A DNA stretch of 64,000 bases from Bacillus rhizoplanae (lineage in GTDB: Bacteria > Bacillota > Bacilli > Bacillales > Bacillaceae_G): positions 1 through 64,000 of the forward strand of contig NZ_CAKJTI010000015.1 of NCBI RefSeq assembly GCF_917563915.1, read 5' to 3'. The first letter of the stretch is position 1. Each line of letters begins with the position of its first letter. The notes under the pieces are model-generated. The model was not told the DNA's origin and ran no database searches. It saw only the letters and a list, made by a program, of their open reading frames with translations. Shown one piece after another: positions 1 to 64,000 of this stretch. Made by a program: the position numbers and the translations under genes.

Positions 1-72
1 GCCCTGTACAATACAGAACTCATTCCTCATTAGCTGCTTAAAATATGCGTCTAACTTTTTGGGTTCACTTCA
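1..72 (+). mobile_element. Right-end remnant of an IS3-family (IS150-like) element
   Basis: Bases 1-41 encode the last residues of an IS3-type OrfB transposase in the frame PVQYRTHSSLAA then stop. This closely matches the C terminus (SPVQYRAHALKAA) of the complete element at 25474-26924. Bases 49-72 match that element's right inverted repeat (GTCTAACTTTTTGGG...TCACTTCA). The copy is diverged, so it is a related element rather than the same one. The window edge cuts it, so whether the rest is intact is unknown. Confidence 0.8.
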
Positions 73-199
73 TATTTTATATAAAATACTCAGTGCTTTT
101 TAGGTAGAATTTGTTTCTAAATTATCTTCTACATTTTATAAAGCAAATTTGTTGTATAAAATATAAAATAGATAAACAATTTTGTATGGAGTGATAAAA

Positions 200-838
200 A
201 TGGAAGCTTTTATTAGAAGTGATCAATATAATTTTATAAAATCACAAGCTCATATTCTAGTAAATGGACATGCAACAGCAAACGATAGAGGTGTTATTGC
301 TGCTTTAAAGTCTCTTGCGATAGAAAAGGTGTTACATGTTTTTGAAAATCTTACTGATGAACAAAAAGAATTAATTGATATGATTTTAACGGTTGAAAAT
401 AGGGAAGACACGGAAGCGTTTTTATTCAAGTTAAATCCGTATGTCATTCCGTTTCAGGAAGTTACGACGCAAACGTTAAAAAAATTATTTCCTAAAGCTA
501 AAAAATTGAAGCTTCCTGAAATGGAAGGAATAAATATGAAAGAGATGTCTTATCTAGGTTGGATTGATAAAGGCACAAGTAGAAAGTTTATTATAGCAAA
601 GAATAAAAATAAGTTTGTTGGTTTACAAGGCACATTCCAAAGTATAAACAAAAAAGGTATTTGTGCATTGTGCCATGGTCATGAAGAAGTAGGTATGTTT
701 CTAGTTGAAATAAAAGGGGATGTACCAGGTACTTTTGTTAAAAAAGGAAACTATATTTGCCAAGATAGCATAGCGTGTAATCAGAATATGACTTCACTGG
801 ATAAGTTATATGATTTTATTGAGAGATTGAGAAAATAA
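200..838 (+). CDS. FusB/FusC-like elongation factor G-binding protein
   Basis: A 212-residue protein that by family binds EF-G on the ribosome and helps it turn over; in staphylococci such proteins (FusB, FusC) give fusidic acid resistance. The N-terminal helical part (about 1-100) is followed by a treble-clef zinc domain with C155-x2-C158 and C187-x5-C193, and a C-terminal segment (KKGNYICQDS, ACNQ) that follows the FusB pattern closely. The ATG at 200 is chosen because TATGGAGTG precedes it at good spacing; an in-frame start at 182 lacks a ribosome binding site. It stands alone, with a terminator after it. Whether it gives drug resistance cannot be told from sequence. Confidence 0.85.
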   Translation: MEAFIRSDQYNFIKSQAHILVNGHATANDRGVIAALKSLAIEKVLHVFENLTDEQKELIDMILTVENREDTEAFLFKLNPYVIPFQEVTTQTLKKLFPKAKKLKLPEMEGINMKEMSYLGWIDKGTSRKFIIAKNKNKFVGLQGTFQSINKKGICALCHGHEEVGMFLVEIKGDVPGTFVKKGNYICQDSIACNQNMTSLDKLYDFIERLRK

Positions 839-862
839 CTTATAGTAAAAAAATAAGTACAG

Positions 863-890
863 AAAAGGGTGATCTTTTATCATCCTTTTT
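863..890 (+). terminator. Terminator after the FusB-like gene
   Basis: An 11-bp stem AAAAGGGTGAT / ATCATCCTTTT with a five-base loop sits 25 bases after the stop codon; the 3' arm runs into T residues. Factor-independent termination is the simplest reading. Confidence 0.7.
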
Positions 891-899
891 ATCCCGCTA

Positions 900-1035
900 T
901 TCGCGGGCAGTAATACTCCCACCTCAAAATTCAGTGAAAGCAAAGAAGTAAGGTGGGAGATAAACTGCCCGTAAAAGCCCGATTGGTGAGGGCTGATAAT
1001 CAGTGGGGGATGAAGAATCCCCCACTGATTAAAGC
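900..1035. mobile_element. Solo palindromic end of an IS605/IS1341-like element
   Basis: This gene-free stretch holds three consecutive hairpins. The first is nested, CGGGCAG (904-910)/CTGCCCG (965-971) around CTCCCACCT (916-924)/AGGTGGGAG (951-959). The second is AGCCC/GGGCT (976-994). The third is a 13-bp stem AATCAGTGGGGGA/TCCCCCACTGATT (998-1030). The third hairpin and the following TTCACTTTAT resemble the left end of the TnpB element near 47560-47625, and the CTCCCACC palindrome recurs there too. No transposase gene is present, so this is a remnant or a non-autonomous palindromic element. Bases 839-1203 hold nothing else recognisable. Confidence 0.6.
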
Positions 1036-1203
1036 TTCACTTTATGCTGTAAAGCATGGGTTATTCAATTTTGCATAGATGAGAAAAGATGAACAGTAGG
1101 GAAAGGATCATTTTTTGCATGGCATGATTTTTGCATTTTAATAAAAAAGATTCAGGAAAGTTTTTTGAATGTGAAAATTATGTTGATAAAGGGGAAATGA
1201 CCT

Positions 1204-2148
1204 ATGAAATATCCACTAACGCCAGATGTAAAACCAGAGTTTTGTACGACAGGTTCATTTATGAGATTACCATCAAGTAATGAGCAAGCAAAGATTGCAA
1301 TTCTAGGAATGCCGTTTGATACGGCTGCTTCTTTTCGCGTTGGTGCGCGTTTTGCTCCGCAAGCAATTCGTCAAGCATCTATGACTTTGTTCCCATATCA
1401 TCCGATTCACCATGTTTATCCGTTTGATGATACAAATGCAATTGATATTGGTGATGTGTCTGTGATCCCGCACAATATTCATCGTAGCTATGATGTAATT
1501 GAAGAAACTGTTTTGGGATTAATGCAACAAGGAATTATTCCGATAGGTCTTGGAGGGGATCACTCAGTTACATTAGCAAGTCTTCGTGCAGCAGCGAAAG
1601 TTCATGGACCTGTCGCAATGATTCACTTCGACTCCCACACAGACACATGGGATACATATTATGAAGAGAAATATTGGCACGGTTCCCCATTTATTCGTGC
1701 ACATGAAGAAGGGTTACTACAACCTGAAAAAGTATTCCAAATTGGTATCCGGGGAACATTAAATCATCCTGGTGATATAGAAGCTAGTAATGATTTAGGT
1801 TATAACGTCATTACAACAGCTGAATTATGTGATCGTGGTTTTGAAAGCGTTCTTGAGCAAATGCGAGCAACGATTGGCGATACACCATGTTTCTTAACCT
1901 TTGACATTGATTTTGTAGATCCATCTTGTGCACCTGGTACAGGTACGTTAGAAGTGGGGGGATTTAACAGTCGCGAGACATTAAACATGGTGCGTTCATT
2001 AAGTGGATTTAATTATATCGGTTTCGACTTAGTAGAAGTATTGCCGCCATATGATCAAGCTCAAATTACTTCTCTTTTAGCAGCAACACTTGTGCATGAT
2101 TTTGCTAGCTTAATTGCTTTACAGCTGAAAAATGAAGTGAATAAGTAA
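1204..2148 (+). CDS. speB: Agmatinase-type ureohydrolase
   Basis: A 314-residue member of the arginase/agmatinase superfamily, which hydrolyses guanidino compounds to urea plus an amine; agmatine to putrescine is the most likely reaction. The two-manganese site is complete: H120 in GGDHS, D143/H145/D147 in DSHTD, and D234/D236 in TFDIDFVDP, followed by the typical APGTGT loop. An RBS (AAAGGGGAAATGACCT) precedes the ATG. It is monocistronic, ending in a bidirectional terminator shared with msrA. Formimidoylglutamase, guanidinobutyrase or guanidine hydrolase activity cannot be excluded from motifs alone. Confidence 0.8.
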   Translation: MKYPLTPDVKPEFCTTGSFMRLPSSNEQAKIAILGMPFDTAASFRVGARFAPQAIRQASMTLFPYHPIHHVYPFDDTNAIDIGDVSVIPHNIHRSYDVIEETVLGLMQQGIIPIGLGGDHSVTLASLRAAAKVHGPVAMIHFDSHTDTWDTYYEEKYWHGSPFIRAHEEGLLQPEKVFQIGIRGTLNHPGDIEASNDLGYNVITTAELCDRGFESVLEQMRATIGDTPCFLTFDIDFVDPSCAPGTGTLEVGGFNSRETLNMVRSLSGFNYIGFDLVEVLPPYDQAQITSLLAATLVHDFASLIALQLKNEVNK

Positions 2149-2176
2149 GAGGACAATTATTATATTGAAATATAAA

Positions 2177-2207
2177 AAGACCGATGAAACAACTTTTCAT
2201 CGGTCTT
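2177..2207. terminator. Bidirectional terminator between speB and msrA
   Basis: AAGACCGATGAAA pairs with TTTCATCGGTCTT around a short loop, with A-rich and T-rich flanks on both sides, so it can serve both converging genes. Confidence 0.8.
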
Positions 2208-2224
2208 AAAAACACGTCCATTTA

Positions 2225-2761
2225 TTATTTTTTCTGCCAATTTTCCTTGATAAAGTCTTCACGACCAGATTCTTTCTGTTCCTTCGCATATTTGTCAGGA
2301 TTTTTTTTATAAAAATGTTGATGGTATTCTTCCGCCTCGTAAAATGAAGCAGCTGGGCGAATGTCTGTTACAATTGGATCTTTAAATATACCACTTTCTG
2401 CTAATGTTTGTTTTGATTTTTCAGCAAGTTCTTTTTGCGCTTCATTGTGATAAAAAATGGCTGTACGATAAGATGGACCACGATCAAAAAACTGTCCGCC
2501 ATCATCAGTTGGATCAATTTGCGGCCAATATAGATCTAATAATTTCTGATATGGAAAAATAGAAGGATCAAATGTAATTTGAACGACTTCTAAATGTCCA
2601 GATTCTCCAGATTTTACATCTTCATATGTTGGATTTTCAACATGCCCTCCTGCATAACCTGAAATGACTTTATGTATACCAGGAAGTTCATCAAATGGCT
2701 TTACCATACACCAAAAGCAACCACCAGCAAAAGTTGCAAGTTCAAATTGTTTTTCTTCCAT
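2225..2761 (-). CDS. msrA: Peptide methionine sulfoxide reductase MsrA
   Basis: A 178-residue MsrA that reduces the S-epimer of methionine sulfoxide in proteins with thioredoxin as donor. The GGCFWC motif places the catalytic cysteine at residue 15; YAGG, the HLEVVQ strand and EEYHQHF near the C terminus are family features. The start at 2761 follows AGGGGGAT; a longer in-frame extension to 2860 has no RBS and runs towards the end of the neighbouring mobile element. No MsrB domain is fused. The TnpB-like element ends about 85 bases upstream of this start, so the original promoter may have been separated or replaced. Confidence 0.9.
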
Positions 2762-2845
2762 TGCATGTAATCCCCCTAAATTGATATGTTTTATATAGTA
2801 TCGTATATGTTGTTTATCATAGCAAGAGAAAAGTCTGGAAGAAAA

Positions 2846-2990
2846 TTGAACTACCCCCACCTAAAATCCTAACGGATTTTTGAGGAAGGGGATTCCCCAA
2901 AAGGACAACTAAGACAAAATGCTTAGCAGACCATACCCATTCAACAAGGTATGGTTTTTCTACTTTCAAACTTAGACAAACCTTTTACTT
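2846..2990 (-). ncRNA. Possible omega RNA / right-end guide RNA of the TnpB-like element
   Basis: TnpB nucleases use an RNA that overlaps the 3' end of tnpB and runs into the right end. Here the minus strand from the end of the gene holds ACCATACC/GGGTATGGT (around 2935-2960), GGGGAATCCCC and ATCCGTTAGGAT, then GTGGGGGTAGTTCAA. The location and folding potential fit; transcription is inferred only. Confidence 0.4.
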
Positions 2991-4647
2991 CCAAGTCTGT
3001 AAGAGCCCCTGAAGGAAAAAGTTCGTTCACAGAACGAATCTTGTTATGGTTCGAAAGCTCCATCTGATAGAATGTGTGAACACGCAAATCAGACAGGATA
3101 CCAGACAGCCACTTCCATTGCACCCAATGATGCAGACCTACCATCTTCTCTGGTAATAGTGAATACAAAATTGGTGGAAGTTTTTCTTTAAATCCCATTG
3201 CTCTTCTAGCAATGACATAAGAAGCTGTTTGGTGAATGCTGATACCAAAACGTTTCATATATTTGATTTTACCAATTTGAGAAGTGTACGCTGGATTTAT
3301 CTCAAATACTGCTACACGCATCTTCTCAGCACGGCTTTTAATAGCTGAAATCATCTTTTTGTAAGCAAACATGCTCATCATCATGTTTGCTTTTTTGTTG
3401 CCATAAGGATTCTTAACCTTTGCTTTTGTTGTGTTTAATTTTTCTACAACAATTGGCTTGTTTGCTTTTACAGCAATATCAACTAATGCAATGGCTTCTG
3501 CTTCCATAATTTTAGTAATTTGTTCTGATGTTTTATCTAAAATATCAAAGGATAATACACCCGTTTTTATGAGTTGTCCTTGTTTATTGATGTTTGCCCA
3601 AGCAAAGTGGTCAAAATTACAGTCTACTCCAATGACACCATCGGATTTGTTGAAGTTTTTAGTTTGGTTCTCTTCAATATCTATTAAACATTTAAAAATG
3701 TAGTAATCCCTGTGGTCTTCAATTGCCCAACTGATTGGTTTTCCTGTATTCTTTTTATCTTTGCAATTCCATTGGTTTTGAACAGCTGCATTCACTTGTT
3801 CTTGTCCATACGGAAATGTAAGGTTCGGAATTTCAACTGCAATACCGTTTGGTGTTGTAAAGTGTAAAGATTGTGATTCTGTATTGTATGTAAATACAAA
3901 GTTTCCTGATTTCGCGTCTTTTCGAGCTGAAATCAACATTTGATTGTAACGAGCCTTTTCAAAATCCTGAACCCAAAGTGTATGATTTTGAGCATAAGTA
4001 TCTACAGTATGTTGTGCTTTGAATAGTTTTTTACTCCCAAATACAACAGAAGAAACATTGTTTTTTAAACTATGAAGTAATTTTTGTAGTCTATCCAACC
4101 GAAATTCAAGGCTACCTAAACGAGAACGAAGTGTTTGAATACGCACATTTAAATATTCATGCTCAAATTGATAGGCGTGATAGTAAATATCCGTTCTCTT
4201 TTTAAACTGCACAATAAAATATCGTCCCATTTGTTGTTCTTTGGACGTTTTATTGAACTTTGGCTTCCCTTTGATAAAAGATGTTTTCATTTTATTTAGC
4301 ACTGTCAAATCTGACTTGGTTTTCTTAATCTTCTTTTTTACAGCTTTAATCTGTTCATTTTTATTTTCGATATACAATTTCTTCAATTCTGTCTGAGAAG
4401 AAAACAGTGCATTGGCTTCCTGCACAGCACTATTTGCATAATAATCATTCAGACTAAATCGTGATTTTACAGTAATTTGCATACTATCAGAACGTCTGGA
4501 GGTGCCAGAACGTTTTTTTAACACTTGCGTTTGAAAAGCGAAATGCTTCGCACGATTAAATACGAAAAGAGCATGGCCAATAGCTTCAACATACTTCGGA
4601 TTCAGTGCATTCTTATAGATACGAATTGAAAAATATGCTTTTTTCAT
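2941..4647 (-). CDS. TnpB-related RuvC-like nuclease, large variant
   Basis: A 568-residue TnpB-related protein. RuvC-I is seen as GVIGVDCNF (Asp342) and RuvC-II as IVVEKLN (Glu402). The C-terminal block NPAYTSQIGK...SIHQTASYVIARR marks the TnpB-related subfamily; at the usual place of the third acidic residue there is SIHQ (His472). The CxxC...CxxC zinc finger of classical TnpB is absent. The N-terminal 300 residues are long and Lys-rich with coiled-coil potential. The start at 4647 follows AAAGGAGCG. No tnpA lies nearby. Whether it is an active RNA-guided nuclease is open because of the altered third catalytic position. Confidence 0.75.
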   Translation of the reverse strand: MKKAYFSIRIYKNALNPKYVEAIGHALFVFNRAKHFAFQTQVLKKRSGTSRRSDSMQITVKSRFSLNDYYANSAVQEANALFSSQTELKKLYIENKNEQIKAVKKKIKKTKSDLTVLNKMKTSFIKGKPKFNKTSKEQQMGRYFIVQFKKRTDIYYHAYQFEHEYLNVRIQTLRSRLGSLEFRLDRLQKLLHSLKNNVSSVVFGSKKLFKAQHTVDTYAQNHTLWVQDFEKARYNQMLISARKDAKSGNFVFTYNTESQSLHFTTPNGIAVEIPNLTFPYGQEQVNAAVQNQWNCKDKKNTGKPISWAIEDHRDYYIFKCLIDIEENQTKNFNKSDGVIGVDCNFDHFAWANINKQGQLIKTGVLSFDILDKTSEQITKIMEAEAIALVDIAVKANKPIVVEKLNTTKAKVKNPYGNKKANMMMSMFAYKKMISAIKSRAEKMRVAVFEINPAYTSQIGKIKYMKRFGISIHQTASYVIARRAMGFKEKLPPILYSLLPEKMVGLHHWVQWKWLSGILSDLRVHTFYQMELSNHNKIRSVNELFPSGALTDLEVKGLSKFESRKTIPC

Positions 4648-4738
4648 TGGACACGCTCCTTTCTTGTTTTGTATACACAAAGTATATCAAAAAAGAACGT
4701 ACGTTTCTATTTGTATACTTAAAAAAAACAACAAAAAT

Positions 4739-4789
4739 GCGATTCATCCCCCACCTATCGCTTCGCGCTTGAGGTGGGGGATGAATCGC
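4739..4789. repeat. Left-end palindrome of the TnpB-like element
   Basis: A perfect 18-bp stem (GCGATTCATCCCCCACCT and its complement) flanks a 15-base loop that itself contains GCTTCGCGC. Such subterminal hairpins are what the single-strand transposases of IS605/IS200 elements recognise. It lies about 35 bases beyond the capA-like stop codon and might also act as its terminator. Confidence 0.7.
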
Positions 4790-4824
4790 CAGATACGATA
4801 AAAAATTAATTGATTCGTATCAAT

Positions 4825-5958
4825 CTATTGTGTCCGTTTATCAATAATGTTTCCATCTGTATCAATTTGTACATCATTGGAAATAGATTGCAAGTATTGC
4901 AGCATGTTTTGTTTTTCTGTATCTTGAAGCGGTGTAACTTGGTTATTACGAATCATATAAGGATTAAATGACATTTGTACGTCTTTTCCTTTAAATTTAA
5001 TTGTTAGTACACCAGTTTCTGCACTATGTCCTGTTACATAGTCAGGGAAGAGGAAGTTTCCAAGTGAGTATGCAACGGGAACTTTGTTGTAATATTCAAA
5101 GCCTTGTAACCAGTGAGGGTGACTTCCGACAATAGCATTTGCACCTGCTTCTATCATTTTTTGTACATATTCTTTTTGATAGTCAGCTGGACGATTTGTT
5201 TTTTCGACACCCCAATGCATATACACAATCATATAATCGGCATCTTTCTTTTGTTCTTTAATCGTTTTTGTAACTAAGTTTAAATCGTAGCCATTTGCAA
5301 CGCCGGGTTTATCATTTGTAGCTACCCATGCAGAATCAGGCATAAAACGGACAAACGAGATAAACTTAAATTTTTTACCCTTAATTGTAACTTCTCTCGC
5401 TGTATACGCATCTGATGCATTTTTTCCTGCACCGATATAGGGAAGGCCTATTTTTTCTACATGGAAAATTGTATCCAATAAGCCGTCTTGGAAATAATCG
5501 AGTGTATGGTTATTTCCGATATTAACAATGTCATAGCCTGTATTTTTAATAGCTTGTAATGTGGAGGGATCGCTTTTAATCCAAAATAGTTGGCCAGGAT
5601 ATTTTTTCTCGCGAGTTGTAAACGCAGATTCTAGATTTACAAATGAGTAGTCCGCTTTTTCTATTTCCGGTTTTACATGCTGAAATGGATAATCAGCACC
5701 TTTACTTTGAATAACAGGGCGTAATTGCCAATCAAACATTGTATCACCCGAGAATGTAAGTGTAATTTCAGGATCTTCTTTCGGTTTATTTGTTAGTTCT
5801 TTTCCTTTTGCCTTTTCTGTTTGCTTATTTTTTACTGCTGTGTTTTGTTCATTTTTCGTTTCTGAATTTAGTACATAGTTAATCAATAAGATTATAGGGG
5901 TAAAAAGGATGGCTAACAGTATGGTGCGTTTTAGTAATATTATTTTTTGAATTTTCAT
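4825..5958 (-). CDS. CapA-family (poly-gamma-glutamate capsule protein type) metallophosphatase-like protein
   Basis: A 377-residue protein with one N-terminal membrane segment (about residues 10-28) and an extracytoplasmic PGA_cap domain. Visible motifs are SGDTMFDW, NIGNNHTLD, YMHWGVE and GSHPHWLQG, the calcineurin-like metal-site pattern of CapA/PgsA. Family members take part in poly-gamma-glutamate synthesis or export, but stand-alone copies like this one have no proven substrate. No capB or capC lies nearby, so a capsule role is not supported by context. The RBS GGAAGGGA precedes the ATG. The TnpB-like element lies just downstream. Confidence 0.75.
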   Translation of the reverse strand: MKIQKIILLKRTILLAILFTPIILLINYVLNSETKNEQNTAVKNKQTEKAKGKELTNKPKEDPEITLTFSGDTMFDWQLRPVIQSKGADYPFQHVKPEIEKADYSFVNLESAFTTREKKYPGQLFWIKSDPSTLQAIKNTGYDIVNIGNNHTLDYFQDGLLDTIFHVEKIGLPYIGAGKNASDAYTAREVTIKGKKFKFISFVRFMPDSAWVATNDKPGVANGYDLNLVTKTIKEQKKDADYMIVYMHWGVEKTNRPADYQKEYVQKMIEAGANAIVGSHPHWLQGFEYYNKVPVAYSLGNFLFPDYVTGHSAETGVLTIKFKGKDVQMSFNPYMIRNNQVTPLQDTEKQNMLQYLQSISNDVQIDTDGNIIDKRTQ

Positions 5959-6167
5959 AAAAATCCCTTCCTTATGAGTTAATAATATAAATATATTGAA
6001 TGTTAATTTAGATTTATATTCTGATATATATTTATGATGATTTTCAATAATAAGGTAACATGAGTAGCTTGATTAGGACAACGTGAAAATTGAAAATATT
6101 AAATTTTTAAAAAATAGTCTATAATTCTACTTATAATTTTATATATGGAAAGAATAGGTGGGAGAGA

Positions 6168-6881
6168 ATGGTTTTACTTGGTGCTTTAGTAAATGGACTA
6201 TGTATTATTGCAGGGACATTATTAGGTAGAATTTTTAGTGGCATTTCGGAAAATGTGAAATCGACTGTTATGCATGCAATTGCTTTAGCAGTAACGGTGC
6301 TTGGTTTGCAAATGGGGTTGAAAAGTGAAAATTTTTTAATTGTCATTTTAAGTCTTGTCATTGGAGCAGTAATCGGGGAATTGCTTATGTTAGAAGAGAA
6401 ATTAAAAAATTTAGGAGATTGGCTAGAGAAAAAGATAGGATCAGGTGGAAAAGGGAGTATATCGCTAGGGTTTGTAACTGCAACATTAATATTTGTAATG
6501 GGAGCAATGGGGATTATTGGTGCTTTAGATAGTGGTATTCGTGGAAATCATAATGTTTTATATACGAAAGCGATTATAGACGGTTTTATTTCACTTATTT
6601 TAACGACAACATTAGGAATGGGTGTATTATTTTCGGCTATTCCTGTTACTTTATATGAAGGGCTGATTGCAATTTTTGCAACGCAAATTGATCGGTTTGT
6701 ACCGGAAACATTAATGAATAATTTTATTGTGGAAATGACAGCAACAGGCGGGATTATGATTTTTGCCATTGGATTAAATTTACTTGAGGTTATCAAAATT
6801 AAGGTAGCTAATTTATTGCCGGGTATATTTGTAACGGCGGTGCTTGTCTCGATTATGTATGGGTATACACATTATTTTTAA
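6168..6881 (+). CDS. DUF554 family membrane protein
   Basis: A 237-residue integral membrane protein with about six or seven hydrophobic segments, and glycine-rich stretches such as GALVNGLCIIAGTLLG at the N terminus and GAMGIIGALDSGIRG near the middle, typical of the DUF554 (YdfK/YqgA-like) family. The biochemical function is unknown; a transport role has been suggested for the family. The RBS GGTGGGAGAGA stands directly before the ATG. It is followed on the same strand by an acetyltransferase after about 60 bases. Confidence 0.7.
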   Translation: MVLLGALVNGLCIIAGTLLGRIFSGISENVKSTVMHAIALAVTVLGLQMGLKSENFLIVILSLVIGAVIGELLMLEEKLKNLGDWLEKKIGSGGKGSISLGFVTATLIFVMGAMGIIGALDSGIRGNHNVLYTKAIIDGFISLILTTTLGMGVLFSAIPVTLYEGLIAIFATQIDRFVPETLMNNFIVEMTATGGIMIFAIGLNLLEVIKIKVANLLPGIFVTAVLVSIMYGYTHYF

Positions 6882-6942
6882 TAAAAAGCAGGAAGATGCT
6901 TTAGTGTGATAATAGTTATTTAGGGAAGGGAGTTAGGATGAA

Positions 6943-7848
6943 ATGTATGAAATAAAATCGTTAAGCGTATTATCATTCGAAGAAGCTACAAATTTGTGGA
7001 ACGCTGGATTCGAAGGGTATTTCATCGAAATTAAAATGACAATGGATGCTTTTTTAGCAAGAATGGCAATGGAGGAATTGTCACCATCATTTTCACTTGT
7101 AGCGTTTAATAACGGTGAGCCAGTTGGCATTATTTTAAATGGAATTAGAATCATACATGGTAAAAAAATTGCATGGAACGGTGGAACAGGTGTTATTTCC
7201 GAATTTCGCAATCGAGGAGTAGGTAGAGCATTAGTAAGAGCTTCGTTAGAATTGTATGAAAAAGAAGGAGTAGATATTGCGATGCTGGAGGCAATCAGTA
7301 AAAATGATTCCGCGATTCATCTTTATAAAAAGATGGGTTATGAAGTAATTGATCAACTTTTGATGTTACAGCATACAGAAATATTAGAAGATAGTGCTTT
7401 TCAGTTGCAACAGAGTAATACATACCATGTAAAAAGAGTTATAGCACAGGATATACATACTATTCAAATATCAAATGAAGAAATAAAGCCTTGGCAGACA
7501 GAATGGATGAGTGTAAGAAAAGATGGGGAATTATTAACTGTGTATGATGATACAAATGAAGAATTAGCGTATTTTCTTTATAAAAAAGTACTTGATCAGA
7601 CAGGAAAACAACAAGCAACTGTATTGTATCAAAGTTATGTAGATACAAAGCGTATAGATCAGGAGGATATTGTTCGATTCGGATTACGTGAAGTTTTTTC
7701 TCCTTTACAAGGGAAGTTGAACAAGATGACTATGAATCTGCCCGCTTCTAATGAAGTGATTGTTCGTATTTTAAAAGAAGCGGGATTTACAGTTGCGAAT
7801 GAGCAAGTGTTTATGGTGCAACATTTATCCTGCGTTAACGAGGAGTAA
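6943..7848 (+). CDS. GNAT-family N-acetyltransferase (two-domain)
   Basis: A 301-residue protein with an N-terminal GNAT acetyl-CoA-binding fold. The pyrophosphate loop is FRNRGVGRALVRASLE (about residues 89-104), followed by LEAISKNDSAIHLYKKMGYE, the usual beta4-alpha4 signature. The C-terminal 150 residues are less conserved and may be a second, degenerate GNAT-like lobe. The substrate is unknown. A second, truncated GNAT reading frame follows 17 bases later. Confidence 0.75.
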   Translation: MYEIKSLSVLSFEEATNLWNAGFEGYFIEIKMTMDAFLARMAMEELSPSFSLVAFNNGEPVGIILNGIRIIHGKKIAWNGGTGVISEFRNRGVGRALVRASLELYEKEGVDIAMLEAISKNDSAIHLYKKMGYEVIDQLLMLQHTEILEDSAFQLQQSNTYHVKRVIAQDIHTIQISNEEIKPWQTEWMSVRKDGELLTVYDDTNEELAYFLYKKVLDQTGKQQATVLYQSYVDTKRIDQEDIVRFGLREVFSPLQGKLNKMTMNLPASNEVIVRILKEAGFTVANEQVFMVQHLSCVNEE

Positions 7849-7865
7849 TATTATGGTCACTAGCG

Positions 7866-8150
7866 ATGAATGGAGATGAAGTGGTTGGTTTTATCTTTAG
7901 TAAAAAAGGTGTTGACAATAAAGCTGAAATTACTCACTTAGGTGTACGTCGTTCTAAGCGTAAACAAGGATTGGGATTAGCGCTATTACATCATGCATTT
8001 GGTCAATTGTATCAAGACGGGATTACAAAAGTTCATTTAAATGTAGATTCTGAGAATATTACAGGTGCACCTCGTGTATATCAAACAGCTGGAATGAAAG
8101 TGCAGAGTAAATTTGTTCGCTTTGATAAAGAGGTTTCTGTTAGAAAATAA
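7866..8150 (+). pseudogene. Truncated GNAT acetyltransferase, C-terminal part only
   Basis: The 94-residue frame has the GNAT core: THLGVRRSKRKQGLGLALLH is the acetyl-CoA loop and NVDSENITGAPRVYQTAGM is the terminal signature. The N-terminal strands are missing, and no good RBS precedes the ATG at 7866. The frame continues upstream as ILWSLA before running into the stop of the preceding gene, which points to loss of the 5' part. It might still be translated by coupling, but a functional enzyme is unlikely. A terminator follows. Confidence 0.6.
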
Positions 8151-8152
8151 AG

Positions 8153-8184
8153 AAGAAGTCCAGTAGTGAATTGCTGGACTTCTT
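8153..8184. terminator. Terminator between GNAT fragment and dioxygenase gene
   Basis: An 11-bp stem AAGAAGTCCAG/CTGGACTTCTT with a ten-base loop and T-rich 3' flank; convergent genes on both sides could share it. Confidence 0.75.
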
Positions 8185-8204
8185 TGGTTTCATATTATTA
8201 AGAA

Positions 8205-8966
8205 TTAAAATTGTAAACAAAGATAGCTTAATGTTCCAAATTCATAGCTACGATGAATTACTTTTGGTTCTGCCTTGCCGCTTCCCATTGCAATGAAAAG
8301 AGGAACAAAGTGTTCTGCTCTTGGAACAGCTAAACGTGCATGAGGAGCTTCAACTTCCCAGTTGAATAGGGCGTCTGTATTGTTGTTCTGAATTTGATCA
8401 ATGAGCCATTCATCAAATTCAACAGCCCATGATTCAGGCGTAGTTTGTTCCCATTTTAACATCCGTAAATTGTGCACCGTAACACCGCTGCCAATGACTA
8501 AAATATCTTCTTTTCCAAGTTCTTGAATGGCTTTTCCAATTTCATATTGTTCTTTTGCAGGAAGGAAGGGATTTACTGAAATTTGAACGACAGGTATATC
8601 AGCCTGCGGATACATACGGTATAGAAGTGTCCAAGAGCCATGATCTAATCCGCGCGTTGTATCTTTTTGAACCGCAATCCCTCGGTTTTTAAATTTCTCT
8701 TCTAGCATTGCTGCAATAGCTGACGAACCTTTTGCAACGTAGTTTATTTCATATAATTCAGGAGGAAAGCCGCCAAAATCATAAATCGTTTCATAGGCAT
8801 TGTCTGAAGAAGAAATAGTTAAAATTTCACTTTCCCAATGAGCCGTAAAAATGACAATTGCTTTTGGTTTATATGTTTTACCAAGTGTTTGTAAAAATTT
8901 TGTATAGTCGGTATCTTGAATGGCTAGCATAGGAGAACCATGTGCTAAAAATAATGATGGCATCAT
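8205..8966 (-). CDS. DODA-type extradiol ring-cleavage dioxygenase (YgiD-like)
   Basis: A 253-residue member of the LigB/DODA class III extradiol dioxygenases, which use a single metal to open catechol-type rings. Likely metal or catalytic histidines are seen in FLAHGSPM near the start, FTAHWES, LDHGSWT and VTVHNLR. E. coli YgiD, the closest well-known relative, cleaves L-DOPA at positions 4,5; the natural substrate here is unknown. RBS GGAGGT lies upstream of two adjacent ATG codons (8966 and 8963). It is a single gene, convergent with the GNAT pair. Confidence 0.8.
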   Translation of the reverse strand: MMPSLFLAHGSPMLAIQDTDYTKFLQTLGKTYKPKAIVIFTAHWESEILTISSSDNAYETIYDFGGFPPELYEINYVAKGSSAIAAMLEEKFKNRGIAVQKDTTRGLDHGSWTLLYRMYPQADIPVVQISVNPFLPAKEQYEIGKAIQELGKEDILVIGSGVTVHNLRMLKWEQTTPESWAVEFDEWLIDQIQNNNTDALFNWEVEAPHARLAVPRAEHFVPLFIAMGSGKAEPKVIHRSYEFGTLSYLCLQF

Positions 8967-9189
8967 AATTATTTTACCTCCAATAATTTAATTACTTTAT
9001 GTAAGTAACTATATAACTTTAACTTCGTTTCGTCAAGAATGCAATGGCAGAAATTAAAATATCATAATTTGTAATAAGGAAAGCTTTTACATATAATTTA
9101 TAGTAAGAAAAAAATGAATAGTAGTACATTTTATAAAGATATAGATTCGTATTGTTGTGAAGTAGATTATAGATTTGGGGGCTGTCAAA

Positions 9190-10113
9190 ATGAACATACA
9201 GGAAAGCTTCGTTATGACATTGGATGGATCGGAAATTTATTTACGTCAATGGTTACCAGAAAGTGAGCCTCGTGGGATTATTCAAATTGCGCATGGTATG
9301 GCGGAACATGCTGGTTCCTATATAGAATGTATTGAAGCGTTATTGGAAGCTGGATACGGAGTATATGCTCATGATCATCGCGGGCATGGAAAAACAGTAA
9401 AGCAGGAAGAAGAGTATGGTCATTTCGAGCCGAATATAGGCTGGAATCAAGCTGTTTCTGACGTAGTCTTTGTTTCAGAGCTTATTCGTAAGGAACACAC
9501 CTGTCCACTTTTCTTATTAGGACATAGTATGGGATCTTTTTTATCAAGACGTGCTGTGCAGCTTCGCGGTGAGTTATATAATGGGTTCCTTATTTCTGGA
9601 ACAGGAGGGAATCCGGGGCTTTTAGGAGTCATTGGTCATAAAGTGGCAACGATTGAAATGAAACTTCGCGGAGCAAAAACGAAAAGTCCAATGCTGAACT
9701 TCTTATCATTTGGTAATTTTAACTCACACTTTAAGCCAAACCGTACGAAGTTTGATTGGCTGTCTTCGGATACGAATCAAGTTGATAGATACATAGAAGA
9801 TTCACAATGTGGATTTATTTGTACAACGAGCTTTTACCGTGAATTATTTAACGGTGTACTGATGGTGAATAAACTTGAAGAATATAAGAAAACACCAAAA
9901 GAGCTTCCTATTTATATTTTTTCGGGAGACCGTGATCCGGTTGGAAACATGGGAAAAGGTGTACAAGAAGTATATGATATGTATAAAAAATGCGGTGTTA
10001 AAGATGTAACAATTCGTTTATATGAGAATGGAAGGCATGAAATGTTTCACGAAGTGAACAGACAGGAAGTATTTCAAGATGTGATTTCTTGGTTAAACGA
10101 GCATATTGTGTAA
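9190..10113 (+). CDS. Monoacylglycerol lipase / lysophospholipase-like alpha/beta hydrolase
   Basis: A 307-residue serine hydrolase. The nucleophile is Ser113 in GHSMG; HGMAEHAGSY supplies the oxyanion region, HDHRGHG is the strand-4 signature, and the acid and base are probably in FSGDRDPVG and NGRHEMFHE. The family hydrolyses monoacylglycerols or lysophospholipids. No signal peptide is present, so it is cytoplasmic. The start at 9190 follows GGGGGCTGTCAAA. It is monocistronic with a weak terminator after it. Confidence 0.8.
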   Translation: MNIQESFVMTLDGSEIYLRQWLPESEPRGIIQIAHGMAEHAGSYIECIEALLEAGYGVYAHDHRGHGKTVKQEEEYGHFEPNIGWNQAVSDVVFVSELIRKEHTCPLFLLGHSMGSFLSRRAVQLRGELYNGFLISGTGGNPGLLGVIGHKVATIEMKLRGAKTKSPMLNFLSFGNFNSHFKPNRTKFDWLSSDTNQVDRYIEDSQCGFICTTSFYRELFNGVLMVNKLEEYKKTPKELPIYIFSGDRDPVGNMGKGVQEVYDMYKKCGVKDVTIRLYENGRHEMFHEVNRQEVFQDVISWLNEHIV

Positions 10114-10117
10114 GATG

Positions 10118-10150
10118 AAAGCCTCTCCTTTTTCTATAGGTGAGGTTTAT
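10118..10150 (+). terminator. Terminator after the lipase gene
   Basis: AAGCCTCTCC pairs imperfectly with GGTGAGGTTT (one mismatch, one G-T), followed by TATTTTTC. Confidence 0.55.
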
Positions 10151-10269
10151 TTTTCGGAAATGGAAAATTATAGTACAATTAATATTCAGAAATAAAAGAA
10201 TTTTCATCGTAATAAATTACATGTATATTTCTTAGTTGTATGTATAAAGGAGAAAAGGGAGAGAAATGA

Positions 10270-10716
10270 ATGATTGTTAGAAAAGCATTATTAGAAGAAG
10301 CAAAAGAGCTAAGTAATCTCGCGCTAGCTTCAAAAGCAACCTGGAATTATAGTGAAGAATTCATATTAGCATGTAAGGAAGACTTAACAATTACGGAACA
10401 ATATATTAAGAATAATTATGTGTATATTTTAGAAGAAAAACAAGAAATAATCGGATTTTTTTCATTCCAAAGAAAAGAAGTAGACAGCCTTGATTTTCTA
10501 TACCTACACCCAAATTACAAAGGGAAAGGCTATGGAAGAATTCTTTGGGAAAGTGTTGTTCAAAAAGCAGAGGAATTAGAAATTAAGAGTTTTACGATTG
10601 ATAGTGATCCGAACGCAAAAGGGTATTACGTAAAAATGGGAGCGAAACAAATAGGAGAAATACCTTCTACTGTTTTTAAAAATCGCATACTGCCGCTTTT
10701 GCGGTATGATTTGTAA
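10270..10716 (+). CDS. GNAT-family N-acetyltransferase
   Basis: A 148-residue single-domain GNAT. FLYLHPNYKGKGYGRILWES is the acetyl-CoA-binding strand and loop, and DSDPNAKGYYVKMGAKQIGE is the C-terminal signature. RBS GGAGAAAAGGGAGAGAAATGA precedes the start. The substrate is unknown. It precedes the YunG-like gene on the same strand with about 50 bases between them. Confidence 0.75.
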   Translation: MIVRKALLEEAKELSNLALASKATWNYSEEFILACKEDLTITEQYIKNNYVYILEEKQEIIGFFSFQRKEVDSLDFLYLHPNYKGKGYGRILWESVVQKAEELEIKSFTIDSDPNAKGYYVKMGAKQIGEIPSTVFKNRILPLLRYDL

Positions 10717-10765
10717 ATTAATTCTCATTGGATATTTTGAATTCAGTTAGGAGATGATAAGTGCG

Positions 10766-11119
10766 ATGTATACGAAAATAGAAAAAATGAGAGATATTTT
10801 ATTTCAATCTTGGTCAATAGAATCAAGTTCAAAATGGACTCCGGATAATCTAGCGAAAGGGCAATGTGGTGTAACAGCATTAGTAATCCAAGATTTGTTT
10901 GAAGGGAAAATCATGAAGACAAAAGCTTCAGAAGGCTGGCACTTTTATAACATTATTAACGGTAAAAGATATGATTTTACAGCCTCGCAATTTTTAGAAG
11001 AAATAACATATATGGACATTCCTTCTAATAGAAAAGAAGCATTTGCTGATACAAATGAAATACAATATGATGCTTTAAAACAAAAAGTTTGTATTCACAT
11101 AAAGGAAGTTATTTCGTGA
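10766..11119 (+). CDS. YunG-like small protein
   Basis: A protein of about 117 residues. The central block KGQCGVTALVIQDLFEGK, followed by GWHFYNIINGKRYDFTASQF, resembles the Bacillus YunG family of unknown function; the Cys-Gly-Val-Thr motif plus a later His (W-H-F-Y) recalls a papain-like arrangement, but that is only inference. AGGAG lies upstream of two in-frame ATGs (10754 and 10766); the second is preferred because the first is only one base from the RBS. An inverted repeat follows. Confidence 0.55.
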   Translation: MYTKIEKMRDILFQSWSIESSSKWTPDNLAKGQCGVTALVIQDLFEGKIMKTKASEGWHFYNIINGKRYDFTASQFLEEITYMDIPSNRKEAFADTNEIQYDALKQKVCIHIKEVIS

Positions 11120-11141
11120 TAATTATCTTTTGACTCTTGAT

Positions 11142-11177
11142 GACCAATAAGTTACTATTATAGTAGTAACTTATTGG
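11142..11177. terminator. Inverted repeat between YunG-like gene and mtaD
   Basis: A 14-bp perfect stem ACCAATAAGTTACT/AGTAACTTATTGGT with an eight-base loop. No T-run follows, so it may be a weak terminator or lie in the mtaD leader. Confidence 0.5.
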
Positions 11178-11218
11178 TGGAATGTTTATATCAAAAAGAG
11201 TCGAAAGGGGAAGTGTTT

Positions 11219-12526
11219 TTGAAAACAGCTTATGTAAGCGCCACAATCGTGACTTTAAATGAAAAGAATGAAGTATTGAAAAATGGATATATCATTGTAG
11301 AAGATGGTCAAATTATAGAAGTGCAATCAGGAGAATTATCTAGTGAGAAACAAGTGGATCAAGTTATTGATCTTCATGGAAAGTGGGTCTTACCAGGTTT
11401 GGTGAATACGCATACGCATGTCTTGATGAGTATTTTACGTGGAATAGGTGACGACATGCTCCTGAAGCCATGGCTTGAAACGAGAATTTGGCCGCTTGAA
11501 AGCCAATTTACGCCAGAGCTTGCTGTTGCTAGCACAGAGCTTGGTTTACTTGAAATGGTGAAGAGCGGGACGACAGCATTTTCGGATATGTTTAATCCAA
11601 TTGGAGTAGATCAAGATTCTATTATGGAAGCTGTTCGTAAAAGCGGAATGCGCGCTGCTGTTTCTCGAACATTATTTAGCTTCGGAACGAAAGAAGATGA
11701 AAAGAAGGCAATTCATGAAGCGGAGAAGTATGTAAAACGTTATTACAATAAAGATGGTATGTTAACGACGATGGTCGCTCCTCATAGTCCATATGCATGT
11801 TCTACAGAAATGCTAGAAGAGTGTGCACGAATAGCAGCGGAAAATAAGACGATGGTTCATATTCATCTTTCCGAAACAGAGCGTGAAGTTCAGGATATTG
11901 AAGCACAATACGGAAAACGTCCAGTAGAGTATGTAGCAGATTGCGGTTTGTTCCAGAGACCAACAGTAATTGCACATGGTGTTGTGCTGAATGAAAATGA
12001 ACGTACTTTCTTAACGGAAAACGATGTTCGCGTTGCTCATAATCCGATTAGTAATTTAAAATTAGGATCGGGTATAGCAGATGTTCGAGCGATGTTAGAG
12101 AGTGGAATAAAAGTCGGAATTGCAACAGATAGTGTTGCTTCTAATAACAATTTAGACATGTTTGAAGAAATGCGCATTACGGCTTTATTGCAAAAGGGTA
12201 TTCATAAAGATGCAACAGTATTACCAGTGGAAACAGTTCTCTCATTAGCAACAAAAGGTGCAGCAGTCGTAATTGGGATGAAACAAACAGGTTCACTTGA
12301 AGCAGGAAAGTGTGCTGACTTTATTACAATTGATCCGTCTAATAAGCCACATTTACAACCAGCGGAAGAAGTGTTGTCACACCTTGTATATGCAGCGAGT
12401 GGGAAAGATGTTTCAGATGTTGTGATTAATGGGAAACATATTGTCTGGAACGGTGAATGTAAAACGTTAGATGAAGAGCGTATTATTTTTGAAGCGAGCC
12501 GTTATAAACGAGGACTAGTTATGTAA
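11219..12526 (+). CDS. mtaD: 5-methylthioadenosine/S-adenosylhomocysteine deaminase
   Basis: A 435-residue amidohydrolase that deaminates methylthioadenosine and S-adenosylhomocysteine to their inosyl forms. Metal and catalytic residues are seen at H65 and H67 (NTHTHV), H216 (HIHLSE), H253 (AHGVV) and D304 (ATDSVASNN). The start is taken as TTG at 11219 after AAAGGGG; upstream in-frame codons from 11174 cross an inverted repeat and lack an RBS. A nearly perfect palindromic terminator follows. Related guanine or hydroxyatrazine-type deaminases share the fold, but the motif set and length fit MtaD well. Confidence 0.8.
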   Translation: MKTAYVSATIVTLNEKNEVLKNGYIIVEDGQIIEVQSGELSSEKQVDQVIDLHGKWVLPGLVNTHTHVLMSILRGIGDDMLLKPWLETRIWPLESQFTPELAVASTELGLLEMVKSGTTAFSDMFNPIGVDQDSIMEAVRKSGMRAAVSRTLFSFGTKEDEKKAIHEAEKYVKRYYNKDGMLTTMVAPHSPYACSTEMLEECARIAAENKTMVHIHLSETEREVQDIEAQYGKRPVEYVADCGLFQRPTVIAHGVVLNENERTFLTENDVRVAHNPISNLKLGSGIADVRAMLESGIKVGIATDSVASNNNLDMFEEMRITALLQKGIHKDATVLPVETVLSLATKGAAVVIGMKQTGSLEAGKCADFITIDPSNKPHLQPAEEVLSHLVYAASGKDVSDVVINGKHIVWNGECKTLDEERIIFEASRYKRGLVM

Positions 12527-12560
12527 TAAGAAGTAACATCTTTAAAGTAATTAAATGTCG

Positions 12561-12590
12561 AAGAACCTTTACGTTAACGTAAAGGTTCTT
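12561..12590. terminator. Bidirectional terminator between mtaD and uppP
   Basis: A perfect 30-base palindrome (AAGAACCTTTACGTT and its complement) with T-rich flanks on both strands; it serves the two converging genes. Confidence 0.85.
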
Positions 12591-12601
12591 TGTTTTATAT
12601 T

Positions 12602-13414
12602 TTACAAAATAAAAACCCAAAACATAATTGCTAACACAAAACGATAAATTGCGAACGGAATTAATTTTATTTTTGAAATAAGTGAAAGGAAAAATTTAAT
12701 TGCAATCAATGCCACGATAAAGGCTGTTAAAAATCCCGTAATAAATAAAGGGAGATCATTAGCAGTGAGATAGCTCCAACTATCGAATAAATCTTTGCCT
12801 GATGCTGCGAACATGATAGGTACAGCCATAATAAAGCTAAGTTCAGAGGCTGTTTTATGATTCATTCCAATTAATAAGCCGCCCGATAAAGTTGCTCCCA
12901 TTCTAGAGAAGCCTGGAATAAGAGCAAAACATTGAAATAATCCCATGTATAAAGCTTGTTTATAAGTAACTGAATCAAGATTTGAAGTTGTAGAACGATT
13001 TTTATGTACTAAATCAGTAATGATCATTAAAATCCCGCCAGCTACTAGGCCGATTACGACTGTCTTTGGCGAAAATAAAACATTTTTGATAAAGTCATGA
13101 AATAGAAGTCCGCCAATCATAAAAGGAAGAATCCCAATCAACACATGCAGCATATTGAGATGCGACTTTGCAGCACTTGTCGATTTAATAGAATTACCTA
13201 TTCCTATGATATTGAGCAGACGTTTCCAAAAGACAACGACTACTGCAAGAATAGATCCGAGCTGAATCACAACTTCAAATGTCTTAGCACGAGTCGTACC
13301 TTCAAATCCAAGTAAATGCCCTACTAAAATTAAATGTCCTGTGGACGAAACGGGAGCAAATTCAGTTAGACCTTCTACAATACCTAATATAATAGCTAAA
13401 GTAATATCATTCAT
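12602..13414 (-). CDS. uppP: Undecaprenyl-diphosphatase UppP (BacA)
   Basis: A 270-residue polytopic membrane protein of the BacA/UppP family, which dephosphorylates undecaprenyl pyrophosphate outside the membrane to recycle the lipid carrier and gives low-level bacitracin resistance. [15 protein letters not shown] near the N terminus is the first conserved motif and [14 protein letters not shown] the second (the common form is PGxSRSG). About eight membrane helices are visible. The start at 13414 is chosen with CAGGGGG upstream. Bacillus genomes often have several paralogs, so this may not be the only one. Confidence 0.85.
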
Positions 13415-13565
13415 ATATTCATATCCCCCTGAAAACAAGAAATTTCCATACTATCCCAGTATAGTTGATATCTGAATATTATGTAACTTGATTTTTAGAT
13501 TAAATCTGATATACAAAACGGATTTAATAAATGCGTTTGTCTTGTACATACTGGAGCAAAATAAA

Positions 13566-13618
13566 AAGAGAATGTCTTACAAATCCAATGCATTCAGATT
13601 TGTATAAGACATTCTCTT
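13566..13618. terminator. Terminator downstream of mntH
   Basis: A long stem AGAGAATGTCTTACAAATC against GATTTGTATAAGACATTCTCT (one bulge) lies just after the mntH stop on the minus strand, with T-rich flank. Confidence 0.75.
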
Positions 13619-13623
13619 TCTTA

Positions 13624-14919
13624 TTAACCAATAAATGTTTGATACAACAAGAATATATTTAAGGCGATAATTAATACGGCAATCAACCATGCAATAGCTG
13701 TTGTAAGTCGGTGATTCACTAAACCACCCATAATGCTCTTTTTACTTGTGAAAACAATGAGCGGAACTAATGCAAATGCAATTCCAAATGATAAAACGAC
13801 TTGACTCATTACGAGGGCGTGAGTTGGATTCACACCTAATGCAATAATAACAAGCGGCGGAATCATTGTAATAAATCGTCGCAAATATAAAGGAATATGC
13901 ATACGGATGAATCCTTGCATAATAATATCCCCAGACATCGTACCCACGGAAGAACTAGATAAGCCGGCGGTTAGTAAACCAATCCCGAAAAGAGTTGCTG
14001 CTGCAGGTCCGACTAAGTGTTCAAATCCGTGAAAAGCGACATCTAAATCTTCGACATGTAGTCCGTTTTTAAAGAACAGAGCAGCTGCTACAATTAACAT
14101 ACTTGCATTAATTGCTCCGGCAATGATCATTGCAATTACAATATCGATAAATTCAAAGCGGAAAATCTTTTTTCGTTGTTCATCTGTCGTTCCTACTACG
14201 CGGCGCTGTGTTAAAGCAGAATGTAAATAAATCGCGTGTGGCATAACTGTTGCACCTAAAATTCCTGCTGCAAGTAAAATACTATTTACACCTTGAAATT
14301 TAGGAGTGAAAAGTCCTGATAGAAGAGGACTTAGTTCTGGCTTTGCATAAAATACTTGCACGCCAAAAGCAATAACGACAATAAAGACCATACCAGTAAT
14401 GACCGCTTCTAACGGACGAAAACCTCTGCGTTGAAACTCTAGAATAATGAATGAGCCTACTGCTGTAATTAACGCTGCAGGCAACAGTGGAATGCCAAAT
14501 AGTAAATATAACCCTAAGGCAGCACCGATAAATTCAGCGAGATCAGTCGCCATAATTACTAATTCACCTTGTATCCATAAACCGATAGAAACAGGTTTTG
14601 GAAAATGCTCCCGAGCAACTTCCGGAAGGTTTTTTCCGGTTGCAATTCCTAATTTAGCTGACAAGGATTGAATTAATACAGCCATTAAATTTGAAACAAG
14701 GATGACCCAAAGTAGTAAATAACCGTACTGAGATCCGGCTGCAATATTCGTAGCGAAATTACCTGGGTCAATATAAGCTACAGATGCAATAAAAGCGGGT
14801 CCCAAAAATGGTAATAGTCGTTTCAGTCCTTTTGTTTCACCGCTTAAAGCTAACTGTGCTGATTGCATTGTCCTATTATTTGGTGGAAGGTGTTCTCGTT
14901 CTTTTATATTTTCTGTCAT
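13624..14919 (-). CDS. mntH: Nramp-family divalent metal transporter MntH
   Basis: A 431-residue proton-coupled Mn(II) importer with about 11 membrane helices. Helix 1 carries the metal-binding YIDPGNFATN motif and helix 6 carries MPHAIYLHSAL with the conserved Met and His. RBS AAAAGGGGAAAC precedes the ATG. Two MntR-like sites lie 105-150 bases upstream, so repression by manganese through MntR is likely. Iron or cadmium may also be carried, as in other Nramps. Confidence 0.9.
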   Translation of the reverse strand: MTENIKEREHLPPNNRTMQSAQLALSGETKGLKRLLPFLGPAFIASVAYIDPGNFATNIAAGSQYGYLLLWVILVSNLMAVLIQSLSAKLGIATGKNLPEVAREHFPKPVSIGLWIQGELVIMATDLAEFIGAALGLYLLFGIPLLPAALITAVGSFIILEFQRRGFRPLEAVITGMVFIVVIAFGVQVFYAKPELSPLLSGLFTPKFQGVNSILLAAGILGATVMPHAIYLHSALTQRRVVGTTDEQRKKIFRFEFIDIVIAMIIAGAINASMLIVAAALFFKNGLHVEDLDVAFHGFEHLVGPAAATLFGIGLLTAGLSSSSVGTMSGDIIMQGFIRMHIPLYLRRFITMIPPLVIIALGVNPTHALVMSQVVLSFGIAFALVPLIVFTSKKSIMGGLVNHRLTTAIAWLIAVLIIALNIFLLYQTFIG

Positions 14920-15024
14920 GTTTGTTTCCCCTTTTGTTTGTTATCTTGATGCAATTTGTTTTTATGATAGTTATTTATTTTATTAAATCAAAATACACAA
15001 ATTATATTTCTTTTATTTGAACAT

Positions 15025-15067
15025 AAATTTTTCCTTTGTGCAAATTATATTGCATTAGGAAAAAATT
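15025..15067. promoter_or_regulatory. Two MntR-like operators between mntH and the DedA gene
   Basis: On the minus strand, TTTGCACAAAGGAAAAATT (15025-15046) and on the plus strand TATTGCATTAGGAAAAAAT (15048-15067) both fit the Bacillus MntR pattern TTTGCnnnAGGnAAA. They point in opposite directions and lie upstream of mntH (minus strand) and about 260 bases before the DedA gene (plus strand). Binding is inferred from the pattern only. Confidence 0.6.
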
Positions 15068-15325
15068 GTGCTAGTTTATTCATGCATATAATGGATTTGT
15101 AAGTTAAGTATTTATGTAAAGATTGAGTAAATAGAGTGTTTTGAAATGGTTATGTATATTAACAATGACAACTTTGATAAGAAGAGTTAGATAGAAAATC
15201 AAGTGTATATTTTGAAAATGTAAAACATTTCCCATTTCTAATGTGATTTTAATCTTGTTTTCATCTTTTATTCAGTTTTCATTGTTAGAATGTCCAAAGG
15301 CAGTAATTTTTTGGAGGTTTTGATA

Positions 15326-15925
15326 ATGCAAGCAGTAATTCATGCAATTTCTTTGTTTTTGGCTAAGCTCGGTTATGGTGGTGTCATGCTAGCGCTTATG
15401 ATTGAGGTGATTCCGAGTGAAGTTGTTCTATCGTACGCAGGATTTCTTGTATCACAAGGACAGATGACATTTTGGGGGGCTGTTCTTGCGGGAACGATTG
15501 GAGGTACAATTGCTCAATTATTCCTATACTGGTTAGGATATTATGCTGGCCGCCCTTTTTTATTAAAATACGGAAAATATTTGTTAATTCGTCCTAAACA
15601 TTTAGAAATGGCTGAACGATGGTTCCACAAATATGGACCAGGTGTAATTTTTTCTGCAAGATTTGTTCCAGTAGTAAGACATGCTATTTCTATTCCAGCG
15701 GGAATCGCAAAAATGTCTGCAACAAAGTTCACGATTTACACAGTGGTTGCAATTGTTCCGTGGAGTATGCTTTTTATTTACTTAGGTAATGTATTAGGAA
15801 GCCGATGGGAACAAGCTAATCAAGTGTCTGGTCCGTATGTGAAGTATATTATGATTGGCGCGCTTGTCATACTAGCCGTCTATATAATTAGAAAAATTAC
15901 AAAGAAGAACGTGTCAAAAGCATAA
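15326..15925 (+). CDS. DedA-family membrane protein
   Basis: A 199-residue DedA/VTT-family protein, now linked to flipping of lipid carriers and phospholipids and to membrane homeostasis. EVIPSEVVLSYAGFL with its acidic residue and FSARFVPVVRHAISIPAG with conserved arginines are the family signatures. Start at 15326 after TTGGAGG; the upstream frame to 15290 has no RBS. About four to five membrane segments. Terminator follows. Confidence 0.85.
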   Translation: MQAVIHAISLFLAKLGYGGVMLALMIEVIPSEVVLSYAGFLVSQGQMTFWGAVLAGTIGGTIAQLFLYWLGYYAGRPFLLKYGKYLLIRPKHLEMAERWFHKYGPGVIFSARFVPVVRHAISIPAGIAKMSATKFTIYTVVAIVPWSMLFIYLGNVLGSRWEQANQVSGPYVKYIMIGALVILAVYIIRKITKKNVSKA

Positions 15926-15942
15926 TCGTACTTTTATGATAT

Positions 15943-15993
15943 AAAGGGGCTGTCCCGTAAGTTAGTTACACTGACTTATGGGACAGCCCTTTT
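15943..15993 (+). terminator. Strong terminator after the DedA gene
   Basis: AAAGGGGCTGTCCCGTAAGT pairs with ACTTATGGGACAGCCCTTTT around an 11-base loop, followed by T residues. Confidence 0.85.
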
Positions 15994-16156
15994 TAATAGG
16001 TACACAAAAAAAATCGATCCCACTATAGTTGTAAGTAACCACACTATTGATTTAAAACACAGATGAACCATTTATAAAAAAGATAAACCGGAATTATCTA
16101 AAATTCAGTTCTCTTATTGAAACTAAAGCACCCGTTACTCTATTGAGTTAGATAAG

Positions 16157-16522
16157 TTATTTATTAGAAAGATTGTCAATCACTTGAATAGCTAGTTTCA
16201 ACGCTTTTATTCTTCTTTCTAAAAGCGTTCTTTGGGGACTACCAGCCTTTGACTTAACATAAATGTTCTCAATTGATGGAAGCAAACCAATAAGAACATT
16301 GCGAGCTTCTGTTAAATCTTCCTGGGTGTAATGATGTGGTCTTTGGTTCCAAACGTTTTCTAGCATTGCTAAGCCGATGCAAACAGCTTTGAGTCGTTTC
16401 TTTACTAAGGTAGTATTTGCACCTTTCTGAGTCATCTGTGACAAGGCATTTTCGAGTTTACTGATTGTCGATTGTAAAGATTTTATTGATTCCAATTTAT
16501 CTACATTTGATATGTTTTCCAT
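16157..16522 (-). CDS. Hypothetical helical protein with internal duplication
   Basis: A 121-residue protein, not recognised. It is Lys/Leu-rich and predicted helical throughout. Two halves look like repeats: NTTLVKKRLKAVCIGLAMLE (first) and QRTLLERRIKALKLAIQVID (second), each preceded by a Ser/Ile-rich helix. AGGGAC lies upstream of the ATG at 16522. It is a single gene in a repeat-rich, gene-poor region, so accessory status is likely. Confidence 0.55.
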   Translation of the reverse strand: MENISNVDKLESIKSLQSTISKLENALSQMTQKGANTTLVKKRLKAVCIGLAMLENVWNQRPHHYTQEDLTEARNVLIGLLPSIENIYVKSKAGSPQRTLLERRIKALKLAIQVIDNLSNK

Positions 16523-16847
16523 GTTAGTACTGTCCCTTCTTCGTTTCTGAATTATTTTGCTTGATACTTGATAAAATCGTTAAGAACCTGATTTCACTCG
16601 CAATATTTTAACATAAATAACTAACTCTCTTTGAGAGGGATACTCAACAATCTGGCCCAATTGTTGAACACAAGTTAACTAACACTCTTCAACTAACCTG
16701 CCTGTTAGTCCAATAAGAATTAAACAACTTTATTATTTTTTAAGCGACTTTATTGTAAATTAAACAACTTTTTTGTCACTTAACACGATCTTAGAATTAG
16801 TTATGGTAATCTAATAGTAACTTTGTTAAAAAAGGGGAAATTATCCA
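16523..16847. other. Gene-free stretch with palindromic and 20-bp periodic repeats
   Basis: No credible gene. It contains the palindrome TCAACAAT-CTGGCCCA-ATTGTTGA (16643-16669), a CTTCAACTAACCTGCC motif (16687-16703) that recurs near 18105 and, inverted, near 18893, and three to four tandem 20-bp units from 16720. Confidence 0.6.
16720..16779. repeat. Tandem 20-bp degenerate repeats, locus 1
   Basis: Three units start exactly 20 bases apart at 16720, 16740 and 16760, with a fading fourth at 16780. The approximate consensus is TTAAACAACTTTATTGTAAA. A second locus with the same unit and period is at 45822. The function is unknown. Confidence 0.6.
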
Positions 16848-17171
16848 GTGAAAAAATTATATTTAATTTTAGGGCTAATTGGTACTGTTTTTCCGTATTA
16901 TTTTTTTATTCAGTTCCTCAGGGATAATGGACTTGATTTAGGTTTATTAATAGAATTATTATTTACTAACACGATATCGGCCTTTTTTGCAGTTGATTTT
17001 TTTATCTCATGTGTTGTTTTCTTGGTATTTATGTTCAATGAATCACGAAAGTATAACATTAAAGAAAAATGGATTTGTCTTTTATCTCTGTTTACAGTTG
17101 GATTATCTTTAGCTCTACCTTTATTTTTGTTTTTTAGACATTCTTATATTAATAGTAAAGATGAAGTATAA
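16848..17171 (+). CDS. DUF2834-like small membrane protein
   Basis: A 107-residue protein with three hydrophobic segments (about 3-22, 45-65 and 78-98) and the charged linker NESRKYNIKEKW. The pattern resembles DUF2834 membrane proteins of unknown function. RBS AAAGGGG lies 12 bases upstream of the ATG. It stands alone, followed by the first copy of the 178-bp repeat. Confidence 0.6.
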   Translation: MKKLYLILGLIGTVFPYYFFIQFLRDNGLDLGLLIELLFTNTISAFFAVDFFISCVVFLVFMFNESRKYNIKEKWICLLSLFTVGLSLALPLFLFFRHSYINSKDEV

Positions 17172-17225
17172 ATTAGAAAATAAGCATGTTCCAGCTAAAA
17201 TAAGTAAAATGCTTATTCAAGCATC

Positions 17226-17403
17226 GGGCGCGATTGTGAAACAACATAGGTAGAAAGGATCAAACTCTTTTATAAAAACCAAACTTAAATCTGCTAGAGA
17301 AGAATCCATTTTGATCAATCTTTTTTCAAAATGGATTCTTTTTATTTATCGTAAAACTTAGGATTGCGAGGTATTTTTGATCAAATTTTATTTCAAAGCT
17401 ACA
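17226..17403 (+). repeat. 178-bp stem-loop repeat, copy 1
   Basis: Nearly identical over its whole length to 18565-18742 and related, inverted, to 43087-43231. It begins with GGGCGCGATTGTG and contains a perfect 14-bp stem AGAATCCATTTTGA/TCAAAATGGATTCT. No gene lies inside; the open frame at 17364-17555 overlaps it without an RBS. It is probably one of the dispersed intergenic repeats of the B. cereus group (bcr-like). Confidence 0.75.
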
Positions 17404-17720
17404 AATTGAGTAAGCAAAAAATCCCGCTTTCAAGCGAATCTTTGTGTCAATTGATGGTCTATTATGTTGTGATTTGTGTTGTCAAAAGTTGTGTGATTTC
17501 TAATTTTGTACTCCAAAAGAGAACCCGTTATGTAAAACATCGGCTTTTTATTTGACTAAAAATCAACAATGAAATTTAACAGAGCCGAAAACAAAAAGAG
17601 CCACTTTCTGTTAGAGAGTGACTTTGTATGAGTACGATTGCTACATGTTACAGGGCTAGTATGTAAGTAATTACTTAAATGCATATTGCCTTATTTACCG
17701 GAATAAGAACACCTGTTCTA
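17404..17720. other. Gene-free stretch between repeat copy 1 and a small membrane gene
   Basis: I see no supported gene. Near 17600 there is an imperfect inverted repeat (AAAGAGCCACTTTCTGTTAG/AGAGTGACTTTG) that may be a small terminator. Confidence 0.4.
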
Positions 17721-17882
17721 TTATTTTCTAATCAGTCTCGTTAAAGCCATCCCAAGAAATCCAACACCCATTCCTATCAGCCATCCAATTTGGGAACTTC
17801 CTAACAAAGATCCCACTCCTCCACCAAGAAACATGCAGCCAACGAATACTAATACTCCAACGCCCCATTTCTGCCGATCCAT
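17721..17882 (-). CDS. Small glycine-rich membrane protein, 53 residues
   Basis: The protein begins MDRQKWGVGVLVFVGCMFLG, continues with GGGVGSLLGSS, and ends LTRLIRK. Two hydrophobic Gly-zipper-like helices flank a short turn. AAAGGGTGTGATT lies 5' of the ATG. Unrecognised; the composition suggests a real small membrane protein. Confidence 0.5.
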   Translation of the reverse strand: MDRQKWGVGVLVFVGCMFLGGGVGSLLGSSQIGWLIGMGVGFLGMALTRLIRK

Positions 17883-18355
17883 AATTCAATCACACCCTTT
17901 CAATAAAACATATGCTATTAGCTAACTAACCTTTCCTGAATATGATATGTTAATTATTTTGCTAGAGGTGGTATAGTTGTTTGGCTTAGGATTAGCAATG
18001 GTCAGGGAATTCAAAAGATGGAGATTGACGGCTTTGAAGGGATTGTAGGAGGTGAATTTAACTTTTAAGTATCATAACTTAAGAGTTGTGGAACAAATTC
18101 TTCTTCAACTAACCAGCTAATAGAAGCTTGGTGATTTTCCACAATCGGGCGCCATTCTTAAATAAGAAGACGTCTTTCTTTATCGGGCTATATTGTCGGG
18201 AATTATGGATTGCTAAAATCACAGAATTTTGAAATGATTGTTCCTATCTGTAGTTATAGGTTAAGAAGAGGGGTAATTTACCAAGTGAAAGTTGAACTAA
18301 TTTTTATTATTTTATTTAGGACTCGAACTTTACAATGGGAAATGAGGATGTAAAA
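17883..18355. other. Gene-free stretch with palindromic repeat motif
   Basis: No supported gene. It holds CTTCTTCAACTAACCAGC (18104) and TTTTCCACAATCGGGCGCC (18135-18153), members of the short repeats also seen at 16643, 17221, 18555 and 45779. Confidence 0.45.
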
Positions 18356-18532
18356 ATGGTGATGGTTTTATTCTCAATTTTATTAATGTTTTTAGGTTTA
18401 TTTTGTTTGTGGATGTCTATTTTCGGTAAAAAAAAGATGTTAGTAAGAAGGATATTCTTATTCTTTTTAGGAATAGGTATTGAAATTGTAGCTATTTATT
18501 TGTTAGATTTCTATTTGTTTTTTCAGCTTTAG
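18356..18532 (+). CDS. Small hydrophobic membrane protein
   Basis: A protein of about 58 residues with two membrane helices (MVMVLFSILLMFLGLFCLWM and a second starting IFLFFLGIGIEIVAIY) joined by FGKKKMLVRR. GAGGATG lies upstream of the ATG at 18356; an earlier ATG at 18335 is possible. Unrecognised and single. Such short two-helix proteins are common in the B. cereus group. Confidence 0.4.
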   Translation: MVMVLFSILLMFLGLFCLWMSIFGKKKMLVRRIFLFFLGIGIEIVAIYLLDFYLFFQL

Positions 18533-18564
18533 GAATATATTAACTTTTTTACTATTCCATAATT

Positions 18565-18742
18565 GGGCGCGATTGTGGAACAACATAGGTAGAAAGGATC
18601 AAACTTTTTTGTAAAAACCAAACTTAAATCTGCTAGAGAAGAATCCATTTTGATCAATCTTTTTTCAAAATGGATTCTTTTTATTTATCGTAAAACTTGG
18701 GATTGCGAGGTATTTTTGATCAAACTTTATTTCAAAGCTACA
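18565..18742 (+). repeat. 178-bp stem-loop repeat, copy 2
   Basis: Same length as copy 1, with only a handful of base differences. Direct orientation relative to copy 1, 1,339 bases away. The flanking palindrome TTCCATAATTGGGCGCGATTGTGGAA (18555-18580) overlaps its start. Bases 18743-18950 up to the next gene hold nothing else recognisable apart from an inverted CAGGTTAGTTG motif near 18893. Confidence 0.75.
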
Positions 18743-18950
18743 GCACCCTCTCGATCCAATACGCATGCATAATTATTACTCTTTCATTCAATTTTATGTT
18801 AGATACTCCCCTTTTGTAGTACTTACACGTGTAGTATGTAGTCTTTATATTTTCCTCCTTATTATTCTTAATAGACTACAGAAACTATCAAAGCAGGTTA
18901 GTTGTAGAAAAAGTAGAATATATTAAAGGGAAAATAGGGGAGTGAAGAAT

Positions 18951-19811
18951 ATGGAGATTACATTGAGTAATGGAGAGACACTTTTTTATAGAAAAAGGGA
19001 TGGCGGAGAAAATATTCTTCTTTTACTTCATGGAAATTTAGCATCTTCAGATCAGTGGGATTTACTAATGGAGCACTTACCTCTTAATTATACAATATAT
19101 GCACTTGATTTACGTGGTTACGGAAAATCTACTTATAATAAACCTATAAAAACTTTTAATGATTTTGCCATGGATATAAAGTTGTTCTGTGACGAATTAA
19201 ATTTAAAAACTTTTCATTTAATAGGTTGGTCAAATGGCGGTGGAGTGGCAATGCAATTTGCAGCTAATTTCCCTTCCAAAGTAAAAAAACTAATTTTACT
19301 GGCTTCTATGTCAACACGTGGGTATCCGGCTTATAATTCTAATGGTGAAAGACTTCATTCTAGAGCAGAAATTGCTTCTGATCCTATTATTAATAGAATG
19401 TTAAATGCACAAATTAATGGGGAAAAAGAATTCTTTAAAGGAGCTATGAATCAACTAGTATATCCTGTTAATAAACCAGAAAAAGCAAGATTTGAGAAAT
19501 ATTTAGAGGGGGCACTACGTCAGCAAAATATAATTGATGTAGCTGATGCAGCCAATAGATTTAATATTAGTTCGGTTTCAAATGGGATTATTGAAGGTAC
19601 GGGAGAATTAAATCATATTATTGCCCCAGTACTTGTATTATGGGGAAAAAATGATCTAATGACATCAGAATCGATGACATTAGAAATTATTAATGACATG
19701 AAGGAACATGACATTGATTTGACTTATAAAGTCCTAAATGCTGGCCATTCTCCTTTAGTAGATGACATACAAAGGGTAGTGTTAAATATAGATGACTTTT
19801 TACTAAATTAA
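18951..19811 (+). CDS. Alpha/beta hydrolase
   Basis: A 286-residue serine hydrolase of the AB_hydrolase_1 fold. LLLHGNLASSDQWD is the oxyanion loop, LDLRGYGKST follows strand 4, the nucleophile is in LIGWSNGGG (Ser), and the acid and His are in LWGKNDLMTS and NAGHSPLVDD. Substrate unknown. GGGGAG sits eight bases before the ATG at 18951; a GTG at 18942 overlaps the RBS. Cytoplasmic, single gene beside the repeat cluster. Confidence 0.75.
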   Translation: MEITLSNGETLFYRKRDGGENILLLLHGNLASSDQWDLLMEHLPLNYTIYALDLRGYGKSTYNKPIKTFNDFAMDIKLFCDELNLKTFHLIGWSNGGGVAMQFAANFPSKVKKLILLASMSTRGYPAYNSNGERLHSRAEIASDPIINRMLNAQINGEKEFFKGAMNQLVYPVNKPEKARFEKYLEGALRQQNIIDVADAANRFNISSVSNGIIEGTGELNHIIAPVLVLWGKNDLMTSESMTLEIINDMKEHDIDLTYKVLNAGHSPLVDDIQRVVLNIDDFLLN

Positions 19812-19990
19812 TACACTTTTTAGAAAACGGCAGTATTCCTATGTGAATGAAATGAGCTTTCTAAATGAAGCTAACAAAGATCTGTGAACAAATTTGAGAA
19901 AAGGAGGTTTTTGTGGAATAAGGATCAGAAACGATTTTTTATGAGTAACAATTCAGCTACTTTCATTTGTTTGCGAAAAATTTTACATAT

Positions 19991-20018
19991 AAAAAAGCCC
20001 ATTTCATAAGGGCTTTTT
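19991..20018. terminator. Terminator near the end of the pspA operon
   Basis: AAAAAAGCCC/GGGCTTTTTT with an eight-base loop; A- and T-runs on both sides allow use by the pspA operon (minus strand) and the hydrolase (plus strand). Confidence 0.8.
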
Positions 20019-20049
20019 TATATTACATAATAGTTAATAGGAAAAGAAA

Positions 20050-20709
20050 CTATTTATTTTCTTTTAATTTTGCTAATGCTTGTTGTACTTCTTCTTGTAG
20101 ATTTTGGTCTAAAATTTGTGCTTGATTAGGAGCGTTTAACTGATAAAAATAGTTACTAGCAGCTGCTTCTGCTTCTAGTTTTTGCACGTAAGTTTCGACA
20201 CGTGCAAAGCCTTTCACTGCATTTTCTGTATGGAAAGAAGCAAGTGCTGAGTTACTATTTTTTATGGCTTGCGCCGCATTTAATCGGGAAACAAGAACAA
20301 GTTCTTTATATTGTAATTCTTGATATTTCTCTTGCAGTTTGTCAATTTGCTCATATAATGCAGCGGTTTGTTGCTTTGTTATTTCGTACTGTTCACGATA
20401 TAATGCAGCTTTCTTTTCATTTGTGATTTTATCTTGTAAAGCTAGCTGAGCCATGTTATCTTCCTCGCGAGATACCGCAAGTTCAGCTTGACGAGTTCTT
20501 TTTGCGATAAGAGCATCAGCTTCCAAAATTAATGCTTCATATTTCTTTTCTAAATATAATTGGTGAGCCAGTGCTTTTTGTGCTTTTGTAATTTGTTCTT
20601 CTGTCTCTCTCAAGTATTGCTTCAGCATGCTAATAGGGCTTTCTAGCTTATCCAACGTTTGGTGTACATCTGCCATTACAATATTTTTAATGCGTTTTAG
20701 GATACCCAT
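20050..20709 (-). CDS. PspA/IM30 family envelope-stress protein
   Basis: A 219-residue, almost fully coiled-coil protein of the PspA/Vipp1/LiaH group, which assembles on stressed membranes. The N-terminal amphipathic segment MGILKRIKNIVMADVHQTLD and the following LDKLESPISMLKQYLRETEE are the usual PspA start. RBS AAGGAGGAG precedes the ATG. It is co-transcribed with the membrane gene upstream (three-base gap). It is probably activated by envelope stress; the two-component genes on the far side of this pair are candidates for control, but no site was identified. Confidence 0.85.
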   Translation of the reverse strand: MGILKRIKNIVMADVHQTLDKLESPISMLKQYLRETEEQITKAQKALAHQLYLEKKYEALILEADALIAKRTRQAELAVSREEDNMAQLALQDKITNEKKAALYREQYEITKQQTAALYEQIDKLQEKYQELQYKELVLVSRLNAAQAIKNSNSALASFHTENAVKGFARVETYVQKLEAEAAASNYFYQLNAPNQAQILDQNLQEEVQQALAKLKENK

Positions 20710-20712
20710 TGT

Positions 20713-21276
20713 TTAGTTCTCCTCCTTACGAATATTACGTTCCCATTGATCTAAAATGTCTATTTGTTTTTGCATTGTTGAAAAATTATATGTGTGAATA
20801 TCTATATGCTCATTTGCTATCGTTCTTTTCTGTTTGAATTTTCTATACGCCCAAGTAATAGCTGCGGCAAGTGCAAGTATTGGAATGAGCGGGAATAAAC
20901 CGATAACAAGGAGTAGCACTCCTGTCCACTTTTTAGCCATATTTCCTTCAGATTTGCAAAGAATTAACCAACCGAAAAGAACAAAGCCAAGTTCTAATAG
21001 GAATGGTGCAAAGAATACATCATCAAACTCTTTTTCATGATGCTTTTCATGATGAGCATGTCTTTCAGAGTCAGCAAAGCGCCCTTTCTCCGTAAAGAAA
21101 GCTTGTCCTTCTTTATGGGAGGCAACGGCATATTCAGCTTTTCTATGCTTCTCATGATCCCATTTTTCTGACTTCACACTATGTAGTCCGAAGAATAGTA
21201 AAGTAAGAAACAGGGGAAGGATTAAAATCCATTTTAGCCAGCGCAGCTTTTTGCATTTGTTCTTTTTCTTTTTCAT
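20713..21276 (-). CDS. Membrane partner protein of the PspA homolog
   Basis: A 187-residue protein with a basic N terminus (MKKKKNKCKKLRWLKW), a first membrane helix (about 15-30), a His/Glu-rich outer loop (HAHHEKHHEKEFD, about 74-86), two or three further helices (about 90-145), and a charged cytoplasmic tail. Not a recognised family; position just before pspA with overlapping control suggests a membrane anchor or regulator, by analogy with LiaI before LiaH. The His-rich loop could bind metal, which is inference. Confidence 0.6.
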   Translation of the reverse strand: MKKKKNKCKKLRWLKWILILPLFLTLLFFGLHSVKSEKWDHEKHRKAEYAVASHKEGQAFFTEKGRFADSERHAHHEKHHEKEFDDVFFAPFLLELGFVLFGWLILCKSEGNMAKKWTGVLLLVIGLFPLIPILALAAAITWAYRKFKQKRTIANEHIDIHTYNFSTMQKQIDILDQWERNIRKEEN

Positions 21277-21477
21277 GTGTTCACCTCCATCTATGATTCA
21301 TTATGTTTCAAGAAAAAATGAATCTAGAATTACTTTTGATAGAGTCAAAATCTGAATGTTTTATCACCTCGCTATATCTTTAGTAAGTCCTAGTGTAAAT
21401 CCTAGATGTGAGAATGGAATGAAAGGGGAATGATGAAAATATGAGAAATATATAAGAAAATTCTCATTATAATTAAA

Positions 21478-21501
21478 AACTCGCCAAATAGTTGACGAGT
21501 T
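21478..21501. terminator. Terminator after the histidine kinase gene
   Basis: AACTCGCCAA / TTGACGAGTT style hairpin with flanking A and T runs, 20 bases downstream of the kinase stop on the minus strand. Confidence 0.6.
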
Positions 21502-21520
21502 AATTTTTAAGCAACATATT

Positions 21521-22888
21521 TCATTTTTTTAAATAGATAGTAAAAATAGTCCCATGACCTAATTCACTCTCTACAGAAATATTGCCTCCATGTAATTCAA
21601 TAATTTCTTTTACAATTGCAAGACCTAAACCGCTTCCGCCTGTTGCGCGAGTTCGGGATTTATCGACTCTATAAAACCGCTCGAAAATATGAGATAGATC
21701 TTGTTCAGGGATACCTTCTCCTTCATCTTTTACTCTAATCTTAACGATTTCCTTGTTCTCTGTAACTGTAACAAATACTTTAGAATTTATGTCAGAGTGA
21801 GAATATGCATTGTTTAACAGATTGAGAATAACTTGTTCAAAACGTTGTTCGTCGAGTAGAAGAACAACGTCTTCTGGACACGAGGAAATAATACGAATAT
21901 TTTTATCGGTATAAGCTGGTTGGATTTTTGTTAATATGTTTTTTAATAAATCATATAGATTAGTCTGCTTTGTATTAATAACAAAATTGTGTTTTTCCAT
22001 TTTAGCTAATTCAAATAAATCTTGAACAAGCCGTGTTACATGATCAGCTTCTTCTTTAATAATAGATAAATAATGATTTTGATCTTGTGCAGCAATCTGA
22101 TTTTTAATAAGAATATCAGCGTATCCTCTAACATATGTTAATGGTGTTCGAAGTTCGTGCGCAACGCTAGCTAGAAATTCTCCTCGTTCCTTTTTTAAAT
22201 AATTTAAATCATCTGCAAGTTTTTGGATAGACTGCGCTAGTTCTCCTACTTCATCATTTCTATTAATATTTAAAGATACGGATAAATCCCCTTTACTCAT
22301 TTTTTCTGTTGCTTTTTTCATTTTAATTAAAGGATTAGTAAGAAGTTTTGATAATAAGAACATGGTAATAACAGTAAGGATAAAGGTAATGGCACCAATA
22401 ACTATAAATTGGTATGTTAAACGCTGAATCATTTGTTTAATAGAGTCAGTACCTAAAAACATGTATACATATCCTTTCGTATCACTACCAACTTGAATGG
22501 GACTAATTGTACAAATATAATTAGATGTTTTCCAATGATCTTCCACAACTGTGCCATTTTTATTAACAGGAGGCATTTTTGTATGTAAATGTTTTTCCAT
22601 AGAATGATCTACATTACTTGATTTTGCAAGAATTTCTCCATTTTTCGAAGTAATGACAACCTTAGTTTCTGCTTCCGATTCCATGAGAGCCACGTGAGAT
22701 ATAGTTTGATCATCGAAGTATTTCTCCAGTACATCACGATGATTATTTCCTCTAGTAAGGAGAGATTTTACTTCTTCCTGAACTCTCGTATTGACCAAGC
22801 TGTAATACAGTAGAAGAAACAATATACTTTCAATTAGAAAAGTACAAATAAAAAAATAAAATCCAAATTTTACTGAGATACGTTTCAT
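21521..22888 (-). CDS. Two-component sensor histidine kinase
   Basis: A 455-residue kinase: membrane helix about 8-30, an extracytoplasmic sensor loop about 31-158, helix about 159-180, HAMP about 181-235, HisKA with phosphoacceptor His244 (ASVAHELRTPLT), and HATPase with the N box NLLNNAYSHS and G boxes DEGEGIP and GGSGLGLAIV. It follows the response regulator after 31 bases. The signal is unknown; the divergently placed copper oxidase (start 23768) makes copper or oxidative stress a fair guess. No metal motif stands out in the sensor loop. Confidence 0.85.
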   Translation of the reverse strand: MKRISVKFGFYFFICTFLIESILFLLLYYSLVNTRVQEEVKSLLTRGNNHRDVLEKYFDDQTISHVALMESEAETKVVITSKNGEILAKSSNVDHSMEKHLHTKMPPVNKNGTVVEDHWKTSNYICTISPIQVGSDTKGYVYMFLGTDSIKQMIQRLTYQFIVIGAITFILTVITMFLLSKLLTNPLIKMKKATEKMSKGDLSVSLNINRNDEVGELAQSIQKLADDLNYLKKERGEFLASVAHELRTPLTYVRGYADILIKNQIAAQDQNHYLSIIKEEADHVTRLVQDLFELAKMEKHNFVINTKQTNLYDLLKNILTKIQPAYTDKNIRIISSCPEDVVLLLDEQRFEQVILNLLNNAYSHSDINSKVFVTVTENKEIVKIRVKDEGEGIPEQDLSHIFERFYRVDKSRTRATGGSGLGLAIVKEIIELHGGNISVESELGHGTIFTIYLKK

Positions 22889-22919
22889 AAACCTTCACGA
22901 TCCTTGTTGTTTAGTAATA

Positions 22920-23603
22920 TCATATATCTTTCTCTTCACTTGCCCAGCGATATCCGATTCCATATATAGTCTTAAGGTGATCATGAATTGGAAATAAAGA
23001 TTTTCGTAATTTTTCGCGCAAGTTACGAATATGCGAATCTACAGTTCGATCCTCTGTTTCTGATGTATGTCCCCAAATACGTTCAATAAGTTGCTCACGA
23101 CTAAATACGTAATTTACATTATTTAAAAATAAACCGAGTAGCGAAAATTCAATTGGGGTTAATAACAGTTCATTTCCATGCACAGAAGCAGTATGTTTTG
23201 CTTCATCCCACACCAATCCTTTATATTCTACTTTATGATGCTGCTTTGTTCTGCGTAGCACGGCCTCTATGCGAGCTAATAATTCTTCTTCATGAAACGG
23301 TTTCGTGATATAATCGTCAGCTCCTCTTTTTAATCCTTGTACAACGTCTTGTGTATCATCACGAGCTGTTAACATGATGATAGGTACGCTATTGAACTCA
23401 CGAATTCTCACGCAAGTTTCCCAACCATCCATTTCGGGCATCATAATGTCTAGTAAAATTAATCGAAATTCTTTTTCTTCTAATAAAGAAATCGCTTCTT
23501 TGCCAGAAGTTGCTTTTGTACAGTGATACCCCTTAGGGGCTAAATATAATGAAAGTAAATCTAACATACGCGGTTCATCATCTACTAATAGAATGTTAAT
23601 CAT
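22920..23603 (-). CDS. OmpR-family response regulator
   Basis: A 227-residue regulator with a receiver domain (acidic pocket DDE at 8-10, phosphorylated Asp52 in LLDIMMPEMDG, Thr in MLTARDD, Lys in ITKPF) and a winged-helix DNA-binding domain (LTPIEFSLLGLF, EDRTVDSHIRNLREKL, GIGYRW). RBS AAGGAGGG precedes the ATG. It forms an operon with the kinase downstream. It is divergent from the multicopper oxidase gene with about 160 bases between, so control of that gene is possible. Confidence 0.9.
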   Translation of the reverse strand: MINILLVDDEPRMLDLLSLYLAPKGYHCTKATSGKEAISLLEEKEFRLILLDIMMPEMDGWETCVRIREFNSVPIIMLTARDDTQDVVQGLKRGADDYITKPFHEEELLARIEAVLRRTKQHHKVEYKGLVWDEAKHTASVHGNELLLTPIEFSLLGLFLNNVNYVFSREQLIERIWGHTSETEDRTVDSHIRNLREKLRKSLFPIHDHLKTIYGIGYRWASEEKDI

Positions 23604-23767
23604 ATAGGCCCTCCTTAATTAAATGATACCTAAATATAAGATATTTTACTAAAAGATATTGAAGAAATTGTGCAGGGCGCTATGTGTTTTCTCGTTTTTG
23701 TCTCTCCATAATTTCTTGATAATTGTTCTATATAATAATTACGAACAAATTGGGGGAGGGATTTTTT

Positions 23768-25423
23768 ATGAAGAGAACGGTATTAACGGGGATTTCAATC
23801 GTAGCAATTTCTTTAATTGCTGCATGTTCTGCAACTACAAATACAGCAAGTGATCATAAAAATATGAACGATAAAAAGACCACACAGGCTGAAACAGCAA
23901 CAAAACCGTTACAAGTGATAAAAGGACCTGAAGTCACATTAGTGGCCAAAGAAGAGAAACAAAAATTAAGTAATGGTGTTGTTGTTCCAGTATGGACATT
24001 TAATGGCTCGTCCCCTGGACCAGAGATTCGTGTGAAGAAAGGTGACAAAGTTAAGGTTACATTAAAAAATGAACTATCTGTACCAGTATCTATTCATTGG
24101 CATGGATATCCTGTTCCAAACAATATGGATGGAATTCCAGGAGTAACACAAGATGCAATTGAACCGGGGAAAAGTTTTACGTATGAATTTGAAGCAAACG
24201 TACCAGGAACGTATTGGTATCATTCACATCAAGATTCTGTTAATCAGCTAGATCGAGGGCTGTATGGTTCTCTTGTTGTAGAAGATACAGATGAAAAGTA
24301 TGATAAAGATTACACATTAATGTTAGATGAATGGGTAACTGATAAAAAAGAAATTGATAAACAAATTAAGGAAATGACAAAAGGGAAAACAGAAAAAGTA
24401 GATGGTGATAAGTCTAGTATGGATCATGGAAATATGGAAAAGCATGATGATATGAACGGTATGGATCATTCTGGTATGGACATGGGAGGCGATAAAAAAG
24501 ACTCCGGTAATATGAAAGGCATGGATCATGGAAATATGAATATGGAAGGTCATAATATGAGTATGTATGATCTATTCACAATCAATGGGAAAAGCGGGGA
24601 TTTAATAGAGCCGTTGAAAGTAAAAAAAGGAGATAAAGTTCGACTTCGATTTATCAATGCTGGTTACTTATCACACAATATCCATGTTCATGGTCATGAT
24701 ATAAAAGTAATTGCAACAGATGGCCAGCCAATAAATGATCCAAAGGTTGTAAAAGACGAAGTGATTTCAATCGCACCGGGTGAACGTTATGATGTCGAGT
24801 TTACAGCGAATAATCCTGGGAAATGGTATGTTGAGGACCATGGAGAAGGAAAAGGTGTAAAAGGAATGAAAGCTGTTATTGAGTATGATGGCAGCAAAGA
24901 TATGAAAGATAAAGCGAATGAAAAAGAAAAACTTCCAACATTAGATATGACGAAATATGGTTCTAAGAAATTAGGAAGCTTCACATTAGATCAGCAATAT
25001 AATGCCACATATACAATGGATTTGAATACAGAAATGAATGGCAATGGAATGGTATATACAATTAACGGAAAAACATTTCCTAATATTGATCCAATTCAAG
25101 TGAAAAAAGGCGATTTAGTAAAAGTAAAATTAGTAAATCGTTCTAAAATGGATGATCATCCGATGCATTTGCACGGGCATTTCTTCCAAGTATTAAGTAA
25201 AAATGGAAAACCAATAGAAGGTTCTCCGATTGTAAAGGATACATTAAACTTGAAACCAGGAGAAGAATATGAGGTAGCATTTGTAGCAAATAATCCAGGC
25301 GAATGGATGTTCCATTGTCATGATTTGCATCATGCATCTGCCGGGATGGTCACAGAAGTGAAATATGAAGATTATAAATCTGATTATGTTCCAAACCCTA
25401 ATATTCCTAATATGCCAGAGTGA
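23768..25423 (+). CDS. Multicopper oxidase lipoprotein with Met/His-rich insert
   Basis: A 551-residue multicopper oxidase anchored outside the membrane: lipobox LIAAC with Cys20. Copper motifs are complete: IHWHGYP, WYHSHQD, HPMHLHGH and FHCHDLHHASAGM. Between the first and second cupredoxin domains there is an insert of about 50 residues full of MDHGNM-type repeats (Met, His, Asp, Gly), as in Cu(I)-oxidising enzymes such as CueO and staphylococcal Mco. It probably oxidises Cu(I) to less toxic Cu(II) at the cell surface. RBS GGGGGAGGG. It heads the copper island; its terminator is split by an IS. Confidence 0.85.
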   Translation: MKRTVLTGISIVAISLIAACSATTNTASDHKNMNDKKTTQAETATKPLQVIKGPEVTLVAKEEKQKLSNGVVVPVWTFNGSSPGPEIRVKKGDKVKVTLKNELSVPVSIHWHGYPVPNNMDGIPGVTQDAIEPGKSFTYEFEANVPGTYWYHSHQDSVNQLDRGLYGSLVVEDTDEKYDKDYTLMLDEWVTDKKEIDKQIKEMTKGKTEKVDGDKSSMDHGNMEKHDDMNGMDHSGMDMGGDKKDSGNMKGMDHGNMNMEGHNMSMYDLFTINGKSGDLIEPLKVKKGDKVRLRFINAGYLSHNIHVHGHDIKVIATDGQPINDPKVVKDEVISIAPGERYDVEFTANNPGKWYVEDHGEGKGVKGMKAVIEYDGSKDMKDKANEKEKLPTLDMTKYGSKKLGSFTLDQQYNATYTMDLNTEMNGNGMVYTINGKTFPNIDPIQVKKGDLVKVKLVNRSKMDDHPMHLHGHFFQVLSKNGKPIEGSPIVKDTLNLKPGEEYEVAFVANNPGEWMFHCHDLHHASAGMVTEVKYEDYKSDYVPNPNIPNMPE

Positions 25424-25457
25424 TGCTGAGTTCATATAACTTGTTATAAAATAACGT

Positions 25458-25470
25458 AAAGCAGTTATCT
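25458..25470 (+). terminator. Left half of a terminator split by an insertion sequence
   Basis: AAAGCAGTTATCT here pairs with AGATAGCTGCTTT at 26928-26940, on the other side of the IS. Removing the IS and one TAG copy gives a 13-bp stem with a TAG loop. Confidence 0.75.
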
Positions 25471-25528
25471 TAGTGAACTGCACCCCAATTGTTAGACACA
25501 GTCTAACAATTGGAGGTGCAGTTTTTTT

Positions 25529-26050
25529 ATGACTAAATTTACTTCAGAACAGAAAATAAATGCTGTAGTCCGTTATCAAAGTGGAACTGAAAGTATACAA
25601 GATATTGCGGAATCATTCGGGGCAAATTATGAAGTCGTTCGAATGTGGGTTAAGCAATTTGAATATCATGGCATAGATGCATTTAGAAAAAGCTATACAT
25701 CTTATTCCATGCAGGATAAACTGGACGTACTCAATTATATGAATGAAAATGGGACGTCTCCAAATGAAGCAGCCGTTATTTTTAATATTTCTTCACCTGG
25801 AATTATTAGAAAATGGCGTATTCAACTACGTACACAAGGAATAGACGCCCTTGAATCAAAGAAAAAGGGGCGTCCATCCATGACTAAAAAAAATCAAAAA
25901 TCAACCCAAAATCAAACACCAGCTGAAGGATCAGTTGAGGCATTACAAGCTGAGATAGAGCGTTTACGTATGAAGAATGCTTATTTAAAAAAGTTGAATG
26001 CCTTAGTTCAAAACAAGGAAAAATTACCAAACAAGATAAATCGCAAGTAA
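25529..26050 (+). CDS. IS3-family transposase OrfA
   Basis: A 173-residue DNA-binding subunit with two helix-turn-helix units (about 15-50 and 65-105; IQDIAESFGANYEVVRMWVK is the first recognition region), a basic RP patch (KKKGRPSMTKKN), and a C-terminal leucine zipper-like helix (ALQAEIERLRMKNAYLKKL). The slippery codons AAA AAG at 25988-25993 allow ribosomes to shift by -1 into OrfB. RBS GGAGGTG is inside the left end region. Confidence 0.85.
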   Translation: MTKFTSEQKINAVVRYQSGTESIQDIAESFGANYEVVRMWVKQFEYHGIDAFRKSYTSYSMQDKLDVLNYMNENGTSPNEAAVIFNISSPGIIRKWRIQLRTQGIDALESKKKGRPSMTKKNQKSTQNQTPAEGSVEALQAEIERLRMKNAYLKKLNALVQNKEKLPNKINRK

Positions 26051-26076
26051 TCTATGAACTAAGGAACGAATTCCCG

Positions 26077-26889
26077 GTGAAAGCACTTCTGAAATTAGCA
26101 GAAATCCCACGTAGCACATACTACTACTGGGTAAAAAACTTCGATCGCCCGGATAAAGATGAGGAATTAAAAATCTTAATTCAAACGATTTATGACGAGC
26201 ACGAAGGTCACTATGGATACCGTCGTATTCGCGATGAATTAACGAATCAAGGACACAAAGTCAATCATAAAAAAGTTCAGCGAATCATGAAAGAATTAGG
26301 TTTAAAAAGTCTAGTTCGTATGAAGAAATACCGTTCTTATAAAGGGAAAATAGGTAAAGTTGCGCCAAATATTTTAGAACGCAACTTTACAGCTGAAAAG
26401 CCGAACGAGAAATGGGTCACGGACATAACAGAATTTAAATTATTTGGTGAGAAGCTGTATGTATCCCCGATGTTAGATTTATTTAACGGAGAGATTATTG
26501 CCTATACAATCGGTTCAAGACCAACCTATTCGCTTGTATCGAAGATGCTGGAGAAGTCCTTTGAAAGATTAACAGAAGAAGATGAACTCCTTCTTCATTC
26601 TGATCAAGGGTGGCATTATCAGATGCAGAAGTATCGTCATGCCCTAAAAGAACGTAGGATCACTCAAAGTATGTCTCGTAAAGGTAACTGTTACGATAAT
26701 GCAGTCATTGAAAATTTCTTTGGTATCATGAAATCTGAATTTCTTTACCTAAACGATTTTGAGAACATAGAACACTTTAAACAAGAACTTAAAAAATATA
26801 TCGATTATTACAACCACAAGCGAATTAAGGCAAAATTAAAAGGCATGAGCCCGGTACAATACCGAGCTCATGCCCTAAAAGCTGCCTAA
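26077..26889 (+). CDS. IS3-family transposase OrfB (DDE integrase domain)
   Basis: The catalytic part of the transposase, made as an OrfAB fusion by -1 frameshifting; the open frame extends back to the slip site near 25993, and the first possible internal start is GTG at 26077. It has the HTH_21 segment (DEHEGHYGYRRIRDEL) and a complete DDE triad: D in KWVTDITEF, D in LLHSDQGWHY, and E in NAVIENFFGIMKSE. C terminus SPVQYRAHALKAA. No frameshift damage seen. Confidence 0.85.
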   Translation: MKALLKLAEIPRSTYYYWVKNFDRPDKDEELKILIQTIYDEHEGHYGYRRIRDELTNQGHKVNHKKVQRIMKELGLKSLVRMKKYRSYKGKIGKVAPNILERNFTAEKPNEKWVTDITEFKLFGEKLYVSPMLDLFNGEIIAYTIGSRPTYSLVSKMLEKSFERLTEEDELLLHSDQGWHYQMQKYRHALKERRITQSMSRKGNCYDNAVIENFFGIMKSEFLYLNDFENIEHFKQELKKYIDYYNHKRIKAKLKGMSPVQYRAHALKAA

Positions 26890-26924
26890 TGAAATAACCA
26901 GTCTAACTTTTTGGGGTCACTTCA

Positions 26925-27266
26925 TAGAGATAGCTGCTTTATTAATTTGCTGTATGAAAAAATATTTTTATTTCTTACTTGTGTACTGTCTTAATTTTAG
27001 AAAATATTTTTCTTCAGCTATCGTATGGAAATGAGCCTTTTTCTTACGTCTAATAGCTGAGAACATATTCGATCTATGTAAAAGGTAGCAACAAAATCAA
27101 AGTGATCGAAGTGACTTTGGTTTTGTCGCTACCTTTTCTGAACTAGTTATATAGTTACCATAGAACCTTGTGAAATTTGAAGAAATACAAAATAAATACA
27201 AAAGAAATGCAAAAAAAATGCAAAATTTTATATTATTCTTATGTAAAGAAAGGGAGGTTGGTTACT
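26925..27266. other. Gene-free stretch after the IS
   Basis: It begins with the target duplicate TAG and the right arm of the split terminator (26928-26940), then an A/T-rich stretch, a long hairpin at 27082-27136, and the promoter region of the SHOCT gene, including TATATTATTCTTATGTAA near 27229. No gene is supported. Confidence 0.6.
27082..27136. terminator. Long hairpin upstream of the SHOCT gene
   Basis: GGTAGCAACAAAATCAAAGT pairs with ACTTTGGTTTTGTCGCTACC, followed by TTTT. It is terminator-like, but there is no obvious gene just upstream now; perhaps a gene was lost when elements inserted here. Confidence 0.6.
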
Positions 27267-27515
27267 ATGATGAATGGGAACATGATGGATGGAAGTTTCA
27301 ACTGTTTTTCTGGAGGTGGATGGATGATGATGGGCGGTATGGCTCTATTCTGGATTCTGATTTTAGTTCTTCTGTTTGTAGGAATCAATAGCCTTATCAA
27401 GAGTTGGCATCAAAAGAGTGTCGGATATAGCGCAGTAGAAGTTTTAGACAAAAGATTGGCAAAAGGCGAAATTAGCATTGAAGAATATGATCGTATTAAA
27501 CAAAAGTTAAAGTAA
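27267..27515 (+). CDS. SHOCT-domain small membrane protein
   Basis: An 82-residue protein with a Met/Gly-rich start (MMNGNMMDGS, GGGWMMMGGM), one membrane helix (about 27-46), and a C-terminal SHOCT motif (AVEVLDKRLAKGEISIEEYDRIKQKL). AGGGAGG precedes the ATG at 27267. Proteins of this type commonly accompany copper oxidase and copper efflux genes; the Met-rich N terminus could bind Cu(I). That role is inferred. Confidence 0.7.
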   Translation: MMNGNMMDGSFNCFSGGGWMMMGGMALFWILILVLLFVGINSLIKSWHQKSVGYSAVEVLDKRLAKGEISIEEYDRIKQKLK

Positions 27516-27522
27516 GTATAGT

Positions 27523-27560
27523 GGCAAAACCCTAACGAAAGAATCGTTGGGGTTTTGTCT
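27523..27560 (+). terminator. Terminator after the SHOCT gene
   Basis: GGCAAAACCCTAACGA pairs with TCGTTGGGGTTTTGTC around a short loop. Confidence 0.75.
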
Positions 27561-27824
27561 ATCAACGTTATTATTTAGATGAAAAATTAAGTTTTCTTAG
27601 ATGTACGTTTCTTTAATTTGCATAAAGGAAAACAAACTTCGTATATTAGGGGCTTTTTGATTATCTCCTTTTCACCTGTTCCTTATTTTACAAATTGAAT
27701 TTTTTGTGACTCTACCTAATCTGCATAAGATCTTGAAATTTATTTCTTATACTTAAATCACAGGAAGAGATTCCTGTAAAAAAACAAACATGGCATACAC
27801 ACTATTCCTTAGGAGGGTATTATA

Positions 27825-27989
27825 ATGCAATGGTTAAACGTTCTATTGCTTTTATTATGTCCACTTATGATGTTCTTTTGTATGAAAGGAATGCACGGAG
27901 GGCATAAAGGTCAACAGAGAGGTTGTTGCAGCTCAAAACACAAAAAACACTCTAAAGACAATTTCGCTTCTCTTCAAGAAAAAAATTGA
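27825..27989 (+). CDS. Small Cys/His/Met-rich membrane protein (DUF2933-like)
   Basis: A 54-residue protein: one hydrophobic helix (LNVLLLLLCPLMMFFCMKGM) and then a Cys/His/Lys tail (GGHKGQQRGCCSSKHKKHSK). RBS AGGAGGG precedes the ATG. Similar short proteins occur in copper and other metal resistance clusters. The CC and clustered His residues suggest metal binding; this is inferred. Confidence 0.6.
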   Translation: MQWLNVLLLLLCPLMMFFCMKGMHGGHKGQQRGCCSSKHKKHSKDNFASLQEKN

Positions 27990-28189
27990 GGAATTGTCAA
28001 AAGGAAACAATAAAACGATAAATGGGTATCGCCCCATACCTATCAAGCTAAACTTATGTAAAGTCAATTTTAGGTAAAGCAGGTTTCTATTTTTTTAAGA
28101 CTAATCAATGTTCAATTAATCTTTGATTTTTATCTTTCTGAACGTGTATTTATTCTTTAAAAATGCTGTCACGATAAGGTTTTGTAGTC

Positions 28190-28227
28190 CTTAGCGGACA
28201 ATTTTCTCAGGATGATGTTGTGACCCC
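28190..28227 (-). repeat. 38-bp Tn3-family terminal inverted repeat
   Basis: Read on the minus strand it begins GGGGTCACAACATCATCCTG and ends CCGCTAAG, exactly 38 bases with the GGGG...TAAG hallmarks of Tn3-family ends. The outer end points right, so the transposon body would have been to the left; no partner end was found within the window. The nearby tnpA fragment has the wrong orientation to belong to it directly. Confidence 0.7.
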
Positions 28228-28285
28228 TAGTACAAAATAAGTAAACCTTATTTAACTACATTTTAAATATTAGAGCTTAATAAAT

Positions 28286-28316
28286 AAACCGTAGGAATTA
28301 TTGATTCCTACGGTTT
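28286..28316. terminator. Hairpin terminator beside the tnpA fragment
   Basis: AAACCGTAGGAAT/ATTCCTACGGTTT, a 13-bp perfect stem with a five-base loop and T-run, 14 bases after the tnpA fragment's stop on the minus strand. Confidence 0.7.
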
Positions 28317-28330
28317 TTATTAGGTGTTAT

Positions 28331-28639
28331 TTAAGCAAATACAGCATTTTTTGAAGAAAGTGGTAATCCAAATGGTAGTTCAGATGGTTTTCGGTTGGAA
28401 TCAATATGATATTTTCCAAAATGATTTACATGTGCTGTAATGTAGGGACTTAAATAACAAATTAATTCTTTATTAAATCCATCTTTTTGTTTTTCATATT
28501 CATAAAGGATTTTAGAAATTGAGAAAACGTTATAAAAAATGAGACAGTTTGTGACTAAGTGATTATATTTAATACTTTTCTTTTGTTTCTCACGATCATT
28601 CTCAGAAATAATTCCTTCTCCACCAAAAAAAAGAGGCAA
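28331..28639 (-). pseudogene. C-terminal fragment of a Tn3-family transposase
   Basis: About 100 codons match the end of Tn3-type TnpA: KSIKYNHLVTNCLIFYNVF, then LSPYITAHVNHFGKYHID. The catalytic DDE residues lie in the missing upstream part. No start signal is present. It marks an old Tn3-family transposon now reduced to scraps at the edge of the csoR/copA cluster. Confidence 0.75.
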
Positions 28640-28676
28640 ATTAAATCATAAAGTGATTTTACTCAGCATATAGAGA

Positions 28677-28690
28677 ATACCCTTGGGTAT
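28677..28690. promoter_or_regulatory. CsoR-type operator upstream of csoR (set 1)
   Basis: ATACCC-TT-GGGTAT is an inverted repeat with perfect arms, about 80 bases before the csoR start. A second, weaker element, ATACCTAGGT, lies near 28712. The form fits Bacillus CsoR operators. Confidence 0.6.
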
Positions 28691-28769
28691 ACATGTGATG
28701 CTATAATCGATATACCTAGGTTAGGTGTTGTTAAATCTGGGTAAGAATAGGTAATAAGAAGGTGATAAA

Positions 28770-29075
28770 ATGAATCATGATGAAAATGAAGAAAGGTCTA
28801 TGCATAGATCACAAAAAGAACAAGAACAAATAATTAATAGACTTAAACGAATTGAAGGACAAGTTCGAGGAATTCAAAAAATGGTTGAAAATGACCGTTA
28901 CTGTGTGGATATTTTAGTACAGATTTCAGCAATTAATGCTGCTATGAAAAAGGTCGGTATGAGTTTACTAAAAAATCATACCAGTCACTGTGTATCCAAT
29001 GCGATAAAAAATGGGAATGGTGAGGAATCAATCGAAGAGTTAATGGCAGTGTTTGAACGTTTCTCAAAATCATAA
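28770..29075 (+). CDS. csoR: Copper-sensing repressor CsoR (set 1)
   Basis: A 101-residue CsoR/RcnR-family protein; apo-CsoR tetramers block copper genes until Cu(I) binds. The Cu(I) ligands are present: Cys in NDRYCVDIL, and His and Cys in NHTSHC. RLKRIEGQVRGIQKMV is the conserved first helix. GAAGGTG precedes the ATG. It opens the acquired-looking copper gene set; a terminator follows, and ATACC/GGGTAT operators stand before its neighbours. Close to the other CsoR at 38017. Confidence 0.85.
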   Translation: MNHDENEERSMHRSQKEQEQIINRLKRIEGQVRGIQKMVENDRYCVDILVQISAINAAMKKVGMSLLKNHTSHCVSNAIKNGNGEESIEELMAVFERFSKS

Positions 29076-29083
29076 TGTAGTAT

Positions 29084-29113
29084 AGCAAGCCGGTTTATTA
29101 ACTGGTTTGTTTT
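29084..29113 (+). terminator. Terminator after csoR (set 1)
   Basis: CAAGCCGGTT pairs with AACTGGTTTG using two G-T pairs, followed by seven T residues. Confidence 0.7.
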
Positions 29114-29124
29114 TTTATGTTGAA

Positions 29125-29143
29125 ATACCTAATGGGGGTATAG
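29125..29143. promoter_or_regulatory. CsoR-type operator before the broken csoR-like gene
   Basis: ATACCTAATGGGGGTATAG has the ATACC...GGGTAT arms found at the other sites; about 115 bases before the csoR-like start. Confidence 0.5.
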
Positions 29144-29257
29144 TAAATTCGTGTTAGAAAGACATTAGTTTCTAGTTAGTACAATATGTCAATTTATGTT
29201 TATGAGTATCAATAAAAAAGAGCAAAATAAAAAATCAAGTAAATAGGAGAGGTGTTT

Positions 29258-29568
29258 ATGAACGCTAAGGAAACATGTTGTAATACAAGAAATATGGATG
29301 GAAATTATCCAGAAGAAATTCAAAACAATTTAATTAATAGAATAAATAGGATTGAAGGGCAAGTGAAAGGCATAAAAATATGATTATGAAAAAAACTTAT
29401 TGTGATGATATTTTACACCAAATATCTGCAGCACAAGCTGCATTAAGTTCAGTTTCACGTTTGTTATTAGAAAGTCATATAAATACATGTGTGATTGAAA
29501 GATTGAAGCGAGATGATCCAGAAATAATAAATGAGCTTTTAAAAACAATTTCTAAAATAACAAAATAA
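29258..29568 (+). pseudogene. Frameshifted CsoR-family repressor gene
   Basis: The first frame reads MNAKETCCNTRNMDG... to NRIEGQVKGIKI then stop; the next frame, overlapping, begins MIMKKTYCDDILHQISAAQA and continues to LLKTISKITK. Adding one A to the run GGCATAAAAATATG (about 29374) would join them as GIKNMIMKKTYCDD, a complete family member. The copper ligand pattern (YC, ESHINTC) is kept. It is a real one-base loss or a sequencing error in a short A-run. Confidence 0.75.
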
Positions 29569-29587
29569 ATTATTAAATGCCTATTGA

Positions 29588-29606
29588 TTACCATAGGGGG
29601 GTATAG
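29588..29606. promoter_or_regulatory. CsoR-type operator before copZ (set 1)
   Basis: TTACCATAGGGGGGTATAG, one good half-site (GGGTAT) and a weaker left arm, 50 bases before the copZ start. Confidence 0.45.
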
Positions 29607-29655
29607 TAATATTGGTTTATAATCAAAATCTTAACTACTCCAAGGAGGAATTATA

Positions 29656-29862
29656 ATGGAAAACGTAACATTACAAGTTGAAGGTATGTCTTGTGGTCAC
29701 TGTGTAAACTCTATCGAAGGGAATGTTGGAGCTTTAAATGGTGTTGAAAATGTAAAGGTTCATTTAGATAAAGGGAGTGTAGAAGTAAAATTTGATTCTT
29801 CGGTCGTTACTCTGAAAGATATTTTAGCTGTAATTGAAGACCAAGGTTACGAAGTTCAATAA
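29656..29862 (+). CDS. copZ: Copper chaperone CopZ (set 1)
   Basis: A 68-residue heavy-metal-associated domain protein that carries Cu(I) to CopA. GMSCGHC gives ligands Cys13 and Cys16; ends DQGYEVQ as usual. RBS AAGGAGG. It is separated from copA by about 95 bases that hold another operator, so the two may be separately promoted. Confidence 0.9.
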   Translation: MENVTLQVEGMSCGHCVNSIEGNVGALNGVENVKVHLDKGSVEVKFDSSVVTLKDILAVIEDQGYEVQ

Positions 29863-29920
29863 TAAATTATTATGTATAATCGGGATCGTACTATAATGGT
29901 ACGATTTCTTTCACGAAAAA

Positions 29921-29940
29921 TATACCCCTAGTGGGTATAT
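29921..29940. promoter_or_regulatory. CsoR-type operator before copA (set 1)
   Basis: TATACCCCTAGTGGGTATAT is the best-formed site in the window: arms ATACCC and GGGTAT around CTAGT. It lies 17 bases before the copA start codon. Confidence 0.65.
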
Positions 29941-29956
29941 GACAGGGGTGAATGAA

Positions 29957-32377
29957 ATGAATAGACAAAAAGAGACCACTCTCCAAATATCAGGAATGAC
30001 ATGCGCAGCTTGTGCAAACAGAATTGAAAAAGGGCTAAAAAAAATTGAGGGCGTAGAAGATGCAAATGTTAATTTCGCGCTTGAAAAAACACAAATCAAA
30101 TATGATCCGGATAAAACGGACATAAAGGAATTTAAAGAAAAAGTCCAATCTTTAGGGTATAACATTGTAAGCGATAAAGTTGAATTTGATATTACTGGAA
30201 TGACATGTGCAGCCTGTGCAAATAAAATTGAAAAACGTTTAAACAAGTTAGATGGGGTTGAAAAAGCAACCGTTAACTTTGCGTTAGAATCAGTTCTTGT
30301 GGAATATAACTCTAATCAAGTTTCTATTCCTGACATGAAAGAGGCAATCAAAAAGCTTGGCTATGCACTTGAACAAAAGCAAGAAAAAATGGGAGAACAA
30401 GTAGACCATCGTCAAAAAGAAATTGAAAAGCAACAAGGAAAGCTTATTTTCTCTCTCATCTTATCAGTCCCACTGTTATGGGCAATGGTGAGTCATTTTG
30501 AATTTACACGTTTTATTTGGTTACCGGATATGTTTATGAATCCATGGGTACAATTAGCTCTCGCAACACCAGTTCAATTTATTGTTGGGAAACAATTTTA
30601 CGTTGGAGCTTTTAAAGCATTAAGAAATAAGAGTGCAAATATGGATGTACTTGTTGCGCTAGGTACTTCAGCTGCTTATTTCTATAGTCTTTATTTAAGT
30701 TTCATGTCGATTGGTTCAAATGCTCATATGGTAGATCTATATTACGAAACAAGCGCTGTTCTTATTACATTAATTATATTAGGTAAACTGTTTGAAGCGA
30801 AGGCGAAAGGTCGTTCATCTGAAGCAATCAAGAAATTGATGGGATTGCAGGCGAAAAATGCAACGGTTGTTCGCAATGACCAAGAGATGGTCATTCCAAT
30901 TGAAGAAGTATTGGCAGGCGATATTGTTTATGTGAAGCCAGGTGAAAAAGTACCGGTTGACGGTGAAATTGTTGAAGGAAGATCAGCACTTGATGAATCC
31001 ATGCTAACTGGTGAAAGTATTCCGGTTGACAAAGCAGTTGGAGACACTGTCATTGGTTCAACTATTAACAAAAATGGTTTCTTAAAAATAAAAGCAACAA
31101 AAGTTGGAAAAGATACAGCGTTAGCTCAAATTATTAAGGTCGTTGAAGAAGCACAAGGCTCAAAAGCACCAATTCAACGTTTAGCTGATGTTATCTCAGG
31201 TATATTTGTTCCGATTGTCGTTGGGATAGCTATAGTAACTTTCCTTGTTTGGTATTTTGCTGTTAGTCCAGGAGAATTTGCAGTTGCTCTTGAAAAATTT
31301 ATTGCCGTTTTAGTTATCGCTTGTCCTTGTGCACTTGGTCTTGCAACGCCAACTTCTATTATGGCTGGATCAGGTCGTGCGGCAGAATTCGGTATTTTAT
31401 TTAAAGGTGGAGAGCACCTTGAAACGACACATCGATTAGATACAATTATTCTTGATAAAACAGGTACGGTTACAAATGGTAAACCAACTTTAACAGATGT
31501 TATTTTAGCAGAAGGTATCGATAAAACTGAGTTTCTACAACTGGTTGGTGCCGCTGAGAAAAACTCAGAACACCCACTTGCCGAAGCAATCGTCGAAGGT
31601 ATTAAAGAAAAAGGGATTGTGTTAGGATCTTCCGATACTTTTGAAGCAATTCCTGGTTTTGGAATACAATCAACAGTTAACGGTAAAGAGTTATTAATTG
31701 GTACACGTAGACTGATGGCGAAAAATAACATTGATGTACAAAATGAATTATCTAAAATGGAGAATTTAGAAAAGCAGGGTAAAACAGCTATGCTAGTTGC
31801 CATTGATCATCAATATGCAGGTATTGTGGCAGTAGCAGATACAGTTAAGGATACATCAAAAGAAGCGATTTCTCGTTTACAAAAGATGGGATTAGATGTA
31901 GTTATGATAACAGGCGATAATACCCAAACAGCGAAGGCTATCGCCGATCAAGTTGGTATTAAGCATGTTATCGCTGAAGTTTTACCAGAAGGTAAAGCAG
32001 AAGAAGTGAAAAAGCTTCAACAATCCGGTAAAAAAGTAGCCATGGTTGGGGATGGAATTAACGATGCTCCTGCATTAGCAACAGCTGATATTGGTATGGC
32101 GATTGGAACAGGTACTGATGTAGCGATGGAAGCTGCAGATATTACTCTTATCCGAGGCGATTTAAATAGTATTGCAGATGCTATTTATATGAGTAAAATG
32201 ACGATTAGAAATATTAAACAAAATCTTTTCTGGGCCCTTGCGTATAACTGTATAGGTGTTCCAATAGCGGCAGCCGGTTTCTTAGCTCCATGGTTAGCCG
32301 GTGCAGCGATGGCGTTTAGTTCTGTATCAGTTGTTCTTAACGCATTAAGATTACAGAGAATTAAGTTAAAAGCTTAA
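29957..32377 (+). CDS. copA: Copper-exporting P1B-type ATPase CopA (set 1)
   Basis: An 806-residue Cu(I) efflux ATPase. Two N-terminal metal domains have GMTCAAC at Cys16/19 and Cys84/87; the membrane CPC motif is at 456-458 ([10 protein letters not shown]), the phosphorylated Asp500 is in DKTGT, and TGES, SEHP and GDGIND are present. Eight membrane helices expected. ATG at 29957 preferred (AGGGGTG upstream) over an in-frame codon at 29939. Paralogous to the CopA at 38341; both look intact. Downstream lies a His-rich anchored protein only 22 bases away. Confidence 0.9.
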
Positions 32378-32399
32378 TAATAGGAAGGAGGGAGTACGT

Positions 32400-33215
32400 A
32401 TGAAACGTAGCATAATGATTTGGGCAATTTCGGGTATTGTGTATCTTGGAGTAGTTATCGCGGGATACAGTGTGTATGCCAGTGTGAATCCAAAAAAAGA
32501 TGAACACATAAATCATAAAGTTGACAATCAGAATGCAGACAAGAGTCATAATGAACATACAAATCATGGGGCAAATGAAGTAAGCGAGGTTACACCAAAA
32601 GTGTCATATGCTAATGGAGAAATTACAATTGAATTAAAAGACAAAAATAATAATGCTCCTGAACTGGAAGTTTCTCATGAAAAGCTCATGCATTTAATTG
32701 TAGTTAGTTCAGACTTAAAAGAATATCATCATTTACATCCGGAAGAAAAGAACAAAGGAGTATATTCACAGAAGTTCAATTTGCCCGACAATTCTTATAA
32801 AGTATTCGTTGATATAAAACCGAAAGATTTAAATTATGTAGTAGAGCCTATTCAGTTACATGTAGGTGAAGCGCATAAGGAACAGCATGTAAATGACTTA
32901 GTTGTCGATACAGATTTTACAAAGACAATAAACAATCAAGCAATTGAATTAACAACTAGAGAATTTGAAGTGAACAAAGAAATTAAACTTAACTTTGATG
33001 TGAAAAATAATAAACCAGAACCATATCTAGGAGCTTTAGGGCATGTGGTCATCCTAGATGAAAAAGGTGAAAAATTTATCCATGTTCATCCGATTTCAAA
33101 TGATAAAACAGTGTTTGAAACTCAATTTAACAAGCCAGGTGTATATAAACTTTGGGCTGAATTCAAGTTTGGAGGGCAAGTAAATGCCTACCCATATGTT
33201 ATAGAAGTAAAATAA
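32400..33215 (+). CDS. His-rich membrane-anchored extracytoplasmic protein in copA operon
   Basis: A 271-residue protein with an N-terminal membrane helix (about 5-27), a His/Asn/Lys-rich linker (HINHKVDNQN, SHNEHTNHG), and two beta-rich domains. Repeated motifs LMHLIVVSSDLKEYHHLHPE and FIHVHPIS suggest metal-binding histidines, a pattern seen in copper-cluster proteins with an FixH/YtkA-like fold. RBS GGAAGGAGGG, 22 bases after copA, so it is probably co-transcribed. A surface copper-binding role is inferred. Confidence 0.7.
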   Translation: MKRSIMIWAISGIVYLGVVIAGYSVYASVNPKKDEHINHKVDNQNADKSHNEHTNHGANEVSEVTPKVSYANGEITIELKDKNNNAPELEVSHEKLMHLIVVSSDLKEYHHLHPEEKNKGVYSQKFNLPDNSYKVFVDIKPKDLNYVVEPIQLHVGEAHKEQHVNDLVVDTDFTKTINNQAIELTTREFEVNKEIKLNFDVKNNKPEPYLGALGHVVILDEKGEKFIHVHPISNDKTVFETQFNKPGVYKLWAEFKFGGQVNAYPYVIEVK

Positions 33216-33220
33216 GAAAC

Positions 33221-33253
33221 GAAAAGCCACGCAAGTTTTCTGCATGGCTTTTC
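33221..33253 (+). terminator. Terminator after the copA operon (set 1)
   Basis: GAAAAGCCACGCA pairs with TGCATGGCTTTTC; six-base loop; T-rich 3' side. Confidence 0.75.
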
Positions 33254-33373
33254 ATATTATTTTAGAGCTAGAAACTTAATTTATAAGACAAGAAAAGTAA
33301 CCTTAATAAATATATGAAAGGTTTGATTATAACAAATTGTTTTAGAAAATCGCTCAATGGAGGATGATTAGTA

Positions 33374-33636
33374 ATGAGAAATACGCAACTTGAACTTTAT
33401 ACTAGGCCTACTTGTTCAGACTGTAAAGCTGCAAAAGAGTTTCTTTCTGAGAATATGATCTCAGTAAGCAATCATTTAAAGAAGAAGAACTGATAGCTGT
33501 AACTGGCAAAAGAATTGTTCTAGCTTTCGTGTTTAAAAAGAAATCTTTATTAGGATTTATGAGTAAACCAAAAGTAATTATCGGTTTTGAAAGGAATCAA
33601 AGTGAAATAAAAACTTTACTTAGCATTAGAAAGTGA
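33374..33636 (+). pseudogene. Broken glutaredoxin-like gene
   Basis: The first frame (MRNTQLELYTRPTCSDCKAA...) has the CxxC redox site TCSDC and stops after about 39 codons; the second frame continues as EEELIAVTGKRIVLAFVFKK and GFMSKPKVIIGFERNQ to 33636. The break lies about 33460-33490. The two parts are the two halves of a glutaredoxin-like fold. The ATG has GGAGG 11 bases upstream. A short deletion with frameshift is the likely cause. Confidence 0.65.
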
Positions 33637-33705
33637 AGATATAAAAACGACTGAAGTTGTTTTTTATCATTATAAACTTAAAAATATAAAACAACAGCCT
33701 ATATT

Positions 33706-33722
33706 ATACCTAACGAGGGTAT
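33706..33722. promoter_or_regulatory. CsoR-type operator before the siroheme-reductase-like gene
   Basis: ATACCTAACGAGGGTAT has the same arms as the copper operators and overlaps a likely -10 region (TATAGTATAAT at 33720-33730). It suggests copper control of the next two genes. Confidence 0.55.
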
Positions 33723-33777
33723 AGTATAATTAGATTGTAAACAAATATGAAATAGAAAAAAGGATGTGAAGCCTAGA

Positions 33778-34407
33778 ATGGAACCAAAAGAAACAATGGT
33801 CAAATTAGCCGTAAACGGTGGAATATCATTTGGTGCAAAATTAAATGCCAAACAACTTTCTGTAATTGCTGAGTATATGAATGATGGTGATGAGATAGAA
33901 TTAACAACCTTCCAACAGCTGTACATCGAAGTACCTAAAAGTAAGTTAGGACTAGTGGAAGAAAAATTTAAGGAAGTTGGTTTGTCCTGTTACCCGATAG
34001 GGAATTTTGTAAAAAGTTTAAGAACCTGTAACTTTTGTAAAGGTGCAGAAGAAGAAGGTATGCCAGTTGCAATTGAATTAAATAAGAGGATAGCTGGGAA
34101 GTCGGTACCTTTTACAGTTCGACCTGCATACACTGGATGTCCAATTGGATGTGGTGAACCCCTTGTTAATGATATTGGAATTATGAAAATAAGAAACGGA
34201 TACAATCTATATTTTGGTGGTAAAGCAAAAGGGATGGATGCACAAGTGGGTACGTTATTTATGGAGCAGTTAATTCCTGAAAAACTTTATGAAGTGGTAG
34301 AAAAAATCATTGATATTTATGCTGAACATGGAAAAAAGAGAGAACCTTTCTTCAAATTTATTAATCGTTTTGGATTAGATAATTTGAAAAGTCAAATTGT
34401 TGATTAA
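33778..34407 (+). CDS. Nitrite/sulfite reductase-like half protein with Fe-S/siroheme cysteines
   Basis: A 209-residue protein made of one ferredoxin-like half domain (1-70) and one NIR/SIR domain (about 75-200). Cysteines C84-x2-C87 (RTCNFCKGA) and C121-x3-C125 (TGCPIGCGEP) fit a 4Fe-4S/siroheme site. Full nitrite or sulfite reductases have this unit twice, so it is a short, single-unit form, perhaps working as a dimer. The start at 33778 is preferred over GTG 33766, which nearly touches the RBS. The thioredoxin 49 bases downstream may share its transcript. Substrate unknown. Confidence 0.65.
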   Translation: MEPKETMVKLAVNGGISFGAKLNAKQLSVIAEYMNDGDEIELTTFQQLYIEVPKSKLGLVEEKFKEVGLSCYPIGNFVKSLRTCNFCKGAEEEGMPVAIELNKRIAGKSVPFTVRPAYTGCPIGCGEPLVNDIGIMKIRNGYNLYFGGKAKGMDAQVGTLFMEQLIPEKLYEVVEKIIDIYAEHGKKREPFFKFINRFGLDNLKSQIVD

Positions 34408-34456
34408 ATGATTAGAGTGAAAAACTTACATTTTTATTTTTACGGAGGGATTATAT

Positions 34457-34771
34457 ATGTTGAAAGAAATCAATTTAAATGAACTTGAACAACTAGTAAA
34501 AGAAAGAAGCGAATCCATTGTATTAAAATTTACGGCAGATTGGTGTCCTGGGTGTAGACAATTAGCTCCAATTGTTGAGGAGGTTTCAGAACAACTAAGT
34601 GATCAAATAGTATTTTTTGACGTTAACGTTGACAAAGAAATTGATTTAGCACAAAAATTTAGTGTAATGAGTATACCTACGCTTGTGGTATTAAAAAATG
34701 GAGAAGAAGTAAATCGTATTACTGCACCAGCTCCCAATGAAGATTTTATAAAAAGTTTTGTGCAACAATAA
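34457..34771 (+). CDS. Thioredoxin
   Basis: A 104-residue thioredoxin with the active site ADWCPGCRQ (Cys30, Cys33), the cis-Pro in MSIPTL, and FFDVNVD before it. The CPGC variant differs from the usual CGPC of the housekeeping thioredoxin, so it is probably a dedicated partner, perhaps for the preceding reductase-like protein. RBS ACGGAGGGA. No signal peptide, so it is cytoplasmic. Confidence 0.85.
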   Translation: MLKEINLNELEQLVKERSESIVLKFTADWCPGCRQLAPIVEEVSEQLSDQIVFFDVNVDKEIDLAQKFSVMSIPTLVVLKNGEEVNRITAPAPNEDFIKSFVQQ

Positions 34772-35292
34772 TTATATAGTATCAATAACAAGAGACTTTG
34801 ATCCAATCATTGTGTCTTACAAATGATTATTTATTAAGTATAAATAATCATTTTAAAAGTGTAAATGAAAGGATTTTAAGTTATAGATATACTACTCTTA
34901 TGTAAGAGAAGACTCTAATTTATTGATTATATAATATAATGGAGTCTTTTTCTTTATCATTTATATGTAATTATCTGTATTAAATAATGTCTGTAGTATA
35001 ATAAAATATGGATATTATTACTTAATTATCTCTTAATGTTTTTCTATTATTATATCTAGTTTGAAAAGGAGAGAGTGTTTAATGGAAAATTAAAGATGTT
35101 TGATAAAGAGTTAACAGTACACAAAGTTTTTATAAAAATAGTGTGCTGATAAAAAATAATGATAAGCAAATAATATAAAAAGGTAAACCCTTCGTATGAC
35201 CAAGATGAGCTTACCTTTTTATAGTTAAATCTTATAAAATAATCATTGTTTAGTTAAATATGTACAAAAGCGAATCTTATTTTGTGATGTTA
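34772..35292. other. Gene-poor stretch with a possible gene-start remnant
   Basis: An imperfect hairpin AAGACTC.../GAGTCTT follows the thioredoxin gene (34914-34945). At 35067-35084 a strong RBS, AAAAGGAGAGAG, precedes ATG GAA AAT TAA, and a shifted frame runs on as MFDKELTVHKVFIKIV before a stop; it looks like the start of a lost or frameshifted gene. A terminator (35178-35222) follows. Nothing else seen. Confidence 0.4.
35178..35222. terminator. Hairpin downstream of the CcdA-like gene
   Basis: AAAAAGGTAA pairs with TTACCTTTTT across a larger loop, 70 bases beyond the stop codon of the minus-strand gene; either side could use it. Confidence 0.5.
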
Positions 35293-36018
35293 TTATCCCA
35301 AATAAAGAAAAGAATCATAGAGTCCTATCAAAATCATAAGGATACCCGCTAAGGTTTGAATCGTTTTTCCAGTTTTTCGGCTTTTTTTGATTAATGTACC
35401 ATCTAGTCCAAGATATGAAATAATAACTACTAATACAATAATAGGAATAGCAGTTCCTGCCGCGAAAAATGTTGGAAACCAATACCCGTACTTAGATGAT
35501 AAAGATAAGGGGATAAGTGTTCCAAAAAATAGAACAAACATAGTAGGACAGAATGCTAGAGAAAAGAAAAATCCCATAAAAAATGAACCGAGTTCTTTTG
35601 GTTTATTTATAGTTTTGGAAGGAAAAGAGAAAGAACCTTTTATCTTTATAACACCTATCAATATGAGCCCAATGAACATTAGCAAAGGACCTATAGTTTT
35701 ACGTAACCAAGGAAAATATAAAGTTAATGTTTGTTGAGCTTCTTTTCCTAATACCCATACGAATAAGCCAAGTGATGTAAAAGCCACTATTTTTCCTAGA
35801 AGAAATAATAATATATGTTTCCATGAAATTCCTTGTTGTAAGGATTGATTTCCATAGATTGTCATAGCGCTAATGTTTCCTGTTAATTGACAGGGGGCAA
35901 GGGTACCTACTAATCCTAATAAGAACGCAAATAAAATAGGTATTGATCTAGTAGAATTTGCGATGTCCATAAAGGGGGACATTAGTTGATAACTCCATTC
36001 ACTAATTGTTGAAAACAC
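35293..36018 (-). CDS. CcdA/DsbD-like transmembrane protein (TauE/SafE-type)
   Basis: A 241-residue membrane protein with about six helices. LGLVGTLAPCQLTGNI and FFSLAFCPTMFVLFFGTLIP carry the two conserved Pro-Cys/Cys-Pro motifs of CcdA/DsbD-type thiol-electron transporters; related proteins are listed as sulfite exporter or cytochrome c biogenesis proteins. It may move reducing power across the membrane. GTG start at 36018 with AAAGGAAAA upstream. It forms a unit with the lipoprotein gene upstream at 36089-37093 (70-base gap). Confidence 0.7.
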   Translation of the reverse strand: MFSTISEWSYQLMSPFMDIANSTRSIPILFAFLLGLVGTLAPCQLTGNISAMTIYGNQSLQQGISWKHILLFLLGKIVAFTSLGLFVWVLGKEAQQTLTLYFPWLRKTIGPLLMFIGLILIGVIKIKGSFSFPSKTINKPKELGSFFMGFFFSLAFCPTMFVLFFGTLIPLSLSSKYGYWFPTFFAAGTAIPIIVLVVIISYLGLDGTLIKKSRKTGKTIQTLAGILMILIGLYDSFLYLG

Positions 36019-36088
36019 GTTTTATTTTCCTTTCTAAATTATATTTGAGAAATAAAAGTGTTATTTCATTTTGTTTTAGCACTTTAGA

Positions 36089-37093
36089 TTAGTTAAATAC
36101 TAATGTGCCATTTTTAGTGATCTGTTTCCACGTTTTCCCGTCATCAGTAGTAAGAAATACATTTGCCTTAATCGTAGCAAAAACTATTTCAGATGGATTT
36201 TGAGGGTTTTGTGAAATATACATAATTTGATCTTTAGAATCTAAAGGTGGAGTTTGTAAGTCTGTACTTTGATTAGTAGCCAGTGATTGTTTAGTTAGCC
36301 CTTGTTGTTTTTGATCTGTGATATAAGAGTAAATAATATCCTCATTTCCAAATGTTAATGCAGTTGTTTCTTGTGATTTAGAGAACAATTTAAAGGTATT
36401 ACCGTAGTCAGTAGATAAATAAATTCCATTTTTTGTGCTCATAGAAACAACGCTAGATTTATCAGGATGTATAGCAAATGAACTAATTACACTTGAGAGC
36501 CCATCTAACTTGCTTTGTTTCCATGTACTTCCGTTATCTGTACTAAAATAAAATCCACTTTTTAGTTTAGAATTCGGGCTTTCATTATACACATAGACGG
36601 TTTCGTTATTATATCCTACAGCAAGATTATGAAAATCAGATTCTCCATAAAACGCTAACGTTTCAAGAGTTTTTCCACCATCAGTACTTTTAGTTAAACC
36701 TAAAGGATTTTTTAAATTTGAGGCTTGTTCAGGATGACCACTCGCAAAGAATCCATTCTTTGTAGCTTGGAATCCCATATAATCATGTTTTTGATTAATT
36801 GTTTCTAGCCATTTTCCATTTTGATAAACTTTTATCCCATTGTGAGTTGCAATTGAAATTCCTGGTAAGTTTCCAGGATATCCAATACCATGAATATGTT
36901 CGATTTTTCCAGATGAAATTTCTTTATAGAAATCTTGAGGAACAGTATTAGATGTTTCTTTATTTTTTTGACCAGAAGTTTGTTGGGATTGGGAAACTTT
37001 TTCTTTATTAAGTGATGTTTCTTGTCCATTAGAACAGGCTGCTACTGTAAAGATGGATGTAATAGCTAAACTGCTGATTAGAATTTTTCGCAA
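36089..37093 (-). CDS. BNR/sortilin-like repeat lipoprotein (F510_1955-type glycosylhydrolase-like)
   Basis: A 334-residue exported lipoprotein: signal peptide with lipobox TVAAC (Cys20), a Ser/Gln/Asn-rich linker, then a beta-propeller-like domain with Asp-box repeats (KSTDGGKTLE, FSTDNGSTWKQ, LSTDYGNTFKL, LTTDDGKTWKQ). HIHGIGYPGN near the start is a family feature. TTG start with AAAGGAGA upstream. It is probably co-transcribed with the CcdA-like gene. The role in copper or redox handling is inferred from position only. Confidence 0.7.
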   Translation of the reverse strand: MRKILISSLAITSIFTVAACSNGQETSLNKEKVSQSQQTSGQKNKETSNTVPQDFYKEISSGKIEHIHGIGYPGNLPGISIATHNGIKVYQNGKWLETINQKHDYMGFQATKNGFFASGHPEQASNLKNPLGLTKSTDGGKTLETLAFYGESDFHNLAVGYNNETVYVYNESPNSKLKSGFYFSTDNGSTWKQSKLDGLSSVISSFAIHPDKSSVVSMSTKNGIYLSTDYGNTFKLFSKSQETTALTFGNEDIIYSYITDQKQQGLTKQSLATNQSTDLQTPPLDSKDQIMYISQNPQNPSEIVFATIKANVFLTTDDGKTWKQITKNGTLVFN

Positions 37094-37196
37094 AGGTATA
37101 TTCTCCTTTCTAATATATGGTTAACGCCCTAAGTATAATAGATGATTATCAAGAAATTATGGAGAAGTAAACAGGAGCGTTAATCGTTTGTAAGTA

Positions 37197-37748
37197 CTAG
37201 TTTTTATGTATATGTTGCTCATATTGTGAAGAATTTGGTGAAGTATGTTCTGGGAACGTTATGAAAACGGTTAGAAGAATTCCGATGCTAACTGAAAGTA
37301 AAAATAGAAATCGGCGGTGAATATAAGAAGAATAAGTTTCTGATAAGAATTGAATAATACATGACGTAGTAATAGTGATTGTAAGCAAAATACTAATAAG
37401 AAGTATACTGTGTGCTTGTTGCGCATTTAACATTTCCGTAATCATAGCCCCCATCATACCTGCCATCAATCCGGAGAACATGCCTTCTAAAGCAGAATAT
37501 AGATGAAAGCGGAGCCCAATTAAAAGCCCAATTATGCCACTAATCAAAATAGAAAGCAAAGTAGAAGATAACAAGTTACCTTTAAAGATAATACCAAAAT
37601 AAAGTCCTATGCTTAATCCTATGCTCATGCTAAAAGACATCACAAATACCATATACTCCATTAGGGTACCTTTAGATTTAGAAATGTATGCTGCAACAAT
37701 AACTAAGATAAAACAAAGTGTTAGGGTAGTTAACGTATAAGTTGACAT
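37197..37748 (-). CDS. Hypothetical integral membrane protein
   Basis: A 183-residue protein with about six hydrophobic segments, a glycine/methionine-rich middle (FSGLMAGMMGAMITEML), and a His-ending tail (YEQHIHKN). Not recognised. Start at 37748 chosen because GGAGGT lies seven bases upstream. It could form a unit with the two genes downstream (gap about 100 bases). Met and His content is compatible with a metal role, but that is not established. Confidence 0.55.
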   Translation of the reverse strand: MSTYTLTTLTLCFILVIVAAYISKSKGTLMEYMVFVMSFSMSIGLSIGLYFGIIFKGNLLSSTLLSILISGIIGLLIGLRFHLYSALEGMFSGLMAGMMGAMITEMLNAQQAHSILLISILLTITITTSCIIQFLSETYSSYIHRRFLFLLSVSIGILLTVFITFPEHTSPNSSQYEQHIHKN

Positions 37749-37946
37749 AGTGATACCTCCCTGTCCTTTCATTCACTTCATCATATGTACAAATCCAGAG
37801 CTTTTATGCGTATATAAATCTGCAAAATATCTGCATAATTTAAGAAAGGTAATGAAAATAGTTGTGTCGATAAAAATGCATACAAGCGCGTGTTTGCTTG
37901 TATGTATTTTCTTTGAAAAAATTTCAAAAAATAGGTATATAAACAG

Positions 37947-37975
37947 TTGCAATATATACCCCATACCCGTATAAT
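37947..37975 (+). promoter_or_regulatory. Promoter with CsoR-like site before csoR (set 2)
   Basis: -35 TTGCAA (37947-37952), 17-base spacer, -10 TATAAT (37970-37975). The spacer holds TATACCCCATACCCGTATA, so copper-responsive repressor binding here would block RNA polymerase. Confidence 0.6.
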
Positions 37976-38016
37976 GTATATAAAGATTAACAATTACAAT
38001 AACCGAGGTGATATTG

Positions 38017-38328
38017 ATGGATCATTGTAAAGATAATGAAATAAATCAAAAAATGGTTCCTCGAACAGAAGAGGAAATTCAAAGTGTTATAAAACGTTTA
38101 AAGCGTATTGAAGGGCAAGTACGTGGTGTTCAAAAGATGGTAGAAGATAACCGATATTGTGTTGATATTTTAATTCAAATTTCAGCGATTAACGCAGCTT
38201 TAAATAAGGTAGGCTTTTCTTTATTGGAGCGTCATACTAAACATTGTGTAGCAAAGGCGGTTCGTGAGGGAAACGGGGATGAATCGATTCAAGAATTAAT
38301 GAGCGTTATTAAGCAGTTTTCAAAATAG
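38017..38328 (+). CDS. csoR: Copper-sensing repressor CsoR (set 2)
   Basis: A 103-residue CsoR with Cu(I) ligands Cys in DNRYCVDIL and His/Cys in RHTKHC, and RLKRIEGQVRGVQKMVED as first helix. Start at 38017 with GAGGTG six bases upstream; GTG 38008 is inside the RBS. It lies 12 bases before copA and is probably the core csoR-copA-copZ operon of the B. cereus group, with the other set being extra. Confidence 0.9.
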   Translation: MDHCKDNEINQKMVPRTEEEIQSVIKRLKRIEGQVRGVQKMVEDNRYCVDILIQISAINAALNKVGFSLLERHTKHCVAKAVREGNGDESIQELMSVIKQFSK

Positions 38329-38340
38329 GAGGGGTATAGG

Positions 38341-40737
38341 ATGGATAAACAAAAACATGTTACGCTTGGAGTGACAGGAATGACATGTGCAGCTTGTGCC
38401 AATCGGATTGAAAAAGTGTTAAATAAAATGGATGGGGTAGAAGCTAACGTAAACTTAGCAATGGAAAAAGCAAGTATCAAATATGATTCTTCTCAGCAAG
38501 AAATTTCGAATATAAAAGAGAAAATTGAGAAGTTAGGATATGGCGTATCAGCAGAAAAAGTTACTTTAGATATCGAAGGGATGACATGCGCAGCCTGTGC
38601 GAATCGAATTGAAAAAGTGCTAAATAAAATGGAAGGTATTTCGAATGCAACGGTTAATTTAGCTACAAACAGTGCTGTTGTAGAGTATAACGAAGGGTTA
38701 GTATCTACAGAAAACATTCTTGAAAAGATAAAGAAAATAGGATATAAGGGACAAATCCGTAACGAAGAGGTAGATCGTTCAGAAAGAAAAGAGGAAGTTA
38801 TTAAGGAGAAAAAGCGTCAACTTATGATTTCTATTATTTTGTCCTTACCTTTACTCTATACAATGCTTGGACATATGCCGTTTGATACAGGAGTACCAAT
38901 ACCGCATATTCTTATGAATCCTTGGCTTCAACTTTTATTAGCAACACCAGTTCAGTTTTATATTGGAGGACACTTCTATATAGGTGCTTATCGGGCTCTT
39001 CGAAATAAAAGTGCGAATATGGACGTTTTAGTTGTATTAGGAACATCAGCAGCTTATTTTTATAGTTTATATGAAACTTTGAAAACGTTAGGAAATCCTG
39101 CATACACTCCTGATTTATATTTTGAAACAAGCGCGGTTTTAATTACGTTAATTTTGGTCGGAAAGTACTTTGAAACAATGGCAAAAGGGCGTACAACAGA
39201 AGCAATTTCAAAATTGTTAAGTTTACAGGCGAAAGATGCGCTTGTTGTTCGTAATGGTCAAGAGGTGCGAGTGCCGTTAGAAGAAGTTGTGATTGGAGAT
39301 ATCATGATTGTAAAACCCGGTGAAAAAATACCGGTGGATGGTATCGTGATTTCAGGGGCATCTTCTGTTGATGAATCTATGATTACTGGAGAATCTATTC
39401 CGGTGGATAAAAAAGAAGGAGATTCTGTTATTGGTGCGACGATTAATGCAAATGGGATGCTGACCATTCAAGCTGAAAAAGTTGGAAAAGACACAGCGTT
39501 AGCGGGCATTATTAAAATTGTTGAAGAAGCGCAAGGATCTAAAGCACCTATTCAGAGATTAGCAGATATCATTTCGGGTATTTTTGTTCCTATTGTTGTA
39601 GCGATTGCTTTAGTTGCCTTTATTGTATGGTATTTCTTTATAACACCAGGAGATTTACCAAAAGCATTGGAAGTAGGAATTGCGATTCTTGTCATTGCAT
39701 GTCCGTGTGCACTAGGTTTGGCTACACCAACTTCGATTATGGTTGGTACGGGAAAAGGAGCAGAAAAGGGTATTCTCTTTAAAGGAGGTGAATATCTAGA
39801 AGGGACGCATAAAATCAATGCAGTGTTGCTGGATAAAACAGGAACCGTAACAAAAGGGAAACCAGAAGTTACCGATGTATTAGAATTTCAAGAAGGTATG
39901 CTGGATTATGCGATTTCAGCTGAAAGTGCTTCTGAACATCCGTTAGCCCATGCGATTGTTGAATATGGAAAACAACATGAGATAAATTTGAAAGAGTTAC
40001 AGCACTTTGCAGCAATTCCAGGCCAGGGGCTTGAAGCGGATATTGAAAACAAAAAAGTTCTTGTTGGAACACGTAAATTGATGAATGAACAATCTGTAGA
40101 AATTTCACAGCATGAAGAGGTTATGAAAGAACTAGAGTATCAAGGTAAAACAGCGATGCTTGTCGCAATTGATGGGGAAATGGCTGGAATAATCGCTGTT
40201 GCTGATACTGTAAAGGAAAGTTCGAAGGATGCAATTCAAACACTCAAGCAAATGGGAATTGAAATATACATGGTAACAGGTGATAATAAACGTACAGCTG
40301 AAGCGATTGCAAAGCAAGTTCATATTGACCATGTATTTGCCGAAGTTTTACCAGAGGATAAGGCTAAAATTGTAGCGGATTTACAAAAACAAGGAAAGAG
40401 AGTAGCAATGGTAGGTGATGGTATTAATGATGCACCGGCTCTTGCAAAATCTGATATTGGTATGGCAATTGGAACAGGTGCAGATGTAGCAATTGAAACT
40501 GCAGATGTTACGTTAGTTGGTGGTGACTTATCACATATACCAAAAGCAATTGAGTTAAGTCGTAAGACGATGAAAAATATTCGTCAAAACTTGTTTTGGG
40601 CTTTATTCTATAATGCAATCGGCATTCCTGTAGCGGCGTTTGGATTATTAGAGCCTTGGGTAGCTGGAGCGGCGATGGCATTTAGCTCTGTATCTGTTGT
40701 GACGAACGCACTTCGTTTGAAACGCGTTAAAATATAA
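38341..40737 (+). CDS. copA: Copper-exporting P1B-type ATPase CopA (set 2)
   Basis: A 798-residue Cu(I) efflux ATPase with two metal domains (Cys16/19 and Cys83/86, GMTCAAC), CPC in [25 protein letters not shown] and GDGIND. RBS AGGAGGGG directly before the ATG, 12 bases after csoR. Clearly a paralog of the protein at 29957. All catalytic motifs are present in both. Confidence 0.9.
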
Positions 40738-40758
40738 ATTAGTATGGAGGAATTTAAT

Positions 40759-40962
40759 ATGACTATCACATTAAACGTACAAGGAATGACATGTAATCAT
40801 TGCAAAATGGCAGTAACAAATGCACTTACAGAGTTAGCGGGAGTACAAAATGTAGAAGTTAACCTGCAAGAGGGAACTGTAAATGTAAAATATGATGAAG
40901 CAAAAGTAGATGTAGAAAAAATGAAAGAAGCTATTGAAGATCAAGGATATGACGTGCAGTAA
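40759..40962 (+). CDS. copZ: Copper chaperone CopZ (set 2)
   Basis: A 67-residue Cu(I) chaperone; GMTCNHC gives Cys12 and Cys15, ends DQGYDVQ. Start at 40759 follows GGAGGAATTTAAT. Last gene of the csoR-copA-copZ operon, 21 bases after copA. Confidence 0.9.
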   Translation: MTITLNVQGMTCNHCKMAVTNALTELAGVQNVEVNLQEGTVNVKYDEAKVDVEKMKEAIEDQGYDVQ

Positions 40963-41011
40963 ATGGGGGAATTCAATAAATCTTAGTAAAAAGGTCGTTT
41001 TATTAAAAGCG

Positions 41012-41059
41012 GCCTATTACATTTAATGATAAATAAGTTTATCGTTAAATGTAATAGGC
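41012..41059. terminator. Long hairpin between copZ and the COG0523 GTPase gene
   Basis: GCCTATTACATTTAA pairs with TTAAATGTAATAGGC, and the stem continues with one mismatch into GATAAA/TTTATC; no T-run follows. It may end copper operon transcripts or act as an insulator before the Zur promoter. Confidence 0.55.
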
Positions 41060-41100
41060 TTCGAATAGGCATAATCTGCTACCCAAATAATCGTGTTTTG

Positions 41101-41156
41101 TTTACAAATAAAATTGAATTCACTAGAATAATGAATATGAATCGTAATAATTACGT
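41101..41156 (+). promoter_or_regulatory. Zur-regulated promoter of the COG0523 GTPase
   Basis: -35 TTTACA (41101-41106), 17 bases, -10 TAGAAT (41124-41129). A Zur box, TCGTAAT-A-ATTACGT (41142-41156), follows just beyond the expected start point; it matches the Bacillus 7-1-7 pattern TCGTAATnATTACGA at all but one base. This predicts induction under zinc shortage. Confidence 0.75.
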
Positions 41157-41222
41157 TTTGTGGTGGCGTTGTAAAAGTAGCTGCAAGTGTAGTCAGAAAC
41201 AAAGAAATGGATGGTTGATAAT

Positions 41223-42146
41223 ATGAACAAAGTAGAAATTCATATTTTAGGTGGTTTTTTAGGGAGCGGGAAATCAACGCTGCTTCAAAATCTATTATTA
41301 GCGGAAAAGAAGAAAAATCGAAAAGTGGCAGTATTAATGAATGAAATAGGTGAATACTCCGTAGATACAGATATTGTAGGACGAGAAAATATTTTAAGAG
41401 AACTTTTAAAAGGCTGTATTTGCTGTACGATGAAAGATGAATTAGAAATTCAGCTACATTCCTTATATCAGGAGGAGAGACCTGATGTAGTTTATATAGA
41501 AACAACGGGAGTTGCGCATCCGATTGAAGTATTAGACGCTTGTCTCTCACCTATTTTAGCTCCTTATATTGAGGTGAAGTCAATTATTGTTGTATTAGAT
41601 GCAATCAGGTGGTTAAATCGGGAAATATTAAGTAAAAGCGTGCAACAACTTTTAAACGAACAGATGAAGTATGGAAGTCATATTCTTATCAATAAATCAG
41701 ATTTGCTGAGAGACGAAGAAAAGAAACAGGTTGTTGAGGAAGTGGCGTTAATAAATAGACATGCAAAATTATACGAAACACAGTATTGTAATATATCTTT
41801 AGAGGATTTCGAAGATGTAAAGCTAGCAAGTAATCAAAATCATGAAAAATTACATGTGAACCAGCATTTACATATTCAAACTATGACCTATCCATTTAAA
41901 AAATCAATTGATCAGGGCGAATTGTACGAGTGGCTTTCTAATTTACCTGAGGGAATTTATCGTGTAAAAGGGTTTGTGAAATTTCATGGTGATAAATACC
42001 CAACTTTGCTGCAATACTCATTTGGTGTGCCATCTTTATTGGAGCAGGATTTTGGTTTCCCTACAAACCTTGTAATTATTGGAGAGAATTTAGATAAAGC
42101 GAAACTGAAGAAGGAACTAGAGAGTTTGGAACAAGTTGAGTTGTAA
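41223..42146 (+). CDS. COG0523 (CobW/ZagA-type) metal-chaperone GTPase
   Basis: A 307-residue G3E GTPase. Walker A is GGFLGSGKST; GCICCTM is the CxCC metal site; ETTGVAHP and NKSDLL are the other nucleotide motifs; a CobW_C domain follows (about 215-300). With a Zur box in front, a zinc-allocating role like B. subtilis ZagA (YciC) is the best reading, though this one is shorter. The start at 41223 has GGATGG eight bases upstream; 41211 is the alternative. Confidence 0.8.
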   Translation: MNKVEIHILGGFLGSGKSTLLQNLLLAEKKKNRKVAVLMNEIGEYSVDTDIVGRENILRELLKGCICCTMKDELEIQLHSLYQEERPDVVYIETTGVAHPIEVLDACLSPILAPYIEVKSIIVVLDAIRWLNREILSKSVQQLLNEQMKYGSHILINKSDLLRDEEKKQVVEEVALINRHAKLYETQYCNISLEDFEDVKLASNQNHEKLHVNQHLHIQTMTYPFKKSIDQGELYEWLSNLPEGIYRVKGFVKFHGDKYPTLLQYSFGVPSLLEQDFGFPTNLVIIGENLDKAKLKKELESLEQVEL

Positions 42147-42191
42147 GGTTTGTGTACGGTTGTTTTCAGATGAATATTGTAATAGAGAGGG

Positions 42192-42217
42192 AAGGACTTA
42201 TTTTTTAGTCATTCCTT
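42192..42217 (+). terminator. Terminator after the COG0523 gene
   Basis: AAGGACT/AGTCATTCCTT hairpin with T-run. Confidence 0.65.
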
Positions 42218-42278
42218 TTTTTATTTAGGCTATGTTAAATAATAGTGTTGATTTTTTGTAAGAAATAAAGGACCTCTT

Positions 42279-42503
42279 TTAAAGGTCCATTTTTGTTTGT
42301 AAAAAGTATATTAATCCAGCAACCCCTAAAGAAATTAATCCAACCAAACCAGAAATCATTGCTATTTTTGTTCTGAAATTTCTATGGTCTTCTGTTTCAG
42401 AATGAAAATTAGCTCTTTGTTGTTGTCCATCCGTCCAAGCTCCAATAAAAATACCAGAAATGATAATTCCAATGACACCAACAATAAGAAATAACTTTAA
42501 CAT
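42279..42503 (-). CDS. DUF5316-like small membrane protein
   Basis: A 74-residue protein with two membrane helices (about 3-22 and 49-68) and the conserved middle DGQQQRANFHSETEDHRNFRTK. This pattern is typical of DUF5316 proteins of bacilli; function unknown. RBS GAGGGGGAAAC. A small hairpin, GGACCTCTTTTAAAGGTCC (42270-42288), overlaps its 3' end and may terminate it. Confidence 0.65.
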   Translation of the reverse strand: MLKLFLIVGVIGIIISGIFIGAWTDGQQQRANFHSETEDHRNFRTKIAMISGLVGLISLGVAGLIYFLQTKMDL

Positions 42504-42577
42504 TTAGTTTCCCCCTCTCCAGTCATTTATTTATTTATATATTTACGTTTCTAAGCATAAATTCGTTTCGTAAAATT

Positions 42578-42822
42578 TTACATCTTTTGTTCTGATAATC
42601 TTAGGCTATTATATGTGACATTTGTTAGGTGTAGGCAATTATCAATAATCATTTTACTTACCGTAGTATTATCATTACGATGGTTGATAACATCCAAAAA
42701 TTGAAACCAACTCAAATAATGGTCGAGGTATTTAGTAGCTACGTCATTGAAACGGTTAATCCAGCCTTTAAGACGACTGTGCTAAGTTTTTCAATCTCTT
42801 TAGTAATTTCTTTCAATGCCAT
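42578..42822 (-). pseudogene. Internally deleted IS1595-like transposase
   Basis: The minus strand starts MALKEITKEIEKLS from 42822 after CAGGTG, then, in another frame, continues with HSRLKGWINRFNDVATKYLD and HYLSWFQFLDV to a stop at 42578. The second block matches the end of IS1595-type transposases (HSxLK...RFxGVxTKYLxNYLxWF). The middle of the gene is missing, so this is a dead remnant. Confidence 0.6.
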
Positions 42823-43423
42823 TCGATGTCACCTGCTCTCGTCCTTTTTTATCGTTATAGAACAATCGTTTGGTTTATTCAAATATCAACAGAGATATTT
42901 TCCGTAGTCTTTTCAGAATAAATTAGTTAAAAATAAAAGACTACATACTATACGCGAAAGAGTATAAAACAGAGGGATTATATAAGGGGTTAATTGGTTT
43001 TGGAGGAGGACATAGCCCATAGCAGGAGGCGTATCCGCAGATGTGAAGCATCGAGGACCTTAAAAATAAGTGTTGCTTTAGAATAAAGCTCAATCAAAAA
43101 TATCTCACAAACCCGTATTTTATGGTAAATAAGAAGAATCCGTTTTGAAAAAAAGATTGATCAAAATGGATTCTTCTCTAGCATATTTAAGTTTAGGTTT
43201 TATAAAAAAGTTTGATCATTTTCTACCTTTGACCTTAAACAATAGCAACCTTTAATTGAATAAGGATCTTACTGCTAATGCCAATTTTGCTGGATTTGGT
43301 ACATTATAAGGTTTTGAACACACTTTGCATCTGATAGTAGCTATTTGGTCTCCCGAAATCATGAAGTAAGTAGACTACAAGGTTGACCCAACATCATTTT
43401 TTATTGATGTTTTGGATAACCCC
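42823..43423. other. Gene-free stretch with inverted copy of the 178-bp repeat
   Basis: No gene is supported. A short frame reading AGGVSADVKHRGP near 43020 is not recognised. It contains the inverted third copy of the stem-loop repeat (43087-43231) and, near 43392-43420, an AACATCATTTTTTATTGATGTT hairpin beyond the sigma factor gene. Confidence 0.5.
43087..43231 (-). repeat. 178-bp stem-loop repeat, diverged copy 3 (inverted)
   Basis: It matches the reverse complement of copies 1 and 2 from about the TTTTTGATC region through the AGAATCC stem to TAGAAA. The 14-bp stem is kept with one base change that still allows G-U pairing (AGAATCCGTTTTGA). It lacks the outer GGGCGCGATTGTG part. Confidence 0.65.
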
Positions 43424-44317
43424 TTAGATATTTTTGTTTAAACGGCTAAGCTTATCAGGATTCGCCACCATGTAAATGGAATTGATTTTCCCTTCTTTAA
43501 ACTCAAATGAAACTACGTAGGCTAGGTAACCGTTAATCATAATAACAACCCCTGGTCCACCGTTAACCTTTTTAAATTTGAACATTGCACCTTCAGGTAA
43601 CCTCTTAATTACATTCAAGAATAGGCGTGTAATTCGATCCGCAGTATAAATAGGTTTAAGTGTAGTTGTAACTTTCCCGCCACCATCTGCATAAAAGATT
43701 GCGTCTTTCTGCAGCATTTGAATCATTTCTGAAATTTCACCGTTTTGCAATGCCGCAGTGAACCTTTCTACATAGTTACTAAAATGCTGATAATCTTGTT
43801 GGTAAACATTCGGTTCATATACAAGGCCTTTCTTTGCTCTATGAAATATTTGCCGACAGTTTGTGCTGCTTTTATCCACCATAGAGGCAATCTCATCATA
43901 TTCGTATTGAAAGACTTCTCGTAAAAGAAACACCGCTCTTTCAACTTCAGATAACTGTTGCAACAACATTATATAGGCGGTGGATAAAGATTCCTTCATA
44001 AAATATGAATTAGCCGGATCATCAAGGTAATCTTCCACAATCGGTTCAGGAAGCCATGTGCCCACATAAGTTTCTCTCTTGTGGGCAGCAGACCTTAAGT
44101 GATCAATACAACAATTGGTCGTAATTTTACACAAATAGGCTTTTACGCTTGTAATGGACTTGGAATCTTTAAGTTTTGCAAAAGTAACGAATGATTCATG
44201 AACAATATCTTCTGCATCCATCACACTTCCTAGCATTCGATATGCTAGAGAAAAAAGTAGTGGCTTGTAATCTTGATAAATTTGTTCTAATTCCATCTTC
44301 TTTTTCTCTTGATTCAT
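43424..44317 (-). CDS. ECF41-type sigma factor with SnoaL-like C-terminal domain
   Basis: A 297-residue extracytoplasmic-function sigma factor: region 2 (YRMLGSVMDAEDIVHESFVT), region 4 (FQYEYDEIASMVDKSSTNCRQIFHRA), and a C-terminal SnoaL-like extension with the ADGGGKV motif typical of group ECF41, in which the extension regulates the sigma in place of an anti-sigma factor. The ATG at 44317 overlaps the stop of the oxidoreductase gene by four bases (ATGA), so translation is coupled. The operon has a matching ECF41 promoter in front. Confidence 0.85.
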   Translation of the reverse strand: MNQEKKKMELEQIYQDYKPLLFSLAYRMLGSVMDAEDIVHESFVTFAKLKDSKSITSVKAYLCKITTNCCIDHLRSAAHKRETYVGTWLPEPIVEDYLDDPANSYFMKESLSTAYIMLLQQLSEVERAVFLLREVFQYEYDEIASMVDKSSTNCRQIFHRAKKGLVYEPNVYQQDYQHFSNYVERFTAALQNGEISEMIQMLQKDAIFYADGGGKVTTTLKPIYTADRITRLFLNVIKRLPEGAMFKFKKVNGGPGVVIMINGYLAYVVSFEFKEGKINSIYMVANPDKLSRLNKNI

Positions 44318-45597
44318 ACTAACACCCAATCTTTTTTCAATATGTGTAATGCTGCACGTTTCGCGCTTGCAACAGCTGCATCGACCAATAATTCCTCGTC
44401 TCCTGCCCAATCTCCTGCTATATAAAGGCCCTTTATTTCTGGAACTGCTGGACCTGGTTTTTCCGTTCTACCGGTATGAGGAAAATTATGCACAACGGTT
44501 ATTTTAGGTAAATATTGCTGTTCGACCACTTCTTTTTGCCAGCCTGGATGAAGCAAATCCATTGTATGTTCTAATTGTTGTTTATCTGTTTGAGAATCTA
44601 TCGAAATTCTATTCAAATCATGATATTTAACCAAGCTAACTACAGATGTTCCGTTATTACTCAGCTTCGCTGCCCTAGATTGATTTGTAAAGGCGACTGG
44701 TTGGTCAAGCCCCAGCACAAATTGATGATTTATATTAGGCAACGTTTTTAATCCTAAATCGTAGCAGGATGCGGTTACAGGAATTGCTTCCTCTTTCCAA
44801 CGATACAGCGAGGTTTTTTCAACATGGGGTACAAGACGACATGCTTCGTTAGGAGGTGTTGCAATAATCACACTTTCTACATCAAACGATTCTCCATTCG
44901 TACAACTCACTCGTTCAACTTGGCCATTGTGGTCAATACTATTCACATTCATAGATTCAAGAAGTTTAACACCGAAACTAACAGCTTTAGACCTTAATTC
45001 GGTTACAATAGATTCCCAACCATGGTCGACATAGAGAACACCTTCTTTCATCCCCCTCTGGATCTGCCTTACAACTGGACGAGCTAGCTGTATACTTGGA
45101 GCATATGTTAGAGTGGTTAATCTACATAATGCATAAAAGAAGTGGCGTACCATTGGATCAATGATTTCCCTTTCTGCCCAAGCTTGCACGCTTTCATTTG
45201 AAACCGAATTCACATCCATTTTATTGAGATGAAACATAAGCTTTGCAAGACGGACCTTTCCTAAACCATTAAGAAATTGCTTCGAAAATAAGGAACGTAA
45301 ACCCATCGGTACTTGATAAACCTCATTTTTCCAAATAACATGTGCACCCGTAGACGGTTCATTTCCCTTGATTGCAATCCCGAGTTCATCAAATATCTTC
45401 ATTGCTTCACCGCCTTTATAAAGGGCATGTGCACCTAGGTTCATGAGAACACCATTTTTATTAATGGTCATCGACCGTCCTCCGTATCGATCTGATTTCT
45501 CAAGCACCACTACCTTCTTACCTTCCTTGGCTAGAAAAAGAGCAGCTGTTAATCCAGCAAACCCACCACCAATAATGGCGACATCAAATTTATTCAT
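44314..45597 (-). CDS. FAD-dependent amine oxidase/desaturase-like oxidoreductase
   Basis: A 427-residue flavoprotein: N-terminal dinucleotide-binding motif AIIGGGFAGLTAALFLAKEG (about 7-26), VVVLEKSDRYGGRSMT, and a C-terminal FAD motif (GLYIAGDWAGDEELLVDAAV). It is related to phytoene desaturase/amine oxidase families; substrate unknown. It is the first gene of the ECF41 operon, the usual arrangement in which the sigma controls a neighbouring oxidoreductase. RBS GGAGGGA precedes the ATG. Confidence 0.8.
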   Translation of the reverse strand: MNKFDVAIIGGGFAGLTAALFLAKEGKKVVVLEKSDRYGGRSMTINKNGVLMNLGAHALYKGGEAMKIFDELGIAIKGNEPSTGAHVIWKNEVYQVPMGLRSLFSKQFLNGLGKVRLAKLMFHLNKMDVNSVSNESVQAWAEREIIDPMVRHFFYALCRLTTLTYAPSIQLARPVVRQIQRGMKEGVLYVDHGWESIVTELRSKAVSFGVKLLESMNVNSIDHNGQVERVSCTNGESFDVESVIIATPPNEACRLVPHVEKTSLYRWKEEAIPVTASCYDLGLKTLPNINHQFVLGLDQPVAFTNQSRAAKLSNNGTSVVSLVKYHDLNRISIDSQTDKQQLEHTMDLLHPGWQKEVVEQQYLPKITVVHNFPHTGRTEKPGPAVPEIKGLYIAGDWAGDEELLVDAAVASAKRAALHILKKDWVLV

Positions 45598-45628
45598 TTA
45601 AATCCCTCCTATTCTTTTCATTAATCAA

Positions 45629-45655
45629 GACGGATAGAGGGTTTCAATTGTGACA
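45629..45655 (-). promoter_or_regulatory. ECF41 promoter of the oxidoreductase/sigma operon
   Basis: On the minus strand: TGTCACA (45649-45655), exactly 16 bases, CGTC (45629-45632), 31 bases before the ATG of the oxidoreductase gene. This matches the known ECF41 consensus TGTCACA-N16-CGTC, so the operon probably activates itself. Confidence 0.85.
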
Positions 45656-45821
45656 AAAAAACTTAATTTATGAAAACTTTTTTTTAGCCGAATATACGAA
45701 CCAGTTTACCTGTGGGCTATATTCATTCTTGGACATATGGTGGCACAATTCGCAGATGCTACCTTTACTAAATAGTTATTTCACAATCTGGCCCTTTAAC
45801 GGAATAACATGACTGGCGTTT

Positions 45822-45901
45822 TTAAACATTTTTATTGTAAATATAACGATTTTATTTGTAATTAAACAATTTTATTGTTACTCAACAAATTAATTGAAAC
45901 A
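45822..45901. repeat. Tandem 20-bp degenerate repeats, locus 2
   Basis: Units begin at 45822, 45842, 45862 and 45882. The third, TTAAACAATTTTATTGTTAC, is close to the locus 1 unit at 16760. Both loci are preceded by a CAATCTGGCCC motif 40-75 bases upstream. Confidence 0.6.
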
Positions 45902-45982
45902 GAGGTAGATTAAGACTTAAAAAATACTAATTTCCTGTAAGTGTTTTAAAAGATAAAAAACAACTGTTTACGGTATAAAAAT

Positions 45983-46030
45983 AGTGCTATTACCAAGAGG
46001 GATTTTTTTACTTCCCCTTAGGATAGCACT
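45983..46030. other. Hairpin with T-rich loop, function unknown
   Basis: AGTGCTAT...CCAAGAGGG pairs with CCCCTTAGG...ATAGCACT around GATTTTTTTACTT. There is no T-run after the 3' arm, so a simple terminator is unlikely; it may be an end of a small repeat or a leader structure. Confidence 0.4.
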
Positions 46031-46250
46031 ACACTACATTAACATAGCCTTAATTTAAGAAATGAATATGTTATTAGTAAATATTTACAAATAAACTGGA
46101 AGGGATTTGGGGAAAGTTAGAGAAATTAGAGGTACTTCAAGAAAATTTATTTCATTGTAGCGGTTGATATTGAAAAGTGTCATTATTACGGATAGTTCAC
46201 CTCAGTGTATTCAATTCTCTAAGAAGATAAATGATAGGGGAGGAATCATG

Positions 46251-47465
46251 ATGTCAGTGAAAAAACGTAAGTGGCTAAAAATGGTGTGCACAAGTTGTAT
46301 ACTTGGTTCATTGTTCGTATCAGTTGGGTGCTCTGGAAAAAAAGCAAGTACAAGTAATGAGGATACAGTTAAGGTAGGTGTTCTTGCTTCATTAACTGGA
46401 CCGCTTGAATCGTATGGCAAACAAACAGTAAATGGATTTGAGCTCGGTCTAGATTATGCAACAGGTGGAACAGGAAAAGTGGAAGGGAAAAAGATTAAGT
46501 TTGTTGTAGAAGATACGGAAACAAAAGCAGATGTAGCTGTTAAGAAGGCTACGAAACTATTAGAAGAAGAGAAAGTAGACTTTTTAGTAGGTTCATCTAG
46601 TTCAAGTGATACGTTAGCAGTTTTACCATTAGCTGAAGAATATGAAAAAATAATGGTTGTTGAGCCAGCTGTAGCAGATAGTATTACAGGGAAGAACTGG
46701 AATAAATATATTTTTAGAACGGGACGAAATTCATCTCAAGATGCAATTGCTGGTGCAGCATCAATTGCTAAGAAAGATGTGAAGATTGCTACGCTAGCTC
46801 AAGACAATGCATTCGGAAGAGAAGGGATTGCGGCATTTAAAGATGCAGCAAAGAAGTTAGGCGCAAACATTGTAAATGAGCAATATGCTGATGCGAATTC
46901 TACTGATTTTACGGCAAATATACAAAATATTATAAGCTCAAAACCAGATTATTTATTTATTGTTTGGGCAGGTGCAAATTCACCATGGAAGCAATTGAAA
47001 GATATGAATGTGGAGCAGCAAGGTATTAAAATTTCAACGGGTGCACCTGATATTCCAGCGTTAAAAACGATGGATGCGTTAGTTGGCATGCAAGGATTTT
47101 CAGTGTATTATCATACGCTTCCAAAAAATAAAGTGAATGATTGGTTAGTAGAAGAACATAAAAAACGATTTAACGGTGCTGTTCCAGACTTGTTTACAGC
47201 TGGTGGGATGTCAGCCGCTATTTCAATCGTTGAAGCCTTAAAGAAAACGAAAGGTGATACTGATGCTGATACACTCATTAAAAAGATGGAAGGAATGGAA
47301 TTTGAAACACCAAAAGGAACAATGAAATTCCGTGCGAAAGATCATCAAGCTTTACAAACGCTTTATTCGATTACGTTGAAAAAACAAGATGGGGTTGATT
47401 ATCCTGTTCCAATTTTAGAGCGGGAGTTAAAAATGACAGAAATAGAACCACCAATTCGTAATTAA
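46251..47465 (+). CDS. Branched-chain amino acid type ABC transporter substrate-binding lipoprotein
   Basis: A 404-residue periplasmic-binding-fold type I protein anchored by a lipobox (VSVGC, Cys27). VKVGVLASLTGPLESYGKQT is the classic LivJ-type start of the mature protein; SSSSSDTLAVLPLAEE and FIVWAGANSP continue the fold. Homologues bind branched-chain amino acids, amides or urea; the ligand here is unknown. RBS GGGGAGG serves ATG 46251 (seven-base spacing) or 46248. The transporter genes follow, but a TnpB element of about 1.55 kb now separates them. Confidence 0.85.
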   Translation: MSVKKRKWLKMVCTSCILGSLFVSVGCSGKKASTSNEDTVKVGVLASLTGPLESYGKQTVNGFELGLDYATGGTGKVEGKKIKFVVEDTETKADVAVKKATKLLEEEKVDFLVGSSSSSDTLAVLPLAEEYEKIMVVEPAVADSITGKNWNKYIFRTGRNSSQDAIAGAASIAKKDVKIATLAQDNAFGREGIAAFKDAAKKLGANIVNEQYADANSTDFTANIQNIISSKPDYLFIVWAGANSPWKQLKDMNVEQQGIKISTGAPDIPALKTMDALVGMQGFSVYYHTLPKNKVNDWLVEEHKKRFNGAVPDLFTAGGMSAAISIVEALKKTKGDTDADTLIKKMEGMEFETPKGTMKFRAKDHQALQTLYSITLKKQDGVDYPVPILERELKMTEIEPPIRN

Positions 47466-47631
47466 TAATCTGAAAAATCGAAATATTTATTTTATATTAC
47501 AATGAACATCAAGGTGTTTTTCTCGATATTCAGAAAAAAACAAAAACGAAAGGTGGGGACTAGTGATTAATAGGGAATGAAGAAAACTCCCAATGATAAA
47601 AATTTCACTTTATCGTTTTAGTCAAGAAGAC

Positions 47632-47678
47632 TCCCACCTCAAGGAACGTGAAGGGCATAGCCTAGTGAGTAGGTGGGA
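47632..47678. repeat. Left-end palindrome of the second TnpB element
   Basis: TCCCACCT (47632-47639) and AGGTGGGA (47671-47678) flank GGCATAGCC-type inner pairing. The same arms occur at 917-958 and, extended, at 4739-4789. Confidence 0.65.
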
Positions 47679-47716
47679 AATGAATTGGCTTCAGATAGGG
47701 CGTGGCATAAGCCATG

Positions 47717-47860
47717 TTAACTATCTGACTTTTCGAGTGCTACTTGTAATAAATGAAAAATAGTTTGGGTACGAGTACCGAACCCCTTTTCTTCTTTGTA
47801 TTTGTCTACTCGTTCCAATAATCCTTTTGGAACGAGTAGTACAACAGATACCTTTTCCAT
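47717..47860 (-). CDS. Small ribbon-helix-helix (CopG-like) protein in the TnpB element
   Basis: A 47-residue ORF starting MEKVSVVLLVPKGLLERVDK, continuing YKEEKGFGTRTQTIFHLLQV, ending ALEKSDS. A beta strand (VSVVLLVP) followed by two helices with TRTQTIFHLL at the turn is the RHH_1 DNA-binding pattern. It is divergent from tnpB, with 56 bases between starts, well placed to bind the left end or the tnpB promoter. Only a weak RBS (GGAAGAG) is visible. Too short for standard gene finding. Confidence 0.6.
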   Translation of the reverse strand: MEKVSVVLLVPKGLLERVDKYKEEKGFGTRTQTIFHLLQVALEKSDS

Positions 47861-47916
47861 TGAAGTCAGCTCTTCCAAAATAACTTAGACATCAAAAAAA
47901 GGGGGTGAAAAATCAA

Positions 47917-49071
47917 ATGATAATAAATAAGGCATATAAATTTCGAATGTACCCAAACAAAGAACAAGAAATCTTAATCGCTAAGACGATTGGTTGTTCT
48001 CGCTTCGTATTCAATCGCTTTTTGGCACGTTGGAATGACACATACAAAGAAACAGGTAAAGGATTGACATATAATTCTTGTTCAGCGGAACTAACACAAC
48101 TAAAAAAGGAATTCGTATGGCTGAAAGAGGTAGATAGCATTTCCTTGCAAGCTACACTTAAGGGCCTTGCTGATGCATTCACTCGTTTTTTCAAAAAACA
48201 AAATGATGCACCTCGCTTTAAGTCTAAAAAGAATAAGGTTCAATCCTATACAACAAAATACACAAACGGAAATATTGCGGTTGTAGGCAACAAAATAAAA
48301 TTACCGAAACTTGGCTTTGTTCGTATTGCAAAATCAAGAGAAGTAGAAGGGCGTATTTTAAACGCTACCGTTAGACGCAATCCAAGTGGGAAATACTTTG
48401 TTTCGATTCTTGTTGAAACAGAAGTGCAACCATTAGAAAAAACAGGTTCTTCTGTTGGTGTTGATGTTGGATTAAAAAATTTTGCTATTTTGAGTACAGG
48501 AGAAGTATTCTCTAATCCAAAATGGTTTCGTAAGCTTGAAGAAAAATTAGCGAACGTACAATGTATCCTTTCCAAGCGTGTGAATGGTTCTTCGAATTGG
48601 AATAAGCAACGTATCAAGGTCGCTCGTATTCACGAACGAATTACCAACGCAAGAACAGACTACTTGCAAAAAATCTCTACTGAAATTGTCAAAAACCACG
48701 ACATCATTGGTATTGAAGATTTGCAAGTATCGAACATGTTAAAAAATCACAAGTTAGCAAAAGCGATTAGTGAAGTATCTTGGGCGCAATTCAGAATAAT
48801 GTTGGAATACAAAGCGAAATGGTATGGAAAAGAAGTAGTTACTGTATCTAAAATATTTGCTAGTTCTCAACTGTGTTCGTGTTGTGGCTATCAAAACAAA
48901 GACGTTAAAAATCTGAACCTTCGTGAGTGGGATTACCCTTCTTGTGGCATACATCACGATAGGGATATTAACGTAGGACAAAATCTTAAAAACGAAGCCA
49001 TAAGACTTCTAACCGTAGGAACTACGGGGCTAGCCTACTACGAACACCAAAGGATACTTTGGTGTTCGTAG
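47917..49071 (+). CDS. tnpB: TnpB RuvC-like RNA-guided nuclease (OrfB_IS605), altered zinc finger
   Basis: A 384-residue Tnp[18 protein letters not shown] is the N-terminal signature; RuvC-I GVDVG (Asp183), RuvC-II IIGIEDL (Glu267), and Ruv[11 protein letters not shown] (Asp350) are all present. The zinc finger has C320-x2-C323, but the third ligand is Tyr340 (WDYPSCG instead of WDCPSCG), with C343 kept, and INVGQN replaces the common INASQN. The C terminus runs on past VGTTGLA by 11 residues. The start at 47917 follows AAAGGGGGTG. Catalysis may be impaired. Confidence 0.8.
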
Positions 49072-49122
49072 GAATCTCCCACTTCAAGCAACCCGTAAGG
49101 ATATTAAGTGGGGGGAGTTCAA
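48960..49122 (+). ncRNA. Possible omega RNA of the second TnpB element
   Basis: The 3' end of tnpB and the right end can fold: a perfect 15-bp hairpin CTACGAACACCAAAG-GATA-CTTTGGTGTTCGTAG (49038-49071) overlaps the last codons, and TCCCACTT/AAGTGGGG follows before the terminal GAGTTCAA. This is where guide RNAs of TnpB are made. Expression is inferred. Confidence 0.45.
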
Positions 49123-49151
49123 AAAGGAATCCTTTGTGAGGAGGACATAGT

Positions 49152-49925
49152 GTGGAGAAATTGTTAGAGACTCGCGATCTTTGTGTCTCGTTTGGAGAAC
49201 ATCATGTTATTAAAGATGTAAATTTGATAATACCAAAAGGAAAGTTTATTTCCATTATCGGGCCAAATGGAGCAGGGAAAACCACCCTTTTTAATTTGTT
49301 AAGTGGTCAACTTTCTCCGACCAAAGGAGAGATTTATTTTAAGGAACGTGACATTACAAAGTTATCGATTCCAGATCGAACGCGTCTTGGTATGGGACGT
49401 TCTTTTCAGCTTACAAACATTTTTCCAGAATTAACGGTTCTTGAAAATGTTCGGCTTGGTGTACAGTCTTATGCGAAAGATTATTATAGTTTCTTCCCGC
49501 GCCCATCTCAGTATAAGCAGCAACAAGAAGAAGCACGCCATTTACTCGAGGTTGTGTTGCTGAATGAAAAGGAAGAAGTACTTGCAAAAGATTTAGCTCA
49601 CGGAGAAAAGCGAAAATTGGAACTTGCAATGCTTTTAGCACTTAAAACAGATATGTTGTTGTTGGATGAACCGACAGCGGGTATTTCTATTGAAGAAGTT
49701 CCTGCTATTCTCCAAGTCATTGAAAATATAAAAGATGATCGTGAAAATACGATTGTGTTAATTGAGCACAAAATGGATATGGTTCTTCATTTATCTGATC
49801 ATCTCGTTGTGTTATTTCAGGGGGAGTTATTAGCTGAAGGGTTACCAGAAGATATTATGAAGGATGAGTGTGTGCAAACTGCATATTTAGGAGGATTATA
49901 TAGTGACACTATTAAAAGTGGATAA
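49152..49925 (+). CDS. livG: ABC transporter ATP-binding protein LivG-like
   Basis: A 257-residue ATPase of the branched-chain amino acid type. Walker A GPNGAGKTT, Q loop near MGRSFQLTNIFPELT, signature LAHGEKRKLELAM, Walker B LLLDEPTAGIS, His in IEHKMDM. GTG start at 49152 after GAGGAGGAC, only 30 bases from the TnpB right end, so its transcription may depend on read-through across the element. It overlaps livF by 23 bases. Confidence 0.85.
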   Translation: MEKLLETRDLCVSFGEHHVIKDVNLIIPKGKFISIIGPNGAGKTTLFNLLSGQLSPTKGEIYFKERDITKLSIPDRTRLGMGRSFQLTNIFPELTVLENVRLGVQSYAKDYYSFFPRPSQYKQQQEEARHLLEVVLLNEKEEVLAKDLAHGEKRKLELAMLLALKTDMLLLDEPTAGISIEEVPAILQVIENIKDDRENTIVLIEHKMDMVLHLSDHLVVLFQGELLAEGLPEDIMKDECVQTAYLGGLYSDTIKSG

Positions 49926-50607
49926 TATAGAAACGTATTTAGATCAGTTTCATATTTTACAAGGTGTTTCTTTTGGGGTGGAGGAAGGAACCATTACAGT
50001 CTTATTTGGAAGAAATGGAGCAGGGAAAACGACAACGCTGCGTTCTATTATGGGGTTTCATACCATTTCTAACGGAGCGGTTTATTTTGGCGACGAGAAA
50101 GTAAATGGGCTATCAACACATATGATTTCTCGAAAAGGTATAGGGTATGTGCCGGAAAATCAAGGGATATTTTACGACTTAACGGTTGAAGAAACGTTTG
50201 CACTTGCTCAAACGAAAAAAAATGAAGAAACAGATGAAAAAGTGGATTGGATGTTGAATCTCTTTCCAGATTTAAAACAATTTTGGCATAAAAAGAGTGG
50301 ATTGTTAAGTGGAGGTCAAAAACAAATGCTCGCTATCGCAAGAGCTTACATTAACAGTGAAGGCCTACTGCTTATTGATGAGCCTAGTAAAGGCTTGTCA
50401 CCAATCATGATTGAGAAGTTGATAGTCTCAATTTTAAAAATGAAGGAAAAAACAACTGTTTTACTTGTCGAACAAAACTTTATGATGGCCAGTCAAATTG
50501 GCGATTATTTTTACATTATGGACAATGGGAAAATTGTACATAATGGTCCGATGAGTGAACTGAAAGAAGATAAGGAAACATGTCATAAATATTTAGGGAT
50601 TTCTTAA
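49903..50607 (+). CDS. livF: ABC transporter ATP-binding protein LivF-like
   Basis: A 234-residue ATPase, partner of the preceding one. Walker A GRNGAGKTT, signature LLSGGQKQMLAIARA, Walker B LLLIDEPSKGLSP, His-loop region VEQNF (Gln in place of His, as is usual for LivF). GTG start inside livG (23-base overlap) with AGGAGG upstream. Confidence 0.85.
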   Translation: MTLLKVDNIETYLDQFHILQGVSFGVEEGTITVLFGRNGAGKTTTLRSIMGFHTISNGAVYFGDEKVNGLSTHMISRKGIGYVPENQGIFYDLTVEETFALAQTKKNEETDEKVDWMLNLFPDLKQFWHKKSGLLSGGQKQMLAIARAYINSEGLLLIDEPSKGLSPIMIEKLIVSILKMKEKTTVLLVEQNFMMASQIGDYFYIMDNGKIVHNGPMSELKEDKETCHKYLGIS

Positions 50608-50632
50608 CCTTGATATGGGTGAGGTGAAAAAC

Positions 50633-51493
50633 GTGGATGTGTTTGTTAATTTATTTGTAAATGGTGTCTCGACAGGTGTACTTATTTTCTTATTAGCATC
50701 TGGCTTAACACTTATTTTCGGTTTAATGAGTGTTCTTAATTTTGCTCATGGCGGGCTATTTGCATGGGGCGCTTTTACTGGGGTGTGGTTGTTTAATGTA
50801 ACAGGTAGTTATATGTTTGCATTATTTGGTGCTATTGTGATGGGCATGTTTCTTGGTTGGATATTAGAAAGATTCCTAATCCGCCCTGTTTATGGAAATC
50901 ATGTTCGTCAGCTTTTGGTTACACTTGGTGGTATGCTCGTGCTTAGTGAATGTATAAAAGTATTTTGGGGGCCGAATCCGATAGGAGCTAAGTTACCGAA
51001 GTGGTTACAAGGAAGTTTTACATTTGACGGCATCATATTAATTAAGTATCGCTTATTTGTTATTTTAATCGGCTTATTGGTTTACATTGGATTTGTATTA
51101 TTACTTAGAAAAACGAAAATTGGGCTTATGATTCGTGCTGGAGTAATGGATAAAGAGATGGTTCAAGCGCTTGGAATTAATGTGAAAGCTATCTTTTCTT
51201 TCGTATTTTTATTAGGAGCTGGAATGGCGGCGTTAGGTGGTTTTCTTCTCGCACCTTATTCGGGGGTTATTTTTGCAGAAATGGGGATGCAGTATGCTAT
51301 TTTAGCTTTTATCGTTGTAATCATTGGTGGATTAGGTAGTGTACAAGGTTCTGTAATCGCATCCTTAATTGTTGGCTTGGCAGGAGCTTTTACAGCGTAT
51401 TATCTTCCAGATTTATCGCTTGCAATAAACATGTTGATGCTGTTATTCGTCTTATTAGTTAAGCCAACAGGACTTGTTGGTGAAAAGGGGTGA
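50633..51493 (+). CDS. livH: ABC transporter permease LivH-like
   Basis: A 286-residue membrane permease with about eight helices. LASGLTLIFGLMSVLNFAHG and RAGVMDKEMVQALGINV are the LivH signatures (the second contacts the ATPase). GTG start at 50633 with GAGGTG six bases upstream; ATG at 50615 lacks an RBS. Overlap with the frame of livM at its end. Confidence 0.85.
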   Translation: MDVFVNLFVNGVSTGVLIFLLASGLTLIFGLMSVLNFAHGGLFAWGAFTGVWLFNVTGSYMFALFGAIVMGMFLGWILERFLIRPVYGNHVRQLLVTLGGMLVLSECIKVFWGPNPIGAKLPKWLQGSFTFDGIILIKYRLFVILIGLLVYIGFVLLLRKTKIGLMIRAGVMDKEMVQALGINVKAIFSFVFLLGAGMAALGGFLLAPYSGVIFAEMGMQYAILAFIVVIIGGLGSVQGSVIASLIVGLAGAFTAYYLPDLSLAINMLMLLFVLLVKPTGLVGEKG

Positions 51494-51500
51494 GATTGTT

Positions 51501-52502
51501 ATGACCACATCATCTAATCGGGCTAGCATATATTTTGGGGGTGCAATTCTTTTCTGTTTCATGATATTTCCTTTTATAAACGATTCAAGGAGCATGTTAA
51601 TCTTGTTTACACAAATTTTCATTTTCGCGATATTCGCAATGAGTTTTGATATTCTATTAGGCTATACGGGAATTGTGTCGTTTGGACATTGTATGTTCTT
51701 TGGAATTGGTGCTTATTGTGTCGCACTCCTATTAGATCGACAAGAGGCAACAATATCGAGTTTTTTTATTGGGATTATATTAGCAGTCACTTTATCAGCG
51801 GTCATTAGTTATATAGTTGGTATGCTTTCCTTACGATTAAAAAGTCACTTTTATGCGATGCTAACACTAGCCATTTCTCAATTATTCTTTGTGCTAGCTG
51901 AAAAATGGCGAACCGTCACGCATGGGGGGGATGGTTTTACGTTCCGTGTACCTGATATATTTCGAGATCGTTTCACATTTTACTATATTACATTAATAAG
52001 TCTAGTGATCATTTTTTTATTACTGCAACTGTTTACGAAATCTTCAATTGGAAACGTATTAAAAGCGATTTCGCAAAATGAACAACGTGTGGAAGCACTT
52101 GGTTATAAAATTCTTCACTATAAAGTAATTGCGAGTGTTGTAGCTGGAGTTGTAGCATCTGTGAGCGGTGGATTATTTGTTATTACACTTCGCTTTGTAA
52201 ATACGACCGTTTTCTCAATTGACATGACGCTGAATGCTTTATTAATGACGACAATCGGTGGCATTGGGACATTAGTAGGAGCGATAATAGGGGCAGGAAT
52301 GATTGAATCTTTGAAATACTATTTGTCAGAGCTTGCTGCGCATTACCCAATTTTTGAACGATGGACGATTTTTCTTGGTTTATTGTATATCATCGTCTTA
52401 TTAGGTCTTCCAACAGGTATGTTAGGAACAGTTAGGAAACTGGTGAACTGGAAACAGTATAAGAAAAAAGAGAAGAAGGAGCAAATTGAGCATAGTGCTT
52501 AA
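51501..52502 (+). CDS. livM: ABC transporter permease LivM-like
   Basis: A 333-residue permease with about ten hydrophobic segments. SFDILLGYTGIVSFGHCMFF is the LivM signature, and QNEQRVEALGYKILHYKVIA is the coupling loop. Charged tail QYKKKEKKEQIEHSA. Start at 51501 after GGGGTGAG; it is the last gene of the transporter operon. Confidence 0.85.
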   Translation: MTTSSNRASIYFGGAILFCFMIFPFINDSRSMLILFTQIFIFAIFAMSFDILLGYTGIVSFGHCMFFGIGAYCVALLLDRQEATISSFFIGIILAVTLSAVISYIVGMLSLRLKSHFYAMLTLAISQLFFVLAEKWRTVTHGGDGFTFRVPDIFRDRFTFYYITLISLVIIFLLLQLFTKSSIGNVLKAISQNEQRVEALGYKILHYKVIASVVAGVVASVSGGLFVITLRFVNTTVFSIDMTLNALLMTTIGGIGTLVGAIIGAGMIESLKYYLSELAAHYPIFERWTIFLGLLYIIVLLGLPTGMLGTVRKLVNWKQYKKKEKKEQIEHSA

Positions 52503-52659
52503 TACGCTAGAAAATGGCTTTTTACCTGATAATGAATCTAATAGTTACTTATGGGTAACCTACGCACATTAAAGTGCAGTATTGTACTTTAAATAATATA
52601 TAGATAAAATTCATGATATAAAGAAATTAGCAATTTAGAATGAATAAGGAGTGTTATAT

Positions 52660-53379
52660 TTGGCAGAATTAATACAAGGAAAAAATGCATTAATTACAGG
52701 AGCTGGAAGAGGGATTGGCCGTGCCGTAGCAATTGCTTTAGCAAAAGAAGGCGTGAATGTAGGACTTTTAGCACGTTCAGAAGAAAATTTAAAAGCTGTT
52801 GCAAAAGAAGTTGAGGCAGAAGGCGTGAAAGCTGTAATTGCTACTGCTGATGTATCTTCATATGAAGAAGTAAGTGAAGCAATTGAAACCTTAAAAAATG
52901 GCTTAGGTTCTATTGATATTTTAATTAACAATGCCGGAATTTCTAAATTTGGCAATTTCCTAGAACTAGATGTTGCAGAATGGGAAAAAATCATTCAAGT
53001 GAACTTAATAGGCGTATATTATGTAACGCGTGCTGCGTTACCAGGAATGATTGAGCAGCAATCCGGTGATATTATTAATATTTCATCAACAGCTGGACAA
53101 AAGGGAGCACCAGTAACAAGCGCGTACAGTGCTTCTAAATTTGGTGTTCTTGGTTTAACAGAATCGTTAGCGCTAGAAGTACGTAAACATAATATTCGTG
53201 TTACAGCATTAACACCAAGTACAGTTGCAACAGATATGGCAGTAGAATTAGGTTTGACAGATGGTAATCCAGATAGAGTTATGCAGGCTGAAGATATTGC
53301 TGAATTTATTGTAGCGCAGCTGAAATTAAATAAACGTACATTCATTAAATCTGCTGGATTATGGTCTACAAATCCGTAA
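52660..53379 (+). CDS. FabG-like short-chain dehydrogenase/reductase
   Basis: A 239-residue SDR with 3-oxoacyl-ACP reductase features. NADP motif [16 protein letters not shown], catalytic Ser in NISSTAGQ, and Tyr-x3-Lys in SAYSASKFG are complete. TTG start at 52660 with AAGGAG eight bases upstream; earlier GTG at 52651 overlaps the RBS. As no fatty acid genes adjoin, it is more likely a paralog with its own substrate than the essential FabG. Terminator follows. Confidence 0.8.
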
Positions 53380-53404
53380 GAGAATGGATGCTTGAATTAG
53401 CAAC

Positions 53405-53438
53405 AAAGATAGCTGTTCTGAAAAAGAACAGCTATCTT
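53405..53438 (+). terminator. Terminator after the FabG-like gene
   Basis: AAAGATAGCTGTTCT pairs with AGAACAGCTATCTTT around a four-base loop, followed by T residues. Confidence 0.9.
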
Positions 53439-53672
53439 TTTTTTAGGTGTAATCCTAGCACATAGTTTCTTAATCACGATAGAAATGTTCATCTTGTTGA
53501 ATCTCATTCCGACATGTCACTTCATCAACAGACAAACGTAATGAGGTAACTAAGAAAAAATGTTTTTGTGAAATACGTTTATTTCCAATTCACATAGTCG
53601 AATTTTCTAACATGAAATGTTATGATGCCATTAAGGTACAATAAGTTTGGAAGGGGTATAGAAATAACGAAT

Positions 53673-54620
53673 ATGGATAAAGAAAAACAACAATTAAGCG
53701 TTGAAGTTGCAAGGTTATACTACCAATCTGATTATAGTCAACAAGAGATTGCAAATAAATTGAATATCTCAAGGCCGACTATCTCAAGATTGTTAAAATA
53801 TGCAAAAGAAAAAGGATTTGTTCAAATTAAAATAGCTGATCCATTTGCTGATTTAGATAATGTGGGAAACCTACTTAAAGAAAAATATAATTTATTAGAG
53901 GCGCATGTCGTATTTTCTCCAGTACCAGAATATACGGCCATTACGGAGTATATTAGTAAGTATGCTGCTGAGTATATGGAAAAGACTGTTACAAATGGTG
54001 ATGTTGTTGGTGTGAGTTGGGGAACGACGATGTATGAAGTCGCTAGAAAAATTGTCCCGCAGCATGTGAAAGGGGTAGAAGTTGTCCAATTAAAAGGAGG
54101 TATTAGTCATTCAAGTGTAAATACATATGCGAATGAAACAATTGCCTTGTTTGCGGACGCCTTTCAAACAACACCGCGAAACCTACCGCTTCCAGTTATA
54201 TTTGATAATGCAGTTACAAAAGAATTAGTAGAGCAGGATAGGCATATTCATCATATTGTTGAGATGGGAAAACAAGCTAATATTGCCATTTTCACAGTTG
54301 GAACTGTTAGAGATGAGGCGTTATTATTTCGACTAGGTTACTTGAATGAACAAGAAATGAGCTTATTGAAAGAACAAGCTGTTGGGGACATTTGTTCTCG
54401 TTTCTTCAATAGAGACGGTAATATTTGCAGTGAGGAAATTAATCAGCGCACAATTGGTATTGATTTAGAAGAGTTGCGTTTAAAGAAGCGTTCTGTTCTT
54501 GTTGCAGGAGGTTCTAGAAAAGTAAAGGCAATTGATGGTGCGTTAAGAGGTGGATATGCGAATGTGTTGATTATCGATCAGCATACCGCCAAAGAGCTGC
54601 TAAATTATCAAAAAGATTAA
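53673..54620 (+). CDS. deoR: Deoxyribonucleoside regulator DeoR (SorC-type)
   Basis: A 315-residue repressor of the Bacillus DeoR/SorC family. N-terminal helix-turn-helix (YSQQEIANKLNISRPTISRL, about 21-40) and a sugar-binding domain with GDVVGVSWGTTMYEV and VLVAGGSRKVKAIDGALRGG that binds deoxyribose-5-phosphate. ATG at 53673 is chosen by likeness to known DeoR starts (MDxEKQQLS); no strong RBS is close, and AAGGGG lies about 17 bases upstream. It represses the deoC operon that follows. Terminator after it. Confidence 0.85.
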   Translation: MDKEKQQLSVEVARLYYQSDYSQQEIANKLNISRPTISRLLKYAKEKGFVQIKIADPFADLDNVGNLLKEKYNLLEAHVVFSPVPEYTAITEYISKYAAEYMEKTVTNGDVVGVSWGTTMYEVARKIVPQHVKGVEVVQLKGGISHSSVNTYANETIALFADAFQTTPRNLPLPVIFDNAVTKELVEQDRHIHHIVEMGKQANIAIFTVGTVRDEALLFRLGYLNEQEMSLLKEQAVGDICSRFFNRDGNICSEEINQRTIGIDLEELRLKKRSVLVAGGSRKVKAIDGALRGGYANVLIIDQHTAKELLNYQKD

Positions 54621-54628
54621 GAACAGGA

Positions 54629-54665
54629 GGATCTCTCAAAATGATTCATTTGAGAGATCTTTTTA
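54629..54665 (+). terminator. Terminator after deoR
   Basis: GGATCTCTCAAA pairs with TTTGAGAGATCT; T-run TTTTTATTTT follows. Confidence 0.85.
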
Positions 54666-54736
54666 TTTTAAGTTATATCCAATAACGAATAAAAGCTAGA
54701 GATTGTAAGTAGAGCAATCCTTTTTTTATAGAATCA

Positions 54737-54787
54737 TGAACGAAATTTCAAAAGCGTGTTTACATTTGTTCAAAGAGGAGTTAGAAT
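54737..54787 (+). promoter_or_regulatory. DeoR operator and promoter of deoC-nupC-pdp-cdd
   Basis: Palindrome TGAACGAAATTTCA (54737-54750), -35 TTTACA (54759-54764), half-site GTTCAAAG (54768-54775) inside the 17-base spacer, -10 TAGAAT (54782-54787). The palindrome near -50 plus a direct half-site between -35 and -10 is the arrangement known for B. subtilis DeoR. Confidence 0.75.
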
Positions 54788-54819
54788 GAAGTTGTTAAAA
54801 GATATGAGGAGTGAAAAAA

Positions 54820-55491
54820 ATGAACATTGCAAAGTTAATTGATCATACAGTTTTGAAACCGAATACTACCAAAGAAGATGTTATGAAAGTCTTAGAAGAA
54901 GCAAAGAAATATAATTTCGCTTCTGTTTGTATTAATCCTACATGGGTAAAATTAGCTGCTGAAGAATTAGCAGGGCATGATGTGGATGTTTGTACAGTAA
55001 TCGGATTCCCTTTAGGTGCAAATACAACTGAGACAAAAGTATTTGAAACAAAAGATGTAATTGCAAAAGGTGCAACTGAAGTAGACATGGTAATCAATGT
55101 TGGTGCTTTAAAAGATGGAGATAATGAATTCGTTGAAAACGATATTCGTGAAGTTGTACAAGCTGCAAAAGGAAAAGCACTTGTAAAAGTTATCATTGAA
55201 ACTTGTTTATTAACAGATGAAGAAAAAGTTCGTGCTTGTGAATTATCTGTAAAAGCTGGTGCTGATTTTGTAAAAACTTCAACTGGATTCTCAACTGGCG
55301 GCGCAACTGCTGAAGATATCGCATTAATGCGCAACACTGTTGGAGAAAACGTTGGTGTGAAGGCATCAGGTGGCGTTCGTACACGTGAAGATGCAGAAAA
55401 AATGATTGAAGCTGGCGCTTCTAGAATCGGTGCAAGTGCTAGTGTTGCAATTGTATTAAATGATACAAACGGCGTTTCAGATAACTATTAA
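54820..55491 (+). CDS. deoC: Deoxyribose-phosphate aldolase
   Basis: A 223-residue class I aldolase splitting deoxyribose-5-phosphate into glyceraldehyde-3-phosphate and acetaldehyde. The Schiff-base lysine is in [16 protein letters not shown], and LIDHTVLKP and VKASGGVRT are typical. Start at 54820 with GAGGAG eight bases upstream. First gene of the nucleoside operon. Confidence 0.95.
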
Positions 55492-55508
55492 TTCATAAAA
55501 AGTTGTAA

Positions 55509-55555
55509 GCAATAGATATACGAATTGTTGAAAAAACATGGTGTATCTATTGCTT
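55509..55555 (+). terminator. Hairpin between deoC and nupC
   Basis: AGCAATAGATATAC pairs with GTATCTATTGCT over a wide loop; it may be a partial terminator setting the ratio of deoC to the downstream genes. Confidence 0.5.
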
Positions 55556-55604
55556 TAACATTTTAACAATATGTAAGCGGATACCGAAAAGGAGGGAGAA
55601 TTTC

Positions 55605-56786
55605 ATGAAGTACTTAATAGGTATTATAGGACTTGTAATGATTTTAGGCATTGCATGGCTTGCTAGTAATAATAGAAGAAAAGTCAAATATCGTCCTATT
55701 ATAACGATGATTATATTACAGTTCATTCTAGGTTTTGTACTATTAAATACAAGTGCAGGAAACGTACTAATAACTGGAATCGCAGATGGATTTGGACAAT
55801 TGTTAAAGTACGCAGCTGATGGTGTTAATTTTGTATTTGGTGGTTTGGCGAATCAAAAAGAGTTTTCATTCTTTTTAGGAGTATTAATGCCGATTATTTT
55901 TATATCAGTATTAATCGGTATTTTACAGCACATTAAGGTATTGCCGTTTATTGTGAAATATATCGGTTTAGCTTTAAGTAAAATAAATGGAATGGGGAAA
56001 CTTGAATCGTATAATGCTGTAGCTTCAGCGATTTTAGGACAGTCAGAAGTATTTATTTCGGTTAAGAAACAGTTAGGTTTATTAAGTGAAAAAAGATTAT
56101 ATACACTGTGTGCTTCTGCAATGTCGACGGTGTCCATGTCTATAGTGGGATCATATATGGTGTTATTAAAGCCAGAATATGTTGTAACCGCTTTAGTGCT
56201 GAACTTGTTTGGTGGGTTTATTATTGCCTCTATTATTAACCCTTATGAGGTTACGGAAGAAGAAGATATTTTAGAAGTACAAGAGGAAGAGAAAAAGACC
56301 TTTTTTGAAGTATTAGGGGAATATATAGTAGATGGTTTTAAAGTTGCTATTACAGTAGCTGCTATGCTAATTGGATTTGTTGCTTTAATCACTTTTGTTA
56401 ATGCCATTTTTAAAGGAGTAATTGGTATCTCATTCCAAGAGATTCTTGGTTATGTATTTGCACCATTTGCATTTATTATGGGGGTTCCTTGGCATGAAGC
56501 TGTTAATGCCGGTAATATTATGGCGACGAAACTTGTATCAAATGAGTTTGTAGCTATGACAAATTTAGCACAAGGAAACTTTAATTTTTCAGGAAGAACG
56601 ACTGCTATCATATCGGTGTTCCTAGTTTCATTCGCAAACTTCTCTTCAATCGGAATTATCGCTGGAGCTGTTAAAAGTTTACATGAAAAACAAGGAAATG
56701 TGGTAGCAAGATTTGGTTTGAAACTGCTTTTCGGAGCAACTTTAGTAAGCTTTTTATCCGCAACAATAGTTGGATTAATATATTAA
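55605..56786 (+). CDS. nupC: Concentrative nucleoside transporter NupC
   Basis: A 393-residue sodium- or proton-coupled nucleoside importer (CNT family) with about ten helices. AVASAILGQSEVFISVK and TLCASAMSTVSMSIVGSYM are the conserved substrate regions; GVPWHEAVNAGNIMATKLVSNEFVA follows. RBS AAAAGGAGGGAG. Second gene of the deo operon, feeding nucleosides to Pdp and Cdd. Confidence 0.9.
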   Translation: MKYLIGIIGLVMILGIAWLASNNRRKVKYRPIITMIILQFILGFVLLNTSAGNVLITGIADGFGQLLKYAADGVNFVFGGLANQKEFSFFLGVLMPIIFISVLIGILQHIKVLPFIVKYIGLALSKINGMGKLESYNAVASAILGQSEVFISVKKQLGLLSEKRLYTLCASAMSTVSMSIVGSYMVLLKPEYVVTALVLNLFGGFIIASIINPYEVTEEEDILEVQEEEKKTFFEVLGEYIVDGFKVAITVAAMLIGFVALITFVNAIFKGVIGISFQEILGYVFAPFAFIMGVPWHEAVNAGNIMATKLVSNEFVAMTNLAQGNFNFSGRTTAIISVFLVSFANFSSIGIIAGAVKSLHEKQGNVVARFGLKLLFGATLVSFLSATIVGLIY

Positions 56787-56840
56787 GAGTTTAATAAGTT
56801 TACCCTTTACAAAATAAAATAAGAAGGATTGGTGATTAGG

Positions 56841-58142
56841 ATGAGAATGGTAGATATTATTGCAAAAAAACGTGATGGTAAAGAACTAACAACAGAGGAA
56901 ATTCAATTTTTTATTAAAGGATATACAGATGGATCAATCCCTGATTATCAAGTAAGTGCACTAGCAATGGCTATCTTTTTCCAAGATATGTCTGATCGTG
57001 AACGTGCTGATTTAACAATGGCTATGGTGAATTCTGGAGAGACAATTGATTTATCAGAGATTGAAGGGGTTAAAGTAGATAAACATTCAACTGGCGGTGT
57101 TGGTGATACAACAACATTGGTTTTAGGACCATTAGTAGCTGCTTTAGATGTACCAGTTGCAAAAATGTCTGGACGTGGTCTAGGGCATACAGGTGGTACG
57201 ATTGATAAATTAGAAGCAGTTGAAGGATTCCATGTTGAGATTACGAAAGAGCAATTTATTGATTTAGTGAATCGTGATAAGGTTGCAGTTATTGGACAAA
57301 CAGGTAATTTAACACCTGCCGATAAAAAGATATATGCACTACGTGATGTTACCGGAACTGTGAATTCGATTCCATTAATCGCAAGTTCGATTATGAGTAA
57401 AAAAATTGCAGCTGGAGCTGATGCAATTGTTCTTGATGTTAAGACAGGAGCAGGAGCATTTATGAAAACAGAAGAGGAGGCGAAAAAATTAGCACATGCA
57501 ATGGTTCGAATCGGAAATAATGTTGGCCGTCAAACAATGGCTGTTATTTCAGATATGTCACAACCACTTGGCTTTGCGATTGGTAATGCTCTTGAGGTGA
57601 AGGAAGCAATTGATACGCTAAAAGGAGAAGGTCCAGAAGACTTAACAGAATTAGTGCTTGTATTAGGAAGCCAAATGGTTGTACTTGGTAAAAAAGCAAA
57701 TACATTAGAAGAAGCACGTGAAATGTTGAAAGAAGTTATGAAAAATGGAAAAGCGATTGAGAAATTCAAAGAGTTCTTACGTAATCAGGGCGGAGATAGC
57801 TCAATTGTAGATCATCCAGAAAAGTTACCACAAGCGAAATATGTGATTGATGTACCAGCTAAAACTTCAGGTGTTGTGTCTAACATTGTTGCAGACGAAA
57901 TCGGTATTGCTGCGATGCTTCTAGGAGCAGGTCGTGCAACAAAAGAGGATGAAATTGATTTGGCGGTTGGTTTAATGCTACGCAAAAAAGTTGGCGAAGC
58001 TGTAAAAGAAGGGGAAGCGCTTGTTACGATCTACGCAAATCGTGAAAATGTGGAAGATGTAAAAGCTAAAATTTATGAAAATATTTCTATATCAGAAAAG
58101 GCCGAAGCTCCAACATTAATTCATACTATTATAACTGATTAA
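56841..58142 (+). CDS. pdp: Pyrimidine-nucleoside phosphorylase
   Basis: A 433-residue dimeric phosphorylase for uridine and thymidine. [20 protein letters not shown] binds phosphate, [18 protein letters not shown] is the thymidine phosphorylase signature, and a C-terminal domain (VLRKK-type, [12 protein letters not shown]) follows. Start at 56841 (MRMVDII) by likeness to B. subtilis Pdp; AAGGATTGGTG is upstream. Confidence 0.95.
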
Positions 58143-58169
58143 TGGTTAGTAGAATTGAATGTACTCTAA

Positions 58170-58577
<408 letters not shown>

Positions 58578-58947
58578 TAAAAGGTATATTATGTAATTGA
58601 TAAAATAAAGAAGCTATCTCGAAGGTAAAATAGAGGGATAGCTTCTTTTTTATAAATAACCAGTTCAAATTGAAGTAGTATAGATATACTATATATTCTT
58701 CTAATTCTTTTTTATAACAATTAGAAGGGCGTTTATTATTACTTAATATTAAATTCAATAGTTTTCGAATCGACGCAGTACAAAAGTCATAATTTGTTCG
58801 GAACCGAAAATGGTATAATAAATTAACCGAAGTAGACACTAAAAGAGGTTACTTTGTATTGATGTAGAAATACATAATTAAAATACCATTTAATTTTTAG
58901 AATTTTTGTTTTATGTAAAAAAAGATAAAAGAAGAAACGGTGATACA
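58578..58947. other. Intergenic region between cdd and selO
   Basis: It holds the cdd terminator, an inverted repeat CTTCTAATT/AATTAGAAG (58695-58726), and a likely promoter region before selO including TATAATAAATTAACC at 58814. No gene is supported. Confidence 0.5.
58607..58650 (+). terminator. Terminator of the deo operon
   Basis: AAAGAAGCTATC pairs with GATAGCTTCTTT around a 17-base loop, followed by T residues. Confidence 0.85.
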
Positions 58948-60423
58948 ATGACAAATAAGAAAGAAAGAATAGAAGCAGGATGGAACTTAGATAATAGCTA
59001 TGCCCGTCTACCGAAATCATTTTTCACCAGCATCAATCCAACACCTGTTCGCTCACCGGAATTGGTTATTCTCAATAATTCGCTGGCAACATCTCTAGGA
59101 TTGAACATCGAGGAACTAGAAAGTGACGATGGCGTAGCAGTGCTTGCAGGAAACCGTATTCCCGAAGGTGCTTTTCCTCTTGCTCAAGCTTACGCGGGGC
59201 ATCAATTCGGGCATTTTAACCGGTTAGGAGACGGTCGAGCTCTCCTACTTGGCGAACAAATTACTCCCTCGGGTGAGAGGGTTGATATTCACTTGAAAGG
59301 TTCTGGTAGAACACCATACTCTCGCCGGGGGGATGGTCGAGCGGCACTTGGACCGATGCTACGCGAATATATCATCAGCGAAGCAATGCATGCGCTTGGT
59401 ATTGCTACTACCCGTAGTCTAGCGGTAGTAACGACCGGTGAATCAATCTTTCGCGAAACTGAGCAGCCTGGTGCAATTCTTACCCGTGTGGCTGCAAGTC
59501 ATTTGCGCGTTGGCACTTTTCAGTACGTTTCCAAATGGGGCACTGTTGAAGATCTTCAAGTCCTAGCTGATTATACAATACAGCGACATTATCCAGACGT
59601 TGACGCTGCTGAAAATCGCTATCTTTCCCTGCTTGAGGAAGTGATTAAGCGTCAAGCTCAGTTGATTGCAAAATGGCAACTTGTTGGTTTTATTCATGGG
59701 GTGATGAACACCGACAATATGACCATTAGTGGAGAAACCATTGATTATGGTCCTTGTGCCTTCATGGATACTTATGATCCGGAAACGGTATTCAGTTCCA
59801 TTGATCTTCAAGGTCGCTATGCTTATGGCAATCAGCCGTATATTGGTGGATGGAATCTTGCAAGGCTTGCTGAAACTTTATTACCACTATTGCATAGTGA
59901 TTATGCAAAATCGATGGAAATGGCTCAAGATGCAATTTTAAATTATAATGAGTTATATCATTCAAACTGGCTCGCTGGAATGAGAGCTAAATTAGGGATA
60001 TTTAACGAAGAAGTACAGGATAAAGCACTTATTGAAGACCTCCTTACTATCATGGAGAAGTATCGTGCGGACTATACGAATACTTTCCGTGCGTTAACTT
60101 TTGATAAGCTGGAGGATATGGCCTTGTTTGAAACTCCAGAATTCAATCAGTGGCATGAGCAGTGGCAGGAAAGACTAGGTAGACAGGAAGAATCAAAAGA
60201 TTCTTCACATTTATTGATGCGGAAAAACAATCCTGCGGTAATCCCACGGAATCACAGAGTAGAAGAAGCTTTGGAAGCTGCTGTGAAACATGGAGATTAC
60301 AGCGTGATGGAACGTCTTCTAAATGTCCTTTCAAATCCTTACGCGCACTCCCCAGAACAAGATGATTACGCGACACTACCTGCGCCGTCATCATGTCCTT
60401 ACCGAACTTTTTGTGGTACATGA
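58948..60423 (+). CDS. selO: Protein adenylyltransferase SelO (YdiU)
   Basis: A 491-residue pseudokinase-fold enzyme that transfers AMP to Ser, Thr or Tyr of proteins. [46 protein letters not shown] (catalytic Asn and metal site) and [10 protein letters not shown] are the SelO motifs. It ends CPYRTFCGT; the Cys three from the end matches the selenocysteine place in animal SelO. Start at 58948 (AAACGGTG upstream). The first half looks more GC-rich than its neighbours. Role in redox stress by family. Confidence 0.9.
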
Positions 60424-60878
60424 TATAGAAGTGTTGGGAATGGTTCTTTTTGTTTTTCTATAATCATGTTGAAGCTTTGGGATGGTTTAAAATTCATACA
60501 AGGTAATGCTGCTTCTTTAATTGAGGTAGCATTATTTTAGTTTGTCCTTTCTTGTGGTACAAAAAAGGATAGAACAGGCAGCCTCTCTCTGCTTGTATCT
60601 ATCCTCTTCTTTTCCCTTTATAAAATGTGTAACATTATATATTTATACCGTATAAAATTGAGGTTTGTATCCCTTATTTGATTCTAAATAAAATAATTAA
60701 AGTAGTCGTTTTATTTGTAAATGATATATATTTAGGATGAATTTAAATCAATTACTATGTTTTCTAGCACATAATCTAGAAGGGGGAAATGCTACAATAA
60801 TTAATCATGCGAACTATAAAAAACACTTTACATAGAGTGATATAAAAGAAAAGATAAACGGCTGGTGACACACTCAAC
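60424..60878. other. Intergenic region with two terminators
   Basis: Two hairpins: AATGCTGCTTC/GAGGTAGCATT (60509-60537) and AGGATAGAACAGGCAG/CTGCTTGTATCTATCCT (60566-60609). The remainder to 60878 is AT-rich with no gene seen. Confidence 0.55.
60566..60609. terminator. Terminator hairpin downstream of selO
   Basis: AGGATAGAACAGGCAG against CTGCTTGTATCTATCCT with a small internal mismatch, T-rich after the 3' arm. Confidence 0.65.
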
Positions 60879-62072
60879 TTATGAAAGAATACGTTTTTCT
60901 CCCTGGATTTCTTGAATCGGATTAATATTTTGCGTGAATTCAAGGGTACCCATGTATTCTCCATCTTCACTCCGTATAGCAAAATAACGAATGTATACAT
61001 ATTTATCCTGAAATTTAATCCAGAAATCTTCACAATCTTTATTTCCAGATTTAAAGTCTTTTAAGAGCTTTTCAACAATATGAACGCTTTTTGGAGGATG
61101 GCAGTTTTGGACTGTTCTGCCGATGACCGCTTTCGTACGGGCGAAAATCCGTTCTTTTCCATGAGAGAAGTAGCGTACAACATCATCCTCGTCAATGAAT
61201 GTAATATCTACAGGTAAGTGGTTCATTAGTAGCTCTAATTGCTTTAGAGACAACATACCTGTTTCTAAGCGAATGAATCCTTCAGATATGGTTTTTTCTT
61301 GTATAGATTTTCTTTCAGGTTTCCATACACTTGTAGGACTTGTTAAGCAATAGCCAATTTCATCACTTTCATGAGCGATTTTAATCCATTCATCTTCTGT
61401 AAGGGTTTGAAGAGCCATTGGAAATAAAATATTCTCTTCTTTAAAAATCATTTCACCTACCTCATGAATAACGAAGTAAATCTGAGATAAGACAGCTTTT
61501 TTATCTCCATTATAATTTTTTAATTTTTGTTTGACGTCTTTAATAGCATTGCGAATACTGTCATCGACACCCCACATTACTTGCGTTGGTCCATAAATTC
61601 CGTATTTCTCTAAATAAGGGAAAAGCAGATTCTCTTTACGGCTGTAATGTTTATCAATATCCATTAATAGATTTAAGTCTTCTATTAGTTTATAGATGTT
61701 TTCTTTACTATCTTCTTTTTCGAAACGTTCATAGTGAAGTTGAAGCTTAAAGTTAACATGTATATCGATTTCTTTGTTTTCAAGCTTAAAAGTATGAATT
61801 GGATGTCCAGGTTGGTCTTCTGGTTTATCAGACCTATGGATTTCTTCAATGGAACCTTTAAAAATAGCTGTATGCACTGAACATAAACGCTGTACTTCTT
61901 CTACTGGAATTCCTTCTTCATCCATGAGTGTCTGTTCAAGTTGGGAGATTTCCGTAACCGTAATATTTCCGACAGCTTCCTCGAATTGAGCTTTTACCTC
62001 CGCAACACTTTTCCCGTTATGAAGATTTTTAATAATTTCTTTTAGGATTTCTTGTCGTTCAAACGCATTCAT
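60879..62072 (-). CDS. DUF438/hemerythrin/PAS domain protein
   Basis: A 397-residue protein: an N-terminal DUF438 helical domain (about 5-80), a hemerythrin-like HHE domain (about 85-235; HVNFKLQLHYERFEKE, DKHYSRKENLLFPYLEK, HEVGEMIFKEENILFP), and a C-terminal PAS-like domain (about 275-385; LPVDITFIDEDDVVRYFSHG). Such proteins probably sense or handle oxygen or nitric oxide with a di-iron centre. It lies 48 bases after the DUF1858 gene in one operon, with a Crp/Fnr-type operator in front. Confidence 0.8.
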   Translation of the reverse strand: MNAFERQEILKEIIKNLHNGKSVAEVKAQFEEAVGNITVTEISQLEQTLMDEEGIPVEEVQRLCSVHTAIFKGSIEEIHRSDKPEDQPGHPIHTFKLENKEIDIHVNFKLQLHYERFEKEDSKENIYKLIEDLNLLMDIDKHYSRKENLLFPYLEKYGIYGPTQVMWGVDDSIRNAIKDVKQKLKNYNGDKKAVLSQIYFVIHEVGEMIFKEENILFPMALQTLTEDEWIKIAHESDEIGYCLTSPTSVWKPERKSIQEKTISEGFIRLETGMLSLKQLELLMNHLPVDITFIDEDDVVRYFSHGKERIFARTKAVIGRTVQNCHPPKSVHIVEKLLKDFKSGNKDCEDFWIKFQDKYVYIRYFAIRSEDGEYMGTLEFTQNINPIQEIQGEKRILS

Positions 62073-62120
62073 ACTTTTATGTTCACGATTGTTAATTATT
62101 TCACTTATAAAAATTCTCCT

Positions 62121-62351
62121 TCATTCTGTAATGTTAAATCCGCTATTTTTAAAAGTTTTTTTAACTGTATCAAACGAAATTCCTCTCATTCGACATCCAT
62201 TTGGGATGGTCATCACACGACCAGCTGTTTGCAACATTCCAGGTTTTGTTATATGTTCAAAGCCGAGTTCTTTTAAGATAGGGATGATTTCAGGGTATTC
62301 AATAGCCAAATCGCAAATTGTTTTCCTAAAATCAATCATTTTTGTCATCAT
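62121..62351 (-). CDS. DUF1858 domain protein
   Basis: A protein of about 76 residues with the DUF1858 pattern TICDLAIEYPEIIPILKELGFEHI and RVMTIPNGCRMRGI, found alone or at the N terminus of hemerythrin/RIC proteins. It is probably a small partner of the DUF438 protein. The start is uncertain: ATG 62351, ATG 62348 or TTG 62357, as no clear RBS is seen. Confidence 0.7.
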   Translation of the reverse strand: MMTKMIDFRKTICDLAIEYPEIIPILKELGFEHITKPGMLQTAGRVMTIPNGCRMRGISFDTVKKTFKNSGFNITE

Positions 62352-62416
62352 CTTCAACTCGGAAATTATTGATATTAATTCTCAATAACAATGTAACATA
62401 GAGAAAATGAGTAGGG

Positions 62417-62432
62417 TGTGAGGAAAATCACA
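62417..62432. promoter_or_regulatory. Crp/Fnr-type operator before DUF1858-DUF438
   Basis: TGTGA-GGAAAA-TCACA is a perfect Crp/Fnr-family palindrome. It lies about 65 bases upstream of the DUF1858 start on the minus strand and 15 bases beyond the end of the Crp/Fnr gene, so the neighbouring regulator is its likely user. Confidence 0.75.
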
Positions 62433-62446
62433 CATGTACTGTTTAA

Positions 62447-63136
62447 TCAGATGATTTCTGCTTTTAATTTGTCTGGAATAATAATGAAACAACCATTTTC
62501 ATCAATAGCAATTAATTTCTTTCTTTTTAATTGATTAATTGTGCGACTAATCGTTTCTCTTGATGTTCCAATCATATTGGCGAGTTCCCGATTCGTAAAC
62601 GGGGTCGTTAATGTATATTTGTCATTCATCTGTATACCATTTGATTTACATAAACGGAGTAATAGCATAATAATTTGTTCGTAAGTATCGTGAAGAATCT
62701 GTTCTTCTAATCTGTTCTGAAGATCGACAATTTTTTCTCCAAGAACCTTAAACATTTTAATACATAATTCAGGATGCTGAATCAAAATCTTCTCGAAATC
62801 AGCGATTGGAGTAACGATCAATTGTGCAGTCTCAAGTATTTCAGCATGTGCTGGGAAGGTACCTTTTTGGAAAAAGCCAGCATGGGGAAACATTTCTCCA
62901 GCTTGAAGTACAGAAACAATTTGTTCTTTTCCAGTTACATCTGTTTTTTGAATTTTCACTTTACCGGAGTGGATAAAAAACACGCGATCAAGTGTGTCAC
63001 CCTGCATAAATACAAATGATTTTGCTTTATAATTTCGTAATTGTGAAATATCTACAATAGGCTGAAGTTCTTCTTCTGAAAGTTCTTTAAAGAGGGGGAC
63101 TTCTTGTAAATGTTTTTTTATCATTTTCGCCTTCAT
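62447..63136 (-). CDS. Crp/Fnr-family transcriptional regulator
   Basis: A 229-residue regulator: cyclic nucleotide-binding-type beta barrel (about 15-125; VFFIHSGKVKIQ, VLQAGEMFPHAGFF), dimerisation helix, and winged helix (TNRELANMIGTSRETISRTI, about 180-199). No Fe-S cysteine cluster like that of Fnr is seen, and the cAMP-site residues are not conserved, so the signal is unknown (ArcR-type regulators are similar). RBS AAGGAG eight bases before the ATG. It probably controls DUF1858-DUF438 and itself. Confidence 0.85.
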   Translation of the reverse strand: MKAKMIKKHLQEVPLFKELSEEELQPIVDISQLRNYKAKSFVFMQGDTLDRVFFIHSGKVKIQKTDVTGKEQIVSVLQAGEMFPHAGFFQKGTFPAHAEILETAQLIVTPIADFEKILIQHPELCIKMFKVLGEKIVDLQNRLEEQILHDTYEQIIMLLLRLCKSNGIQMNDKYTLTTPFTNRELANMIGTSRETISRTINQLKRKKLIAIDENGCFIIIPDKLKAEII

Positions 63137-63204
63137 ATATACAACTCCTTAATAATTCTCGTCATATTTTTATAATAAAGTTATATCAATTTCGTAAATA
63201 AAGC

Positions 63205-63220
63205 AGTGATAAAAATCATA
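63205..63220. promoter_or_regulatory. Imperfect Crp/Fnr-like site before the regulator gene
   Basis: AGTGA-TAAAAA-TCATA differs from TGTGA-N6-TCACA at one base in each arm; about 70 bases upstream of the Crp/Fnr start, suggesting autoregulation. Confidence 0.45.
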
Positions 63221-63441
63221 TTTGTGATAGAACGAATCATTTTTTCAACTTCATAGGAGGAAGCTAAACAAGACAAAGTGAAGCTTTCATCAGTCGGGCT
63301 CTTGTGGAGTTTGTGAGTTTCGATATGTTTGTGGAGGGGCTCGTTCTAGAGTTTTTAGTATCACTGGAGATTACATGGAAAGTGAATTTTTCTGTGTGTG
63401 TATTCCAAAAGCATTACGAAAATAGAAAAAAATACGTAAAA

Positions 63442-63475
63442 AATAGAACATGAGCAAAAAGTGCTTATGTTCTAT
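63442..63475. terminator. Terminator downstream of the RIC gene
   Basis: AATAGAACATGAGCA pairs with TGCTTATGTTCTATT around a short loop; T-rich and A-rich flanks on both sides. Confidence 0.8.
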
Positions 63476-63596
63476 TTTGTTACATTTAAGCGGTATCTAT
63501 ATAAGAATCTTTTTTATTTAAGGTCATAAAATCTATAAGCTCAAAAAATGTTGTTTTTAAACCTTAACTTGATGTCTATAGATTCACCTTTTTTAC

Positions 63597-64000
63597 TTAA
63601 GCCTGCGCGATTGCACGCGGGAACAAAATATTATTTTCTAAATGAATGTGTTGAAATAGATCGGATTCAAGAGCTGCAAGTCGTTGATAGACAAGGCGAT
63701 AAGTACCGCAAGCTCCTTCTGGAGGAGTAAAGTCATTCGTAATGTTACGAAGTTCTTTTATAATATCACCAGCATGGCTATGTTCACTTTCCAACTCTCC
63801 CACCACTTTGCGTAATTTCGTATAATTTTCATCAGTTGGATTTTGCTCAAATGCTAAAATCAACGGAAAATCTTCTGTTTCTTCTTTAATTATATGTTGT
63901 TCTAATTCTGTTTTTAATTCTTGGAATAGCTTGTGAATTTTAGCTAAATGAGGTTGTTCTGATCCATGAACACGTAAGACTTTTGTCACATATGGACTTA
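63597..64000 (-). CDS. RIC/ScdA-type iron-sulfur cluster repair protein, C-terminal part (cut by window end)
   Basis: The last 134 or so codons of a di-iron hemerythrin-like protein that repairs Fe-S centres damaged by nitric oxide or peroxide. Seen: SPYVTKVLRVHGSEQPHLAK, then the HHE domain with HIIKEE, ESEHSHAGDII and HIHLENNILFPRA. The open frame continues to the window edge before the GTG at 63989, so the start lies outside. It fits with the DUF438, DUF1858 and Crp/Fnr genes as a nitrosative-stress cluster. Confidence 0.85.
   Translation of the reverse strand, partial: SPYVTKVLRVHGSEQPHLAKIHKLFQELKTELEQHIIKEETEDFPLILAFEQNPTDENYTKLRKVVGELESEHSHAGDIIKELRNITNDFTPPEGACGTYRLVYQRLAALESDLFQHIHLENNILFPRAIAQA

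Follow-up and report, generated by a model that had tools for sequence, protein, structure and literature searches.

Gene organization of the copper island

In the window, i.e. the whole 64,000-nucleotide stretch of Bacillus rhizoplanae DNA analysed here, the copper genes form an island that extends past positions 33374..37748, in which an earlier note had placed a set of redox genes. The following genes and features were recognized:

23723-25423: multicopper oxidase
28770..29075, plus strand: csoR (PF02583), with the Cu-type ligand pattern C...H-x3-C
29142..29568 (start approximate), plus strand: second csoR paralogue, frame-broken (PF02583 match in its downstream piece)
29656..29862, plus strand: copZ-type HMA copper chaperone (PF00403)
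29939..32377, plus strand: copA (TIGR01511, 631 bits; cut-off 397)
32400..33215, plus strand: 271-aa His-rich protein with a signal-like N-terminus, without Pfam or NCBIfam family
33374..33636, plus strand: YruB-like glutaredoxin gene, broken, its two pieces lying in different frames (three-frame translation)
33706..33722, plus strand: predicted CsoR-type operator ATACCTAACGAGGGTAT, exact ATACC-N7-GGTAT
33766..34407, plus strand: single-unit NIR_SIR protein of 213 aa, named 'nitrite reductase' (PF01077)
34457..34771, plus strand: CPGC thioredoxin (PF00085), 49 bp downstream of the NIR_SIR gene
35293..36018, minus strand: DsbD_2/CcdA-like membrane protein (PF13386)
36089..37093, minus strand: BNR/Vps10-type lipoprotein of the F510_1955 family (NF045728, 285.8 bits; curated cut-off 175)
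37197..37772, minus strand: 191-aa protein, membrane-like by look, first gene of the minus-strand run
38008..40962, plus strand: second csoR-copA-copZ unit

All the parts named in the earlier note, namely, the broken glutaredoxin, the NIR_SIR protein and its operator, the CPGC thioredoxin, the CcdA-like protein and the BNR lipoprotein, were found. The gene list needs one correction, in that the minus strand carries the CcdA-like and BNR genes and also a third one, encoding the 191-aa protein, for which a profile search of Pfam and NCBIfam gave no match. The frame opening at 33374 encodes 39 residues including a CSDC motif before a stop codon, and the remainder of the glutaredoxin is in another frame, ending at 33636. 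A search of plasmids for near relatives of positions 28700-40800 returned just three short P-type ATPase matches, and thus no inference was drawn on the origin of this region.

Copper neighbourhood of the NIR_SIR gene

The neighbourhood of the NIR_SIR gene was analysed at the best 80 of 127 confirmed loci, some of which are near-copies; only the operator count was redone on non-redundant groups. A CopA-type ATPase gene, 'CopA-type' denoting a similarity cluster that may include other P1B ATPases, was detected within 10 kb at 47 of these 80 loci, compared with approximately 0.7% expected from a TIGR01511 baseline (E up to 1e-150) and with none of 45 siroheme-synthase genes used as a control. 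CsoR-type and CopZ genes were present at 45 and 44 of the best 80 loci, respectively, and the NIR_SIR gene was located either close behind copA or ahead of csoR-copZ-copA; at 33 of the 80, no CopA-type gene was nearby. With respect to this gene, the copper link proposed in the earlier note is supported by the conserved neighbourhood and by the recurrence of CsoR-type boxes. As judged by genome comparison, the 213-aa protein is a recurrent member of predicted copper-defence gene clusters in Bacillus-like bacteria.

Among the same best 80 of 127 loci, a glutaredoxin-cluster ORF was found at 16, and a glutaredoxin gene was directly downstream of the NIR_SIR gene at eight. Intact YruB-like relatives adjoin the NIR_SIR gene at two loci (L003 and L008) and lie within approximately 3 kb of it at three others (L026, L029 and L037). 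Glutaredoxin, broken in the window, is near the NIR_SIR gene in a minority of loci. Relatives of the 271-aa His-rich protein, in which seven His residues are invariant across 24 sequences, were present at 25 of the best 80 loci, counted after the multicopper oxidases had been split off from this cluster. Thioredoxin was detected at only one of the best 80 and is not a conserved neighbour. The cluster labels YdhK, DUF326, YncE, Opp and hut were assigned from the look of the sequences, some of them being echoed by the record annotation.

Predicted CsoR-type operator

The exact box at 33706 is located at the promoter of the NIR_SIR gene, where the operator abuts a second hexamer of promoter-like sequence (last base 33705 or 33707), as expected of a member of the CsoR copper regulon. 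TACC-N7-GGTA occurs five times in the window against 0.33 expected in shuffles, and four of the five boxes fall within the cop region (29126, 29589, 29923 and 33707), while the fifth, at 39329 inside the second copA, is probably a chance occurrence. A CsoR-type box was detected upstream of the NIR_SIR gene at 31 of the best 80 of 127 loci, compared with 30 of 987 other genes and with 0.52 of 80 loci in shuffles. At the other 49 no box was found within the region scanned, which is explained in part by a close upstream cop gene; the loci without a box include seven where the NIR_SIR gene follows a YncE-like gene and three (L050-L052) where it follows a hut-like operon. The operators of CsoR and of the persulfide-sensing CstR look alike. 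Control by CstR was judged less likely because most of the neighbouring CsoR-type proteins, as read by eye, retain C-H-C, a few of those listed being truncated or deviating.

Sequence and fold of the NIR_SIR protein

The 213-aa protein, which starts at GTG 33766 or ATG 33778, belongs to the NIR_SIR family by both sequence and fold. It scored 58.8 bits for PF01077 (cut-off 27), and its structure model (pLDDT 90.6) was closest to Fsr and other sulfite reductases. Its best NCBIfam match by sequence, TIGR02374 (NirB, which has a C-terminal siroheme domain; 74.5 bits), was far below the cut-off of 578, and NirB itself is a protein of approximately 800 aa with FAD/NADH parts.

The window protein retains all four cysteines, i.e. 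the CX2C pair (C88 and C91), C125 and C129. In the alignment of 81 family members, the C88-x2-C91 pair and C125 were invariant (81/81), whereas C129, at the siroheme-bridging position, was Cys in 67, including the window protein, and Thr in 14. The family thus departs from the CX5C ... CX3C cluster motif of siroheme reductases, and in the profile alignment three residues are absent between the two cysteines of the NIR_SIR protein. In the tree, the C-terminal domains of CbiH60-type enzymes formed the sister group of the family. The tree was built from thinned rows, i.e. alternate rows of a 60-row alignment plus 40 other domains (six of these being family members), and 28 of its rows are labelled CX5C, six of which are actually CX4C.

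The CbiH60-type enzyme is reported to carry a [4Fe-4S] cluster and takes part in anaerobic cobalamin synthesis. The C-terminal NIR_SIR domain of this cobalt-factor III methyltransferase is the same half-reductase domain with the same CX2C...CX3C spacing, but it is fused to the methyltransferase (TIGR01466, one of six checked), whereas the 213-aa protein shows no such fusion and stands alone in copper operons. IspG (GcpE), an isoprenoid enzyme, combines a TIM barrel with a [4Fe-4S] domain; PDB searches with the NIR_SIR protein gave no sequence match to it. The fold, the reductase unit of approximately 200 aa and the C...C...C...C ligand order are shared with the small and single-unit siroheme sulfite reductases (alSir, Dsr-LP group I and AsrC), but the clostridia-type relatives included in the comparison have CX4C to CX6C, while the NIR_SIR family has CX2C and is also present in siroheme-less genomes. 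Dsr-LP proteins are described as all bearing the siroheme motif (PMC3448663).

The cysteine pattern also bears on a reading in which the NIR_SIR protein would be a Cu(I) sink or chaperone, with the reductase fold kept as a scaffold and CX2C plus C125 forming a trigonal thiolate site. A third invariant Cys beside the CX2C pair, a dispensable fourth, the position of the gene next to copA or csoR-copZ-copA and its independence of siroheme are all in keeping with such a protein. CX2C, however, is also found in CbiH60-type domains, which have no known copper role; the family has no conserved His and only one common Met (M99, 65/81); and CopZ already does that job. We therefore consider this reading possible but rather doubtful.

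Siroheme supply in the carrier genomes

The search for siroheme synthase (TIGR01470) covered the 73 genomes with the NIR_SIR loci (50 plus 23 new), all other than that of the window; NAD_binding_7 (PF13241) is too general as a criterion for this enzyme. Siroheme synthase was present in 56 of the 73 carriers, and thus some family members could still use siroheme. The other 17 had neither a whole siroheme synthase nor a uroporphyrinogen-III methyltransferase over the cut-off, and the NIR_SIR gene is intact in all 17. One of them (G461) bears a Chryseobacterium name and may be mislabelled, since its loci look Bacillales-like; its second copy (L061) is frame-broken. The stops flagged in G033, G448 and G454 fall outside the matched spans of their loci.

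Because of these 17 carriers, the siroheme reading of the protein in the earlier note is not supported, and siroheme reductase was rejected as the function of the family. A true small siroheme sulfite/nitrite reductase, induced because the normal enzyme is inactivated by copper or in order to supply copper-precipitating sulfide, would agree with the PF01077 match, the closest folds, the four cysteines of the window protein and the 56 carriers with the synthase, but we regard it as improbable in view of the intact gene in siroheme-less genomes, CX2C in place of CX5C and the loss of the bridging Cys in 14 of 81 members. Since a fair share of the carriers appear unable to make siroheme, the NIR_SIR protein has probably been re-purposed for a new job in copper stress.

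The CcdA-like and BNR genes

The CcdA-like and BNR genes form their own opposite-strand operon, and both recur in copper islands: 8 of 25 CcdA-like places (two fragments of G050 being taken as one) and 14 of 33 BNR lipoprotein places are within 10 kb of a Cu-ATPase gene. The CcdA-like protein is a member of the DsbD_2 family (PF13386). As candidates for the paired membrane cysteines of a CcdA/DsbD thiol carrier, C43 is conserved in 16 of 17 sequences and C157 in 13 of the 17, the window included; the annotation given to relatives on plasmids is 'sulfite exporter TauE/SafE'. In 14 aligned sequences of the BNR lipoprotein, H68, H84, M106, H120 and H155 are invariant. This His/Met set suggests a metal site rather than the glycoside hydrolase activity implied by the name. 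In three plasmid stretches, CcdA/BNR are accompanied by other genes, and the annotation, in gene tables that are incomplete, shows neither a reductase-like gene nor a thioredoxin standing alone.

The earlier note had joined thioredoxin, the CcdA-like protein and the surface BNR lipoprotein into one copper-induced trans-membrane thiol relay, and one relay for the whole region was rejected: its parts lie within 4.4 kb in the window, 4 of 25 CcdA places have BNR no more than 1 kb away (the two being adjacent in two plasmids) and a TlpA/ResA-type protein is annotated within approximately 9 kb in the three plasmid stretches, but the genes are on opposite strands, thioredoxin recurs as a neighbour at 1/80 loci, CcdA and BNR occur together at five of the best 80 of 127 loci and all three with CsoR at a single one (L011), and BNR offers no obvious thiol acceptor because its only largely conserved Cys (C20, 12/14) is that of the lipobox, all of which makes such a relay very improbable.

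Proposed role of the NIR_SIR protein

Taken together, we give about an even chance to the 213-aa protein having branched off from the sulfite/nitrite reductase fold as a siroheme-independent member of the Bacillales CsoR (copper) regulon. The comparative basis of this proposal is the copper-operon neighbourhood, the CsoR-type operators as predicted, the invariant CX2C and C125, the intact retention in genomes without predicted siroheme synthesis and the sister position to the CbiH60-type C-terminal domain. Its likeliest identity is that of a thiolate-metal protein ([4Fe-4S] or Cu(I)) under CsoR control, which would need no siroheme and would work with a glutaredoxin.

According to this proposal, copper would relieve CsoR repression, and the cell would then produce the NIR_SIR protein along with CopZ and CopA. 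Thiolates of the NIR_SIR protein would bind a metal, most probably as a [4Fe-4S] cluster of the kind in the sister domain; the fourth ligand, C129 or E131, would be replaceable. In the cytosol, the NIR_SIR protein would act as a small electron/thiol redox partner of the adjacent YruB-like glutaredoxin, so that copper and thiols, whether of proteins or low-molecular, stay reduced during Cu(I) export by CopZ and CopA. The BNR and CcdA operon on the minus strand would be a separate unit of the copper island, acting at the membrane and outside.

The Bacillus subtilis csoR-copZ-copA system has the same regulator, operator type, chaperone and pump, but to our knowledge its copper operon has no such reductase-like gene, and we know of no other reductase-fold protein that serves copper homeostasis. 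In literature searches combining the NIR_SIR family with CsoR, copper or small sulfite reductases, the titles and abstract openings of the matches listed included no paper on it. For F510_1955, the one match listed was an Anoxybacillus genome paper. That the family labelled 'nitrite reductase' constitutes a new copper-stress protein, a siroheme-free half-fold with CsoR-controlled metal/thiol-redox function alongside glutaredoxin, appears to us about equally open to acceptance and to doubt. If so, the database names 'nitrite/sulfite reductase' would be misleading for this family, and nitrogen or sulfur metabolism could be read into genomes without it. It would also provide a concrete, unstudied copper component, made beside CopZ and CopA when thiols and Fe-S clusters come under attack by copper. 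The F510_1955 lipoprotein, with its conserved His and Met, and the 271-aa His-rich protein are further unnamed candidates in copper islands. The copper operons containing the NIR_SIR gene were both plasmid-borne and chromosomal.

Gene layout and conserved neighbourhood of the NIR_SIR gene

The genes of the region, which belongs to a copper island of a Bacillaceae-like organism, are arranged as follows.

Upstream within the window: multicopper oxidase and histidine kinase
Plus-strand run, position 1: csoR
29142–29568, + strand, position 2: second csoR, frame-broken
Position 3, + strand: copZ-type HMA protein
Position 4, + strand: copA
32400–33215, + strand, position 5, after copA: 271-aa His-rich protein
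Position 6, + strand: broken glutaredoxin
33766–34407, + strand, position 7: 213-aa NIR_SIR protein
Position 8, + strand: CPGC thioredoxin
37197–37772, − strand, separate run: 191-aa protein, family unassigned
36089–37093, − strand, same separate run: F510_1955 BNR lipoprotein
35293–36018, − strand, same separate run: DsbD_2/CcdA-like membrane protein
Beyond the minus-strand run: second csoR-copA-copZ unit

A frame change breaks the second csoR paralogue, and the related second csoR ORF of locus L001 likewise stops early. The copA DNA of the window was 84.9% identical over 2.5 kb to a Cytobacillus purgationiresistens locus (L003).

A genome scan yielded 127 relatives of the NIR_SIR protein, of which the best 80 were retained. 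Of these best 80 of 127 loci, 47 had a CopA-type ATPase, 45 a CsoR-type gene and 44 CopZ, and one or more of seven markers of copper islands occurred in 71; the copper link proposed for this gene in the earlier note is supported by a conserved neighbourhood. The chance level is approximately 0.7% of sequence lying within 10 kb of a copper P-type ATPase (TIGR01511) gene; in 50 genomes carrying the NIR_SIR gene, none of the 45 siroheme-synthase genes lay within that distance. An ORF of the glutaredoxin cluster was found in 16 of the best 80 loci, and a glutaredoxin stands directly 3′ of the NIR_SIR gene in 8 of the 80.

Independently annotated plasmids carry the same operons, in the orders PIG-L–ABC–NIR_SIR gene–csoR–copZ–copA, copper-binding protein–ATPase–NIR_SIR gene–glutaredoxin and copZ–ATPase–NIR_SIR gene, the product being named nitrite reductase, or nitrite and sulphite reductase 4Fe-4S domain protein. 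Seven loci (L036, L038, L039, L046, L049, L054 and L127) have an operon in which a PIG-L deacetylase gene and a peptide/nickel-type ABC transporter precede the NIR_SIR gene and csoR; in several of them copZ and copA come next. The L046 deacetylase scored 51.9 bits against the BshB1 profile (cut-off 182.5). In L036 and L038, where the PIG-L gene is the first of the operon, an exact TACC-N7-GGTA box lies 39 bases 5′ of its listed start. This operon is possibly a copper-linked uptake system, for a thiol or a metallophore.

CsoR-type operator

Exact ATACC-N7-GGTAT boxes occur in the window cop region at 29125, 29922 and 33706, with a further one at 39328 within the second copA; across the whole window, TACC-N7-GGTA was observed five times, compared with 0.33 expected. 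The 33706 box lies directly 5′ of the NIR_SIR gene and abuts a promoter-like second hexamer, promoter matches around it barely exceeding shuffles (40 versus 31.4). Within −250 to +40 of the NIR_SIR gene, allowing at most one mismatch, a box was detected in 31 of the best 80 of 127 loci (19 of 38 non-redundant upstream groups), compared with 30 of 987 other genes of the same loci and 0.52 of 80 shuffled sequences. Ten of the 33 loci with no CopA-type gene nearby still had a box, which was exact in L027, L055 and L057. The scanned region of 49 of the 80 loci contained no box; in part of these, the NIR_SIR gene lies close behind another plus-strand gene, which is copA in 11 loci and the gene for the 271-aa protein in 7. 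Operator and neighbourhood together establish the NIR_SIR gene as a predicted member of the copper regulon.

In L050, L051 and L052, the NIR_SIR gene lies 52–60 bp behind a hut-like operon, which by its look we take to be for histidine utilisation, and no CsoR-type box was found in the scanned region.

Retention of the NIR_SIR gene without siroheme synthesis

Siroheme synthase (TIGR01470) was absent from 7 of 50 carrier genomes. A second set of 25, reduced to 23 by removal of two that repeated genomes of the first, included nine genomes lacking it and one (G467, locus L062) that has a 42-residue remnant containing a stop and in which two NIR_SIR places persist. The synthase was thus present in 56 of 73 carriers, a set that includes several drafts and one perhaps mislabelled genome (G461). 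None of the 17 genomes lacking a whole synthase had a uroporphyrinogen-III methyltransferase over the cut-off; their weak matches were frames of approximately 300 aa, presumably RsmI-type methyltransferases. Sirohydrochlorin ferrochelatase (PF01903) was not detected in the seven siroheme-less genomes searched.

The NIR_SIR gene was the sole one in 14 of the 17 genomes, the other three having two places; G461 has a broken second copy (L061). Each of the 17 had one or more copies that were open across the matched span and kept CNFCKG and C-x3-C; the protein is therefore retained where siroheme cannot be made. This retention is the strongest result of our analysis, though limited by the 56 carriers that do have the synthase, by the drafts and by the doubtful label of G461. 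It argues against a siroheme enzyme as the family-wide identity, and the siroheme reading of the earlier note is not supported at this level. On the evidence of gene content, part of the family is established as siroheme-independent.

Every Dsr-LP protein is reported to carry a siroheme-iron-sulfur motif (PMC3448663). The NIR_SIR family was not described among the matches listed for literature on this gene with CsoR or copper, or on small sulfite reductases.

Proposed function of the NIR_SIR protein

As judged from sequence, thiolates are conserved across the family. The protein may hold a [4Fe-4S] or a Cu(I) site, two options that sequence alone cannot separate; we incline towards [4Fe-4S], given the sister domain in CbiH60 and the subdomain resembling IspG. 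A YruB-like glutaredoxin would be its redox partner, and the protein may protect thiols or the copper redox state during export.

Accessory genes of the copper island

The 271-aa protein matched no Pfam or NCBIfam family and has seven His residues invariant in 24 sequences; relatives occurred in 25 of the best 80 of 127 NIR_SIR loci. In L003, a multicopper-oxidase-like protein is fused to an N-terminus similar to that of the 271-aa protein.

In 50 genomes picked for carrying the NIR_SIR gene, so that rates may differ elsewhere, a Cu-ATPase was found within 10 kb of 8 of the 25 places of the CcdA-like gene and of 14 of the 33 places of the F510_1955 gene; both therefore recur in copper islands. 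The distance between the two genes was no more than 5 kb in 7 of 25 cases and no more than 1 kb in 4, and they are adjacent on pBM69 and a Sporosarcina plasmid. In a Pseudomonas plasmid, F510_1955 lies downstream of genes for RND efflux and for a ‘copper-binding protein’; F510_1955 was not found in 14 control genomes. The earlier note had proposed an electron path from thioredoxin through the CcdA-like protein to a surface protein, in a module that also holds the reductase-like protein and the BNR lipoprotein; a fixed unit with the NIR_SIR gene is not supported: among the best 80 of 127 loci, thioredoxin occurred in one and CcdA-like plus F510_1955 in five.

Invariant residues of F510_1955 include H68, H84, M106, H120, H155, W95, D104 and D153, a His/Met/Asp/Trp set that looks like a metal site rather than a glycosidase, and the family name ‘glycosylhydrolase’ is probably misleading. 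In the CcdA-like protein, C43 was kept in 16 and C157 in 13 of 17 sequences. A larger protein similar to the 191-aa protein was present in 14 of the best 80 loci, and in 13 of these it is encoded on the strand opposite to the NIR_SIR gene.
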